Shown one piece after another: positions 1 to 64,000 of a DNA stretch of 64,000 bases (the stretch's first letter is position 1; every line of letters starts with the position of its first letter). The stretch spans positions 372,001 through 436,000 of the forward strand of contig NZ_CZQA01000008.1 in the NCBI RefSeq assembly GCF_001458735.1. The letters run 5' to 3'. The position numbers and the translations under genes were made by a program. This DNA is from Candidatus Nitrospira nitrosa (GTDB taxonomy: Bacteria; Nitrospirota; Nitrospiria; Nitrospirales; Nitrospiraceae). The notes below the pieces were generated by a model. The model saw only the letters and a list, made by a program, of their open reading frames with translations, ran no database searches and was not told the DNA's origin.

Positions 1-263
1 GCCTCGATCTCTTTGACGAGGCGCACAATCTCGGCATCGTAGACAACACGCTCGGCCGTTTCGCCACGCTCCTTGATGTCGACGGCTCGTTCACCGATAT
101 CCTTGTAGAGATCGGACAGTTGCCGATCGAGCTTGCGGAGTTCCAGCCGGATGCGGAGTAGTTCCGTCTCTTCCAGCGCCCGCCCTGCTGCATGGACAGT
201 CCCGAGACGAAGCGTTGCGATCCCCGCCCGCAGATCGTCCTTTATCCGTTGAAAGAGTCCCAT
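1..263 (-). CDS. Hypothetical coiled-coil protein, C-terminus beyond window
   Basis: This reading frame begins with ATG at 263 on the minus strand and stays open to the left edge, so only about the first 87 residues are visible. The protein starts MGLFQRIKDDLRAG and is rich in Leu, Arg, Glu and Lys with heptad-like spacing (LRIRLELRKLDRQLSDLYKDI), which suggests a helical, probably coiled-coil protein. No signal peptide or catalytic motif is seen. It starts 7 bases after the recG stop codon, so it is probably the next gene in the recG transcript. I do not recognise the family and give no function. Confidence 0.6.
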   Translation of the reverse strand, partial: MGLFQRIKDDLRAGIATLRLGTVHAAGRALEETELLRIRLELRKLDRQLSDLYKDIGERAVDIKERGETAERVVYDAEIVRLVKEIE

Positions 264-270
264 TATTCGC

Positions 271-2808
271 CTAACTTATCGATCCGAGCTCGAGCTTCTT
301 CTCCCACTTGCGGAGCATGGCCTCGCGCAGCCCCTGATGGGCCGGTTCTTTCAATCCGGGATCAGCTTGTAGCAACGAAAACGCCTCCTGCTTGGCCTCC
401 TCCAGCAGCTCACCATCGCGCACCAGATTGGCGACACGAAACTCCGGCACCCCCCACTGCCGCAGCCCAAAGAACTCACCCGGTCCCCGAATGCGCAGAT
501 CGTCCTCGGCAATGACGAACCCATCGTTTGACCGGACGAGCGCCTCCAGCCGTTCCCTTGCCAGCGACATTGGTTCTTCACTGCCCAGGGTCCGTCTGCT
601 CGATTCCGTTTTCCCCCGTCCTAGATTCTGCGCCATCAGTAGACAATAGGCTTGATGGTTGCTCCGTCCGACTCGACCACGCAATTGGTGCAACTGCGCG
701 AGTCCGAATCGTTCGGCATGTTCAATCAAAATGACCGTCGCATTCGGCACATCCACTCCAACCTCAATGACGGTCGTGGCGATCAACAGCTGAATGGTCC
801 CCGCCTTAAAATCAGCCATCACCGCTTCTTTTTCAGACGCCTTCATGCGTCCATGCAATAGGCCGACACGAAATTCAGAAAATTCTCCATTCTGTAACTG
901 TTCGGCGCCCTGGAGCGCAGCTTGAAGGTCGACCTTCTCCGACTCCTCCACCAGGGGATAGACGATGTAGGCTTGTTTTTCAGCCAGCAATTCATCCCGC
1001 ACAATCTGGTAGGCCCTCCGCCGTTGTCCCTCACTAAACAGGAACGTCCGCACCGGCTTCCGTCCCGGGGGCAGGGCATCGATGATCGAAACATCAAGGT
1101 CACCGTAGACAGTCATCGCGAGCGTTCGAGGAATAGGAGTCGCGGTCAACACGAGCACGTCCGGTCTATAGCCCTTTTCAATCATTGCCTTCCGCTGCAA
1201 CACGCCAAACTTGTGCTGTTCATCGATGACCGCCAAGCCCAGGTTCTTGAATGTGACACCTTGCTGCAGAAGGGCATGGGTCCCGATCGCCACCTGGACA
1301 TCTCCCGCAGCCAGCTGCTCAACCTGCACATTCTTGATCGAGGCTTTCTCACCACCACGCATCAAAACCGTCCGCAGCCCCAAGGCCTGTAACATTCCTG
1401 AAAGGTTGCGATAGTGTTGTTCCGCAAGGATCTCCGTCGGAGCCATCAAGGACGCCTGATAGCCTGACCCACAAGCCATGACGATGGCCTGTAATGCAAC
1501 AGCCGTCTTGCCTGAGCCCACGTCACCCTGGACCAATCGATTCATGGGGCGTGGCGAAATCATGTCTCGAAATATTTCGCGAATGACTCGTTCCTGCGCC
1601 GTTGTGAGCTGAAACGGCAAGAGACTCGTCAACCGTGCAAGCAGCGGGGTCCTGGGATTGAACCGGATCTCCTTCCGTTCGTCATGGACCGATCGGTGTC
1701 TGGACGCTAACGCCAGTTGCAACAGTAAGAGCTCCTCAAACGCCAACCGGCGATGGGCCGCCGTCTTTCCTCGCGCCAATAGATGGTCGTCAGTTCCCGC
1801 CTTTGGGAAATGAACATCCTGGAACGCTTCATTGATCGAGATCAACCGCTGCCTCGCGCGCAGCGACAGCGGCACATGATCGATAAGATCCATCCCATGG
1901 TCCGTCAGGAGGTTCCGCACGAGCACCCGCATCTGACGAGACGTCCACCCTTTGGTTTCATGATAGACAGGAACAATTCGGCCGACATGCAGCGCCGATT
2001 CCACCCCTTCTCCGACGATCTCGTACTGTGCGACGTCCATGCGAGGCACCATCCAGTCTCGTCGACCAGAGATCACCCGCCCACTCAACATCACGCGAGT
2101 TCCAACCGTCAGAACATCTTCCAGATAAGGCTGATTGAAGAACACCACCTGTAGGCGACCAGACTGATCTTCGACGCCGACCTCCAGTATGCTCAGCCGT
2201 CGATTTCTTGTCCGTTTTGCATCGCACTTCCCAACTATCCCGCAAATTGACGCCACCATCCCCGGAACAAGATTTCCGATCGGAGTCATCACCGATCGAT
2301 CTTCATACCGCCAAGGGATGGTCCAGAGTACATCTTCTACCGTGTCGATACCCAGCCGTTGCAAGACAGTGGTGCGTTTAGGTCCAACCCCCTTGGCAAA
2401 TCGAACAGGCTGTCGCCAGAGGTCGGATCGCTCCTCATCAATCGATTCGCTCACATGGATCGATCGCGTCGGCAAGGCCTTCGGACTGGCAGGCTGCGGC
2501 GAGGCCTTTCGAAGTGCCTGGATGTGCGCCCCCGCTACATGCAATCGACGACGCTGTTCATCCAGAGAAAGGGATGATGAAAAATCAACGAAGAGGTCAC
2601 GGAGTGAAATCAGACGAGCTTCGATCGTCCTAGGATACGTCTGTTGGCGAAGAGCCGACAGGACTTGAGTGGAGATGAAATCACTCAGATTGGTGATGGC
2701 CTTGAGATGGGCGCCCTCATCTCGACTTGCGAATTCGATCGGCCGGGCAATGCGATCCAGCCACTCCTGAAACGGTACCAACGGACTCGATTCAGCCTCC
2801 GTCTGCAT
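271..2808 (-). CDS. recG: ATP-dependent DNA helicase RecG
   Basis: RecG is a superfamily 2 helicase that binds branched DNA, reverses stalled forks and migrates Holliday junctions. Visible parts, in 845-residue numbering, are an OB-like wedge domain near 175-280, Walker A GDVGSGKTAV near 428, the DEQH box (IDEQHKFGVLQR) near 529, the TATPIPRTLA motif and the C-terminal QLRGRVGR helicase motif. The protein is longer than the usual ~700 residues because roughly 130 residues precede the conserved VGPKRTTVLQRLGI segment. The frame can be extended to a TTG at 2847, but the ATG at 2808 is the more likely start; neither has a strong Shine-Dalgarno. It is divergent from the protease gene at 2941 and is followed by the hypothetical gene at 263. 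Confidence 0.95.
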   Translation of the reverse strand: MQTEAESSPLVPFQEWLDRIARPIEFASRDEGAHLKAITNLSDFISTQVLSALRQQTYPRTIEARLISLRDLFVDFSSSLSLDEQRRRLHVAGAHIQALRKASPQPASPKALPTRSIHVSESIDEERSDLWRQPVRFAKGVGPKRTTVLQRLGIDTVEDVLWTIPWRYEDRSVMTPIGNLVPGMVASICGIVGKCDAKRTRNRRLSILEVGVEDQSGRLQVVFFNQPYLEDVLTVGTRVMLSGRVISGRRDWMVPRMDVAQYEIVGEGVESALHVGRIVPVYHETKGWTSRQMRVLVRNLLTDHGMDLIDHVPLSLRARQRLISINEAFQDVHFPKAGTDDHLLARGKTAAHRRLAFEELLLLQLALASRHRSVHDERKEIRFNPRTPLLARLTSLLPFQLTTAQERVIREIFRDMISPRPMNRLVQGDVGSGKTAVALQAIVMACGSGYQASLMAPTEILAEQHYRNLSGMLQALGLRTVLMRGGEKASIKNVQVEQLAAGDVQVAIGTHALLQQGVTFKNLGLAVIDEQHKFGVLQRKAMIEKGYRPDVLVLTATPIPRTLAMTVYGDLDVSIIDALPPGRKPVRTFLFSEGQRRRAYQIVRDELLAEKQAYIVYPLVEESEKVDLQAALQGAEQLQNGEFSEFRVGLLHGRMKASEKEAVMADFKAGTIQLLIATTVIEVGVDVPNATVILIEHAERFGLAQLHQLRGRVGRSNHQAYCLLMAQNLGRGKTESSRRTLGSEEPMSLARERLEALVRSNDGFVIAEDDLRIRGPGEFFGLRQWGVPEFRVANLVRDGELLEEAKQEAFSLLQADPGLKEPAHQGLREAMLRKWEKKLELGSIS

Positions 2809-2940
2809 ATGGTGGAGGATCGTAGCACAGCATAGTTCATCGCACAACGCAGCTGGCGAGCCTACGTCGATCTTATCCGCTGCTTTTCCTAGATTGCTTG
2901 GTCACATTTTCCTAGGGTGCTACACTCCTGTCACACCCAT

Positions 2941-4356
2941 ATGTACCGACGCAATATTCGCCACATCCTGATCCCGCTTGCCATCGGTCTGGCTCTCCTA
3001 GTCGGGTACAACCTCTTTCTGAAACCGCTCCATCCCTCGCTGACGATGAGTCCGACGGAAACCGTGGAATCCGTCCCTCCTCCACCGGCCCCTCCACAGA
3101 GCACGCCATCCGAAAGCGACTCACGATACGTTCGCACCCTCGATCAGACCGTCATCCCACCCACCCCACATCAGGCGCTGTTGGAAGGAATTCGTGATGA
3201 AGTCGAAAAGCACAATCTCTCCCTGGCAGAAAGCAAACTGAAGGCACTCCCGGCCTCCGTTCTATCGGATAGACAATCCAAACCCTTCGTCGCCATCCTG
3301 TGGAACAATCTCGGGTTGCAGCAAGAACGTCTCCAAGGTACACGAGCTTCAATCGGTGCGTTCAAGAAGGCAGCGGAACTCGATGACACAAACTCCGTCA
3401 TCCTTATGAACCTGGCCCAAGCCTACTGGGAACAGCGCGACCGCGCACTAGATGCGGAGTTCTTGACGAAATTGATGAAGGTAGCCCCGGACGAACCTTT
3501 CCCTCATCTTGCCATGGCTGATTTGCTGCAGGAACAGGATGATCTGAATGGCGCGGCCACGCACTTGGCCCAAGCCACCCAACGGGCAAAGCAAGACCCG
3601 GCACTCCGATCCTATCTGGCCACCGTCACAGAACGGGTTCAGCGCACACAATCGGTCGAATCTCGCATGACCGCACGCAGCAGCACTCATTTTGTCGTGA
3701 AATTCAATGGAGAGGAAGACCACACCACTTGGACGTCAGTGTTGGAGATTCTCGAGGAGGCTTATCGGGATATCGGCCAGAAGTTTGGGCATTTCCCGAC
3801 TAAGCCCATCATGGTCGTCCTCCACGCAAAAGAATCATTCCAAGGTTCGACTGGCAGCCCTGCGTGGGCCGATGGGCTCTATGACCCCACGCTCGGACGC
3901 ATCCAAATTCCCACACAGGGAGCCACCACAGATCGGAAATGGCTTGCCACTGTACTCCGTCACGAGTACGTCCATGCCCTACTCCATGACCGGTTAGGAT
4001 CACAGGCAGGAGCACTCCCAACCTGGTTGAACGAAGGCCTCGCCATGCAATTGGCTGGAGATTCATGGCCGGATCTCGATGAGGCCATACAAGGCGAGCT
4101 GAAGGTGATTCCGTTGGCTACTCTGGAAGGACCCTGGGGCGCATTCTCGGCCGATGCTTCTACGATAGCCTATCTAGAAGCTAATTCTGCAACCCACTAT
4201 TTGATGGAGCGATGGGGCATGGCTCGCGTCGACGACCTGGTGAAAGCCTTCCAGGCGAAGGCCTCTATCGCAACCGCATTCCAGGACAAACTGCTAATTT
4301 CGTATGAGCAGTTCCAACGTCAATGGCTTGAGCGCTTCGAACAGACCCGTCCGTAA
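2941..4356 (+). CDS. Membrane-anchored TPR protein with gluzincin (peptidase MA-like) domain
   Basis: The 471-residue product begins with a basic stretch and one hydrophobic segment (ILIPLAIGLALLVGYNLFL), so it is probably an inner-membrane-anchored periplasmic protein. A Pro-rich linker follows, then TPR-like helices (about residues 90-220: NNLGLQQERL, MNLAQAYWEQ). The C-terminal domain carries HEYVH near 341-345 and NEG about 20 residues later, the HExxH...E zinc ligand pattern of gluzincin peptidases. This supports a zinc protease, but the substrate is unknown. The frame also extends to a GTG at 2917. I prefer ATG 2941 because the membrane anchor then lies at the usual distance from the N-terminus. 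It is transcribed divergently from recG. Confidence 0.8.
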   Translation: MYRRNIRHILIPLAIGLALLVGYNLFLKPLHPSLTMSPTETVESVPPPPAPPQSTPSESDSRYVRTLDQTVIPPTPHQALLEGIRDEVEKHNLSLAESKLKALPASVLSDRQSKPFVAILWNNLGLQQERLQGTRASIGAFKKAAELDDTNSVILMNLAQAYWEQRDRALDAEFLTKLMKVAPDEPFPHLAMADLLQEQDDLNGAATHLAQATQRAKQDPALRSYLATVTERVQRTQSVESRMTARSSTHFVVKFNGEEDHTTWTSVLEILEEAYRDIGQKFGHFPTKPIMVVLHAKESFQGSTGSPAWADGLYDPTLGRIQIPTQGATTDRKWLATVLRHEYVHALLHDRLGSQAGALPTWLNEGLAMQLAGDSWPDLDEAIQGELKVIPLATLEGPWGAFSADASTIAYLEANSATHYLMERWGMARVDDLVKAFQAKASIATAFQDKLLISYEQFQRQWLERFEQTRP

Positions 4357-4401
4357 TCTCCCCCGTGGCTTGTTCTTCTATCGATCAACCAGTATACACC
4401 G

Positions 4402-5274
4402 TCAAATCGGCACAGGAATCGATTCATCCTGAGGCTGATGTGGCCAGACGGGAAGTAAATCGGCTTGATCATTCAGCGCCCCCTGGGCGCCCTCTTCAGA
4501 CTCTCGCTGAGACAATTGATCTTCCCATATAATCTTCTTCCCGCTCGGATCGTACATACGAATCATGAATTCGAACCTGTGGGAACTGTTTGCCGAAACT
4601 CGACCCAACATCGTGGACCGATCCACGATCGAATGGAGGTGTGGAGTTTCACCCAGCACCGTAGTGAACTCATCCTCCCAGACGAGAGAGCCGGTTACCG
4701 CGTCTACCGCACGCAACAAGAATTTCGGCTGTTCGGTTGCCTGCCGCTCCGTGCGGACTCTCGTGATGGTAGCGCGACCAAACTTTCGAGTTGAAATGGT
4801 TTGGCCCCTCCCCTTTCCGTCAGGTTGCACGAGGTTAAGTCGCCCTTCCCATTGGAATATCCCGGTATTCGCGTCGTAAACCCGCAAGACGAAGTTGGAG
4901 AGGTCTGTAGCCCCCTGTCCGATACCACCTGCAAAAATGCGGCCCCCCTCGTTCCTTCCTGCTCCATCACCTTCCTTGACCGTCAGTTCATAGACATCAT
5001 CGGATATGATCGTGCCTGAGTCAGCTTCATAAACCTTTACCGAAATCGCGGATACAGAACCGATCTGATAACCGAACCCCGCCGCCACAATCGCCTTTTT
5101 CCCCGTAGTGACGTCACCCCAGGCCAGATCATTTCCACCATAGAAACTCCAAAACCCAATAAAGGCTACAAGACTCAGAATCCTTGAACAACCAAGTCCT
5201 AAGACCCGTCGCTTTTCATCTATGGAATGAGTTGAGTGGTGACAACCTTTCGAAACATCAGATGTTTGCGGCAT
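4402..5274 (-). CDS. Exported protein with four PQQ-propeller-like repeats
   Basis: A 290-residue protein of unrecognised family. The start is ATG 5274, preceded by a strong AGGAGG ribosome binding site. One hydrophobic segment (ILSLVAFIGFWSFYG) sits about 30 residues in, suggesting a signal peptide or anchor. The rest contains four diverged copies of a short beta motif: VYEADSGTIISDDVYEL, VYDANTGIFQWEGRL, AVDAVTGSLVWEDEF and MYDPSGKKIIWEDQL. The pattern (D-x-x-[TS]-G-x-x-x-W-E-[DG]) resembles PQQ-type beta-propeller blades, but four copies are fewer than a closed propeller. Residues for PQQ binding cannot be identified. It is convergent with the protease gene, with 45 bases between the stops. 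Function unknown. Confidence 0.7.
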   Translation of the reverse strand: MPQTSDVSKGCHHSTHSIDEKRRVLGLGCSRILSLVAFIGFWSFYGGNDLAWGDVTTGKKAIVAAGFGYQIGSVSAISVKVYEADSGTIISDDVYELTVKEGDGAGRNEGGRIFAGGIGQGATDLSNFVLRVYDANTGIFQWEGRLNLVQPDGKGRGQTISTRKFGRATITRVRTERQATEQPKFLLRAVDAVTGSLVWEDEFTTVLGETPHLHSIVDRSTMLGRVSANSSHRFEFMIRMYDPSGKKIIWEDQLSQRESEEGAQGALNDQADLLPVWPHQPQDESIPVPI

Positions 5275-5392
5275 GTATCCTCCTCAGAATGTGGATGCAT
5301 TCTGATAGAGGGCTGGCGGCCGGTAAATTCCTCACTGATGGGATGAATCCCCTCTAAAGAGAGGGAACGAGACAACCTGGTGGTGATTGTGC

Positions 5393-5806
5393 CTATCGCC
5401 TGGCAGGTTGAGTGACGCCGAACCATCGATACCGATAGCGGGCTATGAGGCGATAGCCCCATCCCGCCAACTGCCGTACCCTGCCGATCCGTAACCCCCA
5501 CTGCATCAGCGTCCCGTCAGGCAGATGAGGAAGAAGAGGGGAAAATGCATCAAGCCCCTGCAGAATCTTTCCGGAAGGTTGGATGCAGAAAGCTGTCTCA
5601 GGTCGACCAGGACGATATTGTTGCCCAAGAGCAGTTCTGGCCGCTTCGCTCTGATAGGGGACGAATCTGATACCCGTTCTTGTTTGACTAATTCCTCGTC
5701 GTTCAAAGTCATTTTTTACCGAGATACAGAGTCGACATTCCTCGTCATAAATCAGAAGACAAGCCTCCAGGGATACCGGCTGCTCCTTCTGATCCTTTGG
5801 CTCCAT
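5393..5806 (-). CDS. DCC-family (DUF393) thiol-disulfide oxidoreductase-like protein
   Basis: The 137-residue protein carries YDEECRLC near residues 20-27, matching the DxxCxxC signature that names the DCC family (YuxK-like), followed by the typical IRFVPYQSE segment. Members have a thioredoxin-like fold and are presumed redox proteins, but substrates are not established. Start ATG 5806 has no strong ribosome binding site. It is divergent from the membrane gene at 5889, and the 82 bases between must hold both promoters. Downstream at 5275-5392 lie two small hairpins (a CAGAATG/CATTCTG stem and a CCCTCT/AGAGGG stem) before the next minus-strand gene. Confidence 0.8.
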   Translation of the reverse strand: MEPKDQKEQPVSLEACLLIYDEECRLCISVKNDFERRGISQTRTGIRFVPYQSEAARTALGQQYRPGRPETAFCIQPSGKILQGLDAFSPLLPHLPDGTLMQWGLRIGRVRQLAGWGYRLIARYRYRWFGVTQPARR

Positions 5807-5888
5807 GATACAAGTTCGCTTTTTCAGAATAACCGCAACTACAAGGCACCCATTGCCGATCTTTTCCTCAACAGTCTATAGTCAGCCC

Positions 5889-6290
5889 ATGCCACACAAT
5901 CCTTTGCTTATTCTGTTACTCAGTACCTTCGTTGTAGAAACTGGATTCCTCTTCCTTGGGAATGGCCCATCCTTCACACAAGGCCTGGCCTGGAAAATGA
6001 GCTTTTTCGCTCTCATCCCCCTTGGACTGTCCCTACTCGTTTGGCTTCGATTTCGATGGAGCGCAGCTGTTTGCGTCTTCTATGCGACGATTGGGTTGGC
6101 TATAGACGTCGCCACAATAGTGCAGGCTCTATCCACGGATGCAGATGCTATCGCTTCCCTAATGGCCAGTCTCATCAGTGGGCTTTTCTATTTCTGCTTG
6201 ATCCTTTTTGGTTGGCAATCATTCTTGGCCGTGGACCAGGAGCTGATGCCTCCCAAATTCCGTCCTCCCAATCCTCCGTTCCCTTCCTAA
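5889..6290 (+). CDS. Small integral membrane protein, four predicted TM segments
   Basis: The 133-residue product has four hydrophobic stretches (LLILLLSTFVVETGFLFLG; MSFFALIPLGLSLLVWL; AAVCVFYATIGLAIDVATIV; ASLISGLFYFCLILFGW) with short loops, so it is an inner-membrane protein. The ATG at 5889 puts the first segment at the N-terminus; an upstream in-frame start at 5805 would add 28 unlikely residues. The family is not recognised. Its last 116 bases overlap the 3' end of the convergent methyltransferase gene. Confidence 0.6.
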   Translation: MPHNPLLILLLSTFVVETGFLFLGNGPSFTQGLAWKMSFFALIPLGLSLLVWLRFRWSAAVCVFYATIGLAIDVATIVQALSTDADAIASLMASLISGLFYFCLILFGWQSFLAVDQELMPPKFRPPNPPFPS

Positions 6291-7242
6291 TCGGAACGGG
6301 TTTGATACGGACAAAACCAGCTTGCTTCAGCCACTTCGCCGTCTCATTAACCGTATAGGTATCCCCCTGTTCAGTAAACAAGAGCATCGAGAGAGCAAAC
6401 AAACTAGCTTCTGTCGGATACAGACCTTCGCGGTCGTGCAGAAAGGCATCTTGGATGATGAATCGGCCACCCGGCTTCAAGGCCGCACGAACTCTCCGAA
6501 AAATGGCCTGATTCGTTTTCGGTGAATAAATGTGCAGCACATTGGAGTACCAGACGACATCATACGTACCAGGGATCGGTTCTTGGGAGAAATCGAGCGG
6601 GAGATAGGAGAGTCGCTCCCTCGCTTTGTGGGTAGAAGCGATTTCTTTGGCCACCTCAAGCGCAGCCACTCGATCACAGACTGTGGCACGCAACCTTGGA
6701 TTCTTTGCAAGAAATGCCAGTGCATAGGTACCAGGCCCACCACCGAGATCCAAGAGGTTTTGCGCGTGACCGAGATGCAGGTGCCCCGCAATTTCCGGAG
6801 CAATTTCCACCGTCCGGTGATGCATCGCCCAAGTAAATTGGCGCCGATGGTCCGGTCCATCTGGCACATCGTGATCAAGCGGCAGTCCACTTTGGATGGA
6901 CTCCGCCAGCCGGATCCAGTCGGTCCAATGGCTCCTGATGAGATGAAGATAACCGCCTCGATAGGTGGGATGATTGGCATTCAGCGCTGTCGCCCCAAGC
7001 TTGCTATTTCTATAGACGCTCCCTTTCTTGTATAACATTCCAGCAGCGGCAAGATTGCGGCAGAGGATACCAAGGCCCCGCTCGCTGACTTTCAGTTTCT
7101 TGGCGAGAGCGGTCAGCGACCAGGTTCGATCACCCACCACCGTAAAAAGATCCATTTCGAGCGCGGCCAACAGCACTCTCGGCAATCGATAAGCGGAAAT
7201 GGCATCACGAAATTCGTTGAATGTCGAAATCCGATTTATCAC
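6175..7242 (-). CDS. SAM-dependent O-methyltransferase-like protein
   Basis: This is a class I methyltransferase with an N-terminal winged-helix/dimerisation region (SLTALAKKLKVSERGLGILCRNLAAAGML). The SAM-binding glycine loop is LLDLGGGPGTYA, followed by post-motif DVVWYSNVLHIY and ALKPGGRFIIQDAFL. The order is that of hydroxyneurosporene- and caffeate-type O-methyltransferases, but the substrate cannot be inferred. The likely start is GTG 7242: it overlaps the upstream stop as GTGA and has a good GGGAAGG ribosome binding site, whereas the longer frame start at 7272 does not. The last ~25 residues (after DGIWEAS) look like a read-through tail antisense to the membrane gene at 5889. Confidence 0.8.
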   Translation of the reverse strand: MINRISTFNEFRDAISAYRLPRVLLAALEMDLFTVVGDRTWSLTALAKKLKVSERGLGILCRNLAAAGMLYKKGSVYRNSKLGATALNANHPTYRGGYLHLIRSHWTDWIRLAESIQSGLPLDHDVPDGPDHRRQFTWAMHHRTVEIAPEIAGHLHLGHAQNLLDLGGGPGTYALAFLAKNPRLRATVCDRVAALEVAKEIASTHKARERLSYLPLDFSQEPIPGTYDVVWYSNVLHIYSPKTNQAIFRRVRAALKPGGRFIIQDAFLHDREGLYPTEASLFALSMLLFTEQGDTYTVNETAKWLKQAGFVRIKPVPIRKGTEDWEDGIWEASAPGPRPRMIANQKGSSRNRKAH

Positions 7243-7676
7243 GAAGCCTTCCCAATGCGCCCCCGGCACCACCGCAGAAGATCTTCAAGCTTGGAACGAT
7301 TGTGGAGATCGGCATCTCGGGTAAAGGTGACCGCCACAAACTCATCCGTGATCTCCGTCTCCTCGACAAATCCGGACTGAAGAAGAAGCGCTCGATATCG
7401 AGAGACAGCTGGTTGAAGAAAGTATTTCGCCTGCTTGGCAACCTCATCGGTTCCCAAGTCCTCCGGAGTTCCGTCCGACATGAGCGCCATGACCTCGTCC
7501 AGTGAAACCCCGTACTGGCAGATCACCTTGCCCTCGGGCTTGACTTCGAGAAGCCACCCATCTGCCCCAAGATCCATGAGGAGCGGTCCATCGGGCTCCA
7601 GTTCATAGAATTGCGGAAATGAACGAATTAAGTCAGCTCGAAGTTGCAGCCACGTTGGAGAAACCGATTCTGTCAT
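7239..7676 (-). CDS. Hypothetical acidic protein
   Basis: The 145-residue soluble protein is acidic and has no recognised domain. The N-terminal half (LRADLIRSFPQFYELEPDGPLLMDL...WLLEVKPEGKVICQYGVSLDEVMALM) has alternating strand and helix character. There is no signal peptide or membrane segment. It overlaps the upstream TPR gene (ATGA at 7673-7676) and the downstream methyltransferase (GTGA at 7239-7242), so the three are translationally coupled and probably act together. Function unknown. Confidence 0.7.
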   Translation of the reverse strand: MTESVSPTWLQLRADLIRSFPQFYELEPDGPLLMDLGADGWLLEVKPEGKVICQYGVSLDEVMALMSDGTPEDLGTDEVAKQAKYFLQPAVSRYRALLLQSGFVEETEITDEFVAVTFTRDADLHNRSKLEDLLRWCRGRIGKAS

Positions 7677-8497
7677 GCGCTCATCTTTCGAAGGCCTTGT
7701 GACGGACCCGAATCTGCCAGGCGCAGACGGAGCATATTGAGACGCTGGATATTCTCTTCCAATTTTGGCAGCCGATACTTCCGATCCATATAAACGACCT
7801 GTTCGAGAAGATCGGTTGCCTCTTGGAGTTGCCCCAGTTCCTCATAGCACTGCACCAGCACGTACCTGGCACCGCCGGTGCGAAGTTCGTCATGCAACCG
7901 TTCGGCGATCGACTGACTCGTTTGGCAGCAGGCGATGGCCTCATGATAGCGCTTTTGAATCACGTATGTGCGTCCGATCATCCGCCAGGCATCCGCGACA
8001 CCTGCCACATTCCCCAAGCGACGCATCAAAGCCAACGACCGTTCATAACAGCCGATGGCTTCCTCCATGTCACCGGTCTCACGGGCCACCAGGCCAAGAT
8101 CGGACAAGAGCACCGCTTGCGCTGCCTCGTCATGGGTCTTGATCATAAGATCCATGGCTTCGAGATAATACGCTCGAGCTCGATCCCATTCGCCGGCATC
8201 GGCACGCAAGTTCCCCAAGTTGGCCAACGTCGTTCCGATGCCTTTTTCATCGCCGAAGATTTTTTGGAGCTCCAAAACCTCCTGATAATGCGCCTGAGCG
8301 GAATCTCGTCGTCCACTCACTGCACAGATATTGCCAAGATTACCAAGCGTCGCGACGAGGGCCCGCTGGTCACCACTCAGTCGGTCGCACTCCAACGCCT
8401 TCGCATAACAGGTGTAGGCCTCCGTATAATACCCCCTCGAAAAATGCTCATTCCCTTGTCGATTCAGTTCCTCGGACAGGCCGTTCCGTAACGTCAT
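7673..8497 (-). CDS. Tetratricopeptide repeat protein
   Basis: The 274-residue protein is almost entirely TPR, with five or six units of about 40 residues (YTEAYTCYAKALECD; LGNLGNICAVSGRRDSAQAHYQEVLEL; LANLGNLRADAGEWDRARAYYLEAMDL; LSDLGLVARETGDMEEAIGCYERSL; RMIGRTYVIQKRYHEAIACCQ). The long-period arrangement resembles Rapsyn/LGN-type TPR scaffolds. No signal peptide is seen, so it is probably cytoplasmic and mediates protein-protein contacts. It is coupled by 4-base ATGA overlaps to the MBL-fold gene upstream (8494-8497) and to the unknown gene downstream (7673-7676). The partner is unknown. Confidence 0.85.
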   Translation of the reverse strand: MTLRNGLSEELNRQGNEHFSRGYYTEAYTCYAKALECDRLSGDQRALVATLGNLGNICAVSGRRDSAQAHYQEVLELQKIFGDEKGIGTTLANLGNLRADAGEWDRARAYYLEAMDLMIKTHDEAAQAVLLSDLGLVARETGDMEEAIGCYERSLALMRRLGNVAGVADAWRMIGRTYVIQKRYHEAIACCQTSQSIAERLHDELRTGGARYVLVQCYEELGQLQEATDLLEQVVYMDRKYRLPKLEENIQRLNMLRLRLADSGPSQGLRKMSA

Positions 8498-9096
8498 CGT
8501 GGCACCGCCAACAATTCTTCCACCTGTAGCTTTGCATCCACAAGGATGGAAACACCATCTCCGACCAGCAGGCTGTCGAAGTTGTACTTCAAGAGACGGC
8601 GGAGCCCCTTCTTCGCCTTAGCCGGATCCTCGTATTTTTCAGGAGGGAGCAAGCGAAGCTCACCTGATGGTTGACCGATCAACGCATCCCCCACGATCAG
8701 CACGCCTCGCCCTCGTTCAATAAACAGCGCGGATTCGCCAGGAGACTTCTGATCCGACAACTGAATCACCCAAATCCCGCCAGGCAGAAGTTCGCCGTCC
8801 TTATACGTTTTGGTCGGATTCACTTCCATCTGCGCTGCATCCAATTCAGGAACATACAGTTGGCAATGCCACTCAGCCTGATAGGTTGGCGCTTCTCGAA
8901 GGTGATCGCGGTTCGTCAACAGGATGTAATCGATCGGCTCATGACGCCTGACAATCGCTCGCGCCTCTGGAGTCATCGGTGGGGGATCTACCAGAATCGT
9001 GTGCTCACCGATCGTCAGCAACAGACCGTTGAAGTTCAATTGCTTTTCATCTGAAAACCAGGACCATTGCCAAATGTTGGGCAGGATTTGTTTCAT
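8494..9096 (-). CDS. MBL-fold protein with degenerate metal site
   Basis: The 200-residue protein has the start of a metallo-beta-lactamase fold (IWQWSWFSDEKQLNFNGLLLTIGEHTILVDPPPMTPEA) and a later GRGVLIVGDALIG segment that fits the metal-ligating Asp region. The usual HxHxDH is replaced by TNRDHLREA, which keeps Asp-His but lacks the first two His, so metal binding is doubtful. The start is taken as ATG 9096; an upstream GTG at 9114 is possible. It is the first gene of the four-gene coupled run ending with the methyltransferase. The substrate is unknown, and a non-catalytic role is possible. Confidence 0.7.
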   Translation of the reverse strand: MKQILPNIWQWSWFSDEKQLNFNGLLLTIGEHTILVDPPPMTPEARAIVRRHEPIDYILLTNRDHLREAPTYQAEWHCQLYVPELDAAQMEVNPTKTYKDGELLPGGIWVIQLSDQKSPGESALFIERGRGVLIVGDALIGQPSGELRLLPPEKYEDPAKAKKGLRRLLKYNFDSLLVGDGVSILVDAKLQVEELLAVPR

Positions 9097-9141
9097 ACCG
9101 TAGGCCGTTATCACCTTTCGCGATGCACGACGCCGACGCCA

Positions 9142-9381
9142 TCACAACGCGGCAACAACCTCTTTGATCATTTTGGTGATCTTCCCCTCGATGCTTGCCT
9201 CGTGGGGCAAGTCGATCACATCATCTTCTGACACCGTGATGAATTTACGATTCGCTCCCTTTGTCAGCGAGATCAAAAACAGGCTATTGGACGGCGTCAC
9301 GGGGATCACTACTTGTACCAATTGATCAACCCCTTGCACCACTTCGAGGAATTTTTGCTTCCCCTCCTCCATCTCATCCAT
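9142..9381 (-). CDS. Conserved-looking small hypothetical protein
   Basis: The 79-residue protein starts at ATG 9381 with an AAGGAG-type ribosome binding site about 10 bases upstream. It has no signal peptide. Content such as LVQVVIPVTPSNSLFLISLTKGANRKFITVSEDDVIDL suggests a small alpha/beta fold. The upstream 190 bases (9382-9572) contain a plausible -10 (TACGAT) and an unassigned 25-codon frame starting MDLTGAEIICADIERLLELE, which I cannot confirm as a gene. Function unknown. Confidence 0.6.
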   Translation of the reverse strand: MDEMEEGKQKFLEVVQGVDQLVQVVIPVTPSNSLFLISLTKGANRKFITVSEDDVIDLPHEASIEGKITKMIKEVVAAL

Positions 9382-9572
9382 CGTAACGTGATCTCCTTAC
9401 GCGTTCACCACCCATGGGTTCCTTCGAGCTCCAGCAGTCTTTCAATGTCTGCACAAATTATCTCGGCGCCCGTCAAATCCATACCACCAAGCCAGTCGAT
9501 GGTTCATCGTATCATGGCAATTTTTCGAGCGGCAACCACGGGGTAGGACAAGAACCCCCTTCGGCAGGCTTT

Positions 9573-9869
9573 CTACTGGTTCAGCATGTCCTTGAGCTGT
9601 TCCTTGGCATCGCCTTCGAACCGCACAAATTCGAGACCGAATCGCTCCCCGTCTTTCCACCGGACGATCGCAAGGGCAATGATAATTGAGGGTCGGGCAC
9701 CAGGAGGTTGCCTGTCACTTGTGATCTCGCCACCGGCGAGCGTCAGATTGGTCACGGTTCCCTGGCCTGATGCCTCATCGCCGGTGAATGACGCAGGATA
9801 ATCGACCGGCACACGTGGGCGAGCTCTGGGCTGCACGGCTTTCTTCCCGTCGTTCTCTGATGTCGCCAT
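9573..9869 (-). CDS. PilZ-domain-like protein, shortened
   Basis: The 98-residue protein looks like a single PilZ domain, the c-di-GMP receptor fold. It has an Arg-rich N-terminal motif (RARPRVPVDYPASF, compare RxxxR), a second motif (NLTLAGGEI, compare [DN]xSxxG, with Thr for Ser) and a C-terminal IVRWKDGERFGLEFVRF strand. The segment between the second motif and the last strands is only about 15 residues (TSDRQPPGARPSIII), shorter than typical PilZ domains, so one beta strand may be missing. Nucleotide binding is therefore uncertain. It lies just downstream of purF on the same strand. Confidence 0.6.
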   Translation of the reverse strand: MATSENDGKKAVQPRARPRVPVDYPASFTGDEASGQGTVTNLTLAGGEITSDRQPPGARPSIIIALAIVRWKDGERFGLEFVRFEGDAKEQLKDMLNQ

Positions 9870-9888
9870 GCGTTCCTACGGAACGTGT

Positions 9889-11319
9889 TCAGCGCGCTGT
9901 CTCAAACAGGCCGAGCTGCAGCTCTTCCGCGCGGGTGAATGGGATGGGATACCGTTCCGTAAAGCAAGCCGTACAGTACTGATCGGGTGATTTGGGTGCT
10001 GATTTCAACATACCGTCCAAGCTGAGATACGCCAAACTGTCGGCGGTGATGTACTTGCGGATTTCTTCAGTCGAATGGTCGGAAGCGATCAACTCCTTTT
10101 TGGTCGGTGTATCGATCCCATAGAAACAGGGCGAAATAATCGGCGGCGAACTGATTCGCATGTGGACTTCCGTTGCTCCAGCTTGCCGAATCATTTTCAC
10201 GATTTTCCGGCTCGTCGTACCACGAACCAGCGAATCATCGATCACCACGACGCGTTTCCCCTCCAAGACTTCGGATACCGCGTTGAGTTTGACCTTCACC
10301 CCGAAGTGACGAATCGACTGCTCCGGTTCGATGAATGTCCTTCCGACATAGTGGTTGCGAATCAATCCTGCTTCGAAGCGCACACCCGCCCCTTCGGCAT
10401 AACCGAGAGCCGCCGGCACACCGGAGTCTGGAACCGGGATGACGACATCCGCCGGCACCCATGCCTCTTGAGCCAACTGTCGTCCCAACGCCTTCCGTGT
10501 GGTATACACCGCTTCACTTCCAAAAATGCGGCTGTCCGGCCTGGCGAAATAGACATACTCGAACACACACATGGCCGGAGACGTCTTGGGAAATGGATGG
10601 TGGCTCTCCAATCCTTGATCGTTGATCACGATCAACTCACCTGGTTCCACTTCTCGAATATATTCGGCATCGAGCAAGTCGAAGGCACAGGTCTCAGAAG
10701 CCACAACCCAGCTACTACGAAGCCGACCGATACACAGCGGCCTCAGCCCATAGGGATCTCGTGCGGCAATGAGTCCGTTGTCGGTCATCAACACCACCGA
10801 GAACGCCCCCCGCACCTGATTCAGCGCATCGACAACTCTTGAGAGAAAGGAGCCTGCCCGCGAATGCGCGATGAGATGGATGATCACCTCACTATCCGAC
10901 GTCGATTGGAAGATCGCCCCGTAGGCCTCCAGCTCATGCCGAAGCATCTGGGCATTGATGAGATTTCCGTTATGCGCCAAGGCGAGATTGCCAAGGGCAA
11001 AATTCACCGTCAGCGGCTGCACATTCTTCAAATCATTGCCGCCGGTGGTGGAGTAGCGGTTATGTCCGATGGCCATGTGACCTGGCAACTTCGCCAAGAC
11101 CGACTTGTGGAAAATGTCGGCCACTAGGCCCATGCCTTTCTGAATGCAAAACTGCTCCCCATCCCCCGCAACGATCCCGGAGGCCTCTTGCCCACGATGT
11201 TGTAACGCGTACAGCCCCAAATAGGTCAGATTGGCCGCTTCTTCGTGACCATACACACCGAAAACCGCACATTCATCATGGAACTTATCAGGAGAAACGA
11301 TCGGCAATTCTTTGTGCAT
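9889..11319 (-). CDS. purF: Amidophosphoribosyltransferase
   Basis: PurF catalyses the first committed step of purine synthesis, making phosphoribosylamine from PRPP and glutamine. The N-terminal nucleophile Cys is in DECAVFGV near residue 17, after a short propeptide that would be cleaved. The PRPP-binding loop [14 protein letters not shown] is intact. Cys residues in [23 protein letters not shown] and YCTACF match the ligand positions of the [4Fe-4S]-containing PurF class. At 476 residues it has normal length. The ATG at 11319 is 21 bases after the purL stop, so the two are co-transcribed. Confidence 0.97.
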
Positions 11320-11340
11320 GATCTTTTGTCACACAAACGA

Positions 11341-13590
11341 TTAGACGTGATTCAGCGATCTCTCCAGAGCATATGCCCATCGATCCAACAATCCTGATAC
11401 CGGCTGATCGATCAGACATTCTTCTGTTCCCTCATGTCTGACAGAGATGACCAAGCGATCACCAGAAACCCTGCCGATCACATCGGCCGGCACGCCGGAC
11501 GATTTCGCATGGTCGAGCACCGCCTGGCGCTGGCTTGGTTTCACGGAAATTACAACACGGGACTGACTCTCTCCGAACAGGACCGCATCGTTGCGAAGTC
11601 GCCCCTTGGGCAATGTTACCACAGCGCCTCGAGTCCCTTCGGATCCCGAGATACAGCTTTCTGCCAACGCAACGGCAATCCCACCATCCGAGCAATCGTG
11701 TGCAGATTGCAACAGCCCGCCGCGAATCAGCGACAGGACACAATCTTGAAGTCCCTTCTCGGTATCCAGATTCAAGTAGGGAGGAGACCCCTGCTCGCGA
11801 GCCTGCACGACCTTGAGGTACTCCGACCCTCCCAAATCCTCCCGAGTGGGACCGAGCAAGATGATGTCGTCCCCTTCCGACTTGAACCACTGGGTCATTG
11901 TCCGCTCTGCATCCTCGATCAGTCCGACCATGCCCAGCATGGGGGTGGGGTAGATGGAGAGCCCGTTCGTTTCGTTATAAAAGCTGACATTCCCGCTCAC
12001 AATGGGGATCTGGAACCGCTCGCAGGCATCCTTCATGCCCTCGATCGCCATCACGAACTGCCACATAATATCGGGACGCTCCGGATTGCCGAAATTAAGA
12101 CAGTCAGTCAACCCGATCGGGGCGGCTCCAGAACAGACAAGATTCCGCGCTGCTTCGGCCACAGCGAGACGCGCGCCTTCATAGGGATTCAACAGACAAT
12201 ACCGGCTGTTGCAATCGACCGTCATGGCCACCGCTTTGTTCGTGCCCTTGATCCGCACCACTGCCGAATCGGATCCCGGACGGACCATTGTGTTGGTCCG
12301 CACCATATGATCGTACTGTTCATAGACCCACCGCTTACTGGCGATCGTGGGAGATTCAAGCAATGCCAATAACGCTCCATTCCCATCCTTGATGTCGGGA
12401 ATCAGGTCATAATTCAGATTGGTCAACATATCTTGATACGCCGGAGGCTGGTAGGGCCGTTCGTAGCGAGGACCGTCGTCAGCCAAGGCTTTTGCTGGGA
12501 TCTCGGCAACAACCACTCCTTGATCCATGACGCGCAAGATTCCGTCGGCAGTCACCTTCCCAACCACTGCTACATCCAGATCCCACTTCCGGCACACCGC
12601 AACACATTCCTCTTCCTTGCCGGCTTTTGCCACCATCAACATGCGCTCTTGAGACTCGGACAGCATGATTTCATACGGTGTCATCCCAGGCTCGCGTCGA
12701 GGCACGACCGTGAGATCCAACTCGATCCCATTGCCGGCGCGGGAGGCCATTTCGCAGGAAGAGCTTGTCAGCCCAGCCGCTCCCATGTCTTGAATCCCGA
12801 CGAGGAGATCCCGTTCCATCAACTCAAGGCAGGCCTCCAACAATAGTTTCTCGGTAAAGGGATCACCGACCTGCACGGTCGGACGCTTTTGTTCAGAGGT
12901 GTCGTCGAACGAGTCGCTTGCCATCGTCGCGCCATGAATCCCGTCACGGCCTGTTTTGGAACCGAAATAGATCACAGGATTCCCGACGCCGGCCGCCGTA
13001 CCACGGAAAATCCTGTCTTTTTTGGCAATCCCCAGACAAAACACATTGACCAACGGATTGAGCGCATAGATGTCGTTAAAGACGATCTCTCCCCCCACGG
13101 TCGGCACTCCCATGCAATTGCCGTAGCCGGCAATGCCGGAGACCACCCCTTTCATGAGATGCCGATTCTTTGGCGAATGCAGTTCTCCAAACCGGAGGGA
13201 GTCCAGCAACGCAATCGGCCTCGCACCCATTGTGAAGATATCGCGCAGAATGCCGCCGACCCCGGTTGCCGCACCTTGATAGGGCTCGATGAACGAGGGA
13301 TGGTTATGCGATTCCATCTTGAAGACCACACAGAGCCCATCGCCAATATCGACCGCACCAGCGTTTTCGCCTGGCCCCTGAACGACACGCGGTCCGGTCG
13401 TCGGCAATTTCTTCAAGTGCACTCGCGAACTTTTGTACGAGCAGTGCTCGGACCACATCACGGAAAACATCCCGAGTTCCGTGATGTTCGGCTCACGCCC
13501 AAGGATAGCGACGATTTTTTGGTATTCCTCGCTGGTCAGATTATGCTGAGCGATAAGGTCTTGGGTGATAGGGGGCATACCGGCCTGCAT
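11341..13590 (-). CDS. purL: Phosphoribosylformylglycinamidine synthase subunit PurL
   Basis: This is the synthetase subunit of FGAM synthase, which converts FGAR to FGAM using ATP and ammonia from PurQ. At 749 residues it is the small PurL type, which needs separate PurS and PurQ; both are encoded 0.6-1.7 kb upstream. Recognisable segments are [14 protein letters not shown], the [23 protein letters not shown] Gly-rich block (given in part) and the duplicated AIR-synthetase-like halves with [21 protein letters not shown] 13590 is used; ATG 13578 is an alternative. A hairpin and a secreted-protein gene separate it from purQ. Confidence 0.97.
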
Positions 13591-13697
13591 TATGACCGAG
13601 CGGTCACAGCGACAATAGTTTCCACAGAATAATCTGACCTGCCTGAAACCCGCTCAAGAATGTGCACGCCACGGCGCGAGCGCTGCACAGCATGATT

Positions 13698-13724
13698 GGC
13701 GAGGCGCTTGTCCAGCGCCTCGCC
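13698..13724. other. Perfect 11-bp hairpin between purL and the secreted-protein gene
   Basis: GGCGAGGCGCT, a 5-base loop and its exact complement form a very stable GC-rich stem. Neither side is followed by a T-run, so it is not a canonical intrinsic terminator. It may attenuate or process the transcript between the secreted-protein gene (13765) and purL (13590), or protect an mRNA end. Confidence 0.5.
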
Positions 13725-13764
13725 GGTCCGATGGGTCTAGAAGTGGGTATGACCCCAAACTTTC

Positions 13765-14100
13765 TTACTGGACTTCCACTTTAACCGCTGCTTCAGCGGC
13801 TAAAGTTTGATGATCTTTGTCGGCTGCCACAACCTTGATTTCATGGGACCCAGGCGACATGCCCTTGACCGTCCCCTTCCATCCCTTCTGATATTCTCCA
13901 TCCACGAAGCAATGCGCATGTGTCGCCTGGCTCCCCTTCGTGAGTTCATAGACGACTTCGACGTCGCTTCCCACCTTCGCTCCTGCGGCTGGGCTCTTGA
14001 TCATGAGCTTGCTGCCGTCATCCGTCGCCGCAAAGGCCGCGAGCCCGGATCCCAATGTTAGCATCCCAACTGCCGCGAAAACTGCTACTGCTCGCTTCAT
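13765..14100 (-). CDS. Small secreted Ig-like protein
   Basis: With the start at ATG 14100 (GAGGAGG ribosome binding site 6-12 bases upstream) the product is 111 residues. It has a clear signal peptide (MKRAVAVFAAVGMLTLGSGLAAFA) and a beta-rich mature domain (KSPAAGAKVGSDVEVVYEL...THAHCFVDGEYQKGW...MSPGSHEIKVVAADKDHQ). The layout resembles DUF4399-like periplasmic domains, with His-rich strand ends that might bind metal; this is an inference. The frame can be extended to 14148 but that would bury the signal peptide. It interrupts the purine genes between purQ and purL. Confidence 0.75.
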   Translation of the reverse strand: MKRAVAVFAAVGMLTLGSGLAAFAATDDGSKLMIKSPAAGAKVGSDVEVVYELTKGSQATHAHCFVDGEYQKGWKGTVKGMSPGSHEIKVVAADKDHQTLAAEAAVKVEVQ

Positions 14101-14232
14101 CTCGACCCTCCTCATTATATGAATAAAAGATATGTATGACTGATCCATGCCAACTGACCCAATACTTTACCGTGCTATTTTCTATTCTTCAATCCTCTGA
14201 ATAGACCCACACCGACCCTGATCGAGGATCAG

Positions 14233-14946
14233 CTACCGCACGGCCGCCAACTTCTTTCGCTCCAACGACATGATCATCGATTGAAAGAGCGCACGCCCAT
14301 CGTCACGGCCTAGCAGGGCTTCAACACAGCGCTCCGGATGCGGCATCATGCCTAGAACATTCCCCCCCGCATTGCAGATGCCTGCGATATTATCGAGTGA
14401 GCCATTCGGGCTCGCCTCCGGTACCACCTTGCCGTCCGCCGTACAATACCGAAAGGCCACTTGGGCATTCGCCTGAAGACCGGCCAACGTCACAGGATCG
14501 GTATAGTAGTTCCCATCTGCATGCGCGACGGGAATTCTTAAAATCTGGCCCGGCTTCAATAAGCTCGTAAAGGGCGTAGCGGCATTCTCAACCCGAACAG
14601 AGACGTCTTTGCAGACAAAATGCAGCGAACGATTGCGCAACATCGCGCCCGGCAAAAGGCCTGCCTCAAGCAGAATTTGAAAGCCATTACAAATCCCGAG
14701 TACCAATCCGCCATCACCGGCAAATTGTTTGACGGCCTGCATGACCGGAGAAAACCGCGCAATCGCACCGGTCCGCAAATAGTCGCCGTAGGAGAACCCG
14801 CCCGGCAAGACAATCGCATCTAATCCGGCCAAGGACGCTTCCTTGTGCCACACCATCGTCACATCATGACCGAGTACGTCTTTGACGACATGAGCACAGT
14901 CATGATCGCAATTACTGCCAGGAAAAACGACGACACCGATGTTCAT
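14233..14946 (-). CDS. purQ: Phosphoribosylformylglycinamidine synthase subunit PurQ
   Basis: PurQ is the class I glutamine amidotransferase that feeds ammonia to PurL. At 237 residues it has the expected length. Visible motifs are [10 protein letters not shown] near the N-terminus, [13 protein letters not shown], the nucleophile elbow [20 protein letters not shown] (Cys) and the C-terminal [10 protein letters not shown] with the catalytic His and Glu. ATG 14946 has a GAGGT ribosome binding site. It forms the PurLQS complex with the genes at 11341 and 15048. Confidence 0.97.
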
Positions 14947-15047
14947 ATGACCTCAAGAAGCATATGACGTATGGCTGACGGCACCAAACATGAACCAAGA
15001 CCGTCTGCGATTTGGATCATACCCCATACGCTAGCAGCCATGAGCTC

Positions 15048-15287
15048 CTACCCCAACTCATACCGATACTCCTCAATGATGGTATTCGCCAGGAGCTTTT
15101 CACACATAGCCTTCACCTCAGTCTCAGCCTTGGTCTTATCAGTCTGATTAAGATCCAACTCCATATATTTCCCGACGCGGACATTGGCCGCATTTTTAAA
15201 CCCCAACGAATCGAGTGCGTGTTCAATGGCTTTACCCTGTGGATCGAGAATCCCTTGTTTCAACGTAACGTGAATTTTAGCTTTCAC
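15048..15287 (-). CDS. purS: Phosphoribosylformylglycinamidine synthase subunit PurS
   Basis: PurS is the small dimeric subunit that bridges PurL and PurQ. The 79-residue sequence KAKIHVTLKQGILDPQGKAI...ALDSLGF...VRVGKYMELDL is the family pattern. The start is GTG 15287, which overlaps the stop of the upstream small membrane gene as GTGA and has a GGGAGAG ribosome binding site, so it is translationally coupled to that gene. Confidence 0.95.
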   Translation of the reverse strand: MKAKIHVTLKQGILDPQGKAIEHALDSLGFKNAANVRVGKYMELDLNQTDKTKAETEVKAMCEKLLANTIIEEYRYELG

Positions 15288-15502
15288 AATCTACTCTCCC
15301 GCTTCTCTCCGGCATCATTCAGCCGATCCACATATTTCTTGATCCACAGAATCACAGCGATGGTGAGCCCGCCGCAAAACACCAATCCCACGAACGCCCA
15401 CCGCCAGGGTGATTCGTTCAGCCGATAGGCCATCACACCGACAATGGCCGCCCAGACCACCACCGACGCGATCAGCCCATAATTCAAGTACGCCCGCGTC
15501 AT
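15284..15502 (-). CDS. Small two-TM membrane protein coupled to purS
   Basis: The ATG at 15502 (preceded by GGAGAG) gives a 72-residue protein with two hydrophobic segments (YGLIASVVVWAAIVGVMAY and WAFVGLVFCGGLTIAVILWI) and a basic C-terminus (KKYVDRLNDAGEKRESRL). A longer frame reaches 15664, but it crosses an intergenic palindrome and lacks a good start. It overlaps purS by 4 bases. The family is not recognised and a role in purine synthesis is not implied. Confidence 0.65.
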   Translation of the reverse strand: MTRAYLNYGLIASVVVWAAIVGVMAYRLNESPWRWAFVGLVFCGGLTIAVILWIKKYVDRLNDAGEKRESRL

Positions 15503-15539
15503 CTCTCCATCTTCCTTTTGACTTTCCCTCCAAAAGAGA

Positions 15540-15646
15540 GGGTGGGGTTGTGCTGAACCCGCACATGCACCGAGCACCGCCCGCCTTGATACGCATTCAA
15601 TGCGTCCAGCGTGCGCCTTACGCGAGCAAGGAGGGCAACCCCATCC
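15540..15646. repeat. Intergenic palindromic element between purC and the small membrane gene
   Basis: The ends form an 11-base inverted repeat with one mismatch (GGGTGGGGTTG at 15540-15550, complement of CAACCCCATCC at 15636-15646). A second perfect palindrome, CGCATT-C-AATGCG, sits inside at 15592-15604. No coding signal is convincing. It could be a REP-like or MITE-like repeat, or a structured mRNA spacer between purC and the purS group. Whether it recurs in the genome cannot be judged from this window. Confidence 0.4.
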
Positions 15647-15654
15647 ATCCCTTA

Positions 15655-16359
15655 CTACCCACACACCCGTTTCAACACCTCCTGATACGCCTCCTCGATC
15701 TTCCCCATATCCTTCCGAAAGCGATCCTTATCCATCGATTCGCCGGTCGCCATATCCCACAAACGACAGGTGTCCGGAGAGATTTCGTCTGCCAGGATCA
15801 ATTTGTTATGAAACACACCAAACTCAAGCTTGAAATCCACCAGCTGCATCTTCCGCTCGGCAAAGAACGGTTTCAGGATCTTATTCACCGCGTGCCCCAG
15901 GTCGCGCAACTCGCGCAACACACCGGGTGTCGCGACACTCATCAGCCGCAAATGGTCATCGTTGACCAGTGGGTCGCCGAGTGCGTCGTTCTTGTAGTAG
16001 AACTCAACGAGCGCCGGATCAATCCGATTCCCTTCTTTCAATCCCAGCCGCTTCGCCAAACTACCGGCCACCGTATTCCGCACCACAACCTCGACCGGGA
16101 CGATTCTGACCCGCTTCGTCAGCATTTCCCTTTCGTTCAACCGCTCGACGAAGTGGGTGCGGATTCCGCCTTGCTCCAAGAGTCGAAAAAGCCGCTCCGA
16201 AACCTTGTTATTGATCACCCCTTTTTCAACGATGGTGCCGCGTTTCTGTGCATTGAAGGCCGTCGCATCGTCCTTGAAATACTGGATGACCTGGTCCGGA
16301 TTCCCGGTCGCAAAGATCTTTTTAGCCTTCCCTTCGTAGAGTAGTTCTCCCGTCGTCAT
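15655..16359 (-). CDS. purC: Phosphoribosylaminoimidazole-succinocarboxamide synthase
   Basis: SAICAR synthase joins CAIR and aspartate in purine synthesis. The 234-residue protein begins LLYEGKAKKIFATGNPDQVIQYFKDDATAFN and contains the family motifs VEVVVRNTVAGSLAKR, LVDFKLEFG and ADEISPDTCRLWD. Length is normal for the bacterial single-domain enzyme. It starts 21 bases after the cld stop on the same strand. Confidence 0.97.
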   Translation of the reverse strand: MTTGELLYEGKAKKIFATGNPDQVIQYFKDDATAFNAQKRGTIVEKGVINNKVSERLFRLLEQGGIRTHFVERLNEREMLTKRVRIVPVEVVVRNTVAGSLAKRLGLKEGNRIDPALVEFYYKNDALGDPLVNDDHLRLMSVATPGVLRELRDLGHAVNKILKPFFAERKMQLVDFKLEFGVFHNKLILADEISPDTCRLWDMATGESMDKDRFRKDMGKIEEAYQEVLKRVCG

Positions 16360-16380
16360 GATCAGACCTCAGCCTTCAGT

Positions 16381-17175
16381 TCACTGGACCAACGATTCAA
16401 TAACCTCGTCCACAGATTGCAGCACCCCTAGAAGGGTGGGATGACCGAGGCGACGAACATACTGGAACTCCTTCACCTTCTCAAGCGACAGCACCAGACT
16501 ATGAAAATCATCAAGCTTCGATGTTTCAAAATAGGTGATGAAGTCCAGGTCGTCCAAACCCGTCGAGTGATAGAGTTTCCGCTTGACCGTCTTCAAGTAC
16601 GGCAGAGCGGCTGCAGTATGCTCCTGCATCATGGCAACCTGCCTGTCACGATCCAGCCCCCACCACTCGGCTGATTTCTTGACCGGGAGGATGATCGCAT
16701 AGGGCTTCGGACCTGGCTCGCTCGGTGACGTAAGATCTGTCTTCAGCTGCTCAGAAAACCCAGGTACATAGGTTGGTTTCTTGGTTAGCCCATGCATGAT
16801 GCCGGCTATCTTAAGATGTCGCCCGAATTGGCTGCTCTTCAAGTCGAGTAGAAACGCTTGCGTATCACGCAATTCCATCGCATGAACGCGGAACAGCAGG
16901 TCGGCATGATCAGACAGGCCGCGAAGCAGATAGAGATCGATCGCCACATGCTCCCGATGCTGTTCCACTACCCCTTTGAGCGTGGCCAGACGAGCAATAC
17001 GGACTGAAGAGTCGAGCTTCCCCCACTGGTCATCGAGCGCAAAGACGGCAAAACTTCCATAGACCCCCGAGTCGGTAAGAAGTTTCTCCCGATCCACCCC
17101 CGCAGAAACCGAAGAACACCAGAATCCCAGGGAGAGGAAGATACCCATCGCCGTCCTGAAGAACGCGCCCTTCAT
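16381..17175 (-). CDS. cld: Chlorite dismutase (periplasmic, Nitrospira type)
   Basis: Cld is a heme b enzyme that converts chlorite to chloride and O2. The 264-residue precursor has a signal peptide ([20 protein letters not shown], cleavage likely after SVSA), so the mature enzyme acts in the periplasm. The mature sequence follows the long pentameric clade pattern: DREKLLTDSGVYGSF, YLLRGLSDHADLLFRVHA, GRHLKIAGIMHGLTKKPTYV and KRKLYHSTGLDDLDFITYFET. The proximal heme His (H186, MQEH) and the distal Arg (R199, TVKRK) are both present and 13 residues apart, as in the characterised Nitrospira enzyme, so it should be active. It overlaps the purB stop as ATGA and sits inside the purine gene run. 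Confidence 0.95.
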   Translation of the reverse strand: MKGAFFRTAMGIFLSLGFWCSSVSAGVDREKLLTDSGVYGSFAVFALDDQWGKLDSSVRIARLATLKGVVEQHREHVAIDLYLLRGLSDHADLLFRVHAMELRDTQAFLLDLKSSQFGRHLKIAGIMHGLTKKPTYVPGFSEQLKTDLTSPSEPGPKPYAIILPVKKSAEWWGLDRDRQVAMMQEHTAAALPYLKTVKRKLYHSTGLDDLDFITYFETSKLDDFHSLVLSLEKVKEFQYVRRLGHPTLLGVLQSVDEVIESLVQ

Positions 17176-18509
17176 GATCTCGCTCTCTTCTTTTTGACAC
17201 CGGACGATGCCTTGGCTCGTCTGAATACCCGCCGATAGATTTGGTCAAGGTGACGCAGATAGTACTGGGGATTGAAACAGGTGGCAATCTCACGCCCGTT
17301 CAAGTGTTGCAAGATAAAGGGATCCTTCTCGGCCAAATCTTGCAGTGCTCCTCCGCCCCGCCAGGACGCCATCGCATTTCGTTGAACCGCTTCGTACGAC
17401 TCTTTTCGTTGCGCGCCCTTCTCGATGAGCGCCAACAACAACCGCTGGGAATAGACCAGTCCGCCGGTCAGCTCAAGGTTTCGCCGCATACGGTCGGGAT
17501 AGACGACCAGATGCTCGATGAGATCCGTGACCTTGGCCAGCATATAATCGATCAGAATCGTGCTGTCCGGCATGATCACCCGCTCGACCGACGAATGGCT
17601 GATGTCACGCTCATGCCAAAGTGCCACATTTTCCATGGCTGCCACACTGTTCGCCCGTACGAGTCGAGCCAGTCCGCATAAGTTCTCCGAGACGATCGGA
17701 TTGCGTTTGTGGGGCATCGCCGAGGATCCCTTTTGGCCTTCGGAGAAATACTCTTCTGCCTCAAGTACTTCCGTACGCTGAAGATGGCGGATCTCCGTAG
17801 CAAACTTCTCGATGCTGGCCGCCAGCAGGGCAAGTGCCGTGGCATAGGACGCATGGCGGTCTCGTTGGACCACTTGATTCGAGACGGGATCCGCTTTCAA
17901 GCCGAGCTTCGCACAAACATACTCTTCGATCTTGGGCCCCTGATGGGCAAAGGTCCCCATCGCACCGGACAACTTGCCGACCGCGATCTCGCTTCTGACC
18001 GATCGCAACCGTGCCTGATGGCGACCGACTTCCTCATACCAGAGGGCGAGTTTCAGGCCAAACGAAATGGGCTCTCCGTGAATGCCATGCGACCGCCCCA
18101 CCATCACCAGATCTTTGTAACGGAAGGCCTGCTGCTCCAAAATAGTCCGCAGCCGTTCCACTCCACCCAGGATCAAATCGAGCGCCTCGGTCATTTGTAT
18201 GGCCAACGACGTATCGACAATATCCGACGAGGTCAGCCCCATGTGAAGAAACCGGTGGTCTGGCCCTACCGTATCCATCAGTGATTCCAGAAAGGCGATC
18301 ACATCATGTTTCGTGACTTTCTCAATCTCAGCGATCCGGTCGATGTCGATTCTGGCCCTCTTCCTGATTCTCGCCGCTACCCCACGGGGAGCCTGTTTGG
18401 TCTGCTCAAACGCCGCACAGGCCTGCAGTTCGACCTCCAGCCAAATCTCATATTTGTGTTTCAAGTCCCAAATGGCCTTCATTTGGGGACGTGTATACCG
18501 TTCAATCAC
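17172..18509 (-). CDS. purB: Adenylosuccinate lyase
   Basis: PurB cleaves SAICAR and adenylosuccinate, releasing fumarate. The 445-residue protein starts [26 protein letters not shown] and carries the fumarase/aspartase superfamily signature [12 protein letters not shown], plus [18 protein letters not shown] and [11 protein letters not shown]. The start is GTG 18509, which overlaps the nusB 3' end by 8 bases. The 3' end overlaps the cld start by 4 bases (ATGA). Confidence 0.97.
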
Positions 18510-18963
18510 CGTCGACTCTCCTCCATATCGGCCGATTCGGGTCCGCCCGCTTCGCGGCCAATCGCGACTCGGTTGCTAACGCCTTATCCAACACCGCATT
18601 CACAAACTTGGAGGCAGCGTCATCTCCGAAGCTCTTCGCCAACTCAATCGCTTCGTCCATCGTGACCTTCGCAGGGACCTCATCGACCCACAACAACTCG
18701 TAGAGCCCGGCACGTAAAATATTGCGATCGACGACCGGCATACGCTGTACCGTCCAGTTCGTCGCATACTTCGCGATGGTGGCATCGAGCTCCTTCCGAT
18801 GCTCCAGCACACCCCGAACCAACCGTTCGGCAAAAGCCCGTGCTTCATCGGAAGCGGAGTACTCGCGCCAAAACTCATCCAGACGAAGCTCACCTTTCCC
18901 ATGGATGTCGTGCTGAAAGAGAATCTGCAAGGCCCGCTCGCGAGCCTGGTGACGGCCACTCAT
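18502..18963 (-). CDS. nusB: Transcription antitermination factor NusB
   Basis: NusB binds boxA RNA with S10 (NusE) in rRNA antitermination. The 153-residue protein has the expected helical pattern: [18 protein letters not shown], then [22 protein letters not shown] and [39 protein letters not shown] (given in part). It starts 3 bases after the ribH stop and overlaps purB. The ribH-nusB pairing is common in bacteria. Confidence 0.95.
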
Positions 18964-18966
18964 AGG

Positions 18967-19503
18967 CTACGTCGTTACTGGTCGCGCAGCGACCGGTCGT
19001 CGTCGAGTCGATGAACCGGGACCAGCAGGCTGCCCTAAGGCCTTCACGCGCTGCATCACCTTCACCATCTCGATCGCAGATTGTGCCGCCGCACCGCCAC
19101 GGTTGAATCGCTTCGGGTCCGCACGCTCCTCAGCCTGCGCCACCGTCTCCGTAGTTAGCACGCCAAAAATGATCGGCACCTCCGTCTCCATCGCGGCCTG
19201 GCCGATCCCACGGCTGACTTCCGAGCAAATGTAATCAAAATGGGGAGTGTCGCCTCGGATCACGGCGCCTAGGCAAATGACTGCATCAAAGCGGTTCGCC
19301 TGTGCCATCGTCCGAGCAACCAGGGGAATCTCAAACGCTCCCGGCACACGCACAATCTCGAGATCCTCCGTGCGAACGCCATGGTCGATGAGGGTCGCGA
19401 CACAAGCATCCAGCAATCTGCTCGTGATTTGCTTGTTAAACTTCGCCGCAACAATGCCGATTTGCAACCCCGTCGCGGATCGCCCTGTTCGTCTAACCTT
19501 CAT
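18967..19503 (-). CDS. ribH: 6,7-dimethyl-8-ribityllumazine synthase
   Basis: Lumazine synthase carries out the penultimate step of riboflavin synthesis. Motifs include GIVAAKFNKQITSRLLDAC, the substrate loop VRVPGAFEIPLVA, CLGAVIRGDTPHFDYICSEV and FGVLTTETVAQAEERA. At 178 residues it is slightly longer than usual because of a basic C-terminal tail (STRRRPVAARPVTT). It lies between ribBA and nusB. Confidence 0.95.
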   Translation of the reverse strand: MKVRRTGRSATGLQIGIVAAKFNKQITSRLLDACVATLIDHGVRTEDLEIVRVPGAFEIPLVARTMAQANRFDAVICLGAVIRGDTPHFDYICSEVSRGIGQAAMETEVPIIFGVLTTETVAQAEERADPKRFNRGGAAAQSAIEMVKVMQRVKALGQPAGPGSSTRRRPVAARPVTT

Positions 19504-19532
19504 CGTGTATCACCGTGTCCTGACATGGTACG

Positions 19533-20741
19533 TCAGACCTTCTTCAGCAAATGCCCGAGCTTTGCCTTTTTCGTCCGAAGATACCGAACATTGGCTGCAC
19601 GGGGAGCAATCTCAATAGGAACACGTTCGACGACCTTGAGGCCATAGCCTTCGATCCCGATGATCTTTCTCGGGTTATTCGTAATCAACCGAATTTGCTG
19701 GAGACCAAGGTTCGCCAAGATTTGTGCGCCGACACCATAGTCACGGAGATCGGCCTTGAACCCCAGCTGCAGATTGGCTTCAACGGTGTCACTGCCTCGA
19801 TCTTGCAAACCATAGGCCTTAATCTTGTTAAGCAGCCCAATGCCTCGGCCCTCCTGATTCAAATACAAGAGGACGCCTCGGCCTTCCTTCTGAATAATCT
19901 CCATCGCGGAATGGAGTTGCTCACGACAATCGCACCGCAGCGATCCCAGCGCATCAGCGGTCAGACATCCGGAATGGACGCGAACCAGCGTCGGCGTCCC
20001 GCCCTCGACCCGTCCCTTGACCAATGCAATGTGAGTCACTCCGTCGATTTGATTTTCGAAGGCGACCGCCTCGAATTCTCCAAACATGGTCGGCAGCCGT
20101 GCACTCGTCACCCGTTTCACAAAGGTTTCCCGATGCATACGGTACTCGATCAAGGCCTTGACCGTCACCATCTTCAGCTTATGAGCCTTGGCAAATTTCG
20201 CCAACTCAGGCACCCGAGCCATCGTGCCATCAGCATTCATAATCTCGCAGATCACTCCGGCAGGCTTGAGCCCGGCCAATCGGGCCAGATCAACCGAGCC
20301 TTCCGTTTGTCCGGCACGCCGAAGCACACCACCTGTTTGCGCCTTGAGCGGGAACACGTGTCCGGGCCGAGCGAGATCCCTCGGTTTACATTTTGAGTCG
20401 ATCGCCACATGAATCGTCGTCGCCCGATCGGCGGCAGAAATGCCGGTCGTAATGTCTTTACGCGCATCGATCGAGACGGTGAACGCGGTCCCGAATGTAG
20501 CGGTATTCTCTGCCGCTTGCTGAGGCAACTGCAATTCTTCCACCCGTTCAGGGGTCAGTGCCAAACAAATCAGTCCACGGGCATGCTTCGCCATGAAATT
20601 GATCGCCTGCGGCGTGACCTTTTCCGCAGCGATGACGAGATCACCCTCATTCTCGCGGTCTTCGTCGTCAACGAGGATGATAAACTTCCCCTTCTTGATA
20701 TCACGGATCGCGTCTTGAATATGATTGAACGGACTAGGCAT
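19533..20741 (-). CDS. ribBA: Bifunctional DHBP synthase / GTP cyclohydrolase II
   Basis: The N-terminal half makes 3,4-dihydroxy-2-butanone 4-phosphate ([51 protein letters not shown], given in part). The C-terminal half is GTP cyclohydrolase II, with the zinc ligands in [17 protein letters not shown] and the [17 protein letters not shown] loop. At 402 residues it is full length. It leads the riboflavin/purine run. No FMN riboswitch fold was recognised in the 76 bases upstream. Confidence 0.96.
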
Positions 20742-20817
20742 AAGGTACCCAATCTAGCATTTCAGACCGAACCTTGAATATGATTTTTTTGCTGGTCGTT
20801 TGACTTCACGGAGATGT

Positions 20818-22020
20818 TCAGGAAGGAAGATTCACCGGGGACGATCCATTCGGACGCAGTGCCGCTATCACGGTTCCCCATGCACAGACCGCAAGGCCGG
20901 CAAACAGCCAAAACCCTACCTCGTAGCTCCCTGAGAGTTCTCTCATCGTGCCGATCAGAATCGGCACGACAAATCCACCAACAGCACCTGCCGCACCGAC
21001 CACACCCGAAACCAATCCGATGTCTCGGGGCAACCATTCGGCCACGAGCTGAAAGACCACGCCGTTGCCGAATCCCATTGCCGCCGTCGCGATCACCATC
21101 ATCACCACAGCCATCGTGTACGAAGGACTGACCACCGCCACCACTGCCCCGGCAATTATAGGCATCACATAGTAGAGCGTCCGTACCCCCCCGTGCTGAT
21201 CCGCCACAAAACCGCCGACCGGCCGGATCGCGCTTCCCACGAGCCCGCAGAAGGCTGCAAGCGTTCCAGCTTGAATCGCATCGACATGGTAGACATCATG
21301 CAGCAAGAGCGGCAGGAGGCTGCACAACCCCACAAAGCCACCGAACGTGATCGCATAAAGGAAACAGAGCCAATAGGCCGACCGCCGGCGAATCAACTGC
21401 GCCGCCTGATGCCACCATGCCACGACATCAGAAGAAGGATCCGGCGTGGTTCGTGGGACCGTGACCACAAATCCGACCGTCGCCACGGCCACCACGCAGG
21501 CCATGAGCCCACAGATCTGATGCCAATTCATGGCGATAGCCCAGCGCGGGGCCAAGAAGAAAATCAGCACGGTGCCGACATTCCCCGATGCGACCAAGCC
21601 AAGCACCAGTCCCTGCGCCGACGGTGGATAGGCTCGACTGGCAATCGGCAAGGCCACCGCAAAACTCGCTCCAGCTACACCCAGACCGACCGAAAAGACT
21701 TGTAGTGCCCCATACTCCATGACGCCAAGCCAGCCCCAGACCAACACCAGAAGCTCGACGAGGAGAATGACCAGCGCCGTGGGCCATGCACCGAGCCGAT
21801 CCGCGCTCCAGCCGGCGATAATCCGTAAGACCGCCCCGCCGAGTAACGGCAGAGACACCAGCCAGGCAATCTCCGCATCGCTCAGCTGCAGAGCCGTCGC
21901 CAGCGGAACACTCATCGCGCCGACGAGCAGCCAGACCATGAAACTGACCATGAGGTGGAGCCACGCCCCCACCAGCGAGGGCCAATGGCCACTCCGCACA
22001 CTGTGCCAAATCGTGAGCAC
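20818..22020 (-). CDS. NarK-like MFS nitrate/nitrite transporter
   Basis: The 400-residue product has about 12 hydrophobic segments and MFS motif A variants (RIIAGWSADRLGAWP; RPVGGFVADQHGG). Gly-rich segments GLVASGNVGTVLIFFLAPRWA and FGNGVVFQLVAEWLPRDIG lie where NNP-family nitrate/nitrite porters have their nitrate signatures, so NarK-like transport is the best guess; substrate and direction are not proven. I place the start at GTG 22020, which has GGGAGG six bases upstream. The longer frame start, TTG 22047, overlaps the -10 element and is unlikely. A nitrite oxidiser would need such porters for nitrogen assimilation or export. Confidence 0.75.
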   Translation of the reverse strand: MLTIWHSVRSGHWPSLVGAWLHLMVSFMVWLLVGAMSVPLATALQLSDAEIAWLVSLPLLGGAVLRIIAGWSADRLGAWPTALVILLVELLVLVWGWLGVMEYGALQVFSVGLGVAGASFAVALPIASRAYPPSAQGLVLGLVASGNVGTVLIFFLAPRWAIAMNWHQICGLMACVVAVATVGFVVTVPRTTPDPSSDVVAWWHQAAQLIRRRSAYWLCFLYAITFGGFVGLCSLLPLLLHDVYHVDAIQAGTLAAFCGLVGSAIRPVGGFVADQHGGVRTLYYVMPIIAGAVVAVVSPSYTMAVVMMVIATAAMGFGNGVVFQLVAEWLPRDIGLVSGVVGAAGAVGGFVVPILIGTMRELSGSYEVGFWLFAGLAVCAWGTVIAALRPNGSSPVNLPS

Positions 22021-22045
22021 TCCCTGCCTCCCAAGTAAAAAGTGC

Positions 22046-22075
22046 AATATAGGAGAGCGCTATTCCCGGGCGCAA
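22046..22075 (-). promoter_or_regulatory. Sigma-70-type promoter of the NarK-like gene
   Basis: On the minus strand -35 TTGCGC (22075-22070), an 18-base spacer and -10 TATATT (22051-22046) lie just upstream of the GTG start at 22020. The rest of the gap back to the repeat at 22321 shows a 10-base palindrome (ATTGCGCAAT near 22125) and nothing else I can name. Confidence 0.5.
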
Positions 22076-22320
22076 GAGATGCACGTCCTGTCTTGATCGA
22101 GTTCTCGCGGCGAAGAGAGTGGCGCATTGCGCAATACCGTCATCGTTCGGGCCAAGTCGCCGCTCATCTGGGCGTGCATACATGCACCTACGACGGTAGT
22201 CCATGTGTAGGCCAAGTTGGTCAGAGTCACCTATGTGTGGGTTGGGAGGAGGATCGTTACAGAAGTTAGAAACGTATCACGCGCGTCGTTCAAGACCCAT
22301 CAATACGCACGCCCCCGTCG

Positions 22321-22540
22321 ACCTAGCCCGCATTATTCATGACGGTTCGTCACGAAACCGACAAGACGCCTTGCGAGACGGGCACGCGGAGGCCCGAGGG
22401 ACCAAGGCGTACTTGAACAGTACGTCGAGGTCGCGAGGGACGAGCCTGCCCGCCTGGCCGCCGCACACGCGCAACCAGGCTTGTCGCAGCAGCGTCTTGG
22501 CGGTTGCAGTAGAAGTGTTCATGAATAATGCGGGCTAGGT
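22321..22540. mobile_element. 220-bp MITE-like element with perfect 22-bp terminal inverted repeats
   Basis: The ends are exact inverted copies of each other: 22321-22342 begins ACCTAGCCCGCATTATTC and 22519-22540 is its complement. Inside the ends the similarity continues imperfectly for about 40 more bases on both arms (blocks such as AACCG-CAAGACGC), so the whole element could fold into a long hairpin with a GC-rich centre containing the small palindrome GTACT-TGAAC-AGTAC. No transposase is encoded, and the short frames inside look accidental. A candidate duplicated target is not obvious. The right end overlaps the hepT stop codon. A non-autonomous transposon (MITE) or large REP-type repeat is the best description. 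Confidence 0.7.
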
Positions 22541-22948
22541 GCACACTTTCACAATGGTCGATGAGAAGACCCGGAAGTCATCCAACTGCGTGGTAATGAT
22601 GGAATGGACGACGTCAAGATTAAGGTGGGTATATTCATGAATCGCCACGTTGCGAAAACCGACCATCCGCTGCATGCGAAGTGCGAGGTCGGCGGGGAGC
22701 AGCCCCCCGGCTTGCAGGAGAGCATAGGCATCACGGCTGTCTTGAGGCACACCGAGCTTGCGTGTGCTGACCACATACATGGCAAGATCGATGGCTGTTT
22801 CACAGGCCCGCTGCAAATTGAGGATGATGGCATCCTGCTTCGTCTGATTCTCGATCAGGTTTTGCTCGTTCCCGGCATATTCGTCTTGAATGCGCCGAAG
22901 GCACCGCTCAATGCTGGCAGCCTTGTTGATGACCACATCGTCAGCCAT
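22535..22948 (-). CDS. hepT: HepT-like HEPN-domain toxin (type VII TA)
   Basis: The 137-residue all-helical protein carries RNVAIHEY at 99-106, exactly the RX4HXY motif of HEPN RNases of the HepT group; Arg99 and His104 would be catalytic. In characterised pairs the antitoxin MntA adds AMP to the motif Tyr (here Tyr106). ATG 22948 overlaps the mntA stop by 8 bases; a GTG at 22960 is less likely. The TAG stop (22537-22535) lies inside the terminal repeat of the MITE-like element, so the natural C-terminus may have been altered by the insertion. Confidence 0.9.
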   Translation of the reverse strand: MADDVVINKAASIERCLRRIQDEYAGNEQNLIENQTKQDAIILNLQRACETAIDLAMYVVSTRKLGVPQDSRDAYALLQAGGLLPADLALRMQRMVGFRNVAIHEYTHLNLDVVHSIITTQLDDFRVFSSTIVKVCT

Positions 22949-23336
22949 ACACCAACCCACGCTTAGTAATCCCCTTCAGAAGCTCCCGCCGTTCTTCATT
23001 CAGCCTGGCATAATCGGAGTAGACGTACATTTCGAAGACTCGACGCGCACCCTCGTCTTCCGCGGTGAGGCAGGTACCTGTGGAGAGGATCTGCATCCGC
23101 ATGACCGTTGAGGCGGAGCGAAGATCGACCAGATCGATGTCCCGATGGAACTGAATCGCCAAGTCCTGGGCCAATTCGAAACGGCACAGTTCCGACACCA
23201 CCCCTCGTGAAAGGAAGGCCAGATCGATATCACTATCGGGACGAACCGTATCGCGCGTTGTTGAGCCAAACCGATACAACGCAATCAGGTCAGGAAGCGC
23301 CTTACGGATATAGGCAACTAATGCTGAGTCGGTCAT
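22941..23336 (-). CDS. mntA: MntA-like minimal nucleotidyltransferase antitoxin
   Basis: The 131-residue protein has FGSTTRDTVRPDSDIDLAF near residues 23-41. This matches GSX10DXD, the active-site signature of MNT nucleotidyltransferases, with Gly24, Ser25, Asp36 and Asp38. In HepT-MntA systems this enzyme AMPylates the HEPN toxin and so neutralises it. It is the upstream gene of the pair and overlaps hepT by 8 bases, which favours coupled synthesis of the antitoxin first. ATG 23336 lacks a strong ribosome binding site. Confidence 0.9.
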   Translation of the reverse strand: MTDSALVAYIRKALPDLIALYRFGSTTRDTVRPDSDIDLAFLSRGVVSELCRFELAQDLAIQFHRDIDLVDLRSASTVMRMQILSTGTCLTAEDEGARRVFEMYVYSDYARLNEERRELLKGITKRGLVYG

Positions 23337-23363
23337 AGCAATATGCGGGACGGTGATGAACTC

Positions 23364-23392
23364 AGGCTACTGGTTCGATCCAGCCCTGTCAA
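23364..23392 (-). promoter_or_regulatory. Sigma-70-type promoter of mntA-hepT
   Basis: Minus strand: -35 TTGACA (23392-23387), 17-base spacer, -10 TAGCCT (23369-23364), with the mntA ATG 28 bases downstream. The -35 is perfect. The same TTGACA-N17-TAGCCT pair occurs before the lipoprotein gene at 32535. Confidence 0.6.
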
Positions 23393-23778
23393 TCGAAAGG
23401 CAGGGACCCGCGATCGGAAGATGCCCCATGCAGAAACCCTCCGTCATGACCTTGGCCCTATTGCGAATGACGGCCAATAGTCGCTTCTCACAATTCCTCA
23501 GGTCTCAAACACCCACAACCTCCCCTCTTCAGCGAGACACTCCACCTCATATAGGGGATTCTCTTTGATTCGCGCAAGAGACGCCTGCCCTGTTATAGAG
23601 ACACTCCACATCATGCACCTGATCTCGGAAATGCAGAGCCGACGCTGCCCCCCGACAAGACGAAAATCTCGTCAGATTCACACCGCATCGACCGCTCCTC
23701 AAACCTCAGCCATCCAACCTCCGGCTCTTCCGCAAGATACACTTTGGGCGGCTCATTTCTGCTATAGTCACGCTCGCG
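23393..23778. other. Intergenic region upstream of rpoH-like gene
   Basis: About 390 bases with no convincing gene. A near-repeat of GAGACACTCCACCTCAT / GAGACACTCCACATCAT lies near 23535 and 23600. An extended -10 (TGCTATAGT, 23760-23768) lies immediately before the sigma-factor ATG at 23779, which would give an almost leaderless mRNA. No ribosome binding site precedes that ATG. Confidence 0.35.
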
Positions 23779-24783
23779 ATGAGTGACCAGGACCAGGTAC
23801 AAGACGAGTCGAGCGACACCCTAGAGCCAGAAATCATCGAGCCCCCAGATGACAGGGAGATCGAGGCCGACGCCGCGTCACTGGTATTGGATATCCCTGC
23901 CTCCGGGAGCTCCCAGCCCGTCGACAGCACCGCCGTGGTGCCGGTCACCGCACTGCAACAGTACCTCGCGGAAGTCCGCCGTCACCCTTATCTTTCAAAA
24001 GAAGAAGAGCTGCAGCTCTTTCAGGAATACCAGACGCACGGCAGCCGGGAAGCAGCGGTCAAACTCATCATGGCGAACCTACGGGTCTCCGTCTCGATTG
24101 CCGCCGAGTACCTCCATACCGGCGCCGACCATATGGACCTGATCCAGGAGGGAAACGTCGGCCTGATGCAAGCCATCAAAAAATTCGACCCCTCCAAGAA
24201 CGTCCGCTTCTATGCGTATGCCGCCTGGTGGTCACGAGCCTATATTCTCCGATACCTCCTGCACACCTTCCGGCTGGTGAAGGTCGGTACGACGCAGGAT
24301 CAGCGGAAACTGTTCTACAACCTCAAGAAAGAAAAAGCGAAGCTCGAACGAGAAGGCTTCTCACCCGACACGAAATTACTCGCTGATCGCTTGAACGTGC
24401 GTGAGCGCGACGTGGTGGAAATGGATCAGCGTCTCGGAAACTGGGAACTGTCGCTCGACCAACCGATCGGAGAGGACCAGGAACACACCCTGCTCGACGT
24501 CTTGCCGTCCCACCACGAACCAGCTGACGAACAACTCGCCGATCATCAGTTGAAGACCCTCTTTCGGGCCAAACTCGCGGAGTTCATCCACACACTGGAA
24601 GAACGAGACGAAGACATTTTGAGAAATCGCATTTTGTCAGACCATCCCCTGACCTTGGATGACCTCGGCGAGAAGTACGGCATCACAAAGGAACGGACCC
24701 GCCAATTGGAGGCACGCATCATCAAACGTCTTCGTGACTTCATGAAGAAAGACATCAAAGATTTCGACCACCTCCGGTCATAA
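23779..24783 (+). CDS. rpoH: RpoH-type (sigma-32-like) RNA polymerase sigma factor
   Basis: The 334-residue protein has sigma-70-family region 1.2 (VTALQQYLAEVRRHPYLSKEEE), region 2 (DLIQEGNVGLMQAIKKFDPSKNVRFYAYAAWW, given in part) and region 4 with a helix-turn-helix (TLDDLGEKYGITKERTRQLE). The segment QDQRKLFYNLKKEK near 173-186 corresponds to the RpoH box that distinguishes heat-shock sigma factors. About 55 acidic residues precede region 1.2, a longer N-terminus than E. coli RpoH. groES-groEL follow 258 bases downstream on the same strand, which fits a heat-shock role. No Shine-Dalgarno is visible. Confidence 0.85.
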   Translation: MSDQDQVQDESSDTLEPEIIEPPDDREIEADAASLVLDIPASGSSQPVDSTAVVPVTALQQYLAEVRRHPYLSKEEELQLFQEYQTHGSREAAVKLIMANLRVSVSIAAEYLHTGADHMDLIQEGNVGLMQAIKKFDPSKNVRFYAYAAWWSRAYILRYLLHTFRLVKVGTTQDQRKLFYNLKKEKAKLEREGFSPDTKLLADRLNVRERDVVEMDQRLGNWELSLDQPIGEDQEHTLLDVLPSHHEPADEQLADHQLKTLFRAKLAEFIHTLEERDEDILRNRILSDHPLTLDDLGEKYGITKERTRQLEARIIKRLRDFMKKDIKDFDHLRS

Positions 24784-24867
24784 TACCCTGGGCCATTCCG
24801 CCCTACTCCCCTCGCCCAAATAGACATAGAGTATTGATATCCCGATGAGTTATGATGCGCGCGTATC

Positions 24868-24941
24868 AGAGGGGAGAGGAGTGCCTGGGCGATAAAAAAC
24901 CTCGACTCCCCTCTTGACTTGGGTCAACAAAGGGCTATCTC
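24868..24941 (+). promoter_or_regulatory. groESL control region: inverted repeats and promoter
   Basis: A perfect 9-base inverted repeat (AGAGGGGAG at 24868-24876 and CTCCCCTCT at 24906-24914) is followed by -35 TTGACT (24914-24919), a 16-base spacer and -10-like TATCTC (24936-24941). The -35 is part of a second palindrome, TTGAC-TTGG-GTCAA (24914-24927), a possible operator. No CIRCE sequence (TTAGCACTC-N9-GAGTGCTAA) is present, so HrcA control is not supported. RpoH-dependent transcription is possible but unproven. Confidence 0.45.
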
Positions 24942-25041
24942 CACACCAGTTGAAAGACTGCTGGGATCGTAAGCGAGTTCAGCTCAATTCCCAAACCGTC
25001 AACATCTAACGCGTTCACTTTCATCAGGAGGAGGTTCTGCT

Positions 25042-25341
25042 ATGGGTACCGCTGAGAAGGAAAAGAAGAATATCGCCAAGGGTTTCCAACCCCTGGGCGA
25101 GCGAGTGTTTGTCACCTATACCGAAGAATTGGAACGGACTGCCGGCGGAATTTATGTGCCGGATTCGGCAAAAGAGAAGCCGCAACGGGGAGTCGTGCAA
25201 GCGGTCGGCAAGAAGGTGGAAAACGTCAAGGTCGGCGATCACGTCTTGTTCGACAAATATTCCGGCAGCAAGCTTCGCATTGAGGATGAAGAGTGCTTGA
25301 TCCTCAAGGAAGAAGACATCCTTGGGATCTTTACGGCATAA
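25042..25341 (+). CDS. groES: Co-chaperonin GroES
   Basis: GroES caps the GroEL cavity. The 99-residue protein shows PLGERVFVTYTEELERTAGGIYVPDSAKEKPQRG (given in part), with the mobile loop, and ends with the typical YSGSKLRIEDEECLILKEEDILGI pattern. An N-terminal extension of about 13 residues (MGTAEKEKKNIAK) precedes the conserved core. The ribosome binding site AGGAGGAGG is very strong, as expected for an abundant protein. groEL follows 106 bases downstream. Confidence 0.97.
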   Translation: MGTAEKEKKNIAKGFQPLGERVFVTYTEELERTAGGIYVPDSAKEKPQRGVVQAVGKKVENVKVGDHVLFDKYSGSKLRIEDEECLILKEEDILGIFTA

Positions 25342-25426
25342 GGCACGCAGTTGTCACAAGCCGGCAAGTCTTACGGTCGTCTCCAATATCATGGCATGAT
25401 GACGTTTTGACTTTACCAACTCTTAG

Positions 25427-27088
<1,662 letters not shown>

Positions 27089-27145
27089 ATTCAGTACTGA
27101 GTCCTTAGGACTGAGGGCTGAGATAGTAAGGAACTGATGGCGATG

Positions 27146-27175
27146 AAGGGCCCGGTGGGAAACCACCGGGCCCTT
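27146..27175 (+). terminator. Terminator-type hairpin after groEL
   Basis: A perfect 13-bp stem (AAGGGCCCGGTGG / CCACCGGGCCCTT) closes a GAAA tetraloop 57 bases after the groEL stop, followed by CGTGTTTTCGT. It is GC-rich with a short T-rich tail, as expected for an intrinsic terminator. Confidence 0.85.
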
Positions 27176-27217
27176 CGTGTTTTCGTATCCCCTGGAATTC
27201 CATGGGGCCGGAGCTGA

Positions 27218-27400
27218 ATGTTCTCATACTATGTGGATCGCTCTGTGCACAAACGCCTTGAACAATTGACCACGAGGAAGGGGAAGGCAGTGACAGACAT
27301 GGTGAATCAGATATTTAAGAAGAACCTAGAGTGGTGGAGAGCTTGTGGTAGTTTTTTTGCACGGAGGAGATTTATGGCCCGCCAGCCAGCCATTCCTTGA
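27218..27400 (+). CDS. Possible ribbon-helix-helix small protein
   Basis: ATG 27218 is preceded by GGAG at a good distance. The first ~40 of 60 residues (YYVDRSVHKRLEQLTTRKGKAVTDMVNQIFKKNLE, given in part) fit a ribbon-helix-helix DNA-binding pattern: a short strand, then two helices as in CopG/Arc-type antitoxins. The last ~18 residues (CGSFFARRRFMARQPAIP) look like read-through into the antisense of the Sel1 remnant, so the gene may be 3'-damaged. No toxin partner is adjacent. The call is tentative. Confidence 0.35.
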   Translation: MFSYYVDRSVHKRLEQLTTRKGKAVTDMVNQIFKKNLEWWRACGSFFARRRFMARQPAIP

Positions 27401-27539
27401 TCAGCTGTTGCGCCTCGTTAACTTGAGCAGGTGTCATCCGCTTGGTCAGTTCATCACGAAGCTGCTCCCCCTTCTTTTCGTCCTGCTTTGCTCCCAAGCT
27501 GTACCATTTATAGGCCCAGTACATATGAGATGGCAGGAT
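27372..27539 (-). pseudogene. C-terminal remnant of a Sel1-repeat protein
   Basis: Reading the minus strand from about 27539 to the TAA at 27372 gives a segment HMYWAYKWYSLGAKQDEKKG followed by EQLRDELTKRMTPAQVNEA and QQLIKEWLAGGP. This is the usual last repeat and tail of Sel1-like repeat proteins (compare [AM]YMWxxLAAxQG...LRDxLxxxMTPxQxxEAQ). An ATG occurs at 27524, but no complete repeat or signal peptide precedes it; the frame loses homology upstream. It is therefore probably a truncated pseudogene. It lies immediately beyond the glnE-like 3' end. Confidence 0.6.
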
Positions 27540-27580
27540 TGCCTATCGATGGACCTTCTAGCCTCTCAGAGGAGCCTCGT

Positions 27581-29320
27581 CTACTTCGAGCCACTGATGA
27601 GACGAAGCGTCGCCTTGAGAACCGGCGAGGACTTTGGTTCTAGAAAAAGCAACTGGAAGGTACGGTGAACCATCGTCGTATGTCGTTGATGGTCGGCATG
27701 GAAGGACGCGACGGCTTTTTTACGATCCTCGGCCCTATACCCCATCCGAACCGCGCATTTTTCTAATTCGATATCATCATCCGGCAACGCATGAGTCTGG
27801 AGATCGTGAACCATCTGCAATTTGTGCTCAACATCTCGCAGGAATATATAGGCATCGGTCAGTTCATCGCGTTCTCGAATCGAGAGCAGTTTCTTGTTGG
27901 CCATTCGCTTGAGGGAACCGAGCGTACTCCGATCCAGCAGCGTTGGCACCTTCCGCCCAGCCAGAACCTGGATGGTCTGCACGAAAAATTCGATCTCCCG
28001 AATGCCTCCGATTCCCAACTTCACATTGCGTTGTGTATGGCCACGGTCGGTCATTTTGGCGTCGATCATGTCTTTGACTGCGCGAACGTCCTGCACAATC
28101 GCAATCGCTGTGTCTCGATCCAACTTTCCTCCGGTACCGAGCACAAACGGCTTGATCAAGCGGAGGAACGCGAGGCCCACCTCGTGCGAGCCGGCAACCG
28201 GCCAGGCTTTGAGCAACGCCAATCGCTCCCAGGCTTGTCCCCTCGCCGCGTAATACCGCTGATATTCCTCCAGGGAGCGGGCTAATTGCCCCACGGAACC
28301 CTCGGCCCTCAGGCGGAGATCGACCCGAAAGATGTGTCCTTCACGACTTGGTTCAGCCAATACCCTCGTCAACTCGCGGGCGAGGATCTCAAAGTACTCT
28401 TCGTTGGAAATACCGACGCCAGGGGGGGCGGGAGCCCGCCGACCGTTCGGGGCTCTGGTTTCGCCGCCGTGCGCCTCATAGAGGTAGATCAGATCGACAT
28501 CGGAGCTGTAGTTCAACTCATGTCCCCCGAGCTTGCCCATCCCAATGACGGTGAACCCAGTCTCAACCCATCGCCCTTTTCCGGCCTGATGCATCGGCAC
28601 ACCATATTGTTGGCGCAGATCGGCATCGATGATCTCATACGCGGCATGGATCAGCACACAGGCCAGGTCTGACAATGAGGCGGTCGTCTCCGGCACCGTG
28701 GCCCGCTTGAGCAAATCCCGAACGCCGATGCGCAACATTTCCCGCCTTCGAAAACGGCGGAGAGCATCCAGCTTCGTTTCTTTTGCCGCCAGGTGCCCGA
28801 TGCTTTCTCGAAGGGCCCGCTCAAGTTCTTTCCTCGTCGGCACCCGCGAGAGCACGTCTTCTTCAGCCAACCAGTACACCAACATCGGGTCTCGGATAAG
28901 CGTAAAGGCCAACGCATCGCTATTACCGAAAATAGCGCACAGTAGGTCAAGCATGCGCGGCCACGTCCGCAAGTAGTCGAGCAATGACGCACGCGAGACA
29001 CCTCCGAACAGCCGCTCCCAATGATTGAGGGCCTGGTCCGGATCGGCTGTCCGCGAGATGGCCTCCAACATCATCGGCAGAATCTCAGCCAGCCGATTGC
29101 GCTGCAGTGGGTCACCGGCCATCGCCTCGAGATTCTGATCCGCCAGATCAAGATCCCGCAGACCGTAAGCGGATAAGATGGCTCGCACCTGGTCGGCATT
29201 CCGCTTGGTAGCCAGCAACACCGGTGTGGGGTCCGGCGCACGCGACGCGGTCGGTGCTCCCGGTACTTGCGCCTCAGGCCATATTCTTGGGATGCCTGCC
29301 TTCTCAGACTTTCGTTTCAC
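27581..29320 (-). CDS. glnE: Half-length GlnE-like adenylyltransferase/deadenylylase
   Basis: GlnE adenylylates and deadenylylates glutamine synthetase. This 579-residue protein contains one GlnE repeat: an N-terminal helical region, the nucleotidyltransferase core VIGMGKLGGHELNYSSDVDLIYLY near 258-281 (DxD intact), IFRVDLRLRAEGSVGQLARS, the YYAARGQAWERLALLKAWPVAGS block and LGIGGIREIEFFVQTIQVLAG with the GlnD-UR-like helical bundle. Full-length GlnE (~950 residues) has two such repeats, so one half is missing here. The repeat most resembles the N-terminal deadenylylation half. Start GTG near 29320. A Sel1 remnant follows the stop, so a 3' rearrangement is possible. Confidence 0.8.
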   Translation of the reverse strand: MKRKSEKAGIPRIWPEAQVPGAPTASRAPDPTPVLLATKRNADQVRAILSAYGLRDLDLADQNLEAMAGDPLQRNRLAEILPMMLEAISRTADPDQALNHWERLFGGVSRASLLDYLRTWPRMLDLLCAIFGNSDALAFTLIRDPMLVYWLAEEDVLSRVPTRKELERALRESIGHLAAKETKLDALRRFRRREMLRIGVRDLLKRATVPETTASLSDLACVLIHAAYEIIDADLRQQYGVPMHQAGKGRWVETGFTVIGMGKLGGHELNYSSDVDLIYLYEAHGGETRAPNGRRAPAPPGVGISNEEYFEILARELTRVLAEPSREGHIFRVDLRLRAEGSVGQLARSLEEYQRYYAARGQAWERLALLKAWPVAGSHEVGLAFLRLIKPFVLGTGGKLDRDTAIAIVQDVRAVKDMIDAKMTDRGHTQRNVKLGIGGIREIEFFVQTIQVLAGRKVPTLLDRSTLGSLKRMANKKLLSIRERDELTDAYIFLRDVEHKLQMVHDLQTHALPDDDIELEKCAVRMGYRAEDRKKAVASFHADHQRHTTMVHRTFQLLFLEPKSSPVLKATLRLISGSK

Positions 29321-29348
29321 GTTTCACGGTTCCTGGGTCTAGCGCGGC

Positions 29349-29377
29349 ATTATACTGACAGGTTTCTCTACGCACAA
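29349..29377 (-). promoter_or_regulatory. Sigma-70-type promoter of the half-length glnE gene
   Basis: Minus strand: -10 TATAAT (29354-29349), 17-base spacer, -35 TTGTGC (29377-29372; only the TTG matches consensus). The divergent gene starts at 29405. The motif TATACTGAC occurs twice in this short gap (near 29351 and 29394), which may bear on shared control. Confidence 0.5.
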
Positions 29378-29404
29378 TGAACCCATTCAGGTATACTGAC
29401 GTCC

Positions 29405-31684
29405 ATGCCAACCGGCGCACCAGACCGCATCGCACTTCTCAACACGGTCCGTCCGCTCTGCTCTGATGTACCACCCGATATTCTTCAGGATTTCTTCGCC
29501 CGTCTGGATCAAGAATACTTCCAACGGTTCATTCCCCCAACGATTGCCGAACACGTCCGCCTCACGGCCCGACTGACGCCGGAGCACCTGTGCGAAGTGG
29601 TATTTGCCGAACAGCCTGACCAGCGGTGCGTGATCACACTCGTCGCCTATGACTACTTCTCTGAATTCGCAATGATTTGCGGATTGCTCTCAGCCTTTGG
29701 GTTGAACATTGAAGAAGGCGATATCTATACATTTTCAGAAAAAACTGCTCCCTTATCCGCTCGGACAAGTTGGAGCGAGTACGGATCGCGGGTTCGTCCC
29801 AAGGCCACCCCAGGCTTGACCCAGAAGAAGATCGTTGATGTGTTCCGTGTACATCCAGTCCCTGGGGTGGAGTTAGGAGCGGACCAACAACATCAGCTCA
29901 CTGCGGCACTCTCCTCAGTGATCACCCTGCTGGACAAAGGACACTTTGAGGAGGCACGCTTGACCGTGAACCGTCGCCTCGTGGAACAGCTCGGCAAACG
30001 ACGAGGCTCTTTCAGTGGCCTGCTTCATCCCGTGCAGATCACCTTCGACAACAGTCAATCACCAGCGGACACGGTTATGGAGATTCGGTCGGACGATACG
30101 CCGGCCTTCTTGTACGCCTTTGCCAATGCCCTTGCGATGCGGAATGTGTATATCTCCAAAGCGCAGTTTGATGTTGAAAACGGGAAAATTCATGATCGAT
30201 TTTATGTCCGCAATCGCCACGGCCAGAAGCTCACCGATGCGACCGATCAGCAGCAGTTACGTCTTACAGCCGTCCTCATCAAGCAGTTTACCCATGCCCT
30301 CACCTGGGCTCCGGATCCGACCAAGGCGCTAGAAGCCTTCGACCAATTTCTCGATCTGACGGTCCAGCAGACAAAAGGCAAGGCCCAGCAAGAAGCCTTG
30401 GCCTTTTTAAGCGACAAAAAAACCTTTCCGCTGCTTGCCCGCCTGCTCGGCGCCAGCGATTTCCTCTGGGAGGACTTTCTCCGTCGCCAACACAGTAATC
30501 TTTTACCTCTGCTGCAAGACTACCGGGATGCTTCCCTCATCACTCCGAGAGCCACGCTGCGCAAGGAACTGGATCGTCTGGTCAACCGTGCCAAAACCGA
30601 TGCAGATCGGAAAGCCGTGCTGAACAGCTTCAAGGACCGCGAAATGTTTCGTATCGACATGAAGCACATTGTCGAACCGGACACAGCCCTGCCTGATTTC
30701 TCCGCTGCCCTCACGCAGCTGGCCGAAACCATCCTGGATCGAAGCTTAAAGGACTGCCAAGCCAAGCTGAACAAATTGTATGGTCCACCGCGACTGGCCA
30801 ATAAGAAGCCCTGCCCCTTCACCGTCCTCGGCTTGGGAAAATTCGGAGGGAAAGAGCTGGGCTATGCCTCCGACATCGAGGTCTTGTTCGTCTATGGAGA
30901 TACCGGCCGGACCGGCGGGAAACGCCCCATCGACAACAGCGAATACTTTGAACGGCTTGGATACGAGCTCCTCCAATGGATCGAAGCGAAACAAGAAGGC
31001 ATCTTCCATGTGGATGTCCGCCTTCGGCCTCACGGTGGAAAAGGCTCGCTCACGAATCCCTTCGATGAAATCGCCAAGTACTATAGTGACGAGGGGCTTG
31101 CCGCACCGTTTGAACGCCAGTCGTTGATCAAACTGCGCCATGTCGCCGGTGATCCGGATCTCGGGAAACGGGTGGAAATCCATCGCAACCACTATGTCTA
31201 TAGCGGCAAAGCATTGGATCCAACGATCGTTCTCGATGCGCGCCGTCAACAGTTGAAGCAGCTCGTGGAACGAGACACCGTGAACTTGAAGCACAGCCAA
31301 GGCGGGATCGTTGACATTGAGTACGCCATCCAATACCTCCAGATTAAACACGGACAGCGCCTCCCCATCTTGCGGACCCCCAACACCATGCAGGCCCTCG
31401 CAGCGCTTGTCGATTGTGGAATGGTGACCAGACAGGACGGCGAGATGCTGCGCAAGGCCTACTTCTTTATCCGGATGCTCATTGACGGCCTTCGTATGGT
31501 CCGTGGTAACGCCAAGGATCGCGTCCTTCCACCTGTCGATTCGGACGAATTTATCTTCTTGGCCCGCCGCGTCGGCTACACAACTGATGACTGGCAAGCC
31601 GGCGCACGTCACCTTCACACAGACATTGCGCAGCACATGAACCTCACGAAAGAATTCTTCGAGCGGACATTCGGAAAGGTATAA
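29405..31684 (+). CDS. ACT-domain / GlnE-type nucleotidyltransferase fusion
   Basis: The 759-residue protein has two ACT-like segments in its N-terminal half: CVITLVAYDYFSEFAMICGL near 75-94 (running on to about 110) and a second near 224-276 (SDDTPAFLYAFANALAMRNV then KIHDRFYVRNRHGQKL). A GlnE-type half follows, with VLGLGKFGGKELGYASDIEV near 474-493, IFHVDVRLRPHGGKGSLTNP, FERQSLIKLRHVAGDPDLGK and SQGGIVDIEYAIQYLQ. The second catalytic acid is Glu (DIE) where GlnE usually has Asp (DID); the wider nucleotidyltransferase superfamily accepts either. ACT domains bind amino acids, as in GlnD, so a glutamine-sensing regulator acting on glutamine synthetase or PII is a reasonable inference. It is divergent from the half-length glnE. 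Confidence 0.75.
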   Translation: MPTGAPDRIALLNTVRPLCSDVPPDILQDFFARLDQEYFQRFIPPTIAEHVRLTARLTPEHLCEVVFAEQPDQRCVITLVAYDYFSEFAMICGLLSAFGLNIEEGDIYTFSEKTAPLSARTSWSEYGSRVRPKATPGLTQKKIVDVFRVHPVPGVELGADQQHQLTAALSSVITLLDKGHFEEARLTVNRRLVEQLGKRRGSFSGLLHPVQITFDNSQSPADTVMEIRSDDTPAFLYAFANALAMRNVYISKAQFDVENGKIHDRFYVRNRHGQKLTDATDQQQLRLTAVLIKQFTHALTWAPDPTKALEAFDQFLDLTVQQTKGKAQQEALAFLSDKKTFPLLARLLGASDFLWEDFLRRQHSNLLPLLQDYRDASLITPRATLRKELDRLVNRAKTDADRKAVLNSFKDREMFRIDMKHIVEPDTALPDFSAALTQLAETILDRSLKDCQAKLNKLYGPPRLANKKPCPFTVLGLGKFGGKELGYASDIEVLFVYGDTGRTGGKRPIDNSEYFERLGYELLQWIEAKQEGIFHVDVRLRPHGGKGSLTNPFDEIAKYYSDEGLAAPFERQSLIKLRHVAGDPDLGKRVEIHRNHYVYSGKALDPTIVLDARRQQLKQLVERDTVNLKHSQGGIVDIEYAIQYLQIKHGQRLPILRTPNTMQALAALVDCGMVTRQDGEMLRKAYFFIRMLIDGLRMVRGNAKDRVLPPVDSDEFIFLARRVGYTTDDWQAGARHLHTDIAQHMNLTKEFFERTFGKV

Positions 31685-31838
31685 CCCTGTCTACCGGCTG
31701 ATGCTCACTGAGCATTAGTCCCCAACCCACCACATGTTTCGCCTCTCCTGAGGGAATAGCCCCGGCATGTAGCGAGTACGTGGCTCAGAACGGACTTTGA
31801 TCTGTATTCCCCCGCCGTCCTCACCAGTTTTTTGCCAT

Positions 31839-31867
31839 CTGACAAGTTTCCCGTTGACCGCTATACT
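31839..31867 (+). promoter_or_regulatory. Sigma-70-type promoter of the 31892 gene
   Basis: -35 CTGACA (31839-31844), 17-base spacer, -10 TATACT (31862-31867), start codon 25 bases after the -10. The rest of the 207-base gap after the ACT-GlnE gene shows nothing further. Confidence 0.55.
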
Positions 31868-31891
31868 TACAAGAGACAGACCAGCTAGACA

Positions 31892-32368
31892 ATGAAACCT
31901 TTCCTCCTGACCATAATCACGCTCTGTGGCGTAGGCTTGTCCACAACTGTATCTGCCGGTTCACTGATTGGAATTGTATCCAGTCCTGAAGTCATGCCCA
32001 TTGGGAAAGTCCTCGAGAATCCCAGAGCCATCCACATGCAGTTGGTCCAATTGGAAGGCACGGTACGAGACATTGAGAGCCTCAAGCCACACGAACCCTA
32101 CCAGCCCGGCGATCCATGCTTCGGAGCTTATACCTTCAATTTGAATGACCCTACTGGCACCGTGCGTATCGAGGTTCTGGGACATCGCCTCAACTGCGGC
32201 ACTGCGATCGGAGAGGAGCGGCCAGAAGTTCACGACGGCGATCGCGTCCGAGTCGAAGTTCGCATCCAGGCGCCAGGCACCTACATCGACCGGATGATAT
32301 CCCCACTGCCGGTCGAGAAATCCACGCTTCAAGCCATTGCCACCCGAATACGCCGCCTCAAGGAATAA
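31892..32368 (+). CDS. Secreted hypothetical protein, OB-fold-like
   Basis: The 158-residue precursor has a signal peptide (MKPFLLTIITLCGVGLSTTVSAG). The mature part (VLENPRAIHMQLVQLEGTVRDIESL... PCFGAYTFNLNDPTGTVRIEVLGH... VHDGDRVRVEVRIQAPG) has the strand order of small OB-fold nucleic-acid/ligand-binding modules, with two Cys that may pair. I do not recognise a family name. It precedes four lipoprotein genes on the same strand. Confidence 0.65.
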   Translation: MKPFLLTIITLCGVGLSTTVSAGSLIGIVSSPEVMPIGKVLENPRAIHMQLVQLEGTVRDIESLKPHEPYQPGDPCFGAYTFNLNDPTGTVRIEVLGHRLNCGTAIGEERPEVHDGDRVRVEVRIQAPGTYIDRMISPLPVEKSTLQAIATRIRRLKE

Positions 32369-32451
32369 GTCTCCCGATCGCCACACGCAAAACCGTCCAG
32401 GCAGGCATTCTACCAATCACTTTCCAGTACGGGCTTTCCCTTTCTTGCCGA

Positions 32452-32480
32452 TTGACAGGCCTCCTCCGGAGCGGTAGCCT
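32452..32480 (+). promoter_or_regulatory. Sigma-70-type promoter of the lipoprotein cluster
   Basis: -35 TTGACA (32452-32457), 17-base spacer, -10 TAGCCT (32475-32480). It lies 54 bases before the ATG at 32535 and probably drives the run of lipoprotein genes to 34605. Confidence 0.55.
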
Positions 32481-32534
32481 ATTTACCCAGGTGAATCCGA
32501 CTGACCCTACAAGCTGTAGAAAGGGATCCCAGCA

Positions 32535-32927
32535 ATGACATCATCATGGCGCGTTCTATCTCTGTGCCTCTGCCTCGTCGCCGCCGGTTGCGGTGGAAAC
32601 AGGGCTGAGATCAAGGAAGACCGGCTGACCGTTGGTAAGGTACAGGGCGAGATTAAAGTGGGCATGCCTGCCTCCCAGGTTGCGGAACTCTTGGGGAGTC
32701 CGAATATCGTGACGACGGACGAGAAGCGACGCGAGGTCTGGATCTATGACAAGGTGTCGACCGATCGCGTGGATACGTCCAGCTCATCCTTTGCGGGCAT
32801 CATCATTCTCGGCGCGGCATCTCACGACAGCTCCAGTTCACAGCGCCAACGGACGCTCACGATCATTATCAAGTATGACGAAGAGAAGAAAGTTCGCGAT
32901 TTTGCGTACAACTCCACACAGTTCTAG
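32535..32927 (+). CDS. BamE/SmpA-like outer membrane lipoprotein
   Basis: The 130-residue precursor has a lipoprotein signal with lipobox LVAAGC, so Cys19 is the likely lipidated residue. The segment IKVGMPASQVAELLGSPNIVTTDEKRREVWIYD matches the SmpA/OmlA (BamE) pattern of short alpha-beta domains. A Ser-rich loop (DTSSSSFAGII... HDSSSSQRQR) replaces the middle strands. It may assist outer-membrane assembly, but a general lipoprotein role is equally possible. It leads the lipoprotein cluster. Confidence 0.75.
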   Translation: MTSSWRVLSLCLCLVAAGCGGNRAEIKEDRLTVGKVQGEIKVGMPASQVAELLGSPNIVTTDEKRREVWIYDKVSTDRVDTSSSSFAGIIILGAASHDSSSSQRQRTLTIIIKYDEEKKVRDFAYNSTQF

Positions 32928-32967
32928 CACGCGTTGCGGGTCCGGGATTCGGCGAACCCTTGCGACA

Positions 32968-33540
32968 ATGGCCTACCTTGCTCTGTCGAGCTCGTTCATC
33001 GGATGTGTGACACATACACAACAGGATGAACTGTTCCAGCTGAATCCGGAGAGCGCAGCCAACCGAGCCATGCAAACCCGTCTCTTCGAGACCAAGGATG
33101 CAACGGAGCTACTGTCCGCCTCAGCTGCCGTTCTCCAAGACCTGGGGTTCCAGGTCGAGGAAAGCGTACGCGAAGTTGGATTTTTGCGAGCCACGAAAGA
33201 ACGAAGCGCTCGGGAGTACGGCCAGGACATCACCCGCTTTGTCATCTTTCTCCTGAGTACGCCGCTGGTGTTGGTCCAACAGCCTCCGATCGTCATGCCC
33301 GTCGATCTACATCAAAAAATCGCCGCCACGCTGGTTACCCGACCGGTCAATCCAGAAACCACCCGCCAGGAAGTCAGGGTCCTGTTCTACCGAGTCGTGT
33401 GGCAAGGCGGGGGATCATCTGGACAACAGGGCATTCCGCCGGGCGAACAGCGGATGGAAATGCTGCGCGACGCGGTGATGTACCAGGCCTTCTTTGCCAA
33501 ATTGTCAAAAGCCGTGTTTCTGGAACCATTCGCACTCTGA
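32968..33540 (+). CDS. Lipoprotein, paralogous family member 1
   Basis: From ATG 32968 the 190-residue precursor has a short lipoprotein signal (MAYLALSSSFIGC), though a basic n-region is missing, so the real start could be upstream; the frame is open to 32746 but overlaps the previous gene. The mature part contains QTRLFETKDATELLSASAAV then LQDLGFQVEESVREVGFLRA, followed by a hydrophobic stretch (FVIFLLSTPLVLVQQPPIVM) and a C-terminal MYQAFFAKLSKAVFLEPF. The first block and the C-terminal block recur in the next two genes. Function unknown. Confidence 0.7.
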   Translation: MAYLALSSSFIGCVTHTQQDELFQLNPESAANRAMQTRLFETKDATELLSASAAVLQDLGFQVEESVREVGFLRATKERSAREYGQDITRFVIFLLSTPLVLVQQPPIVMPVDLHQKIAATLVTRPVNPETTRQEVRVLFYRVVWQGGGSSGQQGIPPGEQRMEMLRDAVMYQAFFAKLSKAVFLEPFAL

Positions 33541-33553
33541 CCTCGAGGTGATG

Positions 33554-33988
33554 ATGAAACTGGAGAACGTGGGAGGAATTCTTGCCGTCGTCGGTCTTGT
33601 GCTCTTCCATGGCTGCGCGGCCCCGCAACCCACTCCGGACCTCCTGGCCCCGACTGAAGCACAGATGAAGATTCGGAGCGTACAAACTCGGTCCTTCGAT
33701 ATCACGGATCGTCAAATGGCCATGCGTGGCGTCATGGCGGCGTTGCAGGACTTAGGTTTCATCATCGAGAGAGCCAATGAGCCCTTAGGGCTGGTGACGG
33801 CGGCGCGGTTCGCCGAACCAAACTTCTACGATGTCGTCGGCGTGACCGTCACAGTGCGTCAGGAATCCGAAGGGCGCATGCTGATTCGCGCAAACGCGAT
33901 CTACAATAACAAGCCCATCGAAGATCCTAAGGTGTACCAGAATTTCTTCGCCACGCTGGAACGTTCGCTCTTTGTGACCAAGAATTAA
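33554..33988 (+). CDS. Lipoprotein, paralogous family member 2
   Basis: The 144-residue precursor starts at ATG 33554 (ATG 33551 is adjacent; GAGG lies just upstream) with lipobox VLFHGC. The mature protein is the compact form of the family: VQTRSFDITDRQMAMRGVMA then ALQDLGFIIERANEPLGLVTA, VTVTVRQESEGRMLIRANAI and VYQNFFATLERSLFVTKN. The stop TAA shares a base with the next start (TAATG at 33986-33990), so translation is coupled to member 3. Confidence 0.75.
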   Translation: MKLENVGGILAVVGLVLFHGCAAPQPTPDLLAPTEAQMKIRSVQTRSFDITDRQMAMRGVMAALQDLGFIIERANEPLGLVTAARFAEPNFYDVVGVTVTVRQESEGRMLIRANAIYNNKPIEDPKVYQNFFATLERSLFVTKN

Positions 33989-34605
33989 TGGACGTGGTCT
34001 CTCATCAGAGAAGTGTTGAGAAACACCTCCTACCTCTCCACTGGTTGGGCCGGCTGAACTGCTGGCTCCTCGTCCTCCTCTGCCTGTTGTTGCAGGGATG
34101 CCCGACACCCTACGAACTCCGGCATGTCAACCAATGGGACTCACGTGAGCAAATTTGGCGTTCCGAAGAAAGCCAAGTCAAGATTCGCGCCGCACAATCA
34201 CGTGTGTTTGATACCGCGGATCGGCGCAAGATGCTGGCGAGGATCGTGTCCACGCTGCAGGACTTGGATTTCAAAGTGGAAGTGCTTGATGAAGAACTGG
34301 GCCTCGTATCCGGCAAGAAATATGTCGAAAATGAGCAGATTGATGACCTTGATGTGAGCTACCTGTTATATCAACCCGATACATTACTGGTTCTCAACCG
34401 TCATGACCGCACATGGGGTCCGTTCACTCACCGCAGTAATCTTGTCCGCTTGACAGTCACCGCTCGCACGCGCAACGCGTCGCAGCTCGTCGTACGAGCC
34501 AGCGCTCAATTTTATCTTCGGGCCGTCGAGGACCCTGCGCCCTACCAGCAATTCTTCCGCACGCTGGAGCAAGCCATCTTCCTGGAAGGCCACGCCGTAG
34601 AATAG
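33988..34605 (+). CDS. Lipoprotein, paralogous family member 3
   Basis: The 205-residue precursor has a long N-terminal region ending in lipobox LLLQGC. The mature part has IRAAQSRVFDTADRRKMLAR then IVSTLQDLDFKVEVLDEELG, VRLTVTARTRNASQLVVRAS and YQQFFRTLEQAIFLE, the same blocks as members 1 and 2. The insert YLLYQPDTLLVLNRHDRTWG in the middle is specific to this copy. Probably membrane-attached in the periplasm; role unknown. Confidence 0.75.
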   Translation: MDVVSHQRSVEKHLLPLHWLGRLNCWLLVLLCLLLQGCPTPYELRHVNQWDSREQIWRSEESQVKIRAAQSRVFDTADRRKMLARIVSTLQDLDFKVEVLDEELGLVSGKKYVENEQIDDLDVSYLLYQPDTLLVLNRHDRTWGPFTHRSNLVRLTVTARTRNASQLVVRASAQFYLRAVEDPAPYQQFFRTLEQAIFLEGHAVE

Positions 34606-34656
34606 CTCGTGTAGAGTCTCACAACCCCATTCGTTCAACGACACTCCGCCATCGTA

Positions 34657-35514
34657 CTAGGCTGCCATGGTATAGGGTTGGACTATGGCCAGAGTCTCTT
34701 GCAGCTGGGTTCGAGCTTCCGTGAGGAGTGCTGGAAGGTTACTCAGCGCAAACCCTGTCGCGGCGATGGCCTGGGGGCTGGCCGGCAGGGCCGAAGGACG
34801 CCGAGTAGGATCGAGTTCTTCGTAGTCGGCAACGACACCGGCTAGATGAACAACAGATGCCAGCATAATGAATTCACCGGCATCCTTTGGACTGAGTTGA
34901 CATCGGACCGCCTGTTCAATTTGTACAGGCAACCCCCAAGATCGGATGAGTTCCGCTCCAACCTCTGCAAAGTCACAGCCGATATTCGACTGCTCCACTT
35001 CAGCCAACGACGCCTCTAAATACCCCGCTTCAATGAGCGCCGACTGGGCCCGCTGCGGAACGGTCTGGTACAAGACACAGTGGCCGATATCGCGTAAGAG
35101 GCCTGCCAGGTACGATCGTTCATGATTATCAACACCACAGGACTTCGCGATTGTTCGAGCCAGCAGCGCGCAGAAAAGGCTTTTTCTCCAGAACTTGGAT
35201 AGATCCATCAGATGAACCGGAATTCCTGCGAAGGTTTGCCCGATGGTCGTTGTTGCAACGAAGTCGCTGATAACCTGTTTCCCAAGGAGTCGAACTGCGC
35301 CGGTCACGGTGTCGATCTGCCTCAACGGTCCATACGGTGGATTGTTGGCCATACGAAGCAGCCTGACTGCGATGACCGGATCCAACTGAAGCGCCTTGAC
35401 TTGATCTCCTATGGCTGCGTTCGGATCGTCCACCACATCTCGTACACGACAATACACTTCGGACAAGGTCGAAACCGTGGTGCACGCCTGAACCAATTCA
35501 CTCGCCAGTGGCAT
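34657..35514 (-). CDS. HDOD-domain signalling protein (copy A)
   Basis: The 285-residue protein is essentially one HDOD domain: LSEVYCRVRDVVDDPNAAIG, then LQLDPVIAVRLLRMANNPPY, LLGKQVISDFVATTTIG and a degenerate HD core GLLRDIGHCVLYQ where the usual HD pair is altered. HDOD proteins lack phosphodiesterase activity and act as signalling scaffolds, often in motility, biofilm or stress circuits. It is a close paralogue of the gene at 37578 (same length and many identical blocks, such as AQSALIEAGYL and VEQSNIGCDFAEVGAEL). A sigma-28-like promoter precedes it. Confidence 0.9.
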   Translation of the reverse strand: MPLASELVQACTTVSTLSEVYCRVRDVVDDPNAAIGDQVKALQLDPVIAVRLLRMANNPPYGPLRQIDTVTGAVRLLGKQVISDFVATTTIGQTFAGIPVHLMDLSKFWRKSLFCALLARTIAKSCGVDNHERSYLAGLLRDIGHCVLYQTVPQRAQSALIEAGYLEASLAEVEQSNIGCDFAEVGAELIRSWGLPVQIEQAVRCQLSPKDAGEFIMLASVVHLAGVVADYEELDPTRRPSALPASPQAIAATGFALSNLPALLTEARTQLQETLAIVQPYTMAA

Positions 35515-35565
35515 GGTGGAGCCCCTCCTTCTTGCCTGTCGATGCAGACCGGCTCTCCAGCTTCT

Positions 35566-35593
35566 CTATCGGTTAGCAATGGGCAAAACTATC
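35566..35593 (-). promoter_or_regulatory. Sigma-28-like promoter of HDOD copy A
   Basis: Minus strand: GATAGTTT (35593-35586), 12-base spacer, ACCGATAG (35573-35566). Compare TAAAGTTT-N11-GCCGATAA (FliA) and TAAA-N14-16-GCCGATAT (SigD). The start codon is 52 bases downstream. The rest of the 350-base gap to 35864 holds the plus-strand promoter of the next gene and no ORF I can support. Confidence 0.5.
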
Positions 35594-35808
35594 GTGGAGG
35601 CAGGTTACGAGCCTGATGACATTCCGCCGTTACATTGAATTCTAGTCCTGAGGGGCTGAATCGACCATCAGATTGCAGTTCTCTGCACGGGTCGATTCCT
35701 ACGGGAGCGCCGTGACCAGCACACACTGAGATCGCGGTCGAAGCACTAATGGCGACCGCACGTCTCCTTACAGAGTTCCGTTCGTCACCCTTTCCCAATA
35801 CCTCCTTC

Positions 35809-35836
35809 TCAAGCTGGACGGGATTCTCACCGATAC
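35809..35836 (+). promoter_or_regulatory. Sigma-28-like promoter of the HDOD-GAF gene
   Basis: TCAAGCTG (35809-35816), 12-base spacer, ACCGATAC (35829-35836), followed by the ATG at 35865 with GGGGAA as ribosome binding site. Same geometry as the promoters of both neighbouring HDOD genes. Confidence 0.45.
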
Positions 35837-35864
35837 ACTCTCTAGCCTTTATCGGGGAACCCCT

Positions 35865-37442
35865 ATGCCTTCGGCCACTGACTCAACCCTCATCCAGTCG
35901 ATCCGCCCTCGGCTTCATCCAAAACTGAGGCCACTGTTCGACGAATCCAGCCGTTGCCTGCCGATCCTCCAATCCACTTGCCAACAAATCCTCAATGACA
36001 CAAACCAGCAGTCCAGCCTCGATAATCTGGTCCAACTGATCAGCCGGGACCATGGGCTAACCTGCAAAGTCTTGCAAGTGGCCAACAGTATTGCTTACAG
36101 CCCGCAGCAGACCATCGTCGCCATTCCCCACGCCGTGAGCTGGCTTGGACTCGATACCGTTCGTACGCTGGTCGCTGCCGCACATCTGGTCGAACAATTG
36201 AAACATTGGCCGGCTCGCCAGCAGGAACTCCGAACCTTGATTGCCAAATCCCTTGTCGCCGCCACCTACGCCAGTGAGTTCGGAATGGCTCTCAACTACC
36301 CGCAGCCCGGTCAATTATTTACCGCCGCACTCCTGTATTCGATCGGAGACTTAGCCATTGCCTACCAGGATCCAGATTTCTTTGAAGCACTCCAGACGAT
36401 TTCCAGGAAAGTGAAACACCCGGCCGAGCGTATTTCTCGGGAGACCCAGCTCATCGGTGTCCCTCGGATGACCTTGGCGAGAGCCTTGGTCCGATTGTGG
36501 ATGCTACCGGACAACCTCGTGGACCTTTTTGACAGTGCCGGAGAATTGCCGGTTGGGCGTTGGCAGAACCTTCCACAGATGTATCGAGGCCTCGTCCTTG
36601 GTTCGATCCGGCTCGTCGACGCGCTCACGAATTCCGATTCCTCCACGGCTGTTGAAAATTCGAAACAAACACTCCAGCTCGGAAGCGGGCTATCTGCACG
36701 GCGGTTTTCAGATTTGATGAGCCAGGCCATGGACCGAGGTCATCAGCTCACCCGCTCCATGGGGCTGGCGGTCGACTCATTTCACGCCCCACTGGTGACG
36801 CCGAGCGGGAAGAACCTCACTGAATCCACGGCTCCCCAGCTATCAACCAAAACACCCCCCCCTGAGAACCCTATACCCGCTCCGCAGAAAGCCTCACGCA
36901 ACCAGGAGGAGCCATCAGTCCCTATTCGGAACAACCCATTCGAAACACTTCAGGTCTTTCAGACCTCGCTACAGGGTGCGATTGACCTGAACAGCCTCCT
37001 TGGAATGTTTATCCAATCGCTGCACCGCGACGCGGGATTAGGCCGTGTCGGGTTGGCCCTTCTCAACCCAAATGATAGTGATCTTCTGGTCGGAAAGTTG
37101 GCGCTGGGTGTCACTCCTCTGGCACCGTATCTCTCCTCCCTTTCGGGTTCACTCAGCCGAGAACATCCCTTCTTTCTCTCGATTCTTAAACGTGTCGAGC
37201 CACTCCTGGCTCCAAACCTTTCAGACCAGCCGACAGGGTCCCTGAAGCAGGAATTTCGCGATGTTTGGCACCCCACCTCGGCAATTATCGCCCCACTGCG
37301 AGTGGGAGTGAGACCCATCGGCCTCGTCTACTGTGACCAGGGACCGGACCGCCCACCCATGCACCCTCAAGACTACCAGGCCTTCCAGTTGTTCTTTGCT
37401 CAGACGACATTGGGAATGAATCGCTTAGCCGGCATACTCTAG
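35865..37442 (+). CDS. HDOD-GAF signalling protein
   Basis: The 525-residue protein has an N-terminal HDOD domain (about 20-280: LVQLISRDHGLTCKVLQVAN, IPHAVSWLGLDTVRTLVAAA, LYSIGDLAIAYQDP). A Pro/Ser-rich linker (about 310-350, TKTPPPENPIPAPQ) leads to a C-terminal GAF-like domain (about 360-525: LNSLLGMFIQSLHRDAGLGR, SAIIAPLRVGVRPIGLVYCD). The GAF domain could sense a small ligand. No output enzyme is present, so it probably signals by protein contact. It lies between, and is oriented opposite to, the two paralogous single-domain HDOD genes. Confidence 0.85.
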   Translation: MPSATDSTLIQSIRPRLHPKLRPLFDESSRCLPILQSTCQQILNDTNQQSSLDNLVQLISRDHGLTCKVLQVANSIAYSPQQTIVAIPHAVSWLGLDTVRTLVAAAHLVEQLKHWPARQQELRTLIAKSLVAATYASEFGMALNYPQPGQLFTAALLYSIGDLAIAYQDPDFFEALQTISRKVKHPAERISRETQLIGVPRMTLARALVRLWMLPDNLVDLFDSAGELPVGRWQNLPQMYRGLVLGSIRLVDALTNSDSSTAVENSKQTLQLGSGLSARRFSDLMSQAMDRGHQLTRSMGLAVDSFHAPLVTPSGKNLTESTAPQLSTKTPPPENPIPAPQKASRNQEEPSVPIRNNPFETLQVFQTSLQGAIDLNSLLGMFIQSLHRDAGLGRVGLALLNPNDSDLLVGKLALGVTPLAPYLSSLSGSLSREHPFFLSILKRVEPLLAPNLSDQPTGSLKQEFRDVWHPTSAIIAPLRVGVRPIGLVYCDQGPDRPPMHPQDYQAFQLFFAQTTLGMNRLAGIL

Positions 37443-37577
37443 CCTGAGGCTGAAGCCGAAGCAGAGGGCAGGCGGTCGAACGATGGCAAAGACACGTCGC
37501 TACCACCTGACGACTAGGCGACGAACCGCGTGATCGAAGCTGGATTCGGTTCAGTTGTCGGACAGATTTCAGCTCAG

Positions 37578-38435
37578 CTATGCCGCTACGGCCTGCGGAT
37601 AAACCAGTGCGAGCGTCTCGTTCAACTGGGTCTGAGCATCCCTCAGCAGTTCCGGTAGATCGGTCAGCACAAAACCTGTTTCCTTCATGGCCTGCGGGTG
37701 AAACGGCACTTCGGCAGGTCGCCGCTTCGGATCACGCTCCTCATAGTCAACGACCTCCCCGGCCAAATGCACGATGGACGCATGCTGGACATAGTCCCCG
37801 GCCTCGTCCGGGCTCAGTTGATGCCGGATAGCTTGTTCAATCTGTATCGGCATCCCCCAGGATCGGACAAGTTCAGCCCCCACTTCTGCAAAGTCACAGC
37901 CAATGTTTGACTGCTCGACCTCGGCGAGGGAGGCATCCAGATAACCTGCTTCAATGAGTGCGGATTGGGCCCGCTCCGGAGCATATTGGTAGAGCACATA
38001 ATGCCCCAGATCTCTCAGCAGTCCTTCTACAAAGAACCGCTCGCTGTCCTGGATCCCACAGGACTTCGCAATCTTTCCGGCCAGCAGCGCACAGAGCACA
38101 CTTCGATGCCAAAACTTCGAGACATCCATCAGTTGAATCGGCACTCCGGCAAAGGTCTTACCGACCGTCGTCGCTGTGACGAGGTCGATGATGGCCTGTG
38201 TGCCAAGCAGACTGACAGCGCGGGAAATCGTATCGATCTGTTTTGGAAACCCATAGATGGGGCTATTGACGATGCGGAGGAGTCTAGCCGAGATCGCAGG
38301 ATCCAGCTTCAGGGTCTCCGCGAGGTCCTCCATGGTCGAATTGGTGTCGTCAACCACCTCCCGTACGCGGAAGTAGATCTCCGGCAAAGTGAAAATGGAC
38401 GTACAGGACTGCACCAGTTCTTGTGCCGATGGCAT
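37578..38435 (-). CDS. HDOD-domain signalling protein (copy B)
   Basis: The 285-residue single HDOD domain protein is paralogous to the gene at 34657. It has LPEIYFRVREVVDDTNSTME, LKLDPAISARLLRIVNSPIY, LLGTQAIIDLVTATTVGKTF and the degenerate core GLLRDLGHYVLYQ. Blocks KSCG, AQSALIEAGYL, ASLAEVEQSNIGCDFAEVG and RSWGMPIQIEQAIRHQLSP are shared almost word for word with copy A, so the two arose by a duplication. A sigma-28-like promoter at 38497-38524 precedes it. The partner is not known. Confidence 0.9.
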   Translation of the reverse strand: MPSAQELVQSCTSIFTLPEIYFRVREVVDDTNSTMEDLAETLKLDPAISARLLRIVNSPIYGFPKQIDTISRAVSLLGTQAIIDLVTATTVGKTFAGVPIQLMDVSKFWHRSVLCALLAGKIAKSCGIQDSERFFVEGLLRDLGHYVLYQYAPERAQSALIEAGYLDASLAEVEQSNIGCDFAEVGAELVRSWGMPIQIEQAIRHQLSPDEAGDYVQHASIVHLAGEVVDYEERDPKRRPAEVPFHPQAMKETGFVLTDLPELLRDAQTQLNETLALVYPQAVAA

Positions 38436-38496
38436 GGTCGCGACTCCTCACCGTTAAGCGCTTCTCTCCATCCATATGGAGAGGCTCTCACCTTCT

Positions 38497-38524
38497 CTAT
38501 CGGTTCAGAGCGGACGGAACTGTA
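38497..38524 (-). promoter_or_regulatory. Sigma-28-like promoter of HDOD copy B
   Basis: Minus strand: TACAGTTC (38524-38517), 12-base spacer, ACCGATAG (38504-38497). The surrounding AACCGATAGAGAAG block is shared with copy A. The leader also contains a CTCTCCAT/ATGGAGAG palindrome near 38465-38482. The remaining gap to 38753 is AT-richer and holds no gene I can support. Confidence 0.5.
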
Positions 38525-38753
38525 GGGAGGCGGTGAAGGAGAAGAGGCCGACCTCATGGAGGCGCCAGGGGAAAACACAACCAACGCAAAGAATGGACTA
38601 GAGAAGGCTCAGTGAATTAGCCTTGAACTGACACTGCGCATTTGCTTTTTCAACCGATAACAAAGAGAGCCAAAAAAATATCGGATAAGAATCGTGATAA
38701 TCAGGAATTTCGTTAGCGCATAGCCAAAAGGACCTCATACTACGATGCGCTGG

Positions 38754-39332
38754 TTATGAGGCCCGATATCGACGTGCTGCAAAGGTCATAATTGCTAGTC
38801 CAGTCAACAGCAGGAGAGCGGCCGATGGCTCCGGAACAGCACTGACAGTATTCACGTTCGCCACAACCGTTCCGCTATTATCCCCGTTATTGCTATCCCA
38901 ATAAAAGAGCCTTAACGTCCCGCCAGTCGGAGCCACTCCAGAAAAATTGGTCCCTAACGCGAAGAAGGTGCTCCCCAGTTGCCCAACCAGCGTACCGAAT
39001 GGTGCACTTAGGCCACCCTGGCTATGAAAACCCCAATTCTGCCCAATAAGCGTACCAGCCGGCTGCCCAGATTCATCTAAGCCGTTCGCAAACAAGTTAC
39101 CAATCAGCCCATCAGCGTTCGACCAGCGCGGGAGGGCTCCTGCACTCCACAGATCATTGACCCCGGACGTAACTGTGAACGCATCTCCGGCTACCAATAC
39201 AATACCGGTATTCAGTCCCGTTCCTCCCGATGAACTATTCGCTCGAGCATCAACCGTAAACGGGATGGCATAGGCATGAGTTACAGTGAGCAAACACACG
39301 GCAACAATCATTGACAGTCCGATGGTTTTCAT
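38754..39332 (-). CDS. PEP-CTERM protein with LecA (PA-IL)-like domain
   Basis: The 192-residue precursor (ATG 39332, GGAG six bases upstream; 39335 and 39344 are alternatives) has a signal peptide ending HAYA. The C-terminal sorting tail is VPEPSAALLLLTGLAIMTFA then ARRYRAS, the PEP-CTERM pattern recognised by exosortase. The mature part (TGIVLVAGDAFTVTSGVNDLWSAG...NADGL...PAGTLIGQ...GGTLRLFYWDSNNGDNSGTVVANV, in pieces) matches the strand order of LecA/PA-IL-like beta-sandwich lectins. It is therefore probably exported and anchored or released at the cell surface, possibly glycan-binding. No exosortase gene is in the window. Confidence 0.8.
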   Translation of the reverse strand: MKTIGLSMIVAVCLLTVTHAYAIPFTVDARANSSSGGTGLNTGIVLVAGDAFTVTSGVNDLWSAGALPRWSNADGLIGNLFANGLDESGQPAGTLIGQNWGFHSQGGLSAPFGTLVGQLGSTFFALGTNFSGVAPTGGTLRLFYWDSNNGDNSGTVVANVNTVSAVPEPSAALLLLTGLAIMTFAARRYRAS

Positions 39333-39778
39333 CATGCGCTCCATTTCGTAACTTACGTGGCTCAGGCAGAGTAGTTACCCATGGGGTCATTAGGTTGTTA
39401 TCGCCAACTGAAGCATGATGCATGCCACCGCTTCAGCTTCATAAGTGCTGGAATTAATGAATCGAACTCTTAGAGCCAGAATGAAAGTGTAAAGATATTT
39501 TCCATAAAAATGAATGCATTACTGAACATAAATAATGTTTATCGAAATATCAGTATGTTAGGTAACAATAGTAGTGTAAGGTTTCCTGACAGCATCGAGA
39601 CGGAAAAGTTTACATGGAAGGCCACGTAGACAAAACCACTTCCCCGCAAACTCTACGCAGTGATAGTGCAGTTCAGTGAGCCCATTGAACCAACAATAGC
39701 TCTGCCCCAGAGGAATGGGGCTCTACACTCCCTACAAAATGTATGAGGTCGGCAGTGCCTTGGAATTCGACATCTCCT
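39333..39778. other. AT-rich intergenic region
   Basis: About 440 bases between the PEP-CTERM gene and the ABC-F gene. The stretch 39450-39590 is much richer in A and T than the flanking genes, with many short A/T runs. It should hold the promoter of the minus-strand PEP-CTERM gene. I find no protein-coding frame with a supported start and no recognised RNA. Confidence 0.35.
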
Positions 39779-41620
39779 TCAAATGCCTTCACTACGTACG
39801 GCTGAAGCCTGGGCACGTTTTTCTTCCAGTTCAGCCCATCTGGCATAGAGCCTTTCAACGTCCGCTTGAGCAGCATGGAGTGCAGTGTATCGCTCTTGTA
39901 ATTCACTCGAGGACGAGGTAATGGCTGGGTCATTGGCTGCGGCTTGACAGAAAGCCGCTCTTCCTTCCGCCTCCTGAATCGCTGTTTCGATCTGGTCCCA
40001 TTCCCTTTGCTCCTTGTACGACAATCCTTTTCGCTTAGACCGCCCACCTGATGTGGTGCGCTCCTTTGATCCCTGAGCTGTGGTGTCGTCCGTTTGGTTT
40101 CTCCTCTGCCCAGCCTCCCATTGAGCATAGTCGGCAAACCATTCAGCGCGGCCTGTTCCATCCAGTGCCAACAGCCTGGTAGAGATACGGTCCAGCAGCC
40201 ATCGGTCGTGGGTCACAAGAACAAGTGCCCCGGTAAATTCCAGGAGACTGTCTTCCAACACATCAAGTGTCGGGATATCTAGATCATTTGTCGGTTCGTC
40301 GAGGATCAGGAGATCCGCGGGCTGAAGCATAAGCCTGGCAATCAACAGTCTGGCCTGCTCCCCACCGGACAAGCGAGAAACCGGGAGATCCAGCTGCTCT
40401 GGGCGGAACAGAAAACGCTTGGCCCACGAAACCAGATGGATGGACCGATCCTGATACACCACCCCATCGCCACCGGCTGGAGCAAGAGCTCGCCGCAATG
40501 AAGCTTGTTGGTCCAGCGACTCTCGATGTTGCTCGAAGGTGACGATACGCAACCGATCCGCGCGAGTGATCGCGCCCAGATCGGGGGGCAAGGTGCCTGC
40601 CAACAATTTCAGTAGCGTGGACTTCCCGCTCCCATTCGGCCCGAGCAACCCAATCCGCTCACCAGGCCCTAGCTGCAGATCAAGATCACTCACGATCAGT
40701 TGCGTACCAAGTGTCTTCCCAAGACCAACTATCTCAATCAGCTTCTTGGAGCGTCGTCCTGAGGCGGTGAAATCGATCCCGGCAGACCCTTTGGATTGCC
40801 GCGCCTCGATATCAGTGAGTTCACTGATCATCCGACCCGCTTGGTCGATCCGAGCCTTGGCTTTGGTCGTCCTGGCTTTGGGACCTCGCCGCAGCCATTC
40901 CACCTCACGCCGAACTCGATTGGCCAATGAGGCCTGATAGTCGGCCTGCACCTGGAGTGCCGCATCACGTTGCTCTAAGAACTCGCTGTATCGCCCCTTC
41001 GCCTCAAAAAGGCCATTGGGATATTGGCGGTTCAACTCCCAGATCCGCGTGGTTACCGCTTCCAAGAATCGCCGGTCGTGACTGATCACGATGAAGGCAT
41101 GGGGCTCGGCTTTCAGGAGGTCTTCGAGCCAGAGAATACCCTCGACGTCCAGATGGTTGGTCGGCTCGTCCAGGAGCAACACATCCGGCTCCAGCATCAA
41201 CGATCGTACAATCGCTAGTCGCTTTTTCCACCCGCCGGACAGTGTCGCAACAGGTTGATCAGTGCTGGCAAACCCGCCCAGACCCAGGGCCCTGGCGATG
41301 CGTCCACCCTGTTCATGGGGGTCCAGCCCCTCATCGAAAAGCACCTGGGCCAGCGCATCTTCGACGGAGTGCTGTTCGGCAAACGAAGGCTCCTGCGGCA
41401 CATAGCCGATCCTGAGCTGTCGACGCACAGAACGAGTCCCGCTGTCCGGTTCCTCAACTCCAGCGAGAATTTTGAGCAGCGTTGATTTTCCAGACCCATT
41501 CGGCCCAATCAGGCCGACATGATCCCCTTCGCTCAATCCCAGCGACAGGTCGGTGAACAACGGTTTCACCCCATAACTTTTCTCAAGAGACTCACAACTG
41601 AGTAGGATGGCAGGCGGCAT
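39779..41620 (-). CDS. ABC-F ATPase, Uup-like
   Basis: The 613-residue soluble protein has two ABC cassettes without membrane segments: Walker A GLIGPNGSGKSTLLK near 36 and GLLGPNGSGKSTLLK near 320, signatures ATLSGGWKKRLA and SRLSGGEQARLL, and Walker B LLLDEPTNHLD and LILDEPTNDLD. The arm/linker between them is Arg-rich. A C-terminal coiled coil (KEQREWDQIETAIQEAEGRA then ADVERLYARWAELEEK) is the Uup-type DNA- or ribosome-binding extension. ABC-F proteins act on ribosomes; the exact role (Uup versus other) is by resemblance only. Confidence 0.9.
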   Translation of the reverse strand: MPPAILLSCESLEKSYGVKPLFTDLSLGLSEGDHVGLIGPNGSGKSTLLKILAGVEEPDSGTRSVRRQLRIGYVPQEPSFAEQHSVEDALAQVLFDEGLDPHEQGGRIARALGLGGFASTDQPVATLSGGWKKRLAIVRSLMLEPDVLLLDEPTNHLDVEGILWLEDLLKAEPHAFIVISHDRRFLEAVTTRIWELNRQYPNGLFEAKGRYSEFLEQRDAALQVQADYQASLANRVRREVEWLRRGPKARTTKAKARIDQAGRMISELTDIEARQSKGSAGIDFTASGRRSKKLIEIVGLGKTLGTQLIVSDLDLQLGPGERIGLLGPNGSGKSTLLKLLAGTLPPDLGAITRADRLRIVTFEQHRESLDQQASLRRALAPAGGDGVVYQDRSIHLVSWAKRFLFRPEQLDLPVSRLSGGEQARLLIARLMLQPADLLILDEPTNDLDIPTLDVLEDSLLEFTGALVLVTHDRWLLDRISTRLLALDGTGRAEWFADYAQWEAGQRRNQTDDTTAQGSKERTTSGGRSKRKGLSYKEQREWDQIETAIQEAEGRAAFCQAAANDPAITSSSSELQERYTALHAAQADVERLYARWAELEEKRAQASAVRSEGI

Positions 41621-41749
41621 AGTTAGCGAGAACCCATTTCCATGGCAACAGTGTTAGTCCAGTCCTCGTCCCTTCCCACGGACATGATCCACAACCTTCT
41701 TCAACTGACCTAAGCGCTGTAGGATGGTCTGGGCAATTGGATTGGCTGG

Positions 41750-42511
41750 TTAGGACAGTTTCAACTCTTCAACGGCACGGAGGAGATCGGAAACGGACAG
41801 TACGCCGATAATGGTGGCATCAGCCGTCACTGGAAGATGCCGGATCCCCTGCTTCTTCATGAGCACTCTCGCCTCGGATAGGGACTCGTCCTCTTCTATG
41901 GTGACGATGGAGCGGCTCATACAAACCGCCACTGTCGTCGTGTTCGGGTCCAGCCCCTTGGCGACCGCCTTCCTCGTCAGATCCGAATCAGTGACAATGC
42001 CGATATACCGTGAGCCGTCATCCACGATCAGCGAACCCACTTTGTACTTCTGTAAAAGCTGTCCTGCCTGTTTGATCGTGGCGTCTTTATGGATACTCCG
42101 TACATCATGCGACATATAGTCTTCGACAAGCGCCTGGTCGAGTCCCTTGCCTTTCCTCGTCGCCTGCAGACGGCGACGCAGCTCAAGATCCGCCAGACAG
42201 CTTTCCAACACTTGCCGACGCTGGTGGAGGCTTTCACGCTCCACATTGTGCGTCCCGCTCTCCTGTGCCTCTTCCGGCAAGAGTGCCGACTCACCGGACT
42301 TTGCAAAGAAGTAGGCTTCGGATTCATCCGATGCCGCGCCGAATACCTGTCCGATCAGCGCCTCAGCCGATTCATCAAACTCATCAATGGAAAGCGAGGT
42401 CCGCTTGCGTGAAAGGAAGGGCTGGAATTTTACGAGCTGCTGTTTGAACCGTTCGACATACCGGTCGAGAATATCACTCCGGGTCAACCCCGTGCGGACT
42501 CGTTTCGGCAT
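41750..42511 (-). CDS. CBS-domain pair protein
   Basis: The C-terminal half of this 253-residue protein holds two CBS motifs: DVRSIHKDATIKQAGQLLQK...VGSLIVDDGSRYIGIVTDSDL and SRSIVTIEEDESLSEARVLM...GIRHLPVTADATIIGVLSVS (in pieces). CBS pairs bind adenine nucleotides and regulate partner proteins. The N-terminal ~120 residues are helical and charged with no recognised domain. The start ATG 42511 has a strong AGGAGGG site. It lies downstream of the ABC-F gene's promoter side and its target is unknown. Confidence 0.85.
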   Translation of the reverse strand: MPKRVRTGLTRSDILDRYVERFKQQLVKFQPFLSRKRTSLSIDEFDESAEALIGQVFGAASDESEAYFFAKSGESALLPEEAQESGTHNVERESLHQRRQVLESCLADLELRRRLQATRKGKGLDQALVEDYMSHDVRSIHKDATIKQAGQLLQKYKVGSLIVDDGSRYIGIVTDSDLTRKAVAKGLDPNTTTVAVCMSRSIVTIEEDESLSEARVLMKKQGIRHLPVTADATIIGVLSVSDLLRAVEELKLS

Positions 42512-42681
42512 CGGCGCCCTCCTTGGTTATGGACGAGAGGATACCCTATGTGAGGACGCTGCTCAAGCGATCCATGATGCAGAGATGAGCCTTCTGCCCT
42601 GTTCCATAAATTCCTGCTTGATTTTTCAGACCAAGACCCCGTATGTCCATCCCCTCCATCATTCATTCAACTAGGCGTTCG

Positions 42682-43092
42682 ATGTCAAACCGGATAGCTC
42701 CCAGTCCATCTTGCTTTCTGACCATGGCACTGATTATCTGGGCTAGCCCAGTTTTCGCCGGATGGGTGGCGATCGAGAAACAGTACCAACCTGCTGGTCT
42801 AGAGACAATCTACTTTGATCCCGAACAGGTTCAGCGAACAGGCATTCGTGTAACCCTATGGCAACTGACGGATCTCAAGTGGAACAACACCACGCGCTTC
42901 CTGTCGTTGAAAACGCATAAAGAATTCGACTGTGCAAACTCACGAGTACGAACGCTCCAAGTAATCGAGTTTTCCCGCCAGATGGGCGCCGGCCGGTCAC
43001 GCTCCGGATATATTGAAAATGGGAACTGGCAGGCAATTGGCACTCAAGGTGCCAACCATGCGCTTTCGAAGGCGGCCTGCGGGAAACCATAA
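42682..43092 (+). CDS. Secreted surface-adhesin-E-like protein
   Basis: From ATG 42682 the 136-residue precursor has a signal peptide (SCFLTMALIIWASPVFAG). The mature part (GWVAIEKQY...ETIYFDPEQVQRTGIRVTLWQLTDLK...KEFDCANSRVRTLQVIEFSRQMGAG...GNWQAIGTQG) follows the pattern of surface-adhesin protein E family domains, with two Cys that would form a disulfide. An upstream ATG at 42643 would lengthen the N-terminus. It is convergent with glnA, with 47 bases between. Likely periplasmic or surface located; adhesin activity is not implied. Confidence 0.7.
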   Translation: MSNRIAPSPSCFLTMALIIWASPVFAGWVAIEKQYQPAGLETIYFDPEQVQRTGIRVTLWQLTDLKWNNTTRFLSLKTHKEFDCANSRVRTLQVIEFSRQMGAGRSRSGYIENGNWQAIGTQGANHALSKAACGKP

Positions 43093-43139
43093 CGCGTGGC
43101 CGTTCCAAGCTCCCCGCCCATGCCGATGCTCGAGATGTA

Positions 43140-44549
43140 CTAGACGTCGTAATACATGTAAAACTCGTACGGATGCGGACGCAGGCGCAGCGGGTCAATC
43201 TCTTTGCTCCGCTTGTAGCCGATCCACGCTTCGACGAGATCTTCCGTAAACACCTCTCCCTTGAGGAGAAACTGGTAGTCCTTTTCCAAACTGTTCATGG
43301 CCTCATCCAAGCTCCCAGGCATGGTGGGGATACTGGCTGCTTCCTTCGGATCGAGATCGTACAGGTCCTTTTCCGCTGGCTCACCTGGGTTGATCTTGTT
43401 CTGAATCCCATCAAGCCCCGCCATGAGCATCGCCGAAAACGCCAAATACGGATTGCAGGATGGATCTGGAAATCGCACTTCAATTCGCTTCGCCTTGGGA
43501 CTCGGCGAATACATCGGAATACGGACGCCCGCCGACCGGTTCCGACTGGAGTAGGCCAACAGCACCGGCGCTTCGAATCCCGGAGTAATGCGCTTATAGG
43601 AGTTTGTCGTTGGATTCGTAAAGGCCGCCAGAGCCGGCGCGTGCTTCAGAATGCCGCCGATATAATACAGGCAGAGCTGTGAAATCCCAGCATAGTCTTT
43701 CCCGGCAAAGAGCGGCTTCCCCTCTTTCCAGATGCTCTGGTGCGTATGCATCCCAGATCCCGCATCGCCGAAGAGCGGTTTAGGCATGAAGGTCACCGTC
43801 TTCCCATGACGACGAGCCACATTCTTGACGATATACTTGTACATCATCATCTTGTCTGCCGTGCGCAGGAGCGTATCAAATCGAATGTCGATCTCAGCTT
43901 GGCCGCCAGTGGCGGTCTCATGGTGGTGCTTTTCTACCTCAATGCCGATCTTTTCCATCTCCAGAACCATTTCGCTGCGAATATCTTGCTGGGTATCGGC
44001 CGGCGCCACGGGGAAATACCCTTGCTTATGCCGAAGCTTTCCCCCGAAATTGATTCCCTCTTGTCCCATGTTCCAAGCGCCTTCTTCCGAATCTAGGTAA
44101 TAGAAGCCGCTGTGGCTCGTCTGATCATAGCGCGCATGATCGAAAATAAAGAACTCTGCTTCAGGCCCCCAGAACGAGTTGTCACCAATCTTGGTGCTTT
44201 GGAGATACCGCTCCGCCTTCTGCGCGATAAACCGTGGATCTCGTTCGTAATTTTCACGAGAAATCGGATCCACGACATTGCCGGTCAAGCTGAGCGTGGG
44301 TACTGCGGTAAACGGATCCAAGAAAGCCGTCGCCGGATCAGGGACCACCAACAAATCGCTATTGTTAATCGCCTTCCAGCCACGAATCGACGATCCGTCC
44401 AGGCCGGAGCCGTCCTTGAACAAGGTTTCCGTCAGTTCGCTCACAGGGATGGTCATATGCTGCCACACACCCGGCAGGTCGATGAATTTCAAGTCCACCA
44501 TCTGCACCCTGTGCTTCTTCGCGAACTCCAAGACCTCACGCACGTTCAT
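43140..44549 (-). CDS. glnA: Glutamine synthetase, type I
   Basis: GlnA makes glutamine from glutamate, ammonia and ATP. The 469-residue enzyme has normal GSI length and motifs: [62 protein letters not shown] and [29 protein letters not shown] (in part). The adenylylation loop reads [11 protein letters not shown], with the Tyr that GlnE-type enzymes modify, so activity control by adenylylation is expected. It follows glnB by 59 bases on the same strand. The ribosome binding site AAGGAGG is strong. Confidence 0.98.
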
Positions 44550-44608
44550 TGCCGTCCTCCTTTGGAGATCTTCGGTGATGACTGTTCACCACTCAAGTCT
44601 CGTTCCCC

Positions 44609-44974
<366 letters not shown>

Positions 44975-45097
44975 TCAAATCCATCAAGGCACTGAAAGGA
45001 GCACCCTAGGAACACTCTCCGGCGAGCCGGGAGACCTGGGATCTTGACAGACTACTCCCCTCCTCATTCCTTCTGTCATCATTACTTTGGGGCGAGT

Positions 45098-45126
45098 ATC
45101 ATAGCCTATCCACAGCTGTCGCTCAA
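45098..45126 (-). promoter_or_regulatory. Sigma-70-type promoter of glnB-glnA
   Basis: Minus strand: -35 TTGAGC (45126-45121), 17-base spacer, -10 TATGAT (45103-45098). It gives a leader of about 145 bases before glnB. I see no sigma-54 site (TGGCAC-N5-TTGCA) in the 335-base gap to 45282, although rpoN is in the window. The leader contains a GGCGAGCCGGGAG-rich stretch with no clear function. Confidence 0.55.
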
Positions 45127-45282
45127 TGTAGAAATCATAAAAAGGCCGTCCAATCGCTTGAAGCTCTCCCTGCCTGGTCCCGAATCGCTTTGCAGCGATA
45201 GCGCGACTTCACATCGAGCAAAAAGCACCCACCCACATGAGCGGTAACCATGCACAAGCCACTGAAAACAGGAAGAGAACCA

Positions 45283-47058
45283 CTATAACCTCCGATATCC
45301 GTTGGTAATGGGCATCCGTCGATCCTTACCGAGCGCGCGAGGGGTAATTTTGGCGCCAATGGGTGCCTGATGACGCTTGAACTCGCTGCGATCGACCATC
45401 GTCACGACGCGAGCGACCGTGGCAGGATCAAATCCGGCTTTGATGATTTCGTCCGGAGAGCGATCCTCTTCAACGTATGCTTGAAGAATAAGATCGAGGA
45501 CGGAGTAAGGGGGTAACGAATCTTCATCTTTTTGATCTGGTCGTAACTCGGCACTCGGAGGCCGGTCCAGCGTCCGCTGCGGGATCACAGGTGAGGAGCC
45601 GAGGCCATTCCGAAATGTTGCCAGCGCATAGACCATCGTCTTCGGCACATCCTTAATGACGGCAAAACCGCCGGCCATATCACCATAGAGCGTGGCATAC
45701 CCAACACTTAACTCACTCTTGTTTCCAGTCGTCAGTACCAGATCCCCAAATTTGTTTGACATAGCCATGAGCATAGTCCCGCGAATACGTGCCTGTAGGT
45801 TTTCCTCAGTCGTATCGACCGGCCGATCGCCAAACGTCGAGGTCAGTGCGCGGCGGTAGGATTCAAACGTAGGGGTAATTGAAATCACGCTCAAGTCGAT
45901 GCCCAGATGTCGTACAAGCTCTACCACATCCGCCTCACTTTCCCGTGATGTATAGGGAGAGGGTAGAAAGACCCCCCGTACTCGATCCGCTCCGATCGCA
46001 TCCACCGCGACCACTGCCGTTAACGCTGAATCAACCCCACCACTCAACCCAAGCGTCACCCGCGCAAAGCCATTCTTCTTCACATAATCCTTCACCGCGA
46101 GAACCAAGGCCCGATAGATCGCTTCGACTTCCTCAACCGGTTCAGTCACGACCGATGTGATCGGAGGCCGCGTCTTCTGCACAGTCGGCATTTTCACCGA
46201 ATAGCGATCGAAATCGGCACCGAGGGTCTCGGCTACCCGGGCCTTCCGCCTCTGTGTCCGAGCCTGACGCCCAGGCGGAACCGCACCCACGCTTACGTCT
46301 GCCACCACTAATTCTTCTTGGAACGCAGCACCGCGAGCCAACACTCCACCGGCTCTGTCAATGATCACGCTGCCCCCATCGAACACCAACTCATCCTGAC
46401 CACCGACCATGTTTGTATACGTGACAATCACACTATTTTCTCGCGCGCGAGCTGCCAAGAACTGCTCTCTCGAGCGGTTTTTGCCACGATGAAAGGGCGA
46501 GGCATTGATGTTGACGATGACTTCCGCCCCCCCCTCAGCTTGCCTGCGGATGAGCCCGTTTGAACGCTCAAGATCTTCACAGAGAGTCAGCCCGATCAGC
46601 GCCCCATGGACACGGAGTAACGGGAGTCGTTGTCCTGGCTGGAAGTATCGACTTTCGTCGAAGATCCCTTGGTTCACCAGAGACTGTTTGTGATAGCTCC
46701 CAAGCAACCTACGATCAGCAATCAACGCTGCAGCATTATAGAGCACAGGACCACCTGCTCCGCTGCTCGATGACCTTGAATTGCGCTTCACATCTTGCCC
46801 CACATAGCCCACGATGGCCACCAGCCCACGACAGGCCGGAATGATCTCTTGCAAGGCCCGTCTATTCTCGCTCACAAACCATGGTTTTAGTAGAAGATCT
46901 TCCGGGTGACATCCCGTAATCGCCAGTTCAGGAAATACCACAAGGTCGGCCTTGACTTTCTTTGCCTCACGGACCCAACTCAGGATCCGACGAACATTTC
47001 CGTTGAGATCTCCAACCGTCGGATTCATCTGCGCCATGGCAATTCGTAAGGTCTTCAT
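45283..47058 (-). CDS. nadE: NAD+ synthase, glutamine-hydrolysing
   Basis: The enzyme amidates nicotinic acid adenine dinucleotide. The N-terminal nitrilase-type glutaminase domain has LVVFPELAITGCHPEDLL and LIGLTLCEDLERSNGLIRR with the catalytic Cys. The C-terminal synthetase domain has the ATP pyrophosphatase loop VTLGLSGGVDSALTAVVAVD and later VGYATLYGDMAGGFAVIKDV. The ATG at 47058 (GGAG just upstream) gives 590 residues and the expected start MKTLRIAMAQMNPTVGDL; the frame extends to 47118 without support. Confidence 0.95.
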   Translation of the reverse strand: MKTLRIAMAQMNPTVGDLNGNVRRILSWVREAKKVKADLVVFPELAITGCHPEDLLLKPWFVSENRRALQEIIPACRGLVAIVGYVGQDVKRNSRSSSSGAGGPVLYNAAALIADRRLLGSYHKQSLVNQGIFDESRYFQPGQRLPLLRVHGALIGLTLCEDLERSNGLIRRQAEGGAEVIVNINASPFHRGKNRSREQFLAARARENSVIVTYTNMVGGQDELVFDGGSVIIDRAGGVLARGAAFQEELVVADVSVGAVPPGRQARTQRRKARVAETLGADFDRYSVKMPTVQKTRPPITSVVTEPVEEVEAIYRALVLAVKDYVKKNGFARVTLGLSGGVDSALTAVVAVDAIGADRVRGVFLPSPYTSRESEADVVELVRHLGIDLSVISITPTFESYRRALTSTFGDRPVDTTEENLQARIRGTMLMAMSNKFGDLVLTTGNKSELSVGYATLYGDMAGGFAVIKDVPKTMVYALATFRNGLGSSPVIPQRTLDRPPSAELRPDQKDEDSLPPYSVLDLILQAYVEEDRSPDEIIKAGFDPATVARVVTMVDRSEFKRHQAPIGAKITPRALGKDRRMPITNGYRRL

Positions 47059-47159
47059 TACACTCCAAGTCAACCGACACTGGTGGGGGAACACTTCGCT
47101 GACAGAGAAACGGTGCAATCCCGCCGCGGTCAGGATGTCATTCGGTCAGGCCATTACGA

Positions 47160-48272
47160 CTAAGCAGATACGTTGATCGAAGCGGCTCGTGACTCCGCCA
47201 CCCACCGATCAAACACGTCTTTGCCTAGCGGAGCCATGCAAACCTCTCCAATGCGTAGGGGCCACACGCCAATCACCTGTCCGTCCGACACCTTTTTGTC
47301 GTGAAGCATGGCCTTCCAAATCTTCGTCGACGTCGCATGAGGCATACGGTCGCTCAGCCCTGCCTCGGTCACCATACGCCGAATGGCGTCGACAACCTCA
47401 CGGGCACATACACCTTGGAAACATGCGAGATCAGCCTCCTGCACCAATCCGATGCCGACGGCTTCCCCATGCACAAGTGATGTGTACCCACCCAAGGCCT
47501 CAAGCGCATGTCCGATTGTATGGCCATAGTTGAGAATTCTTCGCCGGTCGGATTCTCGCTCATCCGCCGCCACGACCTCGGCCTTGATCTCACAGGATCG
47601 TCTCACCACACTGGCCACAACCTGGGGAACCTGTTTTTGCAATGCAGGCATCTTTCGTTCAAGGTACGTAAAAAACGATTCATCTGCGATGATCCCATAC
47701 TTAATCACCTCGGCCAGACCGGCGACCCACTGGCGTCTGGGCAATGTACGCAGGGTCAGCGGATCAATCCAAACTGCACGCGGCTGATAGAACGACCCGA
47801 TCAGGTTTTTCCCTAGTTGATGATCGACCCCGGTCTTTCCTCCGACGCTGGAATCCACTTGCGCCACGAGCGTCGTTGGCACTTGGATATATGGAATCCC
47901 GCGTTGGTAGATCGAGGCGGCAAACCCAGTCAAATCTCCGACCACTCCACCTCCCAAGGCCAAAAGATGCGATGAGCGCTCAAACCGGTGTCGGGCCAAC
48001 ACATTGAGAATGTGTTCAACCGTTTGTAACGTCTTGGACCGTTCCCCAGGCGCAAGGATAATCGAGACTGGTTCAAGCCCAGCCCGCTTCGCGGTCTCAA
48101 CAGTCTTCTTCAGATAGTGCTGCGCAACATGCCGATCCGTGACAATTCCGACCTTCCCCTTCAGTCCGCAGCGCTTGATTTCCCTTCCGAGCTTCTCCAG
48201 AAGCCCGGCTTGTATGGCAATCTCGTAGCTCCGATCAGCCAGTGACACCGTAACAGTTGAGCCGACAGTCAT
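47160..48272 (-). CDS. aroB: 3-dehydroquinate synthase
   Basis: AroB converts DAHP to 3-dehydroquinate in the shikimate pathway, using NAD+ and Zn2+/Co2+. The 370-residue protein has LALGGGVVGDLTGFAASIYQRG (in part), VPTTLVAQVDSSVGGKTGVD and the metal-site segment RRILNYGHTIGHALEALGGY. Length is normal. It precedes nadE on the same strand with about 100 bases between the genes. Confidence 0.97.
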   Translation of the reverse strand: MTVGSTVTVSLADRSYEIAIQAGLLEKLGREIKRCGLKGKVGIVTDRHVAQHYLKKTVETAKRAGLEPVSIILAPGERSKTLQTVEHILNVLARHRFERSSHLLALGGGVVGDLTGFAASIYQRGIPYIQVPTTLVAQVDSSVGGKTGVDHQLGKNLIGSFYQPRAVWIDPLTLRTLPRRQWVAGLAEVIKYGIIADESFFTYLERKMPALQKQVPQVVASVVRRSCEIKAEVVAADERESDRRRILNYGHTIGHALEALGGYTSLVHGEAVGIGLVQEADLACFQGVCAREVVDAIRRMVTEAGLSDRMPHATSTKIWKAMLHDKKVSDGQVIGVWPLRIGEVCMAPLGKDVFDRWVAESRAASINVSA

Positions 48273-48454
48273 ATGGCAACCTCACTAATCATCATGCCGA
48301 AGAATGTCATCATGCTTTTCACCCCAATACGCTGCGCGATCTGTCGAATGCGGAGGCATGGTAGCACAGCATCGGAGAACTAAAAAGACAGGTACATTCT
48401 GTCACGAGTGCCTACCGATCGGGATGAAACGTCCCGATGTCGTTCTATGAAAGT

Positions 48455-48493
48455 AAAGGCCTGCCGATGCGGGAACGCATCCGGCAGGCCTTT
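48455..48493 (-). terminator. Terminator-type hairpin after pilQ
   Basis: A 17-bp stem with a single bulge (AAAGGCCTGCC...GGCAGGCCTTT) lies 26 bases downstream of the pilQ stop. On the minus strand it is followed by ACTTTCATAG, so the T-run is weak, but the stem is strong. It separates the pil operon from aroB. Confidence 0.75.
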
Positions 48494-48518
48494 GCTGATC
48501 ACGGATATGGAGTCAGAA

Positions 48519-50501
48519 CTAGGTCTTGATAATGCTCGGCGTGAGGAAGATCAGCAGCTCTTGCTTAGACACTGTCTCAGACTTATTCTTGAACAACCAG
48601 CCCAACACCGGCATTCGGGACAGATAAGGAACCCCCTGCACGTTGTTCCCCTGCGTATCAACGAAGACGCCACCGATCACCATGGTTTCTCCGTCTCTGA
48701 CGATCACCTGCGTCGTCGCTTCTCGCCGGTCAATGCTTGGGCCAGCTGGATTACTCCTCGCACCGACGGCATTGCGAGTCGCACGCACACGCATTAGGAT
48801 TCGCTTCGATTCTTCCTTTGGATCTCGCGAGGTAATCTGTGGGGTGACATTCAATTCCAAGTTTGCATCGACAAATGTCGTTTGAGTCCCTTGCAATGAT
48901 GTGGTCTGGAAAGGGATCGACTCGCCCTGGGAAATCTTGGCTTCCCGTTTATCCAACGTGGTGATTTTAGGTGCAGCGATCACCTTACTTAGTCCCAACA
49001 ATTCCCCGGCCGATAGCCGCATGTCCAGAGCAAAGTCTCCGCCAAGTTTTCCAAATGTCCATCCGATCGATGGAACGGCCGGCAACCCACCGACCTGCGC
49101 CGGTAAGTTGACTAAAAAGTTTCGATCAATCGTGCTGCTTCCTGTTCCGGCAATCTGGCTAAACGGACCAGTCAGATTCGAGAGCGCGAAGAAATCCGTG
49201 GGTGTCCGGTTCCCCGCCTGGAACCCCCATTGAATCCCCAACCCACGAGCATAAACCGTATCAGCCTGAACAATGCGCGCCTCAATCTGGACTTGCGGGA
49301 CCTCAAGATCAAGCCCCTCGACAAGCTGTCGAATGATTCCCAGCTTGGTTTCTGTGTCCCTCACGATCAGCGCATTACTTCCGGCATTGAACTGCATAAG
49401 CCCACGTGGGCTCAGGTTCTGTCGCAGCGAGGTCATCAATTCTTGCGCCTGAAGATTTCTGATATAGAACACCCGATCGATGAGATCCTCCGCCTTGACC
49501 TTCGAATCTTTCGCCCGTGCCTCTTCGTCTTGCTGCTTGGCAAGGTTCGCTAAAGAATCGACCCACACAATACTCCCCTGCCGAATCATACCGAGTGCAT
49601 TCATTTTGAGGAGCATTTCCAGCGCTTGATCCCATGGCACACTGACCAGCTTCATGGTGACTTTCGACTTGACCCCTTCACCGACAACGATATTGAATCC
49701 GCTGACCTCCGCAATCAATCGGAGGATATTGGTGATATCAGCCTGTTGAAAGTCGAGAGAAATACGACGCCCCACATATCGGGTTTGCCCGACCACAAGA
49801 TCGTCGGACCGCTCGTCTTTTTCAGGAGAAACCGCCTCTCCCTCCATTTGTACTCGCTGTATTTTGAAGTGAGTGTGCGTCGGACTTACGATGCGTGCCG
49901 TCCGTTTTACTAAGCGAGCCGGCGGTTCATACAAACCTCTCCGAGCTTTCAGAACGACGTCTGACGGGCCCTTTTTCTCGAACGCTCCCGCGACCATAGC
50001 ATGGGCTCGCCGCTCGCTCGGCTTCAAGGTAATGAACACCTTGTTCCCATCACGAGTCACGGAATAAATCGGACGTTCCGGCACATCGAACACCAGTCTC
50101 ACTTTGTCGGCATGATGCCCCACCCGGATCTTCTTAAGTAGATAATGATCGGCCTGCACCACTGAACGCCGAATGGTGGAGGACACAGCTGGGACATCAA
50201 TAATCAGCCTCGATTCATCCAAGAAATTGGTCTCCGGAAACAATTGACCATCCCCAGCAATGACAACCGTAACTTGGTCCGACTCCGGACGAACCTCGAT
50301 CGAAGTCAGGGTCTGTGCCAAATATTGCAAAGACTGACTTTCAGCTGCCATCACATCCTTCGGCTTGTTGCCGCCGTTCATCTCGTCCGCCAGGGCAGGC
50401 ATTTCCCCGACCGCGATCCAGCCAGCGATAGCCAGCCCGCAGGGCATAATAAAACGTCTCGCCGCCAGGATACTGTTGATGCCGGAGAATAGTGATTTCA
50501 T
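48519..50501 (-). CDS. pilQ: Type IV pilus secretin PilQ
   Basis: PilQ forms the outer-membrane channel through which the pilus leaves the cell. The 660-residue precursor has an N-terminal signal (CGLAIAGWIAVGEMPALA), an AMIN domain (VTVVIAGDGQLFPETNFLDE), an N0/STN-like and N1 region (VGRRISLDFQQADITNILRL, IAEVSGFNIVVGEGVKSKVT) and a C-terminal secretin domain (VPQVQIEARIVQADTVYARG, DGETMVIGGVFVD). It overlaps pilP by 4 bases (ATGA) and ends the operon. Confidence 0.95.
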   Translation of the reverse strand: MKSLFSGINSILAARRFIMPCGLAIAGWIAVGEMPALADEMNGGNKPKDVMAAESQSLQYLAQTLTSIEVRPESDQVTVVIAGDGQLFPETNFLDESRLIIDVPAVSSTIRRSVVQADHYLLKKIRVGHHADKVRLVFDVPERPIYSVTRDGNKVFITLKPSERRAHAMVAGAFEKKGPSDVVLKARRGLYEPPARLVKRTARIVSPTHTHFKIQRVQMEGEAVSPEKDERSDDLVVGQTRYVGRRISLDFQQADITNILRLIAEVSGFNIVVGEGVKSKVTMKLVSVPWDQALEMLLKMNALGMIRQGSIVWVDSLANLAKQQDEEARAKDSKVKAEDLIDRVFYIRNLQAQELMTSLRQNLSPRGLMQFNAGSNALIVRDTETKLGIIRQLVEGLDLEVPQVQIEARIVQADTVYARGLGIQWGFQAGNRTPTDFFALSNLTGPFSQIAGTGSSTIDRNFLVNLPAQVGGLPAVPSIGWTFGKLGGDFALDMRLSAGELLGLSKVIAAPKITTLDKREAKISQGESIPFQTTSLQGTQTTFVDANLELNVTPQITSRDPKEESKRILMRVRATRNAVGARSNPAGPSIDRREATTQVIVRDGETMVIGGVFVDTQGNNVQGVPYLSRMPVLGWLFKNKSETVSKQELLIFLTPSIIKT

Positions 50502-51130
50502 TCTGCACCCTCTTTGGGATGTAGGAGCTTCACATGCTCCCGTTCCTGCTTCTTGCCATACACATCCGTAAATCGCTCTTGCACGATGATGCCGCGCTCG
50601 GTCACCGCACTGACCACCCCATTGTTCTGGCCGATTCGCGTACCCCGCCGAACGGTATATCCATGTCCTTCAGGAGTCTGTACCATTGCCGTGTATCCGT
50701 AGGCCCCCCATACAACGGCAATCAGATTGAGTTCCGTCAGCGTCACGCGTTGTAACGGGGGCAGCGTGCTATCCGTTTTTCCGACTTGAAGCTCCTGGAT
50801 AATAGGGGCGAACGGATCACGACGCCCAGAAGGGTCATATCCCAACCCAGTCATTCCCTCGGCTAGCGGCAATTGGGATGGATCCTGACTGTTACCCGTC
50901 GGCAAGCCCGTTTCCATCGCGGGAGGAGCGGGAGGGGGCACTTCTGGCACAGCGGGTACCTTGATCGAGTCATGTCTCATTGGCGCAATCTGTCCAGGAA
51001 TGGGGGAGGGTTCGGCTTGGACATGCTCACTCCCAAGAAAAACACCCCACCAACAGAGAGCACAGGCACCGACACACTGCGCGTACCACCTGACTCTCCG
51101 CTGACCTCGCTCAACCCCTAAGAAATACAT
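50498..51130 (-). CDS. pilP: Type IV pilus assembly lipoprotein-like PilP
   Basis: PilP links the inner-membrane PilMNO complex to PilQ. The 210-residue protein has one N-terminal hydrophobic segment (CVGACALCWWGVFLG), a Pro-rich linker, and a C-terminal domain with the PilP signature YDPSGRRDPFAPI and LTELNLIAVVWGAYGYTAMVQTPEGHGYTVRRGTRIG (in part). The classical lipobox is not obvious. It overlaps pilQ as ATGA and lies 14 bases after the pilO stop. Confidence 0.92.
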   Translation of the reverse strand: MYFLGVERGQRRVRWYAQCVGACALCWWGVFLGSEHVQAEPSPIPGQIAPMRHDSIKVPAVPEVPPPAPPAMETGLPTGNSQDPSQLPLAEGMTGLGYDPSGRRDPFAPIIQELQVGKTDSTLPPLQRVTLTELNLIAVVWGAYGYTAMVQTPEGHGYTVRRGTRIGQNNGVVSAVTERGIIVQERFTDVYGKKQEREHVKLLHPKEGAE

Positions 51131-51144
51131 CGGTTCAGCATCCT

Positions 51145-51789
51145 CTATTTAGCAGCTTGCGCCAACTTTGCAGCGTGCACCGGCTGCGCCGTTCCGGAAA
51201 CTGCCTTCTCCTGCGGAGCTGCATAGGCAATGAGATCAAATGTTGTTTGCGAAACAAACCGTCCCTGCTCCATCCGAGGGGAGCCCATCTTGAGCCCCGA
51301 CACCGTGATAATTCTGGGCAGTCGATTGATCCGGTCAAAAAACAACGCGGCAGTATGGTACACTCCCGCCACCTCTACACTAACCGGCATCTTGACAAAC
51401 AGCTTCGACGGGTCTTCAGCTTGCGCCCCAGGACGCCACAACTTGATGTCCAGTCCGAGTCGAACCCCGAGATCAGAGACCTGCTTAAGCAACATAATGG
51501 CCTCTTCTTCGGGGGGGAGGCGTTCTTTCTTCTTGGCTAATTCGATTTCCAGCTGCTTGCTTGCCGCGACTAACTCATCGAGATGTTTCACCTTAATCGT
51601 CAACGTTTGAATTTCGCTCTCCAGTTTGGTGTTCTCCGCTTCGAGGGCCGCAATACTTTCGGACTTGGGTTCCGCAATGTAGAAATAGAAGCCGGCAATC
51701 ATGCCGCCGACCAGGAGCAGCAACAGAGCCACCTTTTGAGAAGCTGGCACGCTGCGGAGTGCGTCAAGGTTAAGTTGAGGCAACGCCAT
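51145..51789 (-). CDS. pilO: Type IV pilus assembly protein PilO
   Basis: PilO is a bitopic inner-membrane protein that pairs with PilN. The 214-residue product has one TM segment (VALLLLLVGGMIAGFYFYI near 20-38), a coiled coil (SIAALEAENTKLESEIQTLT then IKVKHLDELVAASKQLEIEL) and a ferredoxin-like periplasmic domain ending SGLKMGSPRMEQGRFVSQTT. It lies between pilN (2-base gap) and pilP. Confidence 0.92.
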   Translation of the reverse strand: MALPQLNLDALRSVPASQKVALLLLLVGGMIAGFYFYIAEPKSESIAALEAENTKLESEIQTLTIKVKHLDELVAASKQLEIELAKKKERLPPEEEAIMLLKQVSDLGVRLGLDIKLWRPGAQAEDPSKLFVKMPVSVEVAGVYHTAALFFDRINRLPRIITVSGLKMGSPRMEQGRFVSQTTFDLIAYAAPQEKAVSGTAQPVHAAKLAQAAK

Positions 51790-51791
51790 AG

Positions 51792-52346
51792 TTATCCCTT
51801 TAGGCGAAATGCCAACCGAAATTGATAGAGGTTAATTTTATTCTCCACTGCAGCCTTACTTTCTTGCAGATTAATACCGGTAAAATAATCGGTTCGGCGC
51901 AAGTTGTTCACGAATTCCACCACATCATCGTTGGTGAGCGCCTTTCCTTCCAACTCAACCGTTTCTGAAGCAACACCCAGCTTGGTCAGCCACACCTTGA
52001 GCGGGTCGAGACTCTGGCTGACGTGGTCGAGCACCTTCACAGGTCCCATTCTTGACTGTTCAAGCTGATCAATGATCCGATTTTTGTCTTCAAGGAGTTT
52101 CTTCTTTTGTTCAAAATCCTGAACTTGCTTGACCTGCTCTTTCAGTTGAGCAACCTGTTTTTCCTTCGTCTGCTTCTCCTCTTGCCTGGCTTCCAACTCG
52201 TTGTCCAGCGCGGCGGAATACCACCAGCAACCGGCCAGCGTAACCACGACTACCCCCACACCAAGGATTGCTTGGGCCCGAACATCATGCTGCGGCTTTG
52301 CTTGCCGCCCTTTCGACGTGCCAGGGAGAAGGTTAATCCGTATCAT
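51792..52346 (-). CDS. pilN: Type IV pilus assembly protein PilN
   Basis: The 184-residue protein begins MIRINLLPG, the conserved cytoplasmic motif by which PilN docks onto PilM. A TM segment (AILGVGVVVVTLAGCWWY), a coiled coil (EEKQTKEKQVAQLKEQVKQV) and a periplasmic domain (VELEGKALTNDDVVEFVNNL) follow. It overlaps pilM by 4 bases (ATGA), so synthesis of the interacting pair is coupled. Confidence 0.95.
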   Translation of the reverse strand: MIRINLLPGTSKGRQAKPQHDVRAQAILGVGVVVVTLAGCWWYSAALDNELEARQEEKQTKEKQVAQLKEQVKQVQDFEQKKKLLEDKNRIIDQLEQSRMGPVKVLDHVSQSLDPLKVWLTKLGVASETVELEGKALTNDDVVEFVNNLRRTDYFTGINLQESKAAVENKINLYQFRLAFRLKG

Positions 52347-53449
52347 CGGTCACCCACTGCTCGTAAGGCCAACCCAACCCCAACCGCCGCTGATGGCGCA
52401 AGCTCCGCAAGGAGATCTGGGTCCATCTCACACCCAGTGGTATCGATCTCGGCGAAGGGATCAGCAATTTCCACTGGGACTTGCATTCGATCACTCAACT
52501 GCTGAATCAGTCCTTTCGCCTTGGCAACACCACCGCAGACAAGTACGCGATTGAGATCGGCATTAGCACCGGAGGTTTTGAAGTAATCCACCGTTCGAGC
52601 AATCTCGGAAGCCACCTCGGCATTTACACTATCCAGGACGTTACCGACCGACATTCCAGTGGCTTCCCCACTTCCCTCCTTCTTCTTACTTTCCTCCGCT
52701 TCTTCAAATGAGAGCCCCATTTCCCGTTGAATCGCTTCTGTGTATCTATTCCCACCCAGCGGAATGTCTCGGGTAAATAGAGAGGAGCCAGCACGTATAA
52801 TGTTCACATTCATCACACTGGCGCCGAGATTGACCAAGGCAGTTGTTTCTTCTTGTGCCAATGGATAGTTGATCCCGTGCATATTTTCGATGGCGAACGC
52901 ATCGACATCCATGACCATCGGAATGAGCCTAGCAGTCTTCACCAACTCCGTCAGCTCATTGATTTTGTCCTTCTTCGCCGCGACAAGAATCACCGCCATA
53001 TCCCCCTGGCCATCGCTTGTCGGGTCCGGGGGCAACACATGGAAATCGATATTGACTTCGTTGATATCGAAGGGGATATATTGCTCGGCTGCCAGCTTCA
53101 CTTGACCTTCAAGTTCTTCATCCGGCATAGGGGGAAGACTTATCTTTTTTACGATCACGGCATGCCCAGAAATTGAGACGGCGACGTGCTTATTCTTGAT
53201 GTTTGTTTCCTCAAATAGCTCCTGAATAGCCGAGACCACGCGCCCCTCGTCCATCACGGTCCCATCGACAATCACTTCTGGTTCAAGCGGTTTCACCCCG
53301 AACTTCTGAAGAAAGTACCGTCCCTTACTTTCCTTGAGTTGTGCGACCTTAATCGCACTTGACCCAATATCAAGCCCCACAAGTTGCCGACGGGGAGTCA
53401 ACATTGAGATAACGTCTGTTTCAACAAGCTTTTTTAATGAACTCAGCAT
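52343..53449 (-). CDS. pilM: Type IV pilus assembly protein PilM
   Basis: PilM is a cytoplasmic actin-like ATPase fold protein that binds PilN. The 368-residue protein shows LVGLDIGSSAIKVAQLKESK (phosphate 1 region), AVSISGHAVIVKKISLPPMP, TALVNLGASVMNVNIIRAGS and VLVCGGVAKAKGLIQQLSDRM (adenosine motif). It is the first structural gene of pilMNOPQ and starts 14 bases after the regulator gene. Confidence 0.95.
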   Translation of the reverse strand: MLSSLKKLVETDVISMLTPRRQLVGLDIGSSAIKVAQLKESKGRYFLQKFGVKPLEPEVIVDGTVMDEGRVVSAIQELFEETNIKNKHVAVSISGHAVIVKKISLPPMPDEELEGQVKLAAEQYIPFDINEVNIDFHVLPPDPTSDGQGDMAVILVAAKKDKINELTELVKTARLIPMVMDVDAFAIENMHGINYPLAQEETTALVNLGASVMNVNIIRAGSSLFTRDIPLGGNRYTEAIQREMGLSFEEAEESKKKEGSGEATGMSVGNVLDSVNAEVASEIARTVDYFKTSGANADLNRVLVCGGVAKAKGLIQQLSDRMQVPVEIADPFAEIDTTGCEMDPDLLAELAPSAAVGVGLALRAVGDR

Positions 53450-53463
53450 GTGTCACCTGAACT

Positions 53464-53697
53464 CTACACGACGCGTTTCCTAGCACAAATGACTTTCTCG
53501 ATTTCATCCACGTTTTTCGGTGTATAGAGTCGCCAATTCCTCCAATCGCGTGCGGGTCGTGCAATCACCCCTTCTCGTTCCCATCGGAACAATGTGGCCT
53601 TGGAAATATCGAATAATTGGCATACCTGATTCGCCTTGATTCCCTCAGTGCTCTTATTATCGATACGTTTTTTACCCTCAGTATTTACACTCAACAC
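53464..53697 (-). CDS. MerR-like helix-turn-helix regulator heading the pil operon
   Basis: The ~77-residue protein has a single MerR/HTH_17-type domain: IKANQVCQLFDISKATLFRW then EREGVIARPARDWRNWRLYT and a helix PKNVDEIEKVICARKRVV. There is no effector domain. The frame opens at a TTG (53733), but that lies inside the promoter spacer/-10 region, so GTG 53697, preceded by AAGGG, is a better start. It is followed by pilM after 14 bases, so it is transcribed with the pilus genes and may control them or itself. Confidence 0.75.
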   Translation of the reverse strand: MLSVNTEGKKRIDNKSTEGIKANQVCQLFDISKATLFRWEREGVIARPARDWRNWRLYTPKNVDEIEKVICARKRVV

Positions 53698-53722
53698 GCC
53701 ACCCTTAATATTCACAAAGGTA

Positions 53723-53750
53723 AGTATAGTCAATATGCTCGACCTGTCAA
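53723..53750 (-). promoter_or_regulatory. Strong sigma-70 promoter of the regulator-pilMNOPQ operon
   Basis: Minus strand: perfect -35 TTGACA (53750-53745), 16-base spacer, -10 TATACT (53728-53723). It fixes the transcription start downstream of the TTG at 53733 and supports GTG 53697 as the regulator's start codon. Confidence 0.7.
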
Positions 53751-53811
53751 GGAAACTGCTGGAAGTGACGTTCTGGTGCGGGAACTGGATCGGCAGAAGG
53801 CCAACGATGGC

Positions 53812-54678
53812 CTAGGATTTGTCAATATCTCTATATTTGAGGCCCACTTGGTAGCCCAGAGCTGCAAGCCGCTCACACAGATGTCCGGCAATCGCCACTG
53901 AGCGATGCCGTCCACCGGTACATCCAATTGCAATTGTGAGATAACTACGTCGCTCGCGCTGATACAGAGGAAGGAGAAACCTTAAAAGCTCTTCGACATG
54001 TTGAATTAACGCAATCGCTTCAGAGTCCTCGAGTACGAACTTACGGACCGGCTCGTCTTTGCCGGACAGCGGCTTGAGATCAGCCACAAAGAAAGGATTC
54101 TTCAAAAAACGCACATCGAACAACAGATCGATATCGTACGGGACTCCAAACTTATACCCGAATGCTAATAAGGAGATCGTCAGACGTCGATCGGACGCGT
54201 TCTGCAAAAACTCTTTCCCCAGCAGATCGCCGAGCTCATGCACCGTGAGATCCGATGTATCAATGATGCGATCCGCCTGTCGTCGCAACTCAGCCATCCG
54301 TTCCTTCTCAAATCGAATCCCCTCCCCAACGGGTCGATGCGGCAAGAGGGGATGAGGTCGACGGGATTCTGAAAAGCGCCGGATGAGCACCTCTTCCCTA
54401 GCTTCAAGAAAGAGCACCTGTACGGCATGGCCAAGAGTTTTGATCCGTTCAAGAATCCCCACAAAATCCGCGAAAAATCCTCGCTCGCGCACATCAACAC
54501 CGAGCGCGACGTTCGCGATTTCACTATGCTGCTGGTGACAGAGGTCAACAAAGGTCGGAAGGAGGGCAGGAGGAAGGTTATCAATACAGAAATACCCGGC
54601 ATCCTCAAATGCCTTCAACGCATAAGATTTCCCGGACCCCGACAATCCACTAATGATGACCAGATTGAGTTGCGCCAT
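53812..54678 (-). CDS. rapZ: RapZ/YvcJ-family P-loop protein
   Basis: From ATG 54678 the protein has 288 residues, the usual RapZ length. The N-terminal P-loop is VIISGLSGSGKSYALKAFED; other family motifs are FCIDNLPPALLPTFVDLC, RRPHPLL, FGYKFGVPYDIDLLFDVRFL and the C-terminal IAIGCTGGRHRSVAIAGHLC. RapZ in enterobacteria is an RNase adaptor controlling glmS; related proteins bind nucleotides. It follows hpf, the common rpoN-hpf-rapZ order. A longer frame to GTG 54732 is not favoured. Confidence 0.93.
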   Translation of the reverse strand: MAQLNLVIISGLSGSGKSYALKAFEDAGYFCIDNLPPALLPTFVDLCHQQHSEIANVALGVDVRERGFFADFVGILERIKTLGHAVQVLFLEAREEVLIRRFSESRRPHPLLPHRPVGEGIRFEKERMAELRRQADRIIDTSDLTVHELGDLLGKEFLQNASDRRLTISLLAFGYKFGVPYDIDLLFDVRFLKNPFFVADLKPLSGKDEPVRKFVLEDSEAIALIQHVEELLRFLLPLYQRERRSYLTIAIGCTGGRHRSVAIAGHLCERLAALGYQVGLKYRDIDKS

Positions 54679-54863
54679 GAGATTCCGCCCGTCTTCATGG
54701 ATCACCAGATGACAATCCACGAACGAGAACACCCCAGGTCATAGTCTCCATCGAGGAGAAGCGCCATACAAATCCATCCGTAAACAGCGCTTACGCCAAC
54801 CCGATAGCCCCTACAAACCAATGAGGCCAGACTCCCCACCGCACCGCTCCGGAGTAATCCGAC

Positions 54864-55187
54864 TCAAGAAACTACTGTTCGCTTCTTTGGCTTGTCTGGT
54901 TTGTGACTAACAAGGCGCTCTTTCAATTTACGAAACTGCGCATCTACACGGTCAACGAGCGCATCAATGGTGGCATACATCTCCGACGTTGTAATCTTTG
55001 CCTGCACTCGCTTGCCGCTTACAATACCAGTCACTTCTGCCTTGTGTTGAAGCTTTTCAACTCCCAATATCACCTGTAACGACCCAACCTTTAACCCATA
55101 ACGATCCAGCCGGCTCATTCGCGTTTCCACATAACTTTTCAGCGCTGGCGTAACATCCATGTGGCGGCCTGTGATTTTTAATGTCAT
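54864..55187 (-). CDS. hpf: Ribosome hibernation promoting factor, short form
   Basis: ATG 55187 has a GGAGG site and gives 107 residues, starting MTLKITGRHMDVTPALKSYV with VQAKITTSEMYATIDALVDRVDAQFRKLKERL (in part). This is the short HPF/YfiA type that binds the 30S decoding region and inactivates ribosomes in stasis. The frame reaches 55265 inside rpoN but lacks support there. It is directly downstream of rpoN, a typical arrangement. Confidence 0.93.
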   Translation of the reverse strand: MTLKITGRHMDVTPALKSYVETRMSRLDRYGLKVGSLQVILGVEKLQHKAEVTGIVSGKRVQAKITTSEMYATIDALVDRVDAQFRKLKERLVSHKPDKPKKRTVVS

Positions 55188-55230
55188 GCCTACCTCCAAT
55201 TTATTCCAGCCTGACGCAATACCTCTCTCA

Positions 55231-56736
55231 TCAAAAAAACTGTTTCCGCTGACTTGCTGAAGCAATATTCAACTCTGCCCGATACTTGGCGACCGTCCTC
55301 CTTGCAATGCGCACACCTTGAGTAAAGAGCTTGGCTGCAATCTCTTCATCTTTCAATGGTCGCTTAGCATCTTCCTCAGCCACCATTATTTTGATCATAT
55401 CGCGAACTGATACCGAAGAGTGCATGCCAGACGGCTCGTCGGCCCGCTGGAGTCCGGCATTGAAGAAAAACTTAAGCTCCAACATACCTTGTGGACAGTA
55501 CATGTATTTATTGGCTGTCACTCGACTGATCGTCGACTCATGCATCCCAATATCTTCAGCTACCTGTTTTAGGACTAACGGCTTCAGATACTGCACTCCA
55601 TGTTCAAAAAACTCCTCCTGAAACTTGACGATGCTCGAGACTACCTTAACAATCGTTCTATTGCGCTGCTCGATGCTTCGAATCACCCACTGTGCGGCCC
55701 GCATCTTTTCGTCCATGTATGCCTTCGTCTCAGGCGTACCACTCTGCCCCGACGAAATGAGCTGCTTATAATACGGGCTGATTCTCATCCGTGGCAGACC
55801 GTCATCGTTTAACAACACAACCCACTCCCCTTCATTTTTGACGACAAACACATCCGGCACGATGACGTAGTTTTGAGTATTGATGAATGGTCGCCCGGGT
55901 TTTGGCTCAAGCTCCCCAATTACCTTGGTTGCGTGAAAGACGTCCTCTACTGTAACGTTCAGGGCCTTCGCGACCTTTGCGTATTGTCTCCGCTCCAGAT
56001 CCTTTAAATGGTGAAGCACAATTGCTTCAATCACTGATCCCTTGAGCGCCCCAGGAGGTGCACCGAGCGACCCGAAGGGATTACGACCTACATGGCGCAA
56101 TTGCAAGAGCAGACACTCCGGAAGATCCCTAGCGGCAACTCCTGTCGGATCAAAGGTTTGAACGTCCTTCAGGACCGACTCCGCCTCCGATTCCGTAAAG
56201 TCCGTTCCCGCAATCACCTCAGCTAACGAAATGCGCAGATAGCCGTCATCATCTAAATTGCCAATAATCAAACGGCCGACGGTTTTCTCTCGATCCGTGA
56301 GTGTCGATAGAGACAACTGCCAGAGCAGATGTTCCTCCAGAGAGGTAGGCTTGGCCACAGTCTGCTCGTATGAGGGCAAGTCATCCTGCGCAGAAGCATA
56401 TTCAGTATCCCCGCCTCGCCGATCTCTTCCAAAGTACTCTTCCCAACCTGAGGCAGAAAACTCTTCCGGTGATCCTTGTTCTTCCCGCGATTCATCCTGA
56501 ACGTTCTGTTCCTGCCCAGCCGATGCTGCGACTTCCTCAGCCTTCCCCTCATTAACCGATGACTCCCCGTCCTCGACATCGGATTGGACCTCATCAAGCA
56601 GAGGATTCTCCAGGATGTGCTGTGTCAGGCTCTGTTGCAATTCAAGTCGCGACAACTGCAGCAGCTTAATCGCCTGTTGCAACTGTGGCGTCATGATGAG
56701 TTTTTGGCTAAGTTTCAGATCAAGACGCAGTTTCAT
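55231..56736 (-). CDS. rpoN: RNA polymerase sigma-54 factor
   Basis: The 501-residue protein has region I (MKLRLDLKLSQKLIMTPQLQ, AIKLLQLSRLELQQ), an acidic region II (about 60-110), the core-binding region, the helix-turn-helix DIGMHESTISRVTANKYMYC and the C-terminal RpoN box RIARRTVAKYRAEL. It directs transcription at -24/-12 promoters with enhancer-binding activators. No such activator is in the window. It lies between lptB and hpf. Confidence 0.97.
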   Translation of the reverse strand: MKLRLDLKLSQKLIMTPQLQQAIKLLQLSRLELQQSLTQHILENPLLDEVQSDVEDGESSVNEGKAEEVAASAGQEQNVQDESREEQGSPEEFSASGWEEYFGRDRRGGDTEYASAQDDLPSYEQTVAKPTSLEEHLLWQLSLSTLTDREKTVGRLIIGNLDDDGYLRISLAEVIAGTDFTESEAESVLKDVQTFDPTGVAARDLPECLLLQLRHVGRNPFGSLGAPPGALKGSVIEAIVLHHLKDLERRQYAKVAKALNVTVEDVFHATKVIGELEPKPGRPFINTQNYVIVPDVFVVKNEGEWVVLLNDDGLPRMRISPYYKQLISSGQSGTPETKAYMDEKMRAAQWVIRSIEQRNRTIVKVVSSIVKFQEEFFEHGVQYLKPLVLKQVAEDIGMHESTISRVTANKYMYCPQGMLELKFFFNAGLQRADEPSGMHSSVSVRDMIKIMVAEEDAKRPLKDEEIAAKLFTQGVRIARRTVAKYRAELNIASASQRKQFF

Positions 56737-56754
56737 GGCCGACCGTTTACTTTC

Positions 56755-57537
56755 CTACAATCTAAACTGTTCTCCAAGATAGACCGCTCTGGCGGTTTCG
56801 CTCCGGACAATCACATCAGGAGGGCCCGATTCCAAGATCACACCTTCATTAATGATATACGCTCGATCAACAATGGAAAGCGTTTCCTGGACATTATGAT
56901 CGGTAATTAAGATGCCGATCCCTTTCACTTTCAACCGCGTAATGATTTGTTGAATGTCCGCCACCGCGATCGGATCAATTCCCGCAAATGGCTCATCCAG
57001 CAACATAAAAGATGGAGTGGCCGCCAGCGCACGCGTAATCTCCAATCGCCGCCGCTCGCCGCCGGAAAGGGCGTAGGCCATGCTTTTCCGAATATGTCCA
57101 AGATCCAATTCTTTGAGCAGGGCATCGACCCGTTCATTTCGATCTTGACGAGCATATCCCAGCATTTCCAGAATGGCTAGAACATTATCTTCCACCGAGA
57201 GACGGCGAAATACGGACGACTCCTGGGGGAGATACCCGATACCTTTACGTGCTCGCTTGTACATTGGCAGGCTCGTAACGGATTCTCCTTTGAAAGTTAT
57301 CTCTCCTTCATCCGGCTGGCATAATCCAACCATCATATCGAAGATCGTCGTCTTCCCAGCTCCATTTGGCCCAAGAAGACCTACGACTTCACCTGCAAAG
57401 ACTTCGATCGCCACACCTTTCACGACCTTTCGGCCACGAAAGCTTTTCATTAATCCGTTCGCCCGCAGTGATGTACCATTCTCTAGTGCCACGCTCTGCA
57501 CCAGCCTGGTCGGTTCTTCCTCAACGCGTGGAGTCAT
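56755..57537 (-). CDS. lptB: LPS export ABC transporter ATPase LptB
   Basis: LptB powers LPS extraction from the inner membrane. The 260-residue protein has Walker A GLLGPNGAGKTTIFDMMVG, Q-loop YLPQESSVFRRLSVEDNVLA, signature YALSGGERRRLEITRALA and Walker B FMLLDEPFAGIDPIAVADIQ. About 25 extra residues precede the usual start (MTPRVEEEPTRLVQS). It overlaps lptA by 4 bases, consistent with one lptCAB-rpoN operon. Confidence 0.95.
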   Translation of the reverse strand: MTPRVEEEPTRLVQSVALENGTSLRANGLMKSFRGRKVVKGVAIEVFAGEVVGLLGPNGAGKTTIFDMMVGLCQPDEGEITFKGESVTSLPMYKRARKGIGYLPQESSVFRRLSVEDNVLAILEMLGYARQDRNERVDALLKELDLGHIRKSMAYALSGGERRRLEITRALAATPSFMLLDEPFAGIDPIAVADIQQIITRLKVKGIGILITDHNVQETLSIVDRAYIINEGVILESGPPDVIVRSETARAVYLGEQFRL

Positions 57538-58145
57538 TGTTCAGGCTGCCCCTCGCCTTCAATGCGGATATGGGACCCTCCTTCCACCACGCTACGTTCT
57601 TCGGCGAGAAAGAGAGTGATTTGCTTACCACTGACACGCGTCCCCTTTTCCCAAGCCACTGGATCGCCTGTCAATACAACTTTCTCGCCGTCTGCGAAGT
57701 AGACCGCCTTTTGGCAGGTCGCATGGCCATTTTCATACTTAATTTTGACATGGTGTGCCTCTCCAATCGCTTCAACACGATTCACCGAACGGCTCGACAT
57801 CGTTGATCCTGAATGCCCTGGCTGAACGTTGGATAAGGCTTGAGCGGAGTCACGCTGCTCGTCTCCCTTTCGCACTGTTGCCGCACCTTGAGAGTTCTTT
57901 GGCTGAAACGACACCACCATCTTATCAGAGTGCACGACCAACGAGCCTCGCGTAAGCACCACTGCCCCCTCAAAGACAGCCTGGCTATCCTGATTCCGTA
58001 CCGTCATCCGATTGGAAGTGATGGTCGTTGGAACACCAGGGGCCTCTACACTCCGCTTCAGACTCCCAGAGTCAGATGTGGGAGCGGCTGCCGAAGATCC
58101 TGACAATACAACACTAAGAAGCAGACACCAGATCCACATGGACAT
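57534..58145 (-). CDS. lptA: LptA-like periplasmic LPS transport protein
   Basis: The start is taken at ATG 58145 (ATG 58139 is nearby; the TTG at 58160 is less likely), giving about 203 residues with a signal peptide (MWIWCLLLSVVLSGSSAAA). The OstA-like beta-jellyroll runs from ITSNRMTVRNQDSQAVFEGA through VVHSDKMVVSF to TCQKAVYFADGEKVVLTGDP and ERSVVEGGSHIRIEGEG. A Ser/Gln-rich insert (about 110-140) interrupts the fold. The gene begins inside the 3' end of lptC. Confidence 0.85.
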   Translation of the reverse strand: MSMWIWCLLLSVVLSGSSAAAPTSDSGSLKRSVEAPGVPTTITSNRMTVRNQDSQAVFEGAVVLTRGSLVVHSDKMVVSFQPKNSQGAATVRKGDEQRDSAQALSNVQPGHSGSTMSSRSVNRVEAIGEAHHVKIKYENGHATCQKAVYFADGEKVVLTGDPVAWEKGTRVSGKQITLFLAEERSVVEGGSHIRIEGEGQPEQ

Positions 58146-58686
58146 CTTTGAGTATCTCAAACTCTTCTGATGATATTCGCCCCATCAGCCCTTGCCCTCG
58201 GATCTCCAACCCATGGCCCACGATCCGAACCGGAGCCGTCGTCCTAATCTCTCTCATTGCCTCTACCCATTCTAGCCGGTTGGTATAAATAGTGTATCCA
58301 CTCCTGGTTTGGACGACGATGGGAGTTTCTCGATTGGCTAATACAAAATCCTTGGTTACCGTATTAAAGGTCCCCTCTTCACCATGGACAGTCACTTCAT
58401 CACCAGATCCCCCATAAAAAGTCAAGACAACCTCGTGCAGAACGGCTCGCTTTTCCTGCTCAAAGATCCGTGCCTGCCTGGCTCGGACCTGCCATTCCAC
58501 GGCCTCCCCCTTCGATTGGGTAAAGGTAAACTCACCCAGTTTCGCATCGGCATCTTCAATCGCATTTGAGGAGACGGAAGCCCCACGAGAAGGGGACTCA
58601 GCATTTCTGAAGAGAAGGTAGCCAAGAAATATAGTCAGGAGGATACTCAAGGAAAGCAGGGCTCGGCGGGCGAAAATTTCCCACAT
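58114..58686 (-). CDS. lptC: LptC-like LPS export protein
   Basis: The 190-residue protein has one N-terminal TM segment (LLSLSILLTIFLGYLLF) and a periplasmic beta domain (FTFTQSKGEAVEWQVRARQA, LHEVVLTFYGGSGDEVTVHG, EGTFNTVTKDFVLANRETPI) typical of LptC. It links LptBFG to LptA. Its 3' end overlaps lptA by about 30 bases. It is the first gene of the lpt-rpoN run. Confidence 0.88.
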   Translation of the reverse strand: MWEIFARRALLSLSILLTIFLGYLLFRNAESPSRGASVSSNAIEDADAKLGEFTFTQSKGEAVEWQVRARQARIFEQEKRAVLHEVVLTFYGGSGDEVTVHGEEGTFNTVTKDFVLANRETPIVVQTRSGYTIYTNRLEWVEAMREIRTTAPVRIVGHGLEIRGQGLMGRISSEEFEILKDVHVDLVSAS

Positions 58687-58786
58687 TTCTGAATGATTCT
58701 CCAGGCATAGGAAGCTAGACCAGAGTCTGTATCTGGCACGATCTTAGCAGGTGGGATCAATCAAGTAAACGTCTCCCTTGAAAAGA

Positions 58787-58820
58787 AAAGCCCCCCAGGC
58801 CGTTCGGCCTGGAGGGCTTT
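58787..58820 (-). terminator. Terminator of the ribosomal protein operon
   Basis: A 16-bp stem with one mismatch (AAAGCCCCCCAGGCCG / CGGCCTGGAGGGCTTT) and a very tight loop lies 32 bases after rplQ. On the minus strand it is followed by TCTTTTC, a T-rich tail, so it is a good intrinsic terminator. Confidence 0.85.
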
Positions 58821-58851
58821 GGATGTTAATACAGTTTGGTTTGACGGAAAG

Positions 58852-59283
58852 CTAGGTGGATGGGGTTGCCTCTGCCGGAGAAGGCTGTGCTTGGCTTGCA
58901 CCAGACTTCTTCTGGGCTGTCGTCTCTTGACGAGCCACGAGCTCAATGGCGACCATTTCCGCAGCATCTCCCACACGACGGCGAGTCTTAATGATTCTGG
59001 TGTACCCACCAGGCCGATCTTTAAACCGCGCAGCAACGTCGTCAAAAAGCTTTGAGACGACGGTCTTACTGCGAAGAAATCCTAAGGCTCTCCGTCGAGC
59101 AGGAAGCGTCCCTTCCTTCCCGAGTGTGATCATGCGATCAGTAAATCCTCTGATTTCTTTGGCTTTTGCTTCCGTCGTTTCAATACGCTCGTGATCCAAC
59201 AACGATGTGACGAGGTTTCGAAAAAGGGCCCCTCTGTGTTTCGTCTGGCGACCAAGTTGTCGTCCTTTTTTTCTATGTCGCAC
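58852..59283 (-). CDS. rplQ: 50S ribosomal protein L17
   Basis: The 143-residue protein begins [20 protein letters not shown] and has [22 protein letters not shown] and [20 protein letters not shown], all standard L17. A C-terminal extension ([20 protein letters not shown]) goes beyond the ~115-residue core. GTG start at 59283. Last gene of the operon. Confidence 0.97.
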
Positions 59284-59307
59284 GGTGTTCCCCTTGGCTA
59301 AGAATCA

Positions 59308-60312
59308 TCATTCTGATTTTGGACTTCCGTTGTGTGGAGACGACGACGCCTCAACCTTCGTTCCTAATGAAAGACCCATTTCCGTGAGTATTTCTTTGAT
59401 TTCATTGAGAGACTTTTTACCGAAATTCTTCGTCCTGAGCATCTCCCCTTCAGACTTCTGAACTAAATCAGCAATCGTCTTGATATTTGCGTTTTTCAAA
59501 CAATTGGCAGCCCGAACAGACAACTCTAATTCATTCACGCTACGAGAAAGGTTCTTATTCACCTCGCGATGAGACTCCTCGTATCCTGCCTCGCTCTTTC
59601 CTTCGTTGCGCTCTTCTGGATTGATGAAGATATCCAAGTGCTCGCGTAAAATCCCTGCGGCGTTGGAAAGGGCATCCCGAGGACTGATCGTACCATCAGT
59701 CCAGATCTCCACCGCCAGCTTGTCATAGTCAGTCATACGACCTACACGGGCATTTTCCACATGAAAATTTACCCGCTTGATCGGAGAAAACACCGAGTCG
59801 ATGGCAATCACACCAATCGGCAACCCTTCTTCCTTGTTGCGTTCCGCTGGGACATACCCGCGCCCATGCTTGACCGTCATCTCAATATCCAGCGTGGCAT
59901 CCTTGTCGAGGGTCGCGATGTGCAACTCTGGGGTGAGAATCGTCACCTCAGCGTCATGAAGCACATCGGAACCCTTTGCTTCGCCAGGCCCCTTCTTTTT
60001 CAACCGAATGGTCTTGGGTTTATCCGTATGGAGTGCCAAGCGTAGACTTTTAATATTCAGGATAATTGCCGTGACATCTTCGGTTACGCCGGAAATAGTT
60101 GAAAACTCATGAACGACCCCCTCGATCTTTACAGTGGTCACCGCAGCACCGGTAAGCGACGACAACAAAATGCGGCGAAGGGCATTACCAATCGTGGTAC
60201 CGAACCCCCGCTCAAACGCCTCGGTTGTGAAGCGGCCGAATGTGGGGGACTGTGTATCCTTGTCGACTTCCACCCGCATTGGGATCTGAAAGTCCTTCAT
60301 CGCTTTGATCAT
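59308..60312 (-). CDS. rpoA: RNA polymerase alpha subunit
   Basis: ATG 60312 has a GGAGGG site and gives 334 residues. The N-terminal assembly domain has [20 protein letters not shown] and the C-terminal domain has [24 protein letters not shown] with [20 protein letters not shown], the helix-hairpin-helix that contacts UP elements and activators. The frame extends to 60345 but the extra residues are not conserved. It lies between rpsD and rplQ in the usual alpha-operon order. Confidence 0.97.
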
Positions 60313-60388
60313 GACCCACCCTCCATACCATCGAGTGACAAACACATTGACGGCTTACACCTGACCGAATAGCAACCAGACCAGCGGG

Positions 60389-61015
60389 CTATCGAGAATA
60401 TAATTCGACCACCATCTGCTCATTCACTGGCAACGTAATTTGGTCCTTAGCAGGAAGGGCCCGGACAATCCCTTTGAATGCCCCACGATCCAGCTCCAGC
60501 CACTCTGGGATTCCACGACTGTCGACTGACTCCAAAGCCGCCTGAATGGCCACAAGATCTCGACTCCGTTCCCGAATCTCGATGACATCGCCAGGCTTCA
60601 CCAAGGCACCGGCCACTGTAATCTTTTTGCCATTCAATGTGAAATGACCGTGACTGACAAGTTGGCGAGCTTGCTTGCGCGAAGCCCCAAAACCTAGGCG
60701 ATAGGCCACATTGTCCAAACGGCACTCAAGAAGACGCAATAACGCATCTCCGGTGACGCCAGTCTGCCGTTCGGCACGTTCGAATACTCCACGAAACTGG
60801 CACTCCTGAAGGCCATAAATCCGACGGAGCTTCTGCTTCTCACGAAGCTGCAGGCTATAGTCGGATGTCCGTTGACGCCCTTGTCCATGCTGGCCAGGGG
60901 GATAGCTCCGCCGTTCGATCGCACATTTTTCCGTCATGCAGCGCGTGCCCTTCAAAAAAAGCTTTTCACCTTCGCGCCGACACAACCGACAGACAGGACC
61001 ACGATACTTTGCCAC
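60389..61015 (-). CDS. rpsD: 30S ribosomal protein S4
   Basis: The 208-residue protein begins AKYRGPVCRLCRREGEKLFL and contains SYPPGQHGQGR and the S4 RNA-binding domain (RLDNVAYRLGFGASRKQARQ, LVSHGHFTLNGKKI). Four Cys (9, 12, 26, 31) make it the zinc-binding form. GTG start. S4 nucleates 30S assembly and often autoregulates the alpha operon. Confidence 0.97.
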   Translation of the reverse strand: MAKYRGPVCRLCRREGEKLFLKGTRCMTEKCAIERRSYPPGQHGQGRQRTSDYSLQLREKQKLRRIYGLQECQFRGVFERAERQTGVTGDALLRLLECRLDNVAYRLGFGASRKQARQLVSHGHFTLNGKKITVAGALVKPGDVIEIRERSRDLVAIQAALESVDSRGIPEWLELDRGAFKGIVRALPAKDQITLPVNEQMVVELYSR

Positions 61016-61104
61016 TGATGCCTCCTCGGAAAAGAGCTGCCCGAGTCGTTGACTATCCAGTCACCTGAAACCCCAAACCTCTACGACTCATTCGCTCGCA
61101 TGAA

Positions 61105-61488
61105 TTACACTCGACGTCGCTTGGGTGGACGGCACCCATTATGTGGGATGGGCGTAACATCACGAATCAAGTTGATCCGCAACCCTGCCCCCTGCAGAGA
61201 CCGAATCGCCGACTCTCGCCCTGATCCAGGCCCATTCACATACACGTCAATCTGACGCATTCCACTTTCCATTGCCTTCCTCGCTGCCGCCTCCCCAGCC
61301 CGCTGAGCAGCAAAGGGCGTACTCTTGCGTGAACCTTTAAAGCCCTGATTCCCGGCACTGGCCCAGACCACCGTGTTACCGCTCATGTCGGTAATGGTCA
61401 CAATGGTATTATTGAAAGACGCTTGAACGTGAGCCACTCCGCTCTGAACGATCCGGCGCTCCTTCTTCTTCCCTTTTTTCACACTCAT
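61105..61488 (-). CDS. rpsK: 30S ribosomal protein S11
   Basis: The 127-residue protein has the basic N-terminus [17 protein letters not shown] then [20 protein letters not shown] and the C-terminal [20 protein letters not shown] with RRV, all S11. Located between rpsM and rpsD as expected. Confidence 0.98.
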
Positions 61489-61515
61489 ACTCGCTCCTCT
61501 CGATGGCGGAGTAGA

Positions 61516-61914
61516 CTACGGACGGGCTCCTGGTTTGCCTGCGGTTGGTCTTGGTTTACTACTCACACCGGCACGACGCCCTTTCCGGGTCCTTGCATTT
61601 GTTTTGGTCCGTTGACCCCGAACAGGCAAGCCCTTTCGGTGCCGGAGACCTCGGTAAGTCCCGGAATCTACCAGCCGCTTAATATTTAGTGACACCTCTT
61701 TTCGAAGATCACCCTCGACCCGGTAATCACGTTCAATGATTTCTCGCAATTTTACAATCTTGTCTTCGCTCAAATCTTTGACACGAACGGCGCCGTCAAC
61801 ACCGGCTTCAGCGAGAATCTGCTGAGCTGAGGTTCGCCCAATTCCGTAGACATAGGTCAACCCAATATCCGTTCGCTTATTCCTCGGTAAATCGACACCA
61901 GCAATACGTGCCAT
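61516..61914 (-). CDS. rpsM: 30S ribosomal protein S13
   Basis: ATG 61914, preceded by GGAGGAAGA, gives 132 residues starting [20 protein letters not shown] and ending in the basic tail [17 protein letters not shown]. The central [17 protein letters not shown] motif is standard S13. A longer frame to 61959 is unsupported. Confidence 0.98.
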
Positions 61915-62014
61915 TCTTCCTCCAGATACGAGCATCAGGTGCGAGCCCGCAGGCTGCACCGCTCTCCTGACTCTATATGTTCAGAACTCTGCATCACTGT
62001 GCACTACTCCACAG

Positions 62015-62128
62015 CTACCCCTGCCGCTGCTTGTGTCGTGGATTCTTGCAGAGGATCCGCACGACACCACGACGGCGAACGACTTTGCACTTCGCGCAAA
62101 TTGGCTTCACTGACGACTTGACCTTCAT
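62015..62128 (-). CDS. rpmJ: 50S ribosomal protein L36
   Basis: A 37-residue frame encodes [20 protein letters not shown] then [17 protein letters not shown]. This is L36 with the zinc ligands C11, C14, C27 and H32 (C+ form). It lies between infA and rpsM, its usual place, and is easily missed because it is so short. Between it and rpsM (61915-62014) is about 100 bases without another gene. Confidence 0.96.
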
Positions 62129-62146
62129 GGCAATCCTCAACTCCCG

Positions 62147-62365
62147 TTACTTAAATCGATAGGTGATTCGACCCCTGGTCAAATCGTACGGAGACATCTC
62201 CACAGTGACCTTATCCCCCGGCAAAATACGAATGAAATGCATACGCATTTTCCCAGAGATATGAGCCAATATGATATGGCCATTTTCAAGTTTGACGCGA
62301 AACATGGCATTCGGAAGCGTCTCGGCGACTGAACCTTGAACCTCAATAATATCTTCTTTTGCCAT
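62147..62365 (-). CDS. infA: Translation initiation factor IF-1
   Basis: The 72-residue OB-fold protein [20 protein letters not shown]...[20 protein letters not shown] (in part) is a textbook IF-1, which occupies the ribosomal A site during initiation. It follows map by 32 bases and precedes rpmJ by 18. Confidence 0.98.
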
Positions 62366-62397
62366 AACGGTGGCTATACCCTCTTGCTCACGGTAGT

Positions 62398-63156
62398 CTA
62401 GGGCCTCTCCAACTGACTCATGATGCGAGGAGCTCCTGCTGGCTGTATGGCAATGGTATGTTCAAAGTGCGCCGATAAGCTCCCATCCACAGTGACCGCT
62501 GTCCATCGATCATCGAGAACGCGAACGGCACTCCGCCCCATATTCACCATTGGTTCAATCGCCAAAACCATCCCAGATTGCAATCGAGGCCCTTGTCCAG
62601 ACTTCCCGTAGTTCGGGACTTGGGGCTCTTCGTGCAGCTGTCGTCCAATGCCGTGGCCCACAAACTCCGTGACAACTGAAAACCCAGCAGCCTCTACATG
62701 AGCCTGCACCGCATGTGAAATATCCGTCAACCGATTACCAACAACCGCTTGCTTGATTCCAAGGTAAAGGGCTTCCCTGGTCACCTGTACCAACTTCTCT
62801 GTTTCATCAGGGACTCGACCAACTGCAACGGTCACAGCCGAATCCCCATAGAATCCTCCAACAATCGCCCCAAGATCCAAACCAATGATGTCTCCATCCT
62901 TCAGTTTACGTTTCGATGGAATGCCATGAACGACCTGCTCATTGACTGAAGCACAAAGCGTTTTAGGGTAGTTTCTATATCCTTTAAATGCTGGGATTGC
63001 GCCACGAGCTCTAATTTCCTTTTCAGCAATAAGATCGAGTTCGTCTGTGCTGATACCTGGACGAACAGACTGCTTTACGATCTCCAATGCCTCAGCAACC
63101 ACTCGGGAAGCCGCCGCCATAACTTCGATTTCGGCTGGCGTTTTCAGAATGATCAT
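62398..63156 (-). CDS. map: Methionine aminopeptidase, type I
   Basis: The 252-residue enzyme removes N-terminal Met. The metal ligands of the pita-bread fold are visible in order: [20 protein letters not shown] (two Asp), [20 protein letters not shown] (His), [10 protein letters not shown] (Glu) and the late Glu in [10 protein letters not shown]. It overlaps adk by 4 bases (ATGA). Confidence 0.97.
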
Positions 63157-63809
63157 GCCGTCTGATATACCGACAGAGTGCGTACAAGCTCTTGATAGAC
63201 AGCCTCAACTGGTTCAGCGCCATTGAGATGGGATAATAATTGCCGCTGCTCATAGAAACTGATCAGGGGGGCAGTCTGCTCTTCATACACCTTGAGACGT
63301 GTCTCAATTGCCTCTCGCTGATCATCACTTCGTTGGACCAACAGTTCACCACAGCGATCACAAGATACACCATTCTTTGATGGAGCAAAGTCCACATGAT
63401 AGGTGGCCTGACACTTCTGACAACTCCTCCGTCCACTCAAGCGCTTAATGATCTCTTCCCGGGAAACTCTAAAATTAATAACCCTATCGAGCTGGATCCC
63501 CTGTCCAGCCAACACTGCAGCTAGAGCCTCTGCTTGAGGAACAGTTCTCGGAAATCCGTCAAGGACAAACTTCTTCGGTTCTGATAGCTCTGTCAGTTTT
63601 TCCTTCACCAACCCTATGACCACTGAATCAGGAACAAGCCGCCCTTGATCCATGTGCCCTTTAGCTTCCAAGCCAAGCGACGTCTTATTACGAACGGCTG
63701 CTCGGAGCAAGTCCCCCGTTGAAATCTTGGCGATGTGATACTGGGCGACAATTTTATCGGCCTGTGTGCCCTTACCAACACCGGGAGCTCCGAGAAAGAC
63801 AACCCGCAT
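63153..63809 (-). CDS. adk: Adenylate kinase, long zinc-type lid
   Basis: The 218-residue enzyme interconverts AMP, ADP and ATP. The P-loop is VFLGAPGVGKGTQADKIV. The NMP site KISTGDLLRAAV and FVLDGFPRTVPQAEAL are intact. The LID holds CQKCQATYHVDF...VSCDRCGE, a four-Cys zinc site (Cys-x2-Cys twice). It lies between secY and map. Confidence 0.97.
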   Translation of the reverse strand: MRVVFLGAPGVGKGTQADKIVAQYHIAKISTGDLLRAAVRNKTSLGLEAKGHMDQGRLVPDSVVIGLVKEKLTELSEPKKFVLDGFPRTVPQAEALAAVLAGQGIQLDRVINFRVSREEIIKRLSGRRSCQKCQATYHVDFAPSKNGVSCDRCGELLVQRSDDQREAIETRLKVYEEQTAPLISFYEQRQLLSHLNGAEPVEAVYQELVRTLSVYQTA

Positions 63810-63811
63810 CG

Positions 63812-64000
63812 CTAACTACTTCTCCCTCTCAATGGTGCCATGCCCTTCCCCAGAAAACCCTCATAATTACGCATAAGCATATGAGACTCAATTTGTTGAG
63901 CCGTGTCCAAACCAACCCCAATGACAATCAGCAGCGATGTGCCACCAAAGTAAAACGGTACGTTTAACTTGTAAATCAAAAGCTCAGGGATCACGCATAC
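63812..64000 (-). CDS. secY: Preprotein translocase SecY, C-terminal part
   Basis: The visible ~62 residues are the C-terminal end of Sec[40 protein letters not shown] and [19 protein letters not shown], that is TM10 and the cytoplasmic tail that contacts the ribosome and SecA. The frame is open beyond 64000. The stop is 2 bases before the adk start, the common secY-adk linkage. Confidence 0.95.

Follow-up and report, generated by a model that had tools for sequence, protein, structure and literature searches.

A GlnE divided between two divergent genes in Nitrospira, with GlnD-type ACT domains on one of them

Results

Two divergent genes carry one GlnE repeat each

In Candidatus Nitrospira nitrosa, the two repeats of GlnE are encoded by separate, divergent genes, one for a half-size protein and the other for a fusion in which a GlnE repeat follows a GlnD-type linker and two ACT domains. 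On balance we favour the interpretation that the pair forms a two-protein switch on Tyr397 of the glutamine synthetase GlnA and that the adenylylating (AT) arm of this switch has its own amino-acid sensor. Both genes lie in the window, by which we mean the whole 64,000-nucleotide stretch of DNA that was analysed. As originally predicted, the half-size gene (27581..29320, minus strand) encodes 579 residues with a single GlnE repeat and the fusion gene (29405..31684, plus strand) encodes 759 residues. Their start codons are separated by an 84-bp intergenic region (29321..29404) in which no consensus sigma-70 site was scored.

Both proteins carry the GlnE nucleotidyltransferase domain PF03710 and the helical domain PF08335 above the curated cut-offs. 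The half-size protein has one of each, at residues 127-387 (2e-61; 28160..28942, minus strand) and 421-559 (1.4e-30; 27644..28060, minus strand), and in the fusion they occupy residues 344-590 (8.5e-43; 30434..31174, plus strand) and 625-755 (1.5e-15; 31277..31669, plus strand). A whole GlnE is defined by two repeats on one polypeptide of about 950 residues; here there is one repeat per protein, and the whole-protein GlnE equivalog scores fall below their cut-offs (347.3 against 487 and 195.5 against 625). The host is a comammox Nitrospira whose genome is 99.99% complete, and a PF03710 profile search of the whole genome found neither a full-length GlnE nor any third match beyond these two genes, so that the complete glnE elsewhere for which the original prediction had left room is absent.

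The half-size protein is the deadenylylating half of GlnE

GlnE is known from textbooks as a bifunctional regulator made of two homologous halves, each one repeat. Its N-terminal half deadenylylates and its C-terminal half adenylylates (PMC12409994). Because the half-size protein clusters with the N-terminal halves of full-length GlnE (support 100/98), retains the residues N169, S171, R324, Q385 and Q391 found only in deadenylylating (AR) halves (E. coli GlnE numbering) and fits the AR structure 1v4a best (Z 42.5, rmsd 2.4, versus Z 39.6, rmsd 4.0 for the AT structure 3k7d), we identify it as the AR half and predict its activity from that identity. Sequence comparison gives the same ranking (1.4e-56 for 1v4a versus 1.5e-35 for 3k7d), and half-size proteins score 63-118 bits higher on the AR than on the AT profile. 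The catalytic pair is DVD (Asp274 and Asp276; 28493..28501, minus strand) in an AR-type context, GGHELNYSSDVDL.

The split pair is found across the class

The split pair is spread across the class and lies head-to-head in nearly all loci, with the divergent arrangement present in all 78 named loci that have enough flanking sequence. This class-wide distribution rules out a recent truncation of the 579-residue gene, a concern raised by the original prediction, as well as an assembly error. The best 80 of 447 relatives in the genome collection were kept, and these are titled Nitrospira, Nitrospiraceae, Nitrospirae or Nitrospirota, bar one labelled Nitrosospira. Other classes of the phylum have a full-length GlnE or no GlnE. 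Several genomes lack both genes together, which agrees with the reported absence of glnE from Great Lakes Nitrospira (PMC9239080). Our literature search found no paper on a split GlnE or an ACT-GlnE fusion.

The fusion carries a GlnD-type ACT module

Residues 26-286 of the fusion align with the last part of the GlnD model TIGR01693 (1.9e-19, model positions 619-842 of 850), at 69.4 bits against a whole-model cut-off of 519.4, and its N-terminal part also matches PRK05092 (2.4e-21). Pfam detects the second ACT domain alone (PF24931, 30.6 bits, cut-off 27), a family also matched by Nitrospira GlnD, and the AlphaFold model contains two ACT-like units at about residues 63-177 and 211-296. Profiles and model together place ACT1 at residues of about 60-178 (29582..29938, plus strand) and ACT2 at about 211-296 (30035..30292, plus strand), so the ACT-like domains first noticed by eye are recovered by profile search. 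Neither an HD domain nor a GlnD nucleotidyltransferase domain was matched in the fusion by the same kind of search. The N-terminal part also matches the large glutamate dehydrogenase of M. smegmatis in structure (Z 14.5), with sequence models favouring GlnD. For a derivation of the module from Nitrospira GlnD, a tree placed the fusions in one clade with a long stem outside the GlnD of the class; as some of its rows were wrong-frame GlnD from minus-strand loci, we draw no conclusion from this tree.

The ACT domains of GlnD are regarded as its glutamine sensor (PMC3173338). In the ligand loop (beta1-alpha1) of ACT2, the near-invariant Gly is replaced by Ala in all fusions aligned, so that glutamine binding by the fusion is not assured. 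ACT1 of the fusions has Ser or Ala at the corresponding position, and ACT1 of E. coli GlnD likewise lacks this Gly. Both ACT units and the preceding linker are retained across the class. Values of dN/dS are 0.045-0.095 for the whole fusion, 0.036-0.075 for its nucleotidyltransferase part and 0-0.03 for ACT2, which indicates that the fusion is under purifying selection and that ACT2 is its most constrained region. The absence of the ligand-loop Gly from both domains, together with a PII whose T-loop is intact in all GlnD-less genomes read (see below), would fit a split GlnE governed by PII alone, in which the fusion adenylylates GlnA and its ACT domains help it to dimerise or to contact the AR arm and bind no amino acid. 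The constraint on ACT2 and the class-wide retention of the ACT units and linker weigh against this explanation, although each would fit a structural role too, and we consider it unlikely.

The GlnE repeat of the fusion is strongly diverged and conserved

The reading that we favour requires the repeat of the fusion to adenylylate. Three approaches to placing it as an AT half were attempted and none was decisive: in the tree the fusions form a separate clade that lies between the N- and C-terminal halves of GlnE and has a long branch (1.58), their AR-minus-AT profile scores range from -22 to +17 bits, and the structural model fits the two E. coli GlnE domains nearly equally (Z 41.9 and 40.4). 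None of the five AR-only residues listed above occurs in the fusion, which does have two residues restricted to AT halves, R828 and Q785 in E. coli numbering. We therefore see in it a GlnE repeat that has diverged strongly and lacks the AR signature, and by elimination the probable adenylylase. The original prediction of a split adenylylation/deadenylylation system thus gains an identified deadenylylase half, and its adenylylase would be the fusion; we infer catalysis by the latter, the sensing of glutamine or another ligand, the direction of regulation, and contacts with PII or between the arms.

The catalytic pair of the fusion is indeed DIE (Asp490 and Glu492, residues 490-492; 30872..30880, plus strand), where the other GlnE repeats aligned have DxD. 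Every fusion examined has DIE, including those in 78/78 named loci and 29/29 fusions read elsewhere; since it is fixed in every relative read, we interpret it as a conserved trait of the class and not as decay or a defect. The replacement of the second catalytic Asp in all fusions and the long branch of their clade might instead point to a regulatory subunit with little or no catalytic activity that governs the half-size protein, which would then perform both reactions or deadenylylation only. Such a subunit seems improbable, however, given that the fusion retains Asp490, Asp537 and almost every other residue that is invariant across GlnE repeats, among them the third Asp (VDVRLRP), that dN/dS of the nucleotidyltransferase part is low and that the half-size protein has AR and not AT residues. 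Moreover, kanamycin nucleotidyltransferase, an active enzyme of the same fold, carries the identical SDIE motif (54-residue query, identity confirmed).

GlnA and PII are present and GlnD has been lost

The presumed substrate of a two-protein switch is the single GlnA of the genome (469 residues; 43140..44549, minus strand), whose adenylylation loop is intact as first noted, with the tyrosine at exactly residue 397 (KDLYDL; 43359-43361). A single canonical PII (GlnB/GlnK; 44609..44947, minus strand) lies directly upstream of glnA and retains Tyr51. No GlnD was found in the whole genome with TIGR01693, the only matches being the ACT end of the fusion and a 725-residue ORF (model positions 660-725) whose short match looks like a RelA/SpoT ACT domain. 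A hidden GlnD is ruled out by this search, and complete single-contig relatives also lack the gene.

GlnD is still present in most relatives, where glnD sits between glnB and glnA; in the genus of the window it has been cleanly lost from this position in 20 of the 26 genomes sampled. Every GlnD-less genome read encodes a PII with Tyr51 and an intact T-loop. In the lineage of the window, no GlnD-like sensor other than the ACT-GlnE fusion was found. As the split pair predates the loss of GlnD and coexists with GlnD in most relatives, the ACT domains are not a GlnD substitute in origin, which rules out their late acquisition as a replacement. Retention of the PII residues and the GlnD-type sensor would suit a fusion that replaces GlnD by modifying Tyr51 of PII, or that modifies another protein rather than GlnA, but the coexistence with GlnD, a catalytic part that is GlnE-like and not GlnD-like, and the fact that binding alone could preserve the T-loop residues make this very improbable.

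Discussion

In the two-protein switch that we propose, the 579-residue protein would be the AR arm, removing AMP from Tyr397 of GlnA, and the 759-residue protein the AT arm, adding it. The N-terminus of the latter would correspond to the C-terminal part of GlnD that senses amino acids, which would place adenylylation under the direct control of glutamine or a related amino acid, in addition to that of unmodified PII. Across most of the class, the switch would run beside the classical GlnD-PII cascade, and in the lineage of the window, where GlnD is gone, PII would not be uridylylated by GlnD. More tentatively, it is possible that comammox Nitrospira without GlnD have reduced the two-tier GlnD-PII-GlnE cascade to a one-tier switch. 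In such a switch, glutamine synthetase would be acted on directly by two enzymes, one that senses glutamine and adds AMP and another that removes it, and PII, never uridylylated, would report 2-oxoglutarate and energy alone.

As judged from gene content, the split GlnE and the loss of GlnD suggest rewired control of ammonia assimilation in an ammonia-oxidising lineage, which bears on how comammox Nitrospira set the share of ammonia that is assimilated. With arms that are naturally separate and a sensor on only one of them, the input of each could be measured on its own, and lineages that have GlnD can readily be compared in nature with those that do not. Annotation that counts 'a glnE' in such genomes overlooks the split.

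Compared with GlnE from E. coli and from other classes of the Nitrospirota, the Nitrospira pair has the same two nucleotidyltransferase and helical repeats and the same presumed substrate, GlnA Tyr397, and the half-size protein is the counterpart of the N-terminal AR half. The Nitrospira repeats, however, reside on two divergent genes with no common linker, and that of the fusion has DIE for DxD and two N-terminal ACT domains. GlnD shares its C-terminal linker and two ACT domains with residues 26-286 of the fusion, but the fusion lacks the GlnD-type N-terminal catalytic domain and the HD domain, its sensor is N-terminal to the GlnE repeat and Ala replaces Gly in the loop of ACT2. Kanamycin nucleotidyltransferase (1kny), although it has an unrelated substrate and matches weakly and at the fold level only (Z 6.5, rmsd 3.4, 119 residues aligned), shares the nucleotidyltransferase fold and the SDIE motif and is thus an earlier example of Glu in the second catalytic position.

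Two divergent genes each encode one GlnE repeat

The half-size GlnE gene (27581-29320, minus strand, 579 aa) and the fusion gene (29405-31684, plus strand, 759 aa) were read as open reading frames at the positions originally predicted, with their start codons separated by 84 bp. By profile search, each product contains a single GlnE nucleotidyltransferase domain together with a single helical domain. The original prediction also placed ACT-like domains ahead of the GlnE repeat in the fusion, and this holds: in model searches its N-terminus matches the final quarter of GlnD models, comprising the linker and two ACT domains, and its predicted structure (mean pLDDT 82.8; 87.1 for the half-size protein) contains two ACT-like units at residues ~63-177 and ~211-296. 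In a fold comparison, the M. smegmatis large glutamate dehydrogenase matched, over its residues 463-616, fusion residues 7-191 (within 29405-29980 in the window; Z 14.5, rmsd 3.0, 143 aligned), which suggests that a helix-plus-ACT module may be common to that enzyme, GlnD and the fusion. A strong terminator-like hairpin of 16 pairs lies directly 3' of groEL at 27143-27178.

The split is old and class-wide

In a survey covering 148 genomes of this phylum, the two-gene arrangement turned up in the class of the window, in families f1, f2, f3 and f5, and f4 yielded only a partial fusion lying at the end of a contig; other classes carry full-length GlnE of ~930-1080 aa, or none. The half-size gene is thus not a recent truncation, which would have spoken against the original prediction. 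Among 80 named loci from genome contigs (the best 80 of 447 relatives), the pair is divergent in all 78 with sufficient flank and, wherever the motif was read (78 loci), the catalytic pair of the fusion is DIE. Every class member read has the genes head-to-head apart from family f3, in which they are convergent with overlapping 3' ends (locus L059, genome G117, 1910-6384); pairing has therefore outlived a change of arrangement. Both genes are absent from several genomes at least 90% complete, namely G165 and G172, which share one genus, G179 and G185, which are small and belong to another, and G153. The first four gave only one weak match each (E 2e-6 to 8e-6), presumably what GlnD itself would be expected to give, and the same search gave no match at all in G153. 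An independent study reported glnE to be absent from Great Lakes Nitrospira (PMC9239080). The split is a real, old, class-wide rearrangement of the classic regulator.

The half-size protein is the deadenylylating arm

AMP removal by GlnE is assigned to its N-terminal domain (AR) and AMP addition to its C-terminal domain (AT) (PMC12409994). On an unrooted repeat tree, the half-size protein groups with N-terminal halves of full-length GlnE (support 100/98) and the fusion forms a separate, long-stemmed clade between N and C halves. The AR profile beats the AT profile by 63-118 bits for the half-size protein; for the fusion the AR-minus-AT difference (-22 to +17 bits) is a tie. Of 22 AR-typical positions, 12 are kept in the half-size protein and 4 in the fusion, and the most telling (N169, S171, R324, Q385 and Q391 in E. 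coli numbering; alignment positions 160, 162, 315, 376 and 382 counted from residue 10) are kept at 5/5 and 0/5, respectively. Of eight AT-typical positions, the half-size protein keeps one and the fusion two, R828 and Q785 (E. coli numbering; alignment positions 344 and 301). The structural model of the half-size protein fits the E. coli AR structure (1v4a) more closely than the AT structure (3k7d), and that of the fusion fits both about equally. Tree, profiles, residues and structure therefore identify the half-size protein with confidence as the AR arm, which leaves the fusion, by elimination, as the probable AT arm.

Nitrogen genes of the source genome and loss of glnD

The assembly containing the window (4.42 Mb, completeness 99.99%) has no PF03710 matches other than these two genes, and a profile search of the whole genome found no GlnD. 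The single GlnA retains the predicted adenylylation site, Tyr397 within KDLYDL. One canonical PII with Tyr51 is encoded immediately upstream of glnA; four further weak PII-like proteins (L007-L010) all lack a canonical T-loop, and three of them lie within ~25 kb of one another on contig C1. Two amoA-type genes (contig C1, 66037-66744; contig C11, 106121-106828) identify the genome as that of a complete ammonia oxidiser. Its single Amt/Rh family transporter was read by eye as Rh-type; because Rh-type transporters are reported from comammox clade A and Amt-type from clade B and canonical Nitrospira (PMC6311188), we take the genome as probable clade A.

The pair and full GlnD coexist in most relatives. 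GlnD is absent from 20 of 26 sampled genomes of the window's genus, two of them single-contig (the source genome G000, G027, G036, G043, G050, G091, G099, G102, G145, G197, G203, G206, G209, G212, G215, G218, G221, G224, G227 and G230), and present in G009, G070 (partial, a 739-aa frame), G088, G108, G115 and G200. Since gene order is NadE-PII-GlnA in the former and PII-GlnD-GlnA in the latter (NadE upstream in 3/5 loci read), glnD has been cleanly lost from its place between glnB and glnA in most of the members sampled (44550-44947 in the window; also loci L281, L282, L284, L285 and L286). Tyr51 of PII is still present despite this loss, and the same 12-residue PII stretch occurs in all genus members read, with or without GlnD, with one exception, KGHKEMYRGQEY. 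Among AMO-bearing genomes, 14/16 of this genus lack GlnD and 10/10 of another genus have it, counts that include related, non-independent genomes and bins from which amo may be missing; ammonia oxidation alone therefore does not account for the loss.

Comparison with known regulators

The E. coli system shifts towards adenylylation with unmodified PII and glutamine and towards deadenylylation with PII-UMP and 2-oxoglutarate (PMC6490700); the ACT domains of GlnD are considered its glutamine sensor (PMC3173338). For Nitrospira we infer that glutamine could directly control adenylylation, given separate arms and a GlnD-type sensor attached to the probable AT arm. In the GlnD-less lineage the AR arm would have no PII-UMP from GlnD available, so that its control would have to differ.

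DIE is invariant in all fusions read, which also keep the third Asp and most of the residues that are invariant across GlnE repeats. Because kanamycin nucleotidyltransferase also has an SDIE motif, Glu at the second catalytic position is compatible with the chemistry of the fold. Nei-Gojobori pairwise dN/dS, with dS saturated in some pairs, is 0.045-0.095 for the fusion and 0.074-0.126 for the half-size gene, and is lowest in ACT2 (0-0.03), the most constrained region. The ACT2 loop of the fusions has the sequence D[ST]PAFL, where Nitrospira GlnD has D.QGLL and the E. coli protein DQPGLL; the sensor idea is therefore to be treated with caution. Within the literature searched, in which no description of the split or the fusion was found, the pair is a previously undescribed variant of GlnE and not a separate kind of system.

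Follow-up and report, generated by a model that had tools for sequence, protein, structure and literature searches.

A BamE-like lipoprotein gene linked to paralogous lipoproteins with a predicted BamC-like fold in Nitrospira and on mobile elements

Four adjacent lipoprotein genes in Candidatus Nitrospira nitrosa

The window, i.e. the whole stretch of 64,000 nucleotides analysed here, derives from the nitrite-oxidising bacterium Candidatus Nitrospira nitrosa (GCF_001458735.1, contig NZ_CZQA01000008.1, positions 372,001-436,000, forward strand) and contains four adjacent + strand genes, here referred to as E, A, B and C, each of which encodes a protein with a signal-like N-terminus and a lipobox. 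The first gene, E (32535..32927), encodes a BamE-like (SmpA/OmlA-type) lipoprotein of 130 aa with the lipobox ..AAGC. It is followed by A (32968..33540), by B (33551..33988), the shortest of the paralogues, and by C (33988..34605), a B-type paralogue with a longer N-terminus, whose start overlaps the stop of B in a TAATG at 33986-33990, as had been predicted. The unit starts at E (32535) rather than at A. For A, the ATG at 32968 is a doubtful start, since it would leave a very short, uncharged signal of 12 residues before the lipobox Cys (zero basic residues) and since relatives have an in-frame ATG further upstream, namely five of seven aligned Nitrospira relatives at the position where the window has ACG (32929) and locus L052 where the window has ATT (32947). 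Translation would begin either at an unusual start codon, possibly within 32929-32947, or at ATG 32968 with its short signal.

Base composition does not support recent acquisition of foreign DNA at this locus (GC 0.540-0.567 across 30000-36599). Downstream, three consecutive genes, which we take to be of the HDOD type, occupy 34657-38435; the outer two (285 aa each, - strand) are paralogues around a 525-aa + strand gene. On the other side, 27581-31684 holds two big divergent genes of 579 aa (-) and 759 aa (+), whose products by eye resemble two adjacent GlnE-type adenylyltransferase-like proteins.

The original prediction had placed three neighbouring paralogous lipoprotein genes on the + strand at A, B and C, and here the open reading frames, BLASTP and profile alignment agree. 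In pairwise BLASTP, B and C gave 75.9 bits (E 1e-22), A and C 42.4 bits (E 7e-10) and A and B 35.0 bits (E 1e-7), the last being confined to residues 10-77 of A. The A family aligned with the B/C family at a probability of 99.7% (hhalign, E 2.4e-26), and after trimming of the signals the profile-profile alignment still reached a score of 121.0 and a probability of 99.4%. Chance likeness through shared signal peptides is ruled out for B and C and for A and C, because their similarity spans the mature domains, and for the families, because these still align after trimming. Failure to align by profile and different folds, the two outcomes named beforehand as speaking against the grouping, were not what we found, as the families align and the models of A and B share a helix-grip fold (see below). 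We therefore regard A, B and C as diverged homologous paralogues, as judged from their sequences.

The predicted sequence features were also recovered. The shared motif reads QTRLFE, QTRSFD and QSRVFD in A, B and C, respectively, and the closing helix with YQ..FF is common to all three, with a looser end in B (LFVT). Of the predicted inserts, the hydrophobic segment of A lies at about residues 84-102 and is modelled as a helix, and the extra loop is present in C. A hydrophobic stretch at the same position is also kept in A proteins from other phyla. Invariant in 11 of 11 diverse members are, in B numbering, Q45 and R47, which lie in the first strand, Q66 and D67, where the first helix ends, and G80, R113, F133 and F141.

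A 56-row tree keeps the C and B proteins of Nitrospira apart, with 8 rows in the C clade (100/98), all of them Nitrospiraceae, and 4 rows in the B clade (100/98). This tree gives no sign of C being a recent copy of B and lends no support to a recent tandem triplication.

A predicted helix-grip domain ranked nearest to BamC by Foldseek

The AlphaFold2 models of B (pLDDT 83.9, 41 sequences) and A (pLDDT 75.0, 23 sequences) each contain a single helix-grip domain. The core of the B model consists of a strand, a helix, four strands and a helix, with nothing beyond this core, and the A model has the same core plus one further short strand and the hydrophobic helix, which is inserted among the strands. 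In Foldseek searches against the PDB, BamC chains occupied ranks 1-12 for the B model (best E 1.8e-6) and ranks 1-10 for the A model (best E 6.1e-4, with just two matches at E ≤ 0.001); in entries of the BAM complex, BamC was identified by its chain letter. The predicted structures of A and B thus share a helix-grip domain that is nearest to BamC by Foldseek.

Other measures were less selective, the helix-grip fold being a common one. VIA-align gave a Z of 10.2 for B against BamC (rmsd 3.4, 101 aligned) and of 9.2 for A (rmsd 4.6, 108 aligned), but Flpp3, AMPK/KA1 domains and Bet v1-type proteins fit both models equally well by this Z. By target-normalised TM-score, BamC (up to 0.54) lies behind AMPK/KA1 domains (up to 0.67), while the query-normalised values for BamC range from 0.31 to 0.45. 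Since Z is tied with unrelated helix-grip proteins and the TM-score falls behind KA1, our claim concerns the fold and not descent from BamC.

A sequence signal points in the same direction. For these comparisons, a BamC profile was built from the 8 of 15 BamC matches that span most of the family profile and was trimmed to the N and C domains. Against these two domains, the B/C family scored 20.1 and 28.2 (maxima of 60 shuffles 18.1 and 19.6; reversed 15.4 and 15.2) and the A family 26.0 and 21.1 (shuffle maxima 18.9 and 17.0; reversed 12.3 and 12.6), while the E family, used as a comparison profile, reached 9.0 and 9.8. The two BamC domains scored 34.8 against each other (probability 79.5%). 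All four scores of A and B/C exceed 60 of 60 column shuffles, column shuffling being a lenient null, but the hhalign probabilities are only 4.6-44.8%, and the aligned stretches cover 21-35 columns around the first helix and the next strand. The sequence similarity of A and B/C to BamC is thus small but above the null in all four comparisons.

The three proteins have in common with BamC (NlpB, PF06804) that they are lipoproteins, and A and B in addition show the helix-grip domain, BamC as the top Foldseek match and the weak profile similarity over the strand/helix core. They differ in several respects. A and B have one such domain, whereas BamC has two, the first of which covers residues 101-212 in E. 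coli according to the excerpts of PMC3359395. After the lipobox Cys, A, B and C have a short linker, which in B runs from Cys22 to the first strand at 46, whereas BamC has a long disordered N-terminal segment that binds BamD. In addition, they are encoded beside a BamE-like gene and are found outside the beta/gamma-proteobacteria, to which BamC is restricted according to the excerpts of PMC3359395 and PMC13067283; elsewhere, these excerpts state, BAM consists of BamA-BamD plus lineage-specific extras. PF06804 (Lipoprotein_18) gave no match for A, B or C at E ≤ 1 and none in the whole genome of Candidatus N. nitrosa at E ≤ 0.001, with a positive E. coli control. We therefore consider A, B and C to be BamC-like in predicted fold but not members of the BamC family, because a PF06804 match, two tandem helix-grip domains and the long N-terminal segment are all missing.

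The view that the proteins belong to no named domain held as far as family searches are concerned: A, B and C have no credible match in Pfam, NCBIfam or PADLOC, none of the 41 B/C members matches any Pfam family at E ≤ 0.01, PADLOC gave no match for the eight proteins tried, and searches of solved structures with B alone or with the B/C profile returned nothing credible. It did not hold for the structure, since the A and B models are similar to the helix-grip domain of BamC.

The BamE-like partner and carriage on chromosomes and mobile elements

E of the window scored 22.6 bits against Pfam BamE (PF04355), just below the cut-off of 23.2, and 12 of 13 E members match this family at E ≤ 0.01 (best 1e-7). 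The E profile retrieved 14 distinct PDB sequences at E ≤ 0.01, all of them BamE/small protein A, with an alignment that runs through the signal, the lipobox, LT..V, GM...V and LG.P; the best E-value to solved BamE, 2.3e-6, is helped by the signal region, and constructs without a signal gave 0.004-0.02. E thus shows sequence similarity to BamE. This likeness, which includes the small size, the lipidation signal and the core LT..V...I.VGM...V...LG.P, covers BamE (SmpA) and OsmE alike, but E differs from both in lying just under the Pfam cut-off, in a Ser/Gly-rich insert, in its linkage to A and B and in being also matched by PHROG 3135. Since the E profile also gives weak matches (E 0.05 and up) to BLIP, a protein with the BamE fold that does not belong to BAM, the BamE fold alone is no proof of BAM binding. 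The genome itself encodes BamA (569 bits) and a YfiO/BamD-type TPR protein (108 bits); PF04355 found no BamE in it at a genome-wide E ≤ 0.001, at which E itself scores too low.

Within Nitrospira, the order E-A-B-C is intact in 26 of the 28 Nitrospira-type loci from the genome collection (L031-L058, one of which is titled Nitrosospira). In one exception, L036, the contig starts at A. In the other, from N. moscoviensis (L051, 5400-6900), no E was found in the locus, A is recognisable from residue 48 only, with a TGA inside the match that may be its own end, and B and C are open; we read this as a decaying locus. A strong B match was found in 20 of the 35 genomes of the genus (including the one studied here), and another has a C-type fragment. 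The module appears dispensable, because 15 of these 35 genomes, some of them incomplete, yielded no full-strength B match (none at all in 14, a fragment in one). The genes flanking the module in the window (glnE-type, HDOD-type and ABC-F-type, named by eye) recur in 14 of 29 loci, the other 15 having different neighbours or short flanks.

Outside the genus, E-A-B occurs without C in a Hydrogenedentes genome (L059), on two Azospirillum brasilense plasmids (L070, L073) and on an 8-kb Acinetobacter baumannii plasmid (L071). A shorter version, in which E precedes just one family member, X, is present on a Vibrio plasmid (L072) as well as in several genomes of Nitrospirota and Pseudomonadota. A match in Psittacicella (L061) was taken as chance, as it falls in an unrelated membrane-protein-like ORF. 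Larger arrangements were seen as well: in L159 (G218, a 2.0-Mb genome; 6569-9458), five family lipoproteins surround one E, two before it, one after it and two on the opposite strand, and L107 (G682) has the same five-member arrangement.

Queried alone, E was found in 14 of 289 genomes of the class of G060, in 9 of 398 of its phylum (four common to the 14) and in 35 of 198 Nitrospirota genomes. These searches yielded 49 loci (L090-L138; 19 plus 30 of the 35 Nitrospirota matches), and Nitrospiraceae, including the genome studied here, account for 25 of them. A family ORF lies directly downstream of E in 45 of the 49 according to the HMM, although in one of these, L135, it is broken into fragments and the E before it contains an internal stop. 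As for the remaining four, L103 ends with its contig, and L094, L095 and L100 have lipoprotein ORFs that are family-like by eye. Hence, wherever there is room to see, the E gene is followed by at least one family lipoprotein, in three cases by eye only. With all loci pooled, which were partly fetched with A/B queries and include some partial copies, 91 of 96 distinct E sequences are linked to a family member. The partnership of E with the family lipoproteins is well supported, and since the genes stay together in different phyla, on phage contigs and on plasmids, a functional link of A, B and C to a BamE-like lipoprotein is supported as well.

Besides chromosomes, phage contigs, plasmids and a conjugation region harbour the module, a mobility that goes beyond the original prediction. 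Nine distinct IMG/VR contigs bear the cassette, or part of it at contig ends; all but the L082/L087 contig were scanned, and head, tail or packaging genes were found on six of the nine. These are portal, head protease/capsid and major tail protein genes on L075, a terminase on L079, baseplate and tail fibre genes on L077, a tail fibre on L078, a portal on L074 and a terminase on L089. L086 has a reverse transcriptase and a weak tail match, and L076, of which one protein was scanned, only a DNA methyltransferase adjoining B. On L075 the cassette is antiparallel to the flanking head and tail genes; an opposite-strand gene between head and tail genes is in the typical place of a moron. Among bacterial loci, E-X lies amid the F-type conjugation genes TraU, TrbC and TraN on L158, with an S26 peptidase on the other side, a relaxase gene lies about 1.6 kb downstream of B on L154, X is followed on L161 by one small ORF and then, at about 0.3 kb, by a phage-type integrase, and L165 has a transposase-like ORF among the neighbours of the cassette. 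No mobile gene was recognised beyond these four in the 12 bacterial loci L154-L165, whose neighbours were mostly judged by eye. On the A. baumannii plasmid, the cassette has an annotated RelE-type pair upstream of it.

The E, A and B proteins of phage contig L079 had no match in 50,697 named phage records. Among PHROG families, phrog_3135, of unknown function, matches phage E (3.7e-11) and E of the window (4.4e-8), and weak matches (E 0.001-0.1) link phrog_902 to phage B, phrog_532 to A and phrog_7047 to B of the window, among others. Cor is a further phage exclusion lipoprotein; we rejected an assignment of one phage B to its family (phrog_1119), as the match covers residues 4-29 only, which correspond to the signal region.

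Possible functions of the module

The reading that we prefer, which to us falls just short of probable and draws on sequence and model comparisons, is that of a dedicated lipoprotein module that would dock on BAM through E and present BamC-like domains. E, A, B and C may all be lipidated and sorted to the outer membrane, since none of them has an Asp after the lipobox Cys; the sorting rule concerned, Asp after Cys, was worked out in E. coli. E would then dock on BamA/BamD in the manner of BamE, the domains of A, B and C would sit beside E as those of BamC do, and the module could add to or adjust beta-barrel protein assembly. Mobile elements would probably benefit from an altered outer surface, through lysogenic conversion or competitor exclusion, and we propose as a working hypothesis that such an altered surface is the most economical reason for mobile carriage. 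In Nitrospira, the module would be kept as a chromosomal complex with the extra paralogue C, possibly as a BAM accessory. The more far-reaching version of this proposal, which we consider speculative and rather unlikely, is that the cassette of phages and conjugative elements mimics the two peripheral BAM lipoproteins, with one BamE-like and one or two BamC-like proteins, docks on the BAM of the host and re-tunes outer membrane protein assembly, e.g. to hide receptors, and that in Nitrospira it has been domesticated as a BAM accessory complex of four lipoproteins.

Among known systems, BamF of the alpha-proteobacteria is comparable as a lineage-specific BAM lipoprotein where BamC is absent, but according to the excerpts of PMC3359395 it shares with BamC a short N-terminal motif alone, with no evidence of a common fold, whereas in A and B it is the folded domain that is predicted to resemble BamC. 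In the literature searched (open-licence PMC, chiefly titles and abstracts), no phage- or plasmid-borne cassette of the BamE/BamC type is reported; in the excerpt of PMC12042878, a BamC antibody is used as a control, which has no bearing on the cassette.

Phage-encoded lipoproteins that act at the outer membrane, such as Llp of T5 and Rtp45 (excerpts of PMC12685063), are the model for a different explanation, namely a surface or superinfection exclusion cassette, whose lipoproteins would bind outer membrane receptors from the periplasm or hinder their assembly and thereby block competing phages or conjugative elements, with BAM not necessarily involved. We regard this explanation as unlikely, albeit with a real chance of being correct. 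It would account for whole or partial carriage on the nine IMG/VR contigs, including the opposite-strand copy between head and tail genes of L075, for the cassette inside an F-type transfer region and on plasmids and for the position of the L078 cassette downstream of an OLD-type nuclease gene, and according to the same excerpts phage exclusion lipoproteins do act on an outer membrane protein from the periplasm. However, Rtp45 is described there as a single protein of about 6 kDa, while the cassette encodes two to four larger proteins, and Llp, Rtp45 and Cor are all single small proteins, to which A, B and C showed no resemblance past the signal-region match with Cor. The lack of PADLOC and named-phage matches noted above and the chromosomal copies kept by Nitrospira also speak against exclusion.

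Slightly less likely still, in our estimate, is an envelope complex that handles a lipid or small ligand, in which START/Bet v1-like helix-grip domains would bind the hydrophobic ligand and E would serve as a BamE-fold scaffold, with no role for BAM. Ligand binding is frequent among helix-grip domains, with lipid-binding ones named in the excerpts of PMC12419801, and the equal Z to Bet v1-type and KA1 domains, the higher TM-score to KA1 and the hydrophobic helix in the A model would all fit. Against this stand the Foldseek E-values, which put BamC first for both models, and the constant pairing with a BamE-like protein. Finally, a toxin-immunity system, with E as a BamE-like immunity protein beside lipid-targeting toxins and A and B as effectors or further immunity proteins, is disfavoured and seems highly improbable to us: rapidly evolving BamE-like immunity proteins do adjoin such toxins, some with a helix-grip toxin domain (excerpts of PMC12419801), but E is no less conserved than its partners (56% mean column identity over 13 diverse sequences, against 52% for A over 23 and 46% for B/C over 41, the latter two mostly Nitrospira), no toxin of that kind was noticed by eye in the gene lists, and A and B are themselves lipoproteins encoded after E.

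Coming back to the proposed BAM-docking module, its combination of a BamC-like domain and a BamE-like lipoprotein, found in Nitrospirota, a Hydrogenedentes genome, Pseudomonadota and phage contigs, would imply that mobile elements can transport accessory modules of the BAM type. The cassette would help to clarify what BamC does and, if such modules alter BAM, would offer phages and plasmids a way to control the host surface, and it gives four Nitrospira envelope genes a testable identity.

Several further genes were observed near the cassette on the phage contigs. Three of them (L077:5429-5893, L078:6-461, L079:3062-3670) encode a small protein that is hydrophobic near its N-terminus and shares an FH..GF-type stretch (by eye); the L077 and L079 versions have no Pfam match. 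The OLD-type gene upstream of the cassette in L078 (813-2618) encodes an ATPase/TOPRIM protein. The reverse transcriptase gene of L086 (12-2257) lies next to a short variable-looking protein, an arrangement that presumably represents a diversity-generating retroelement. Directly upstream of the cassette in L074 (103-786) lies an outer-membrane beta-barrel gene (Pfam OMP_b-brl), the product of which might be a client.
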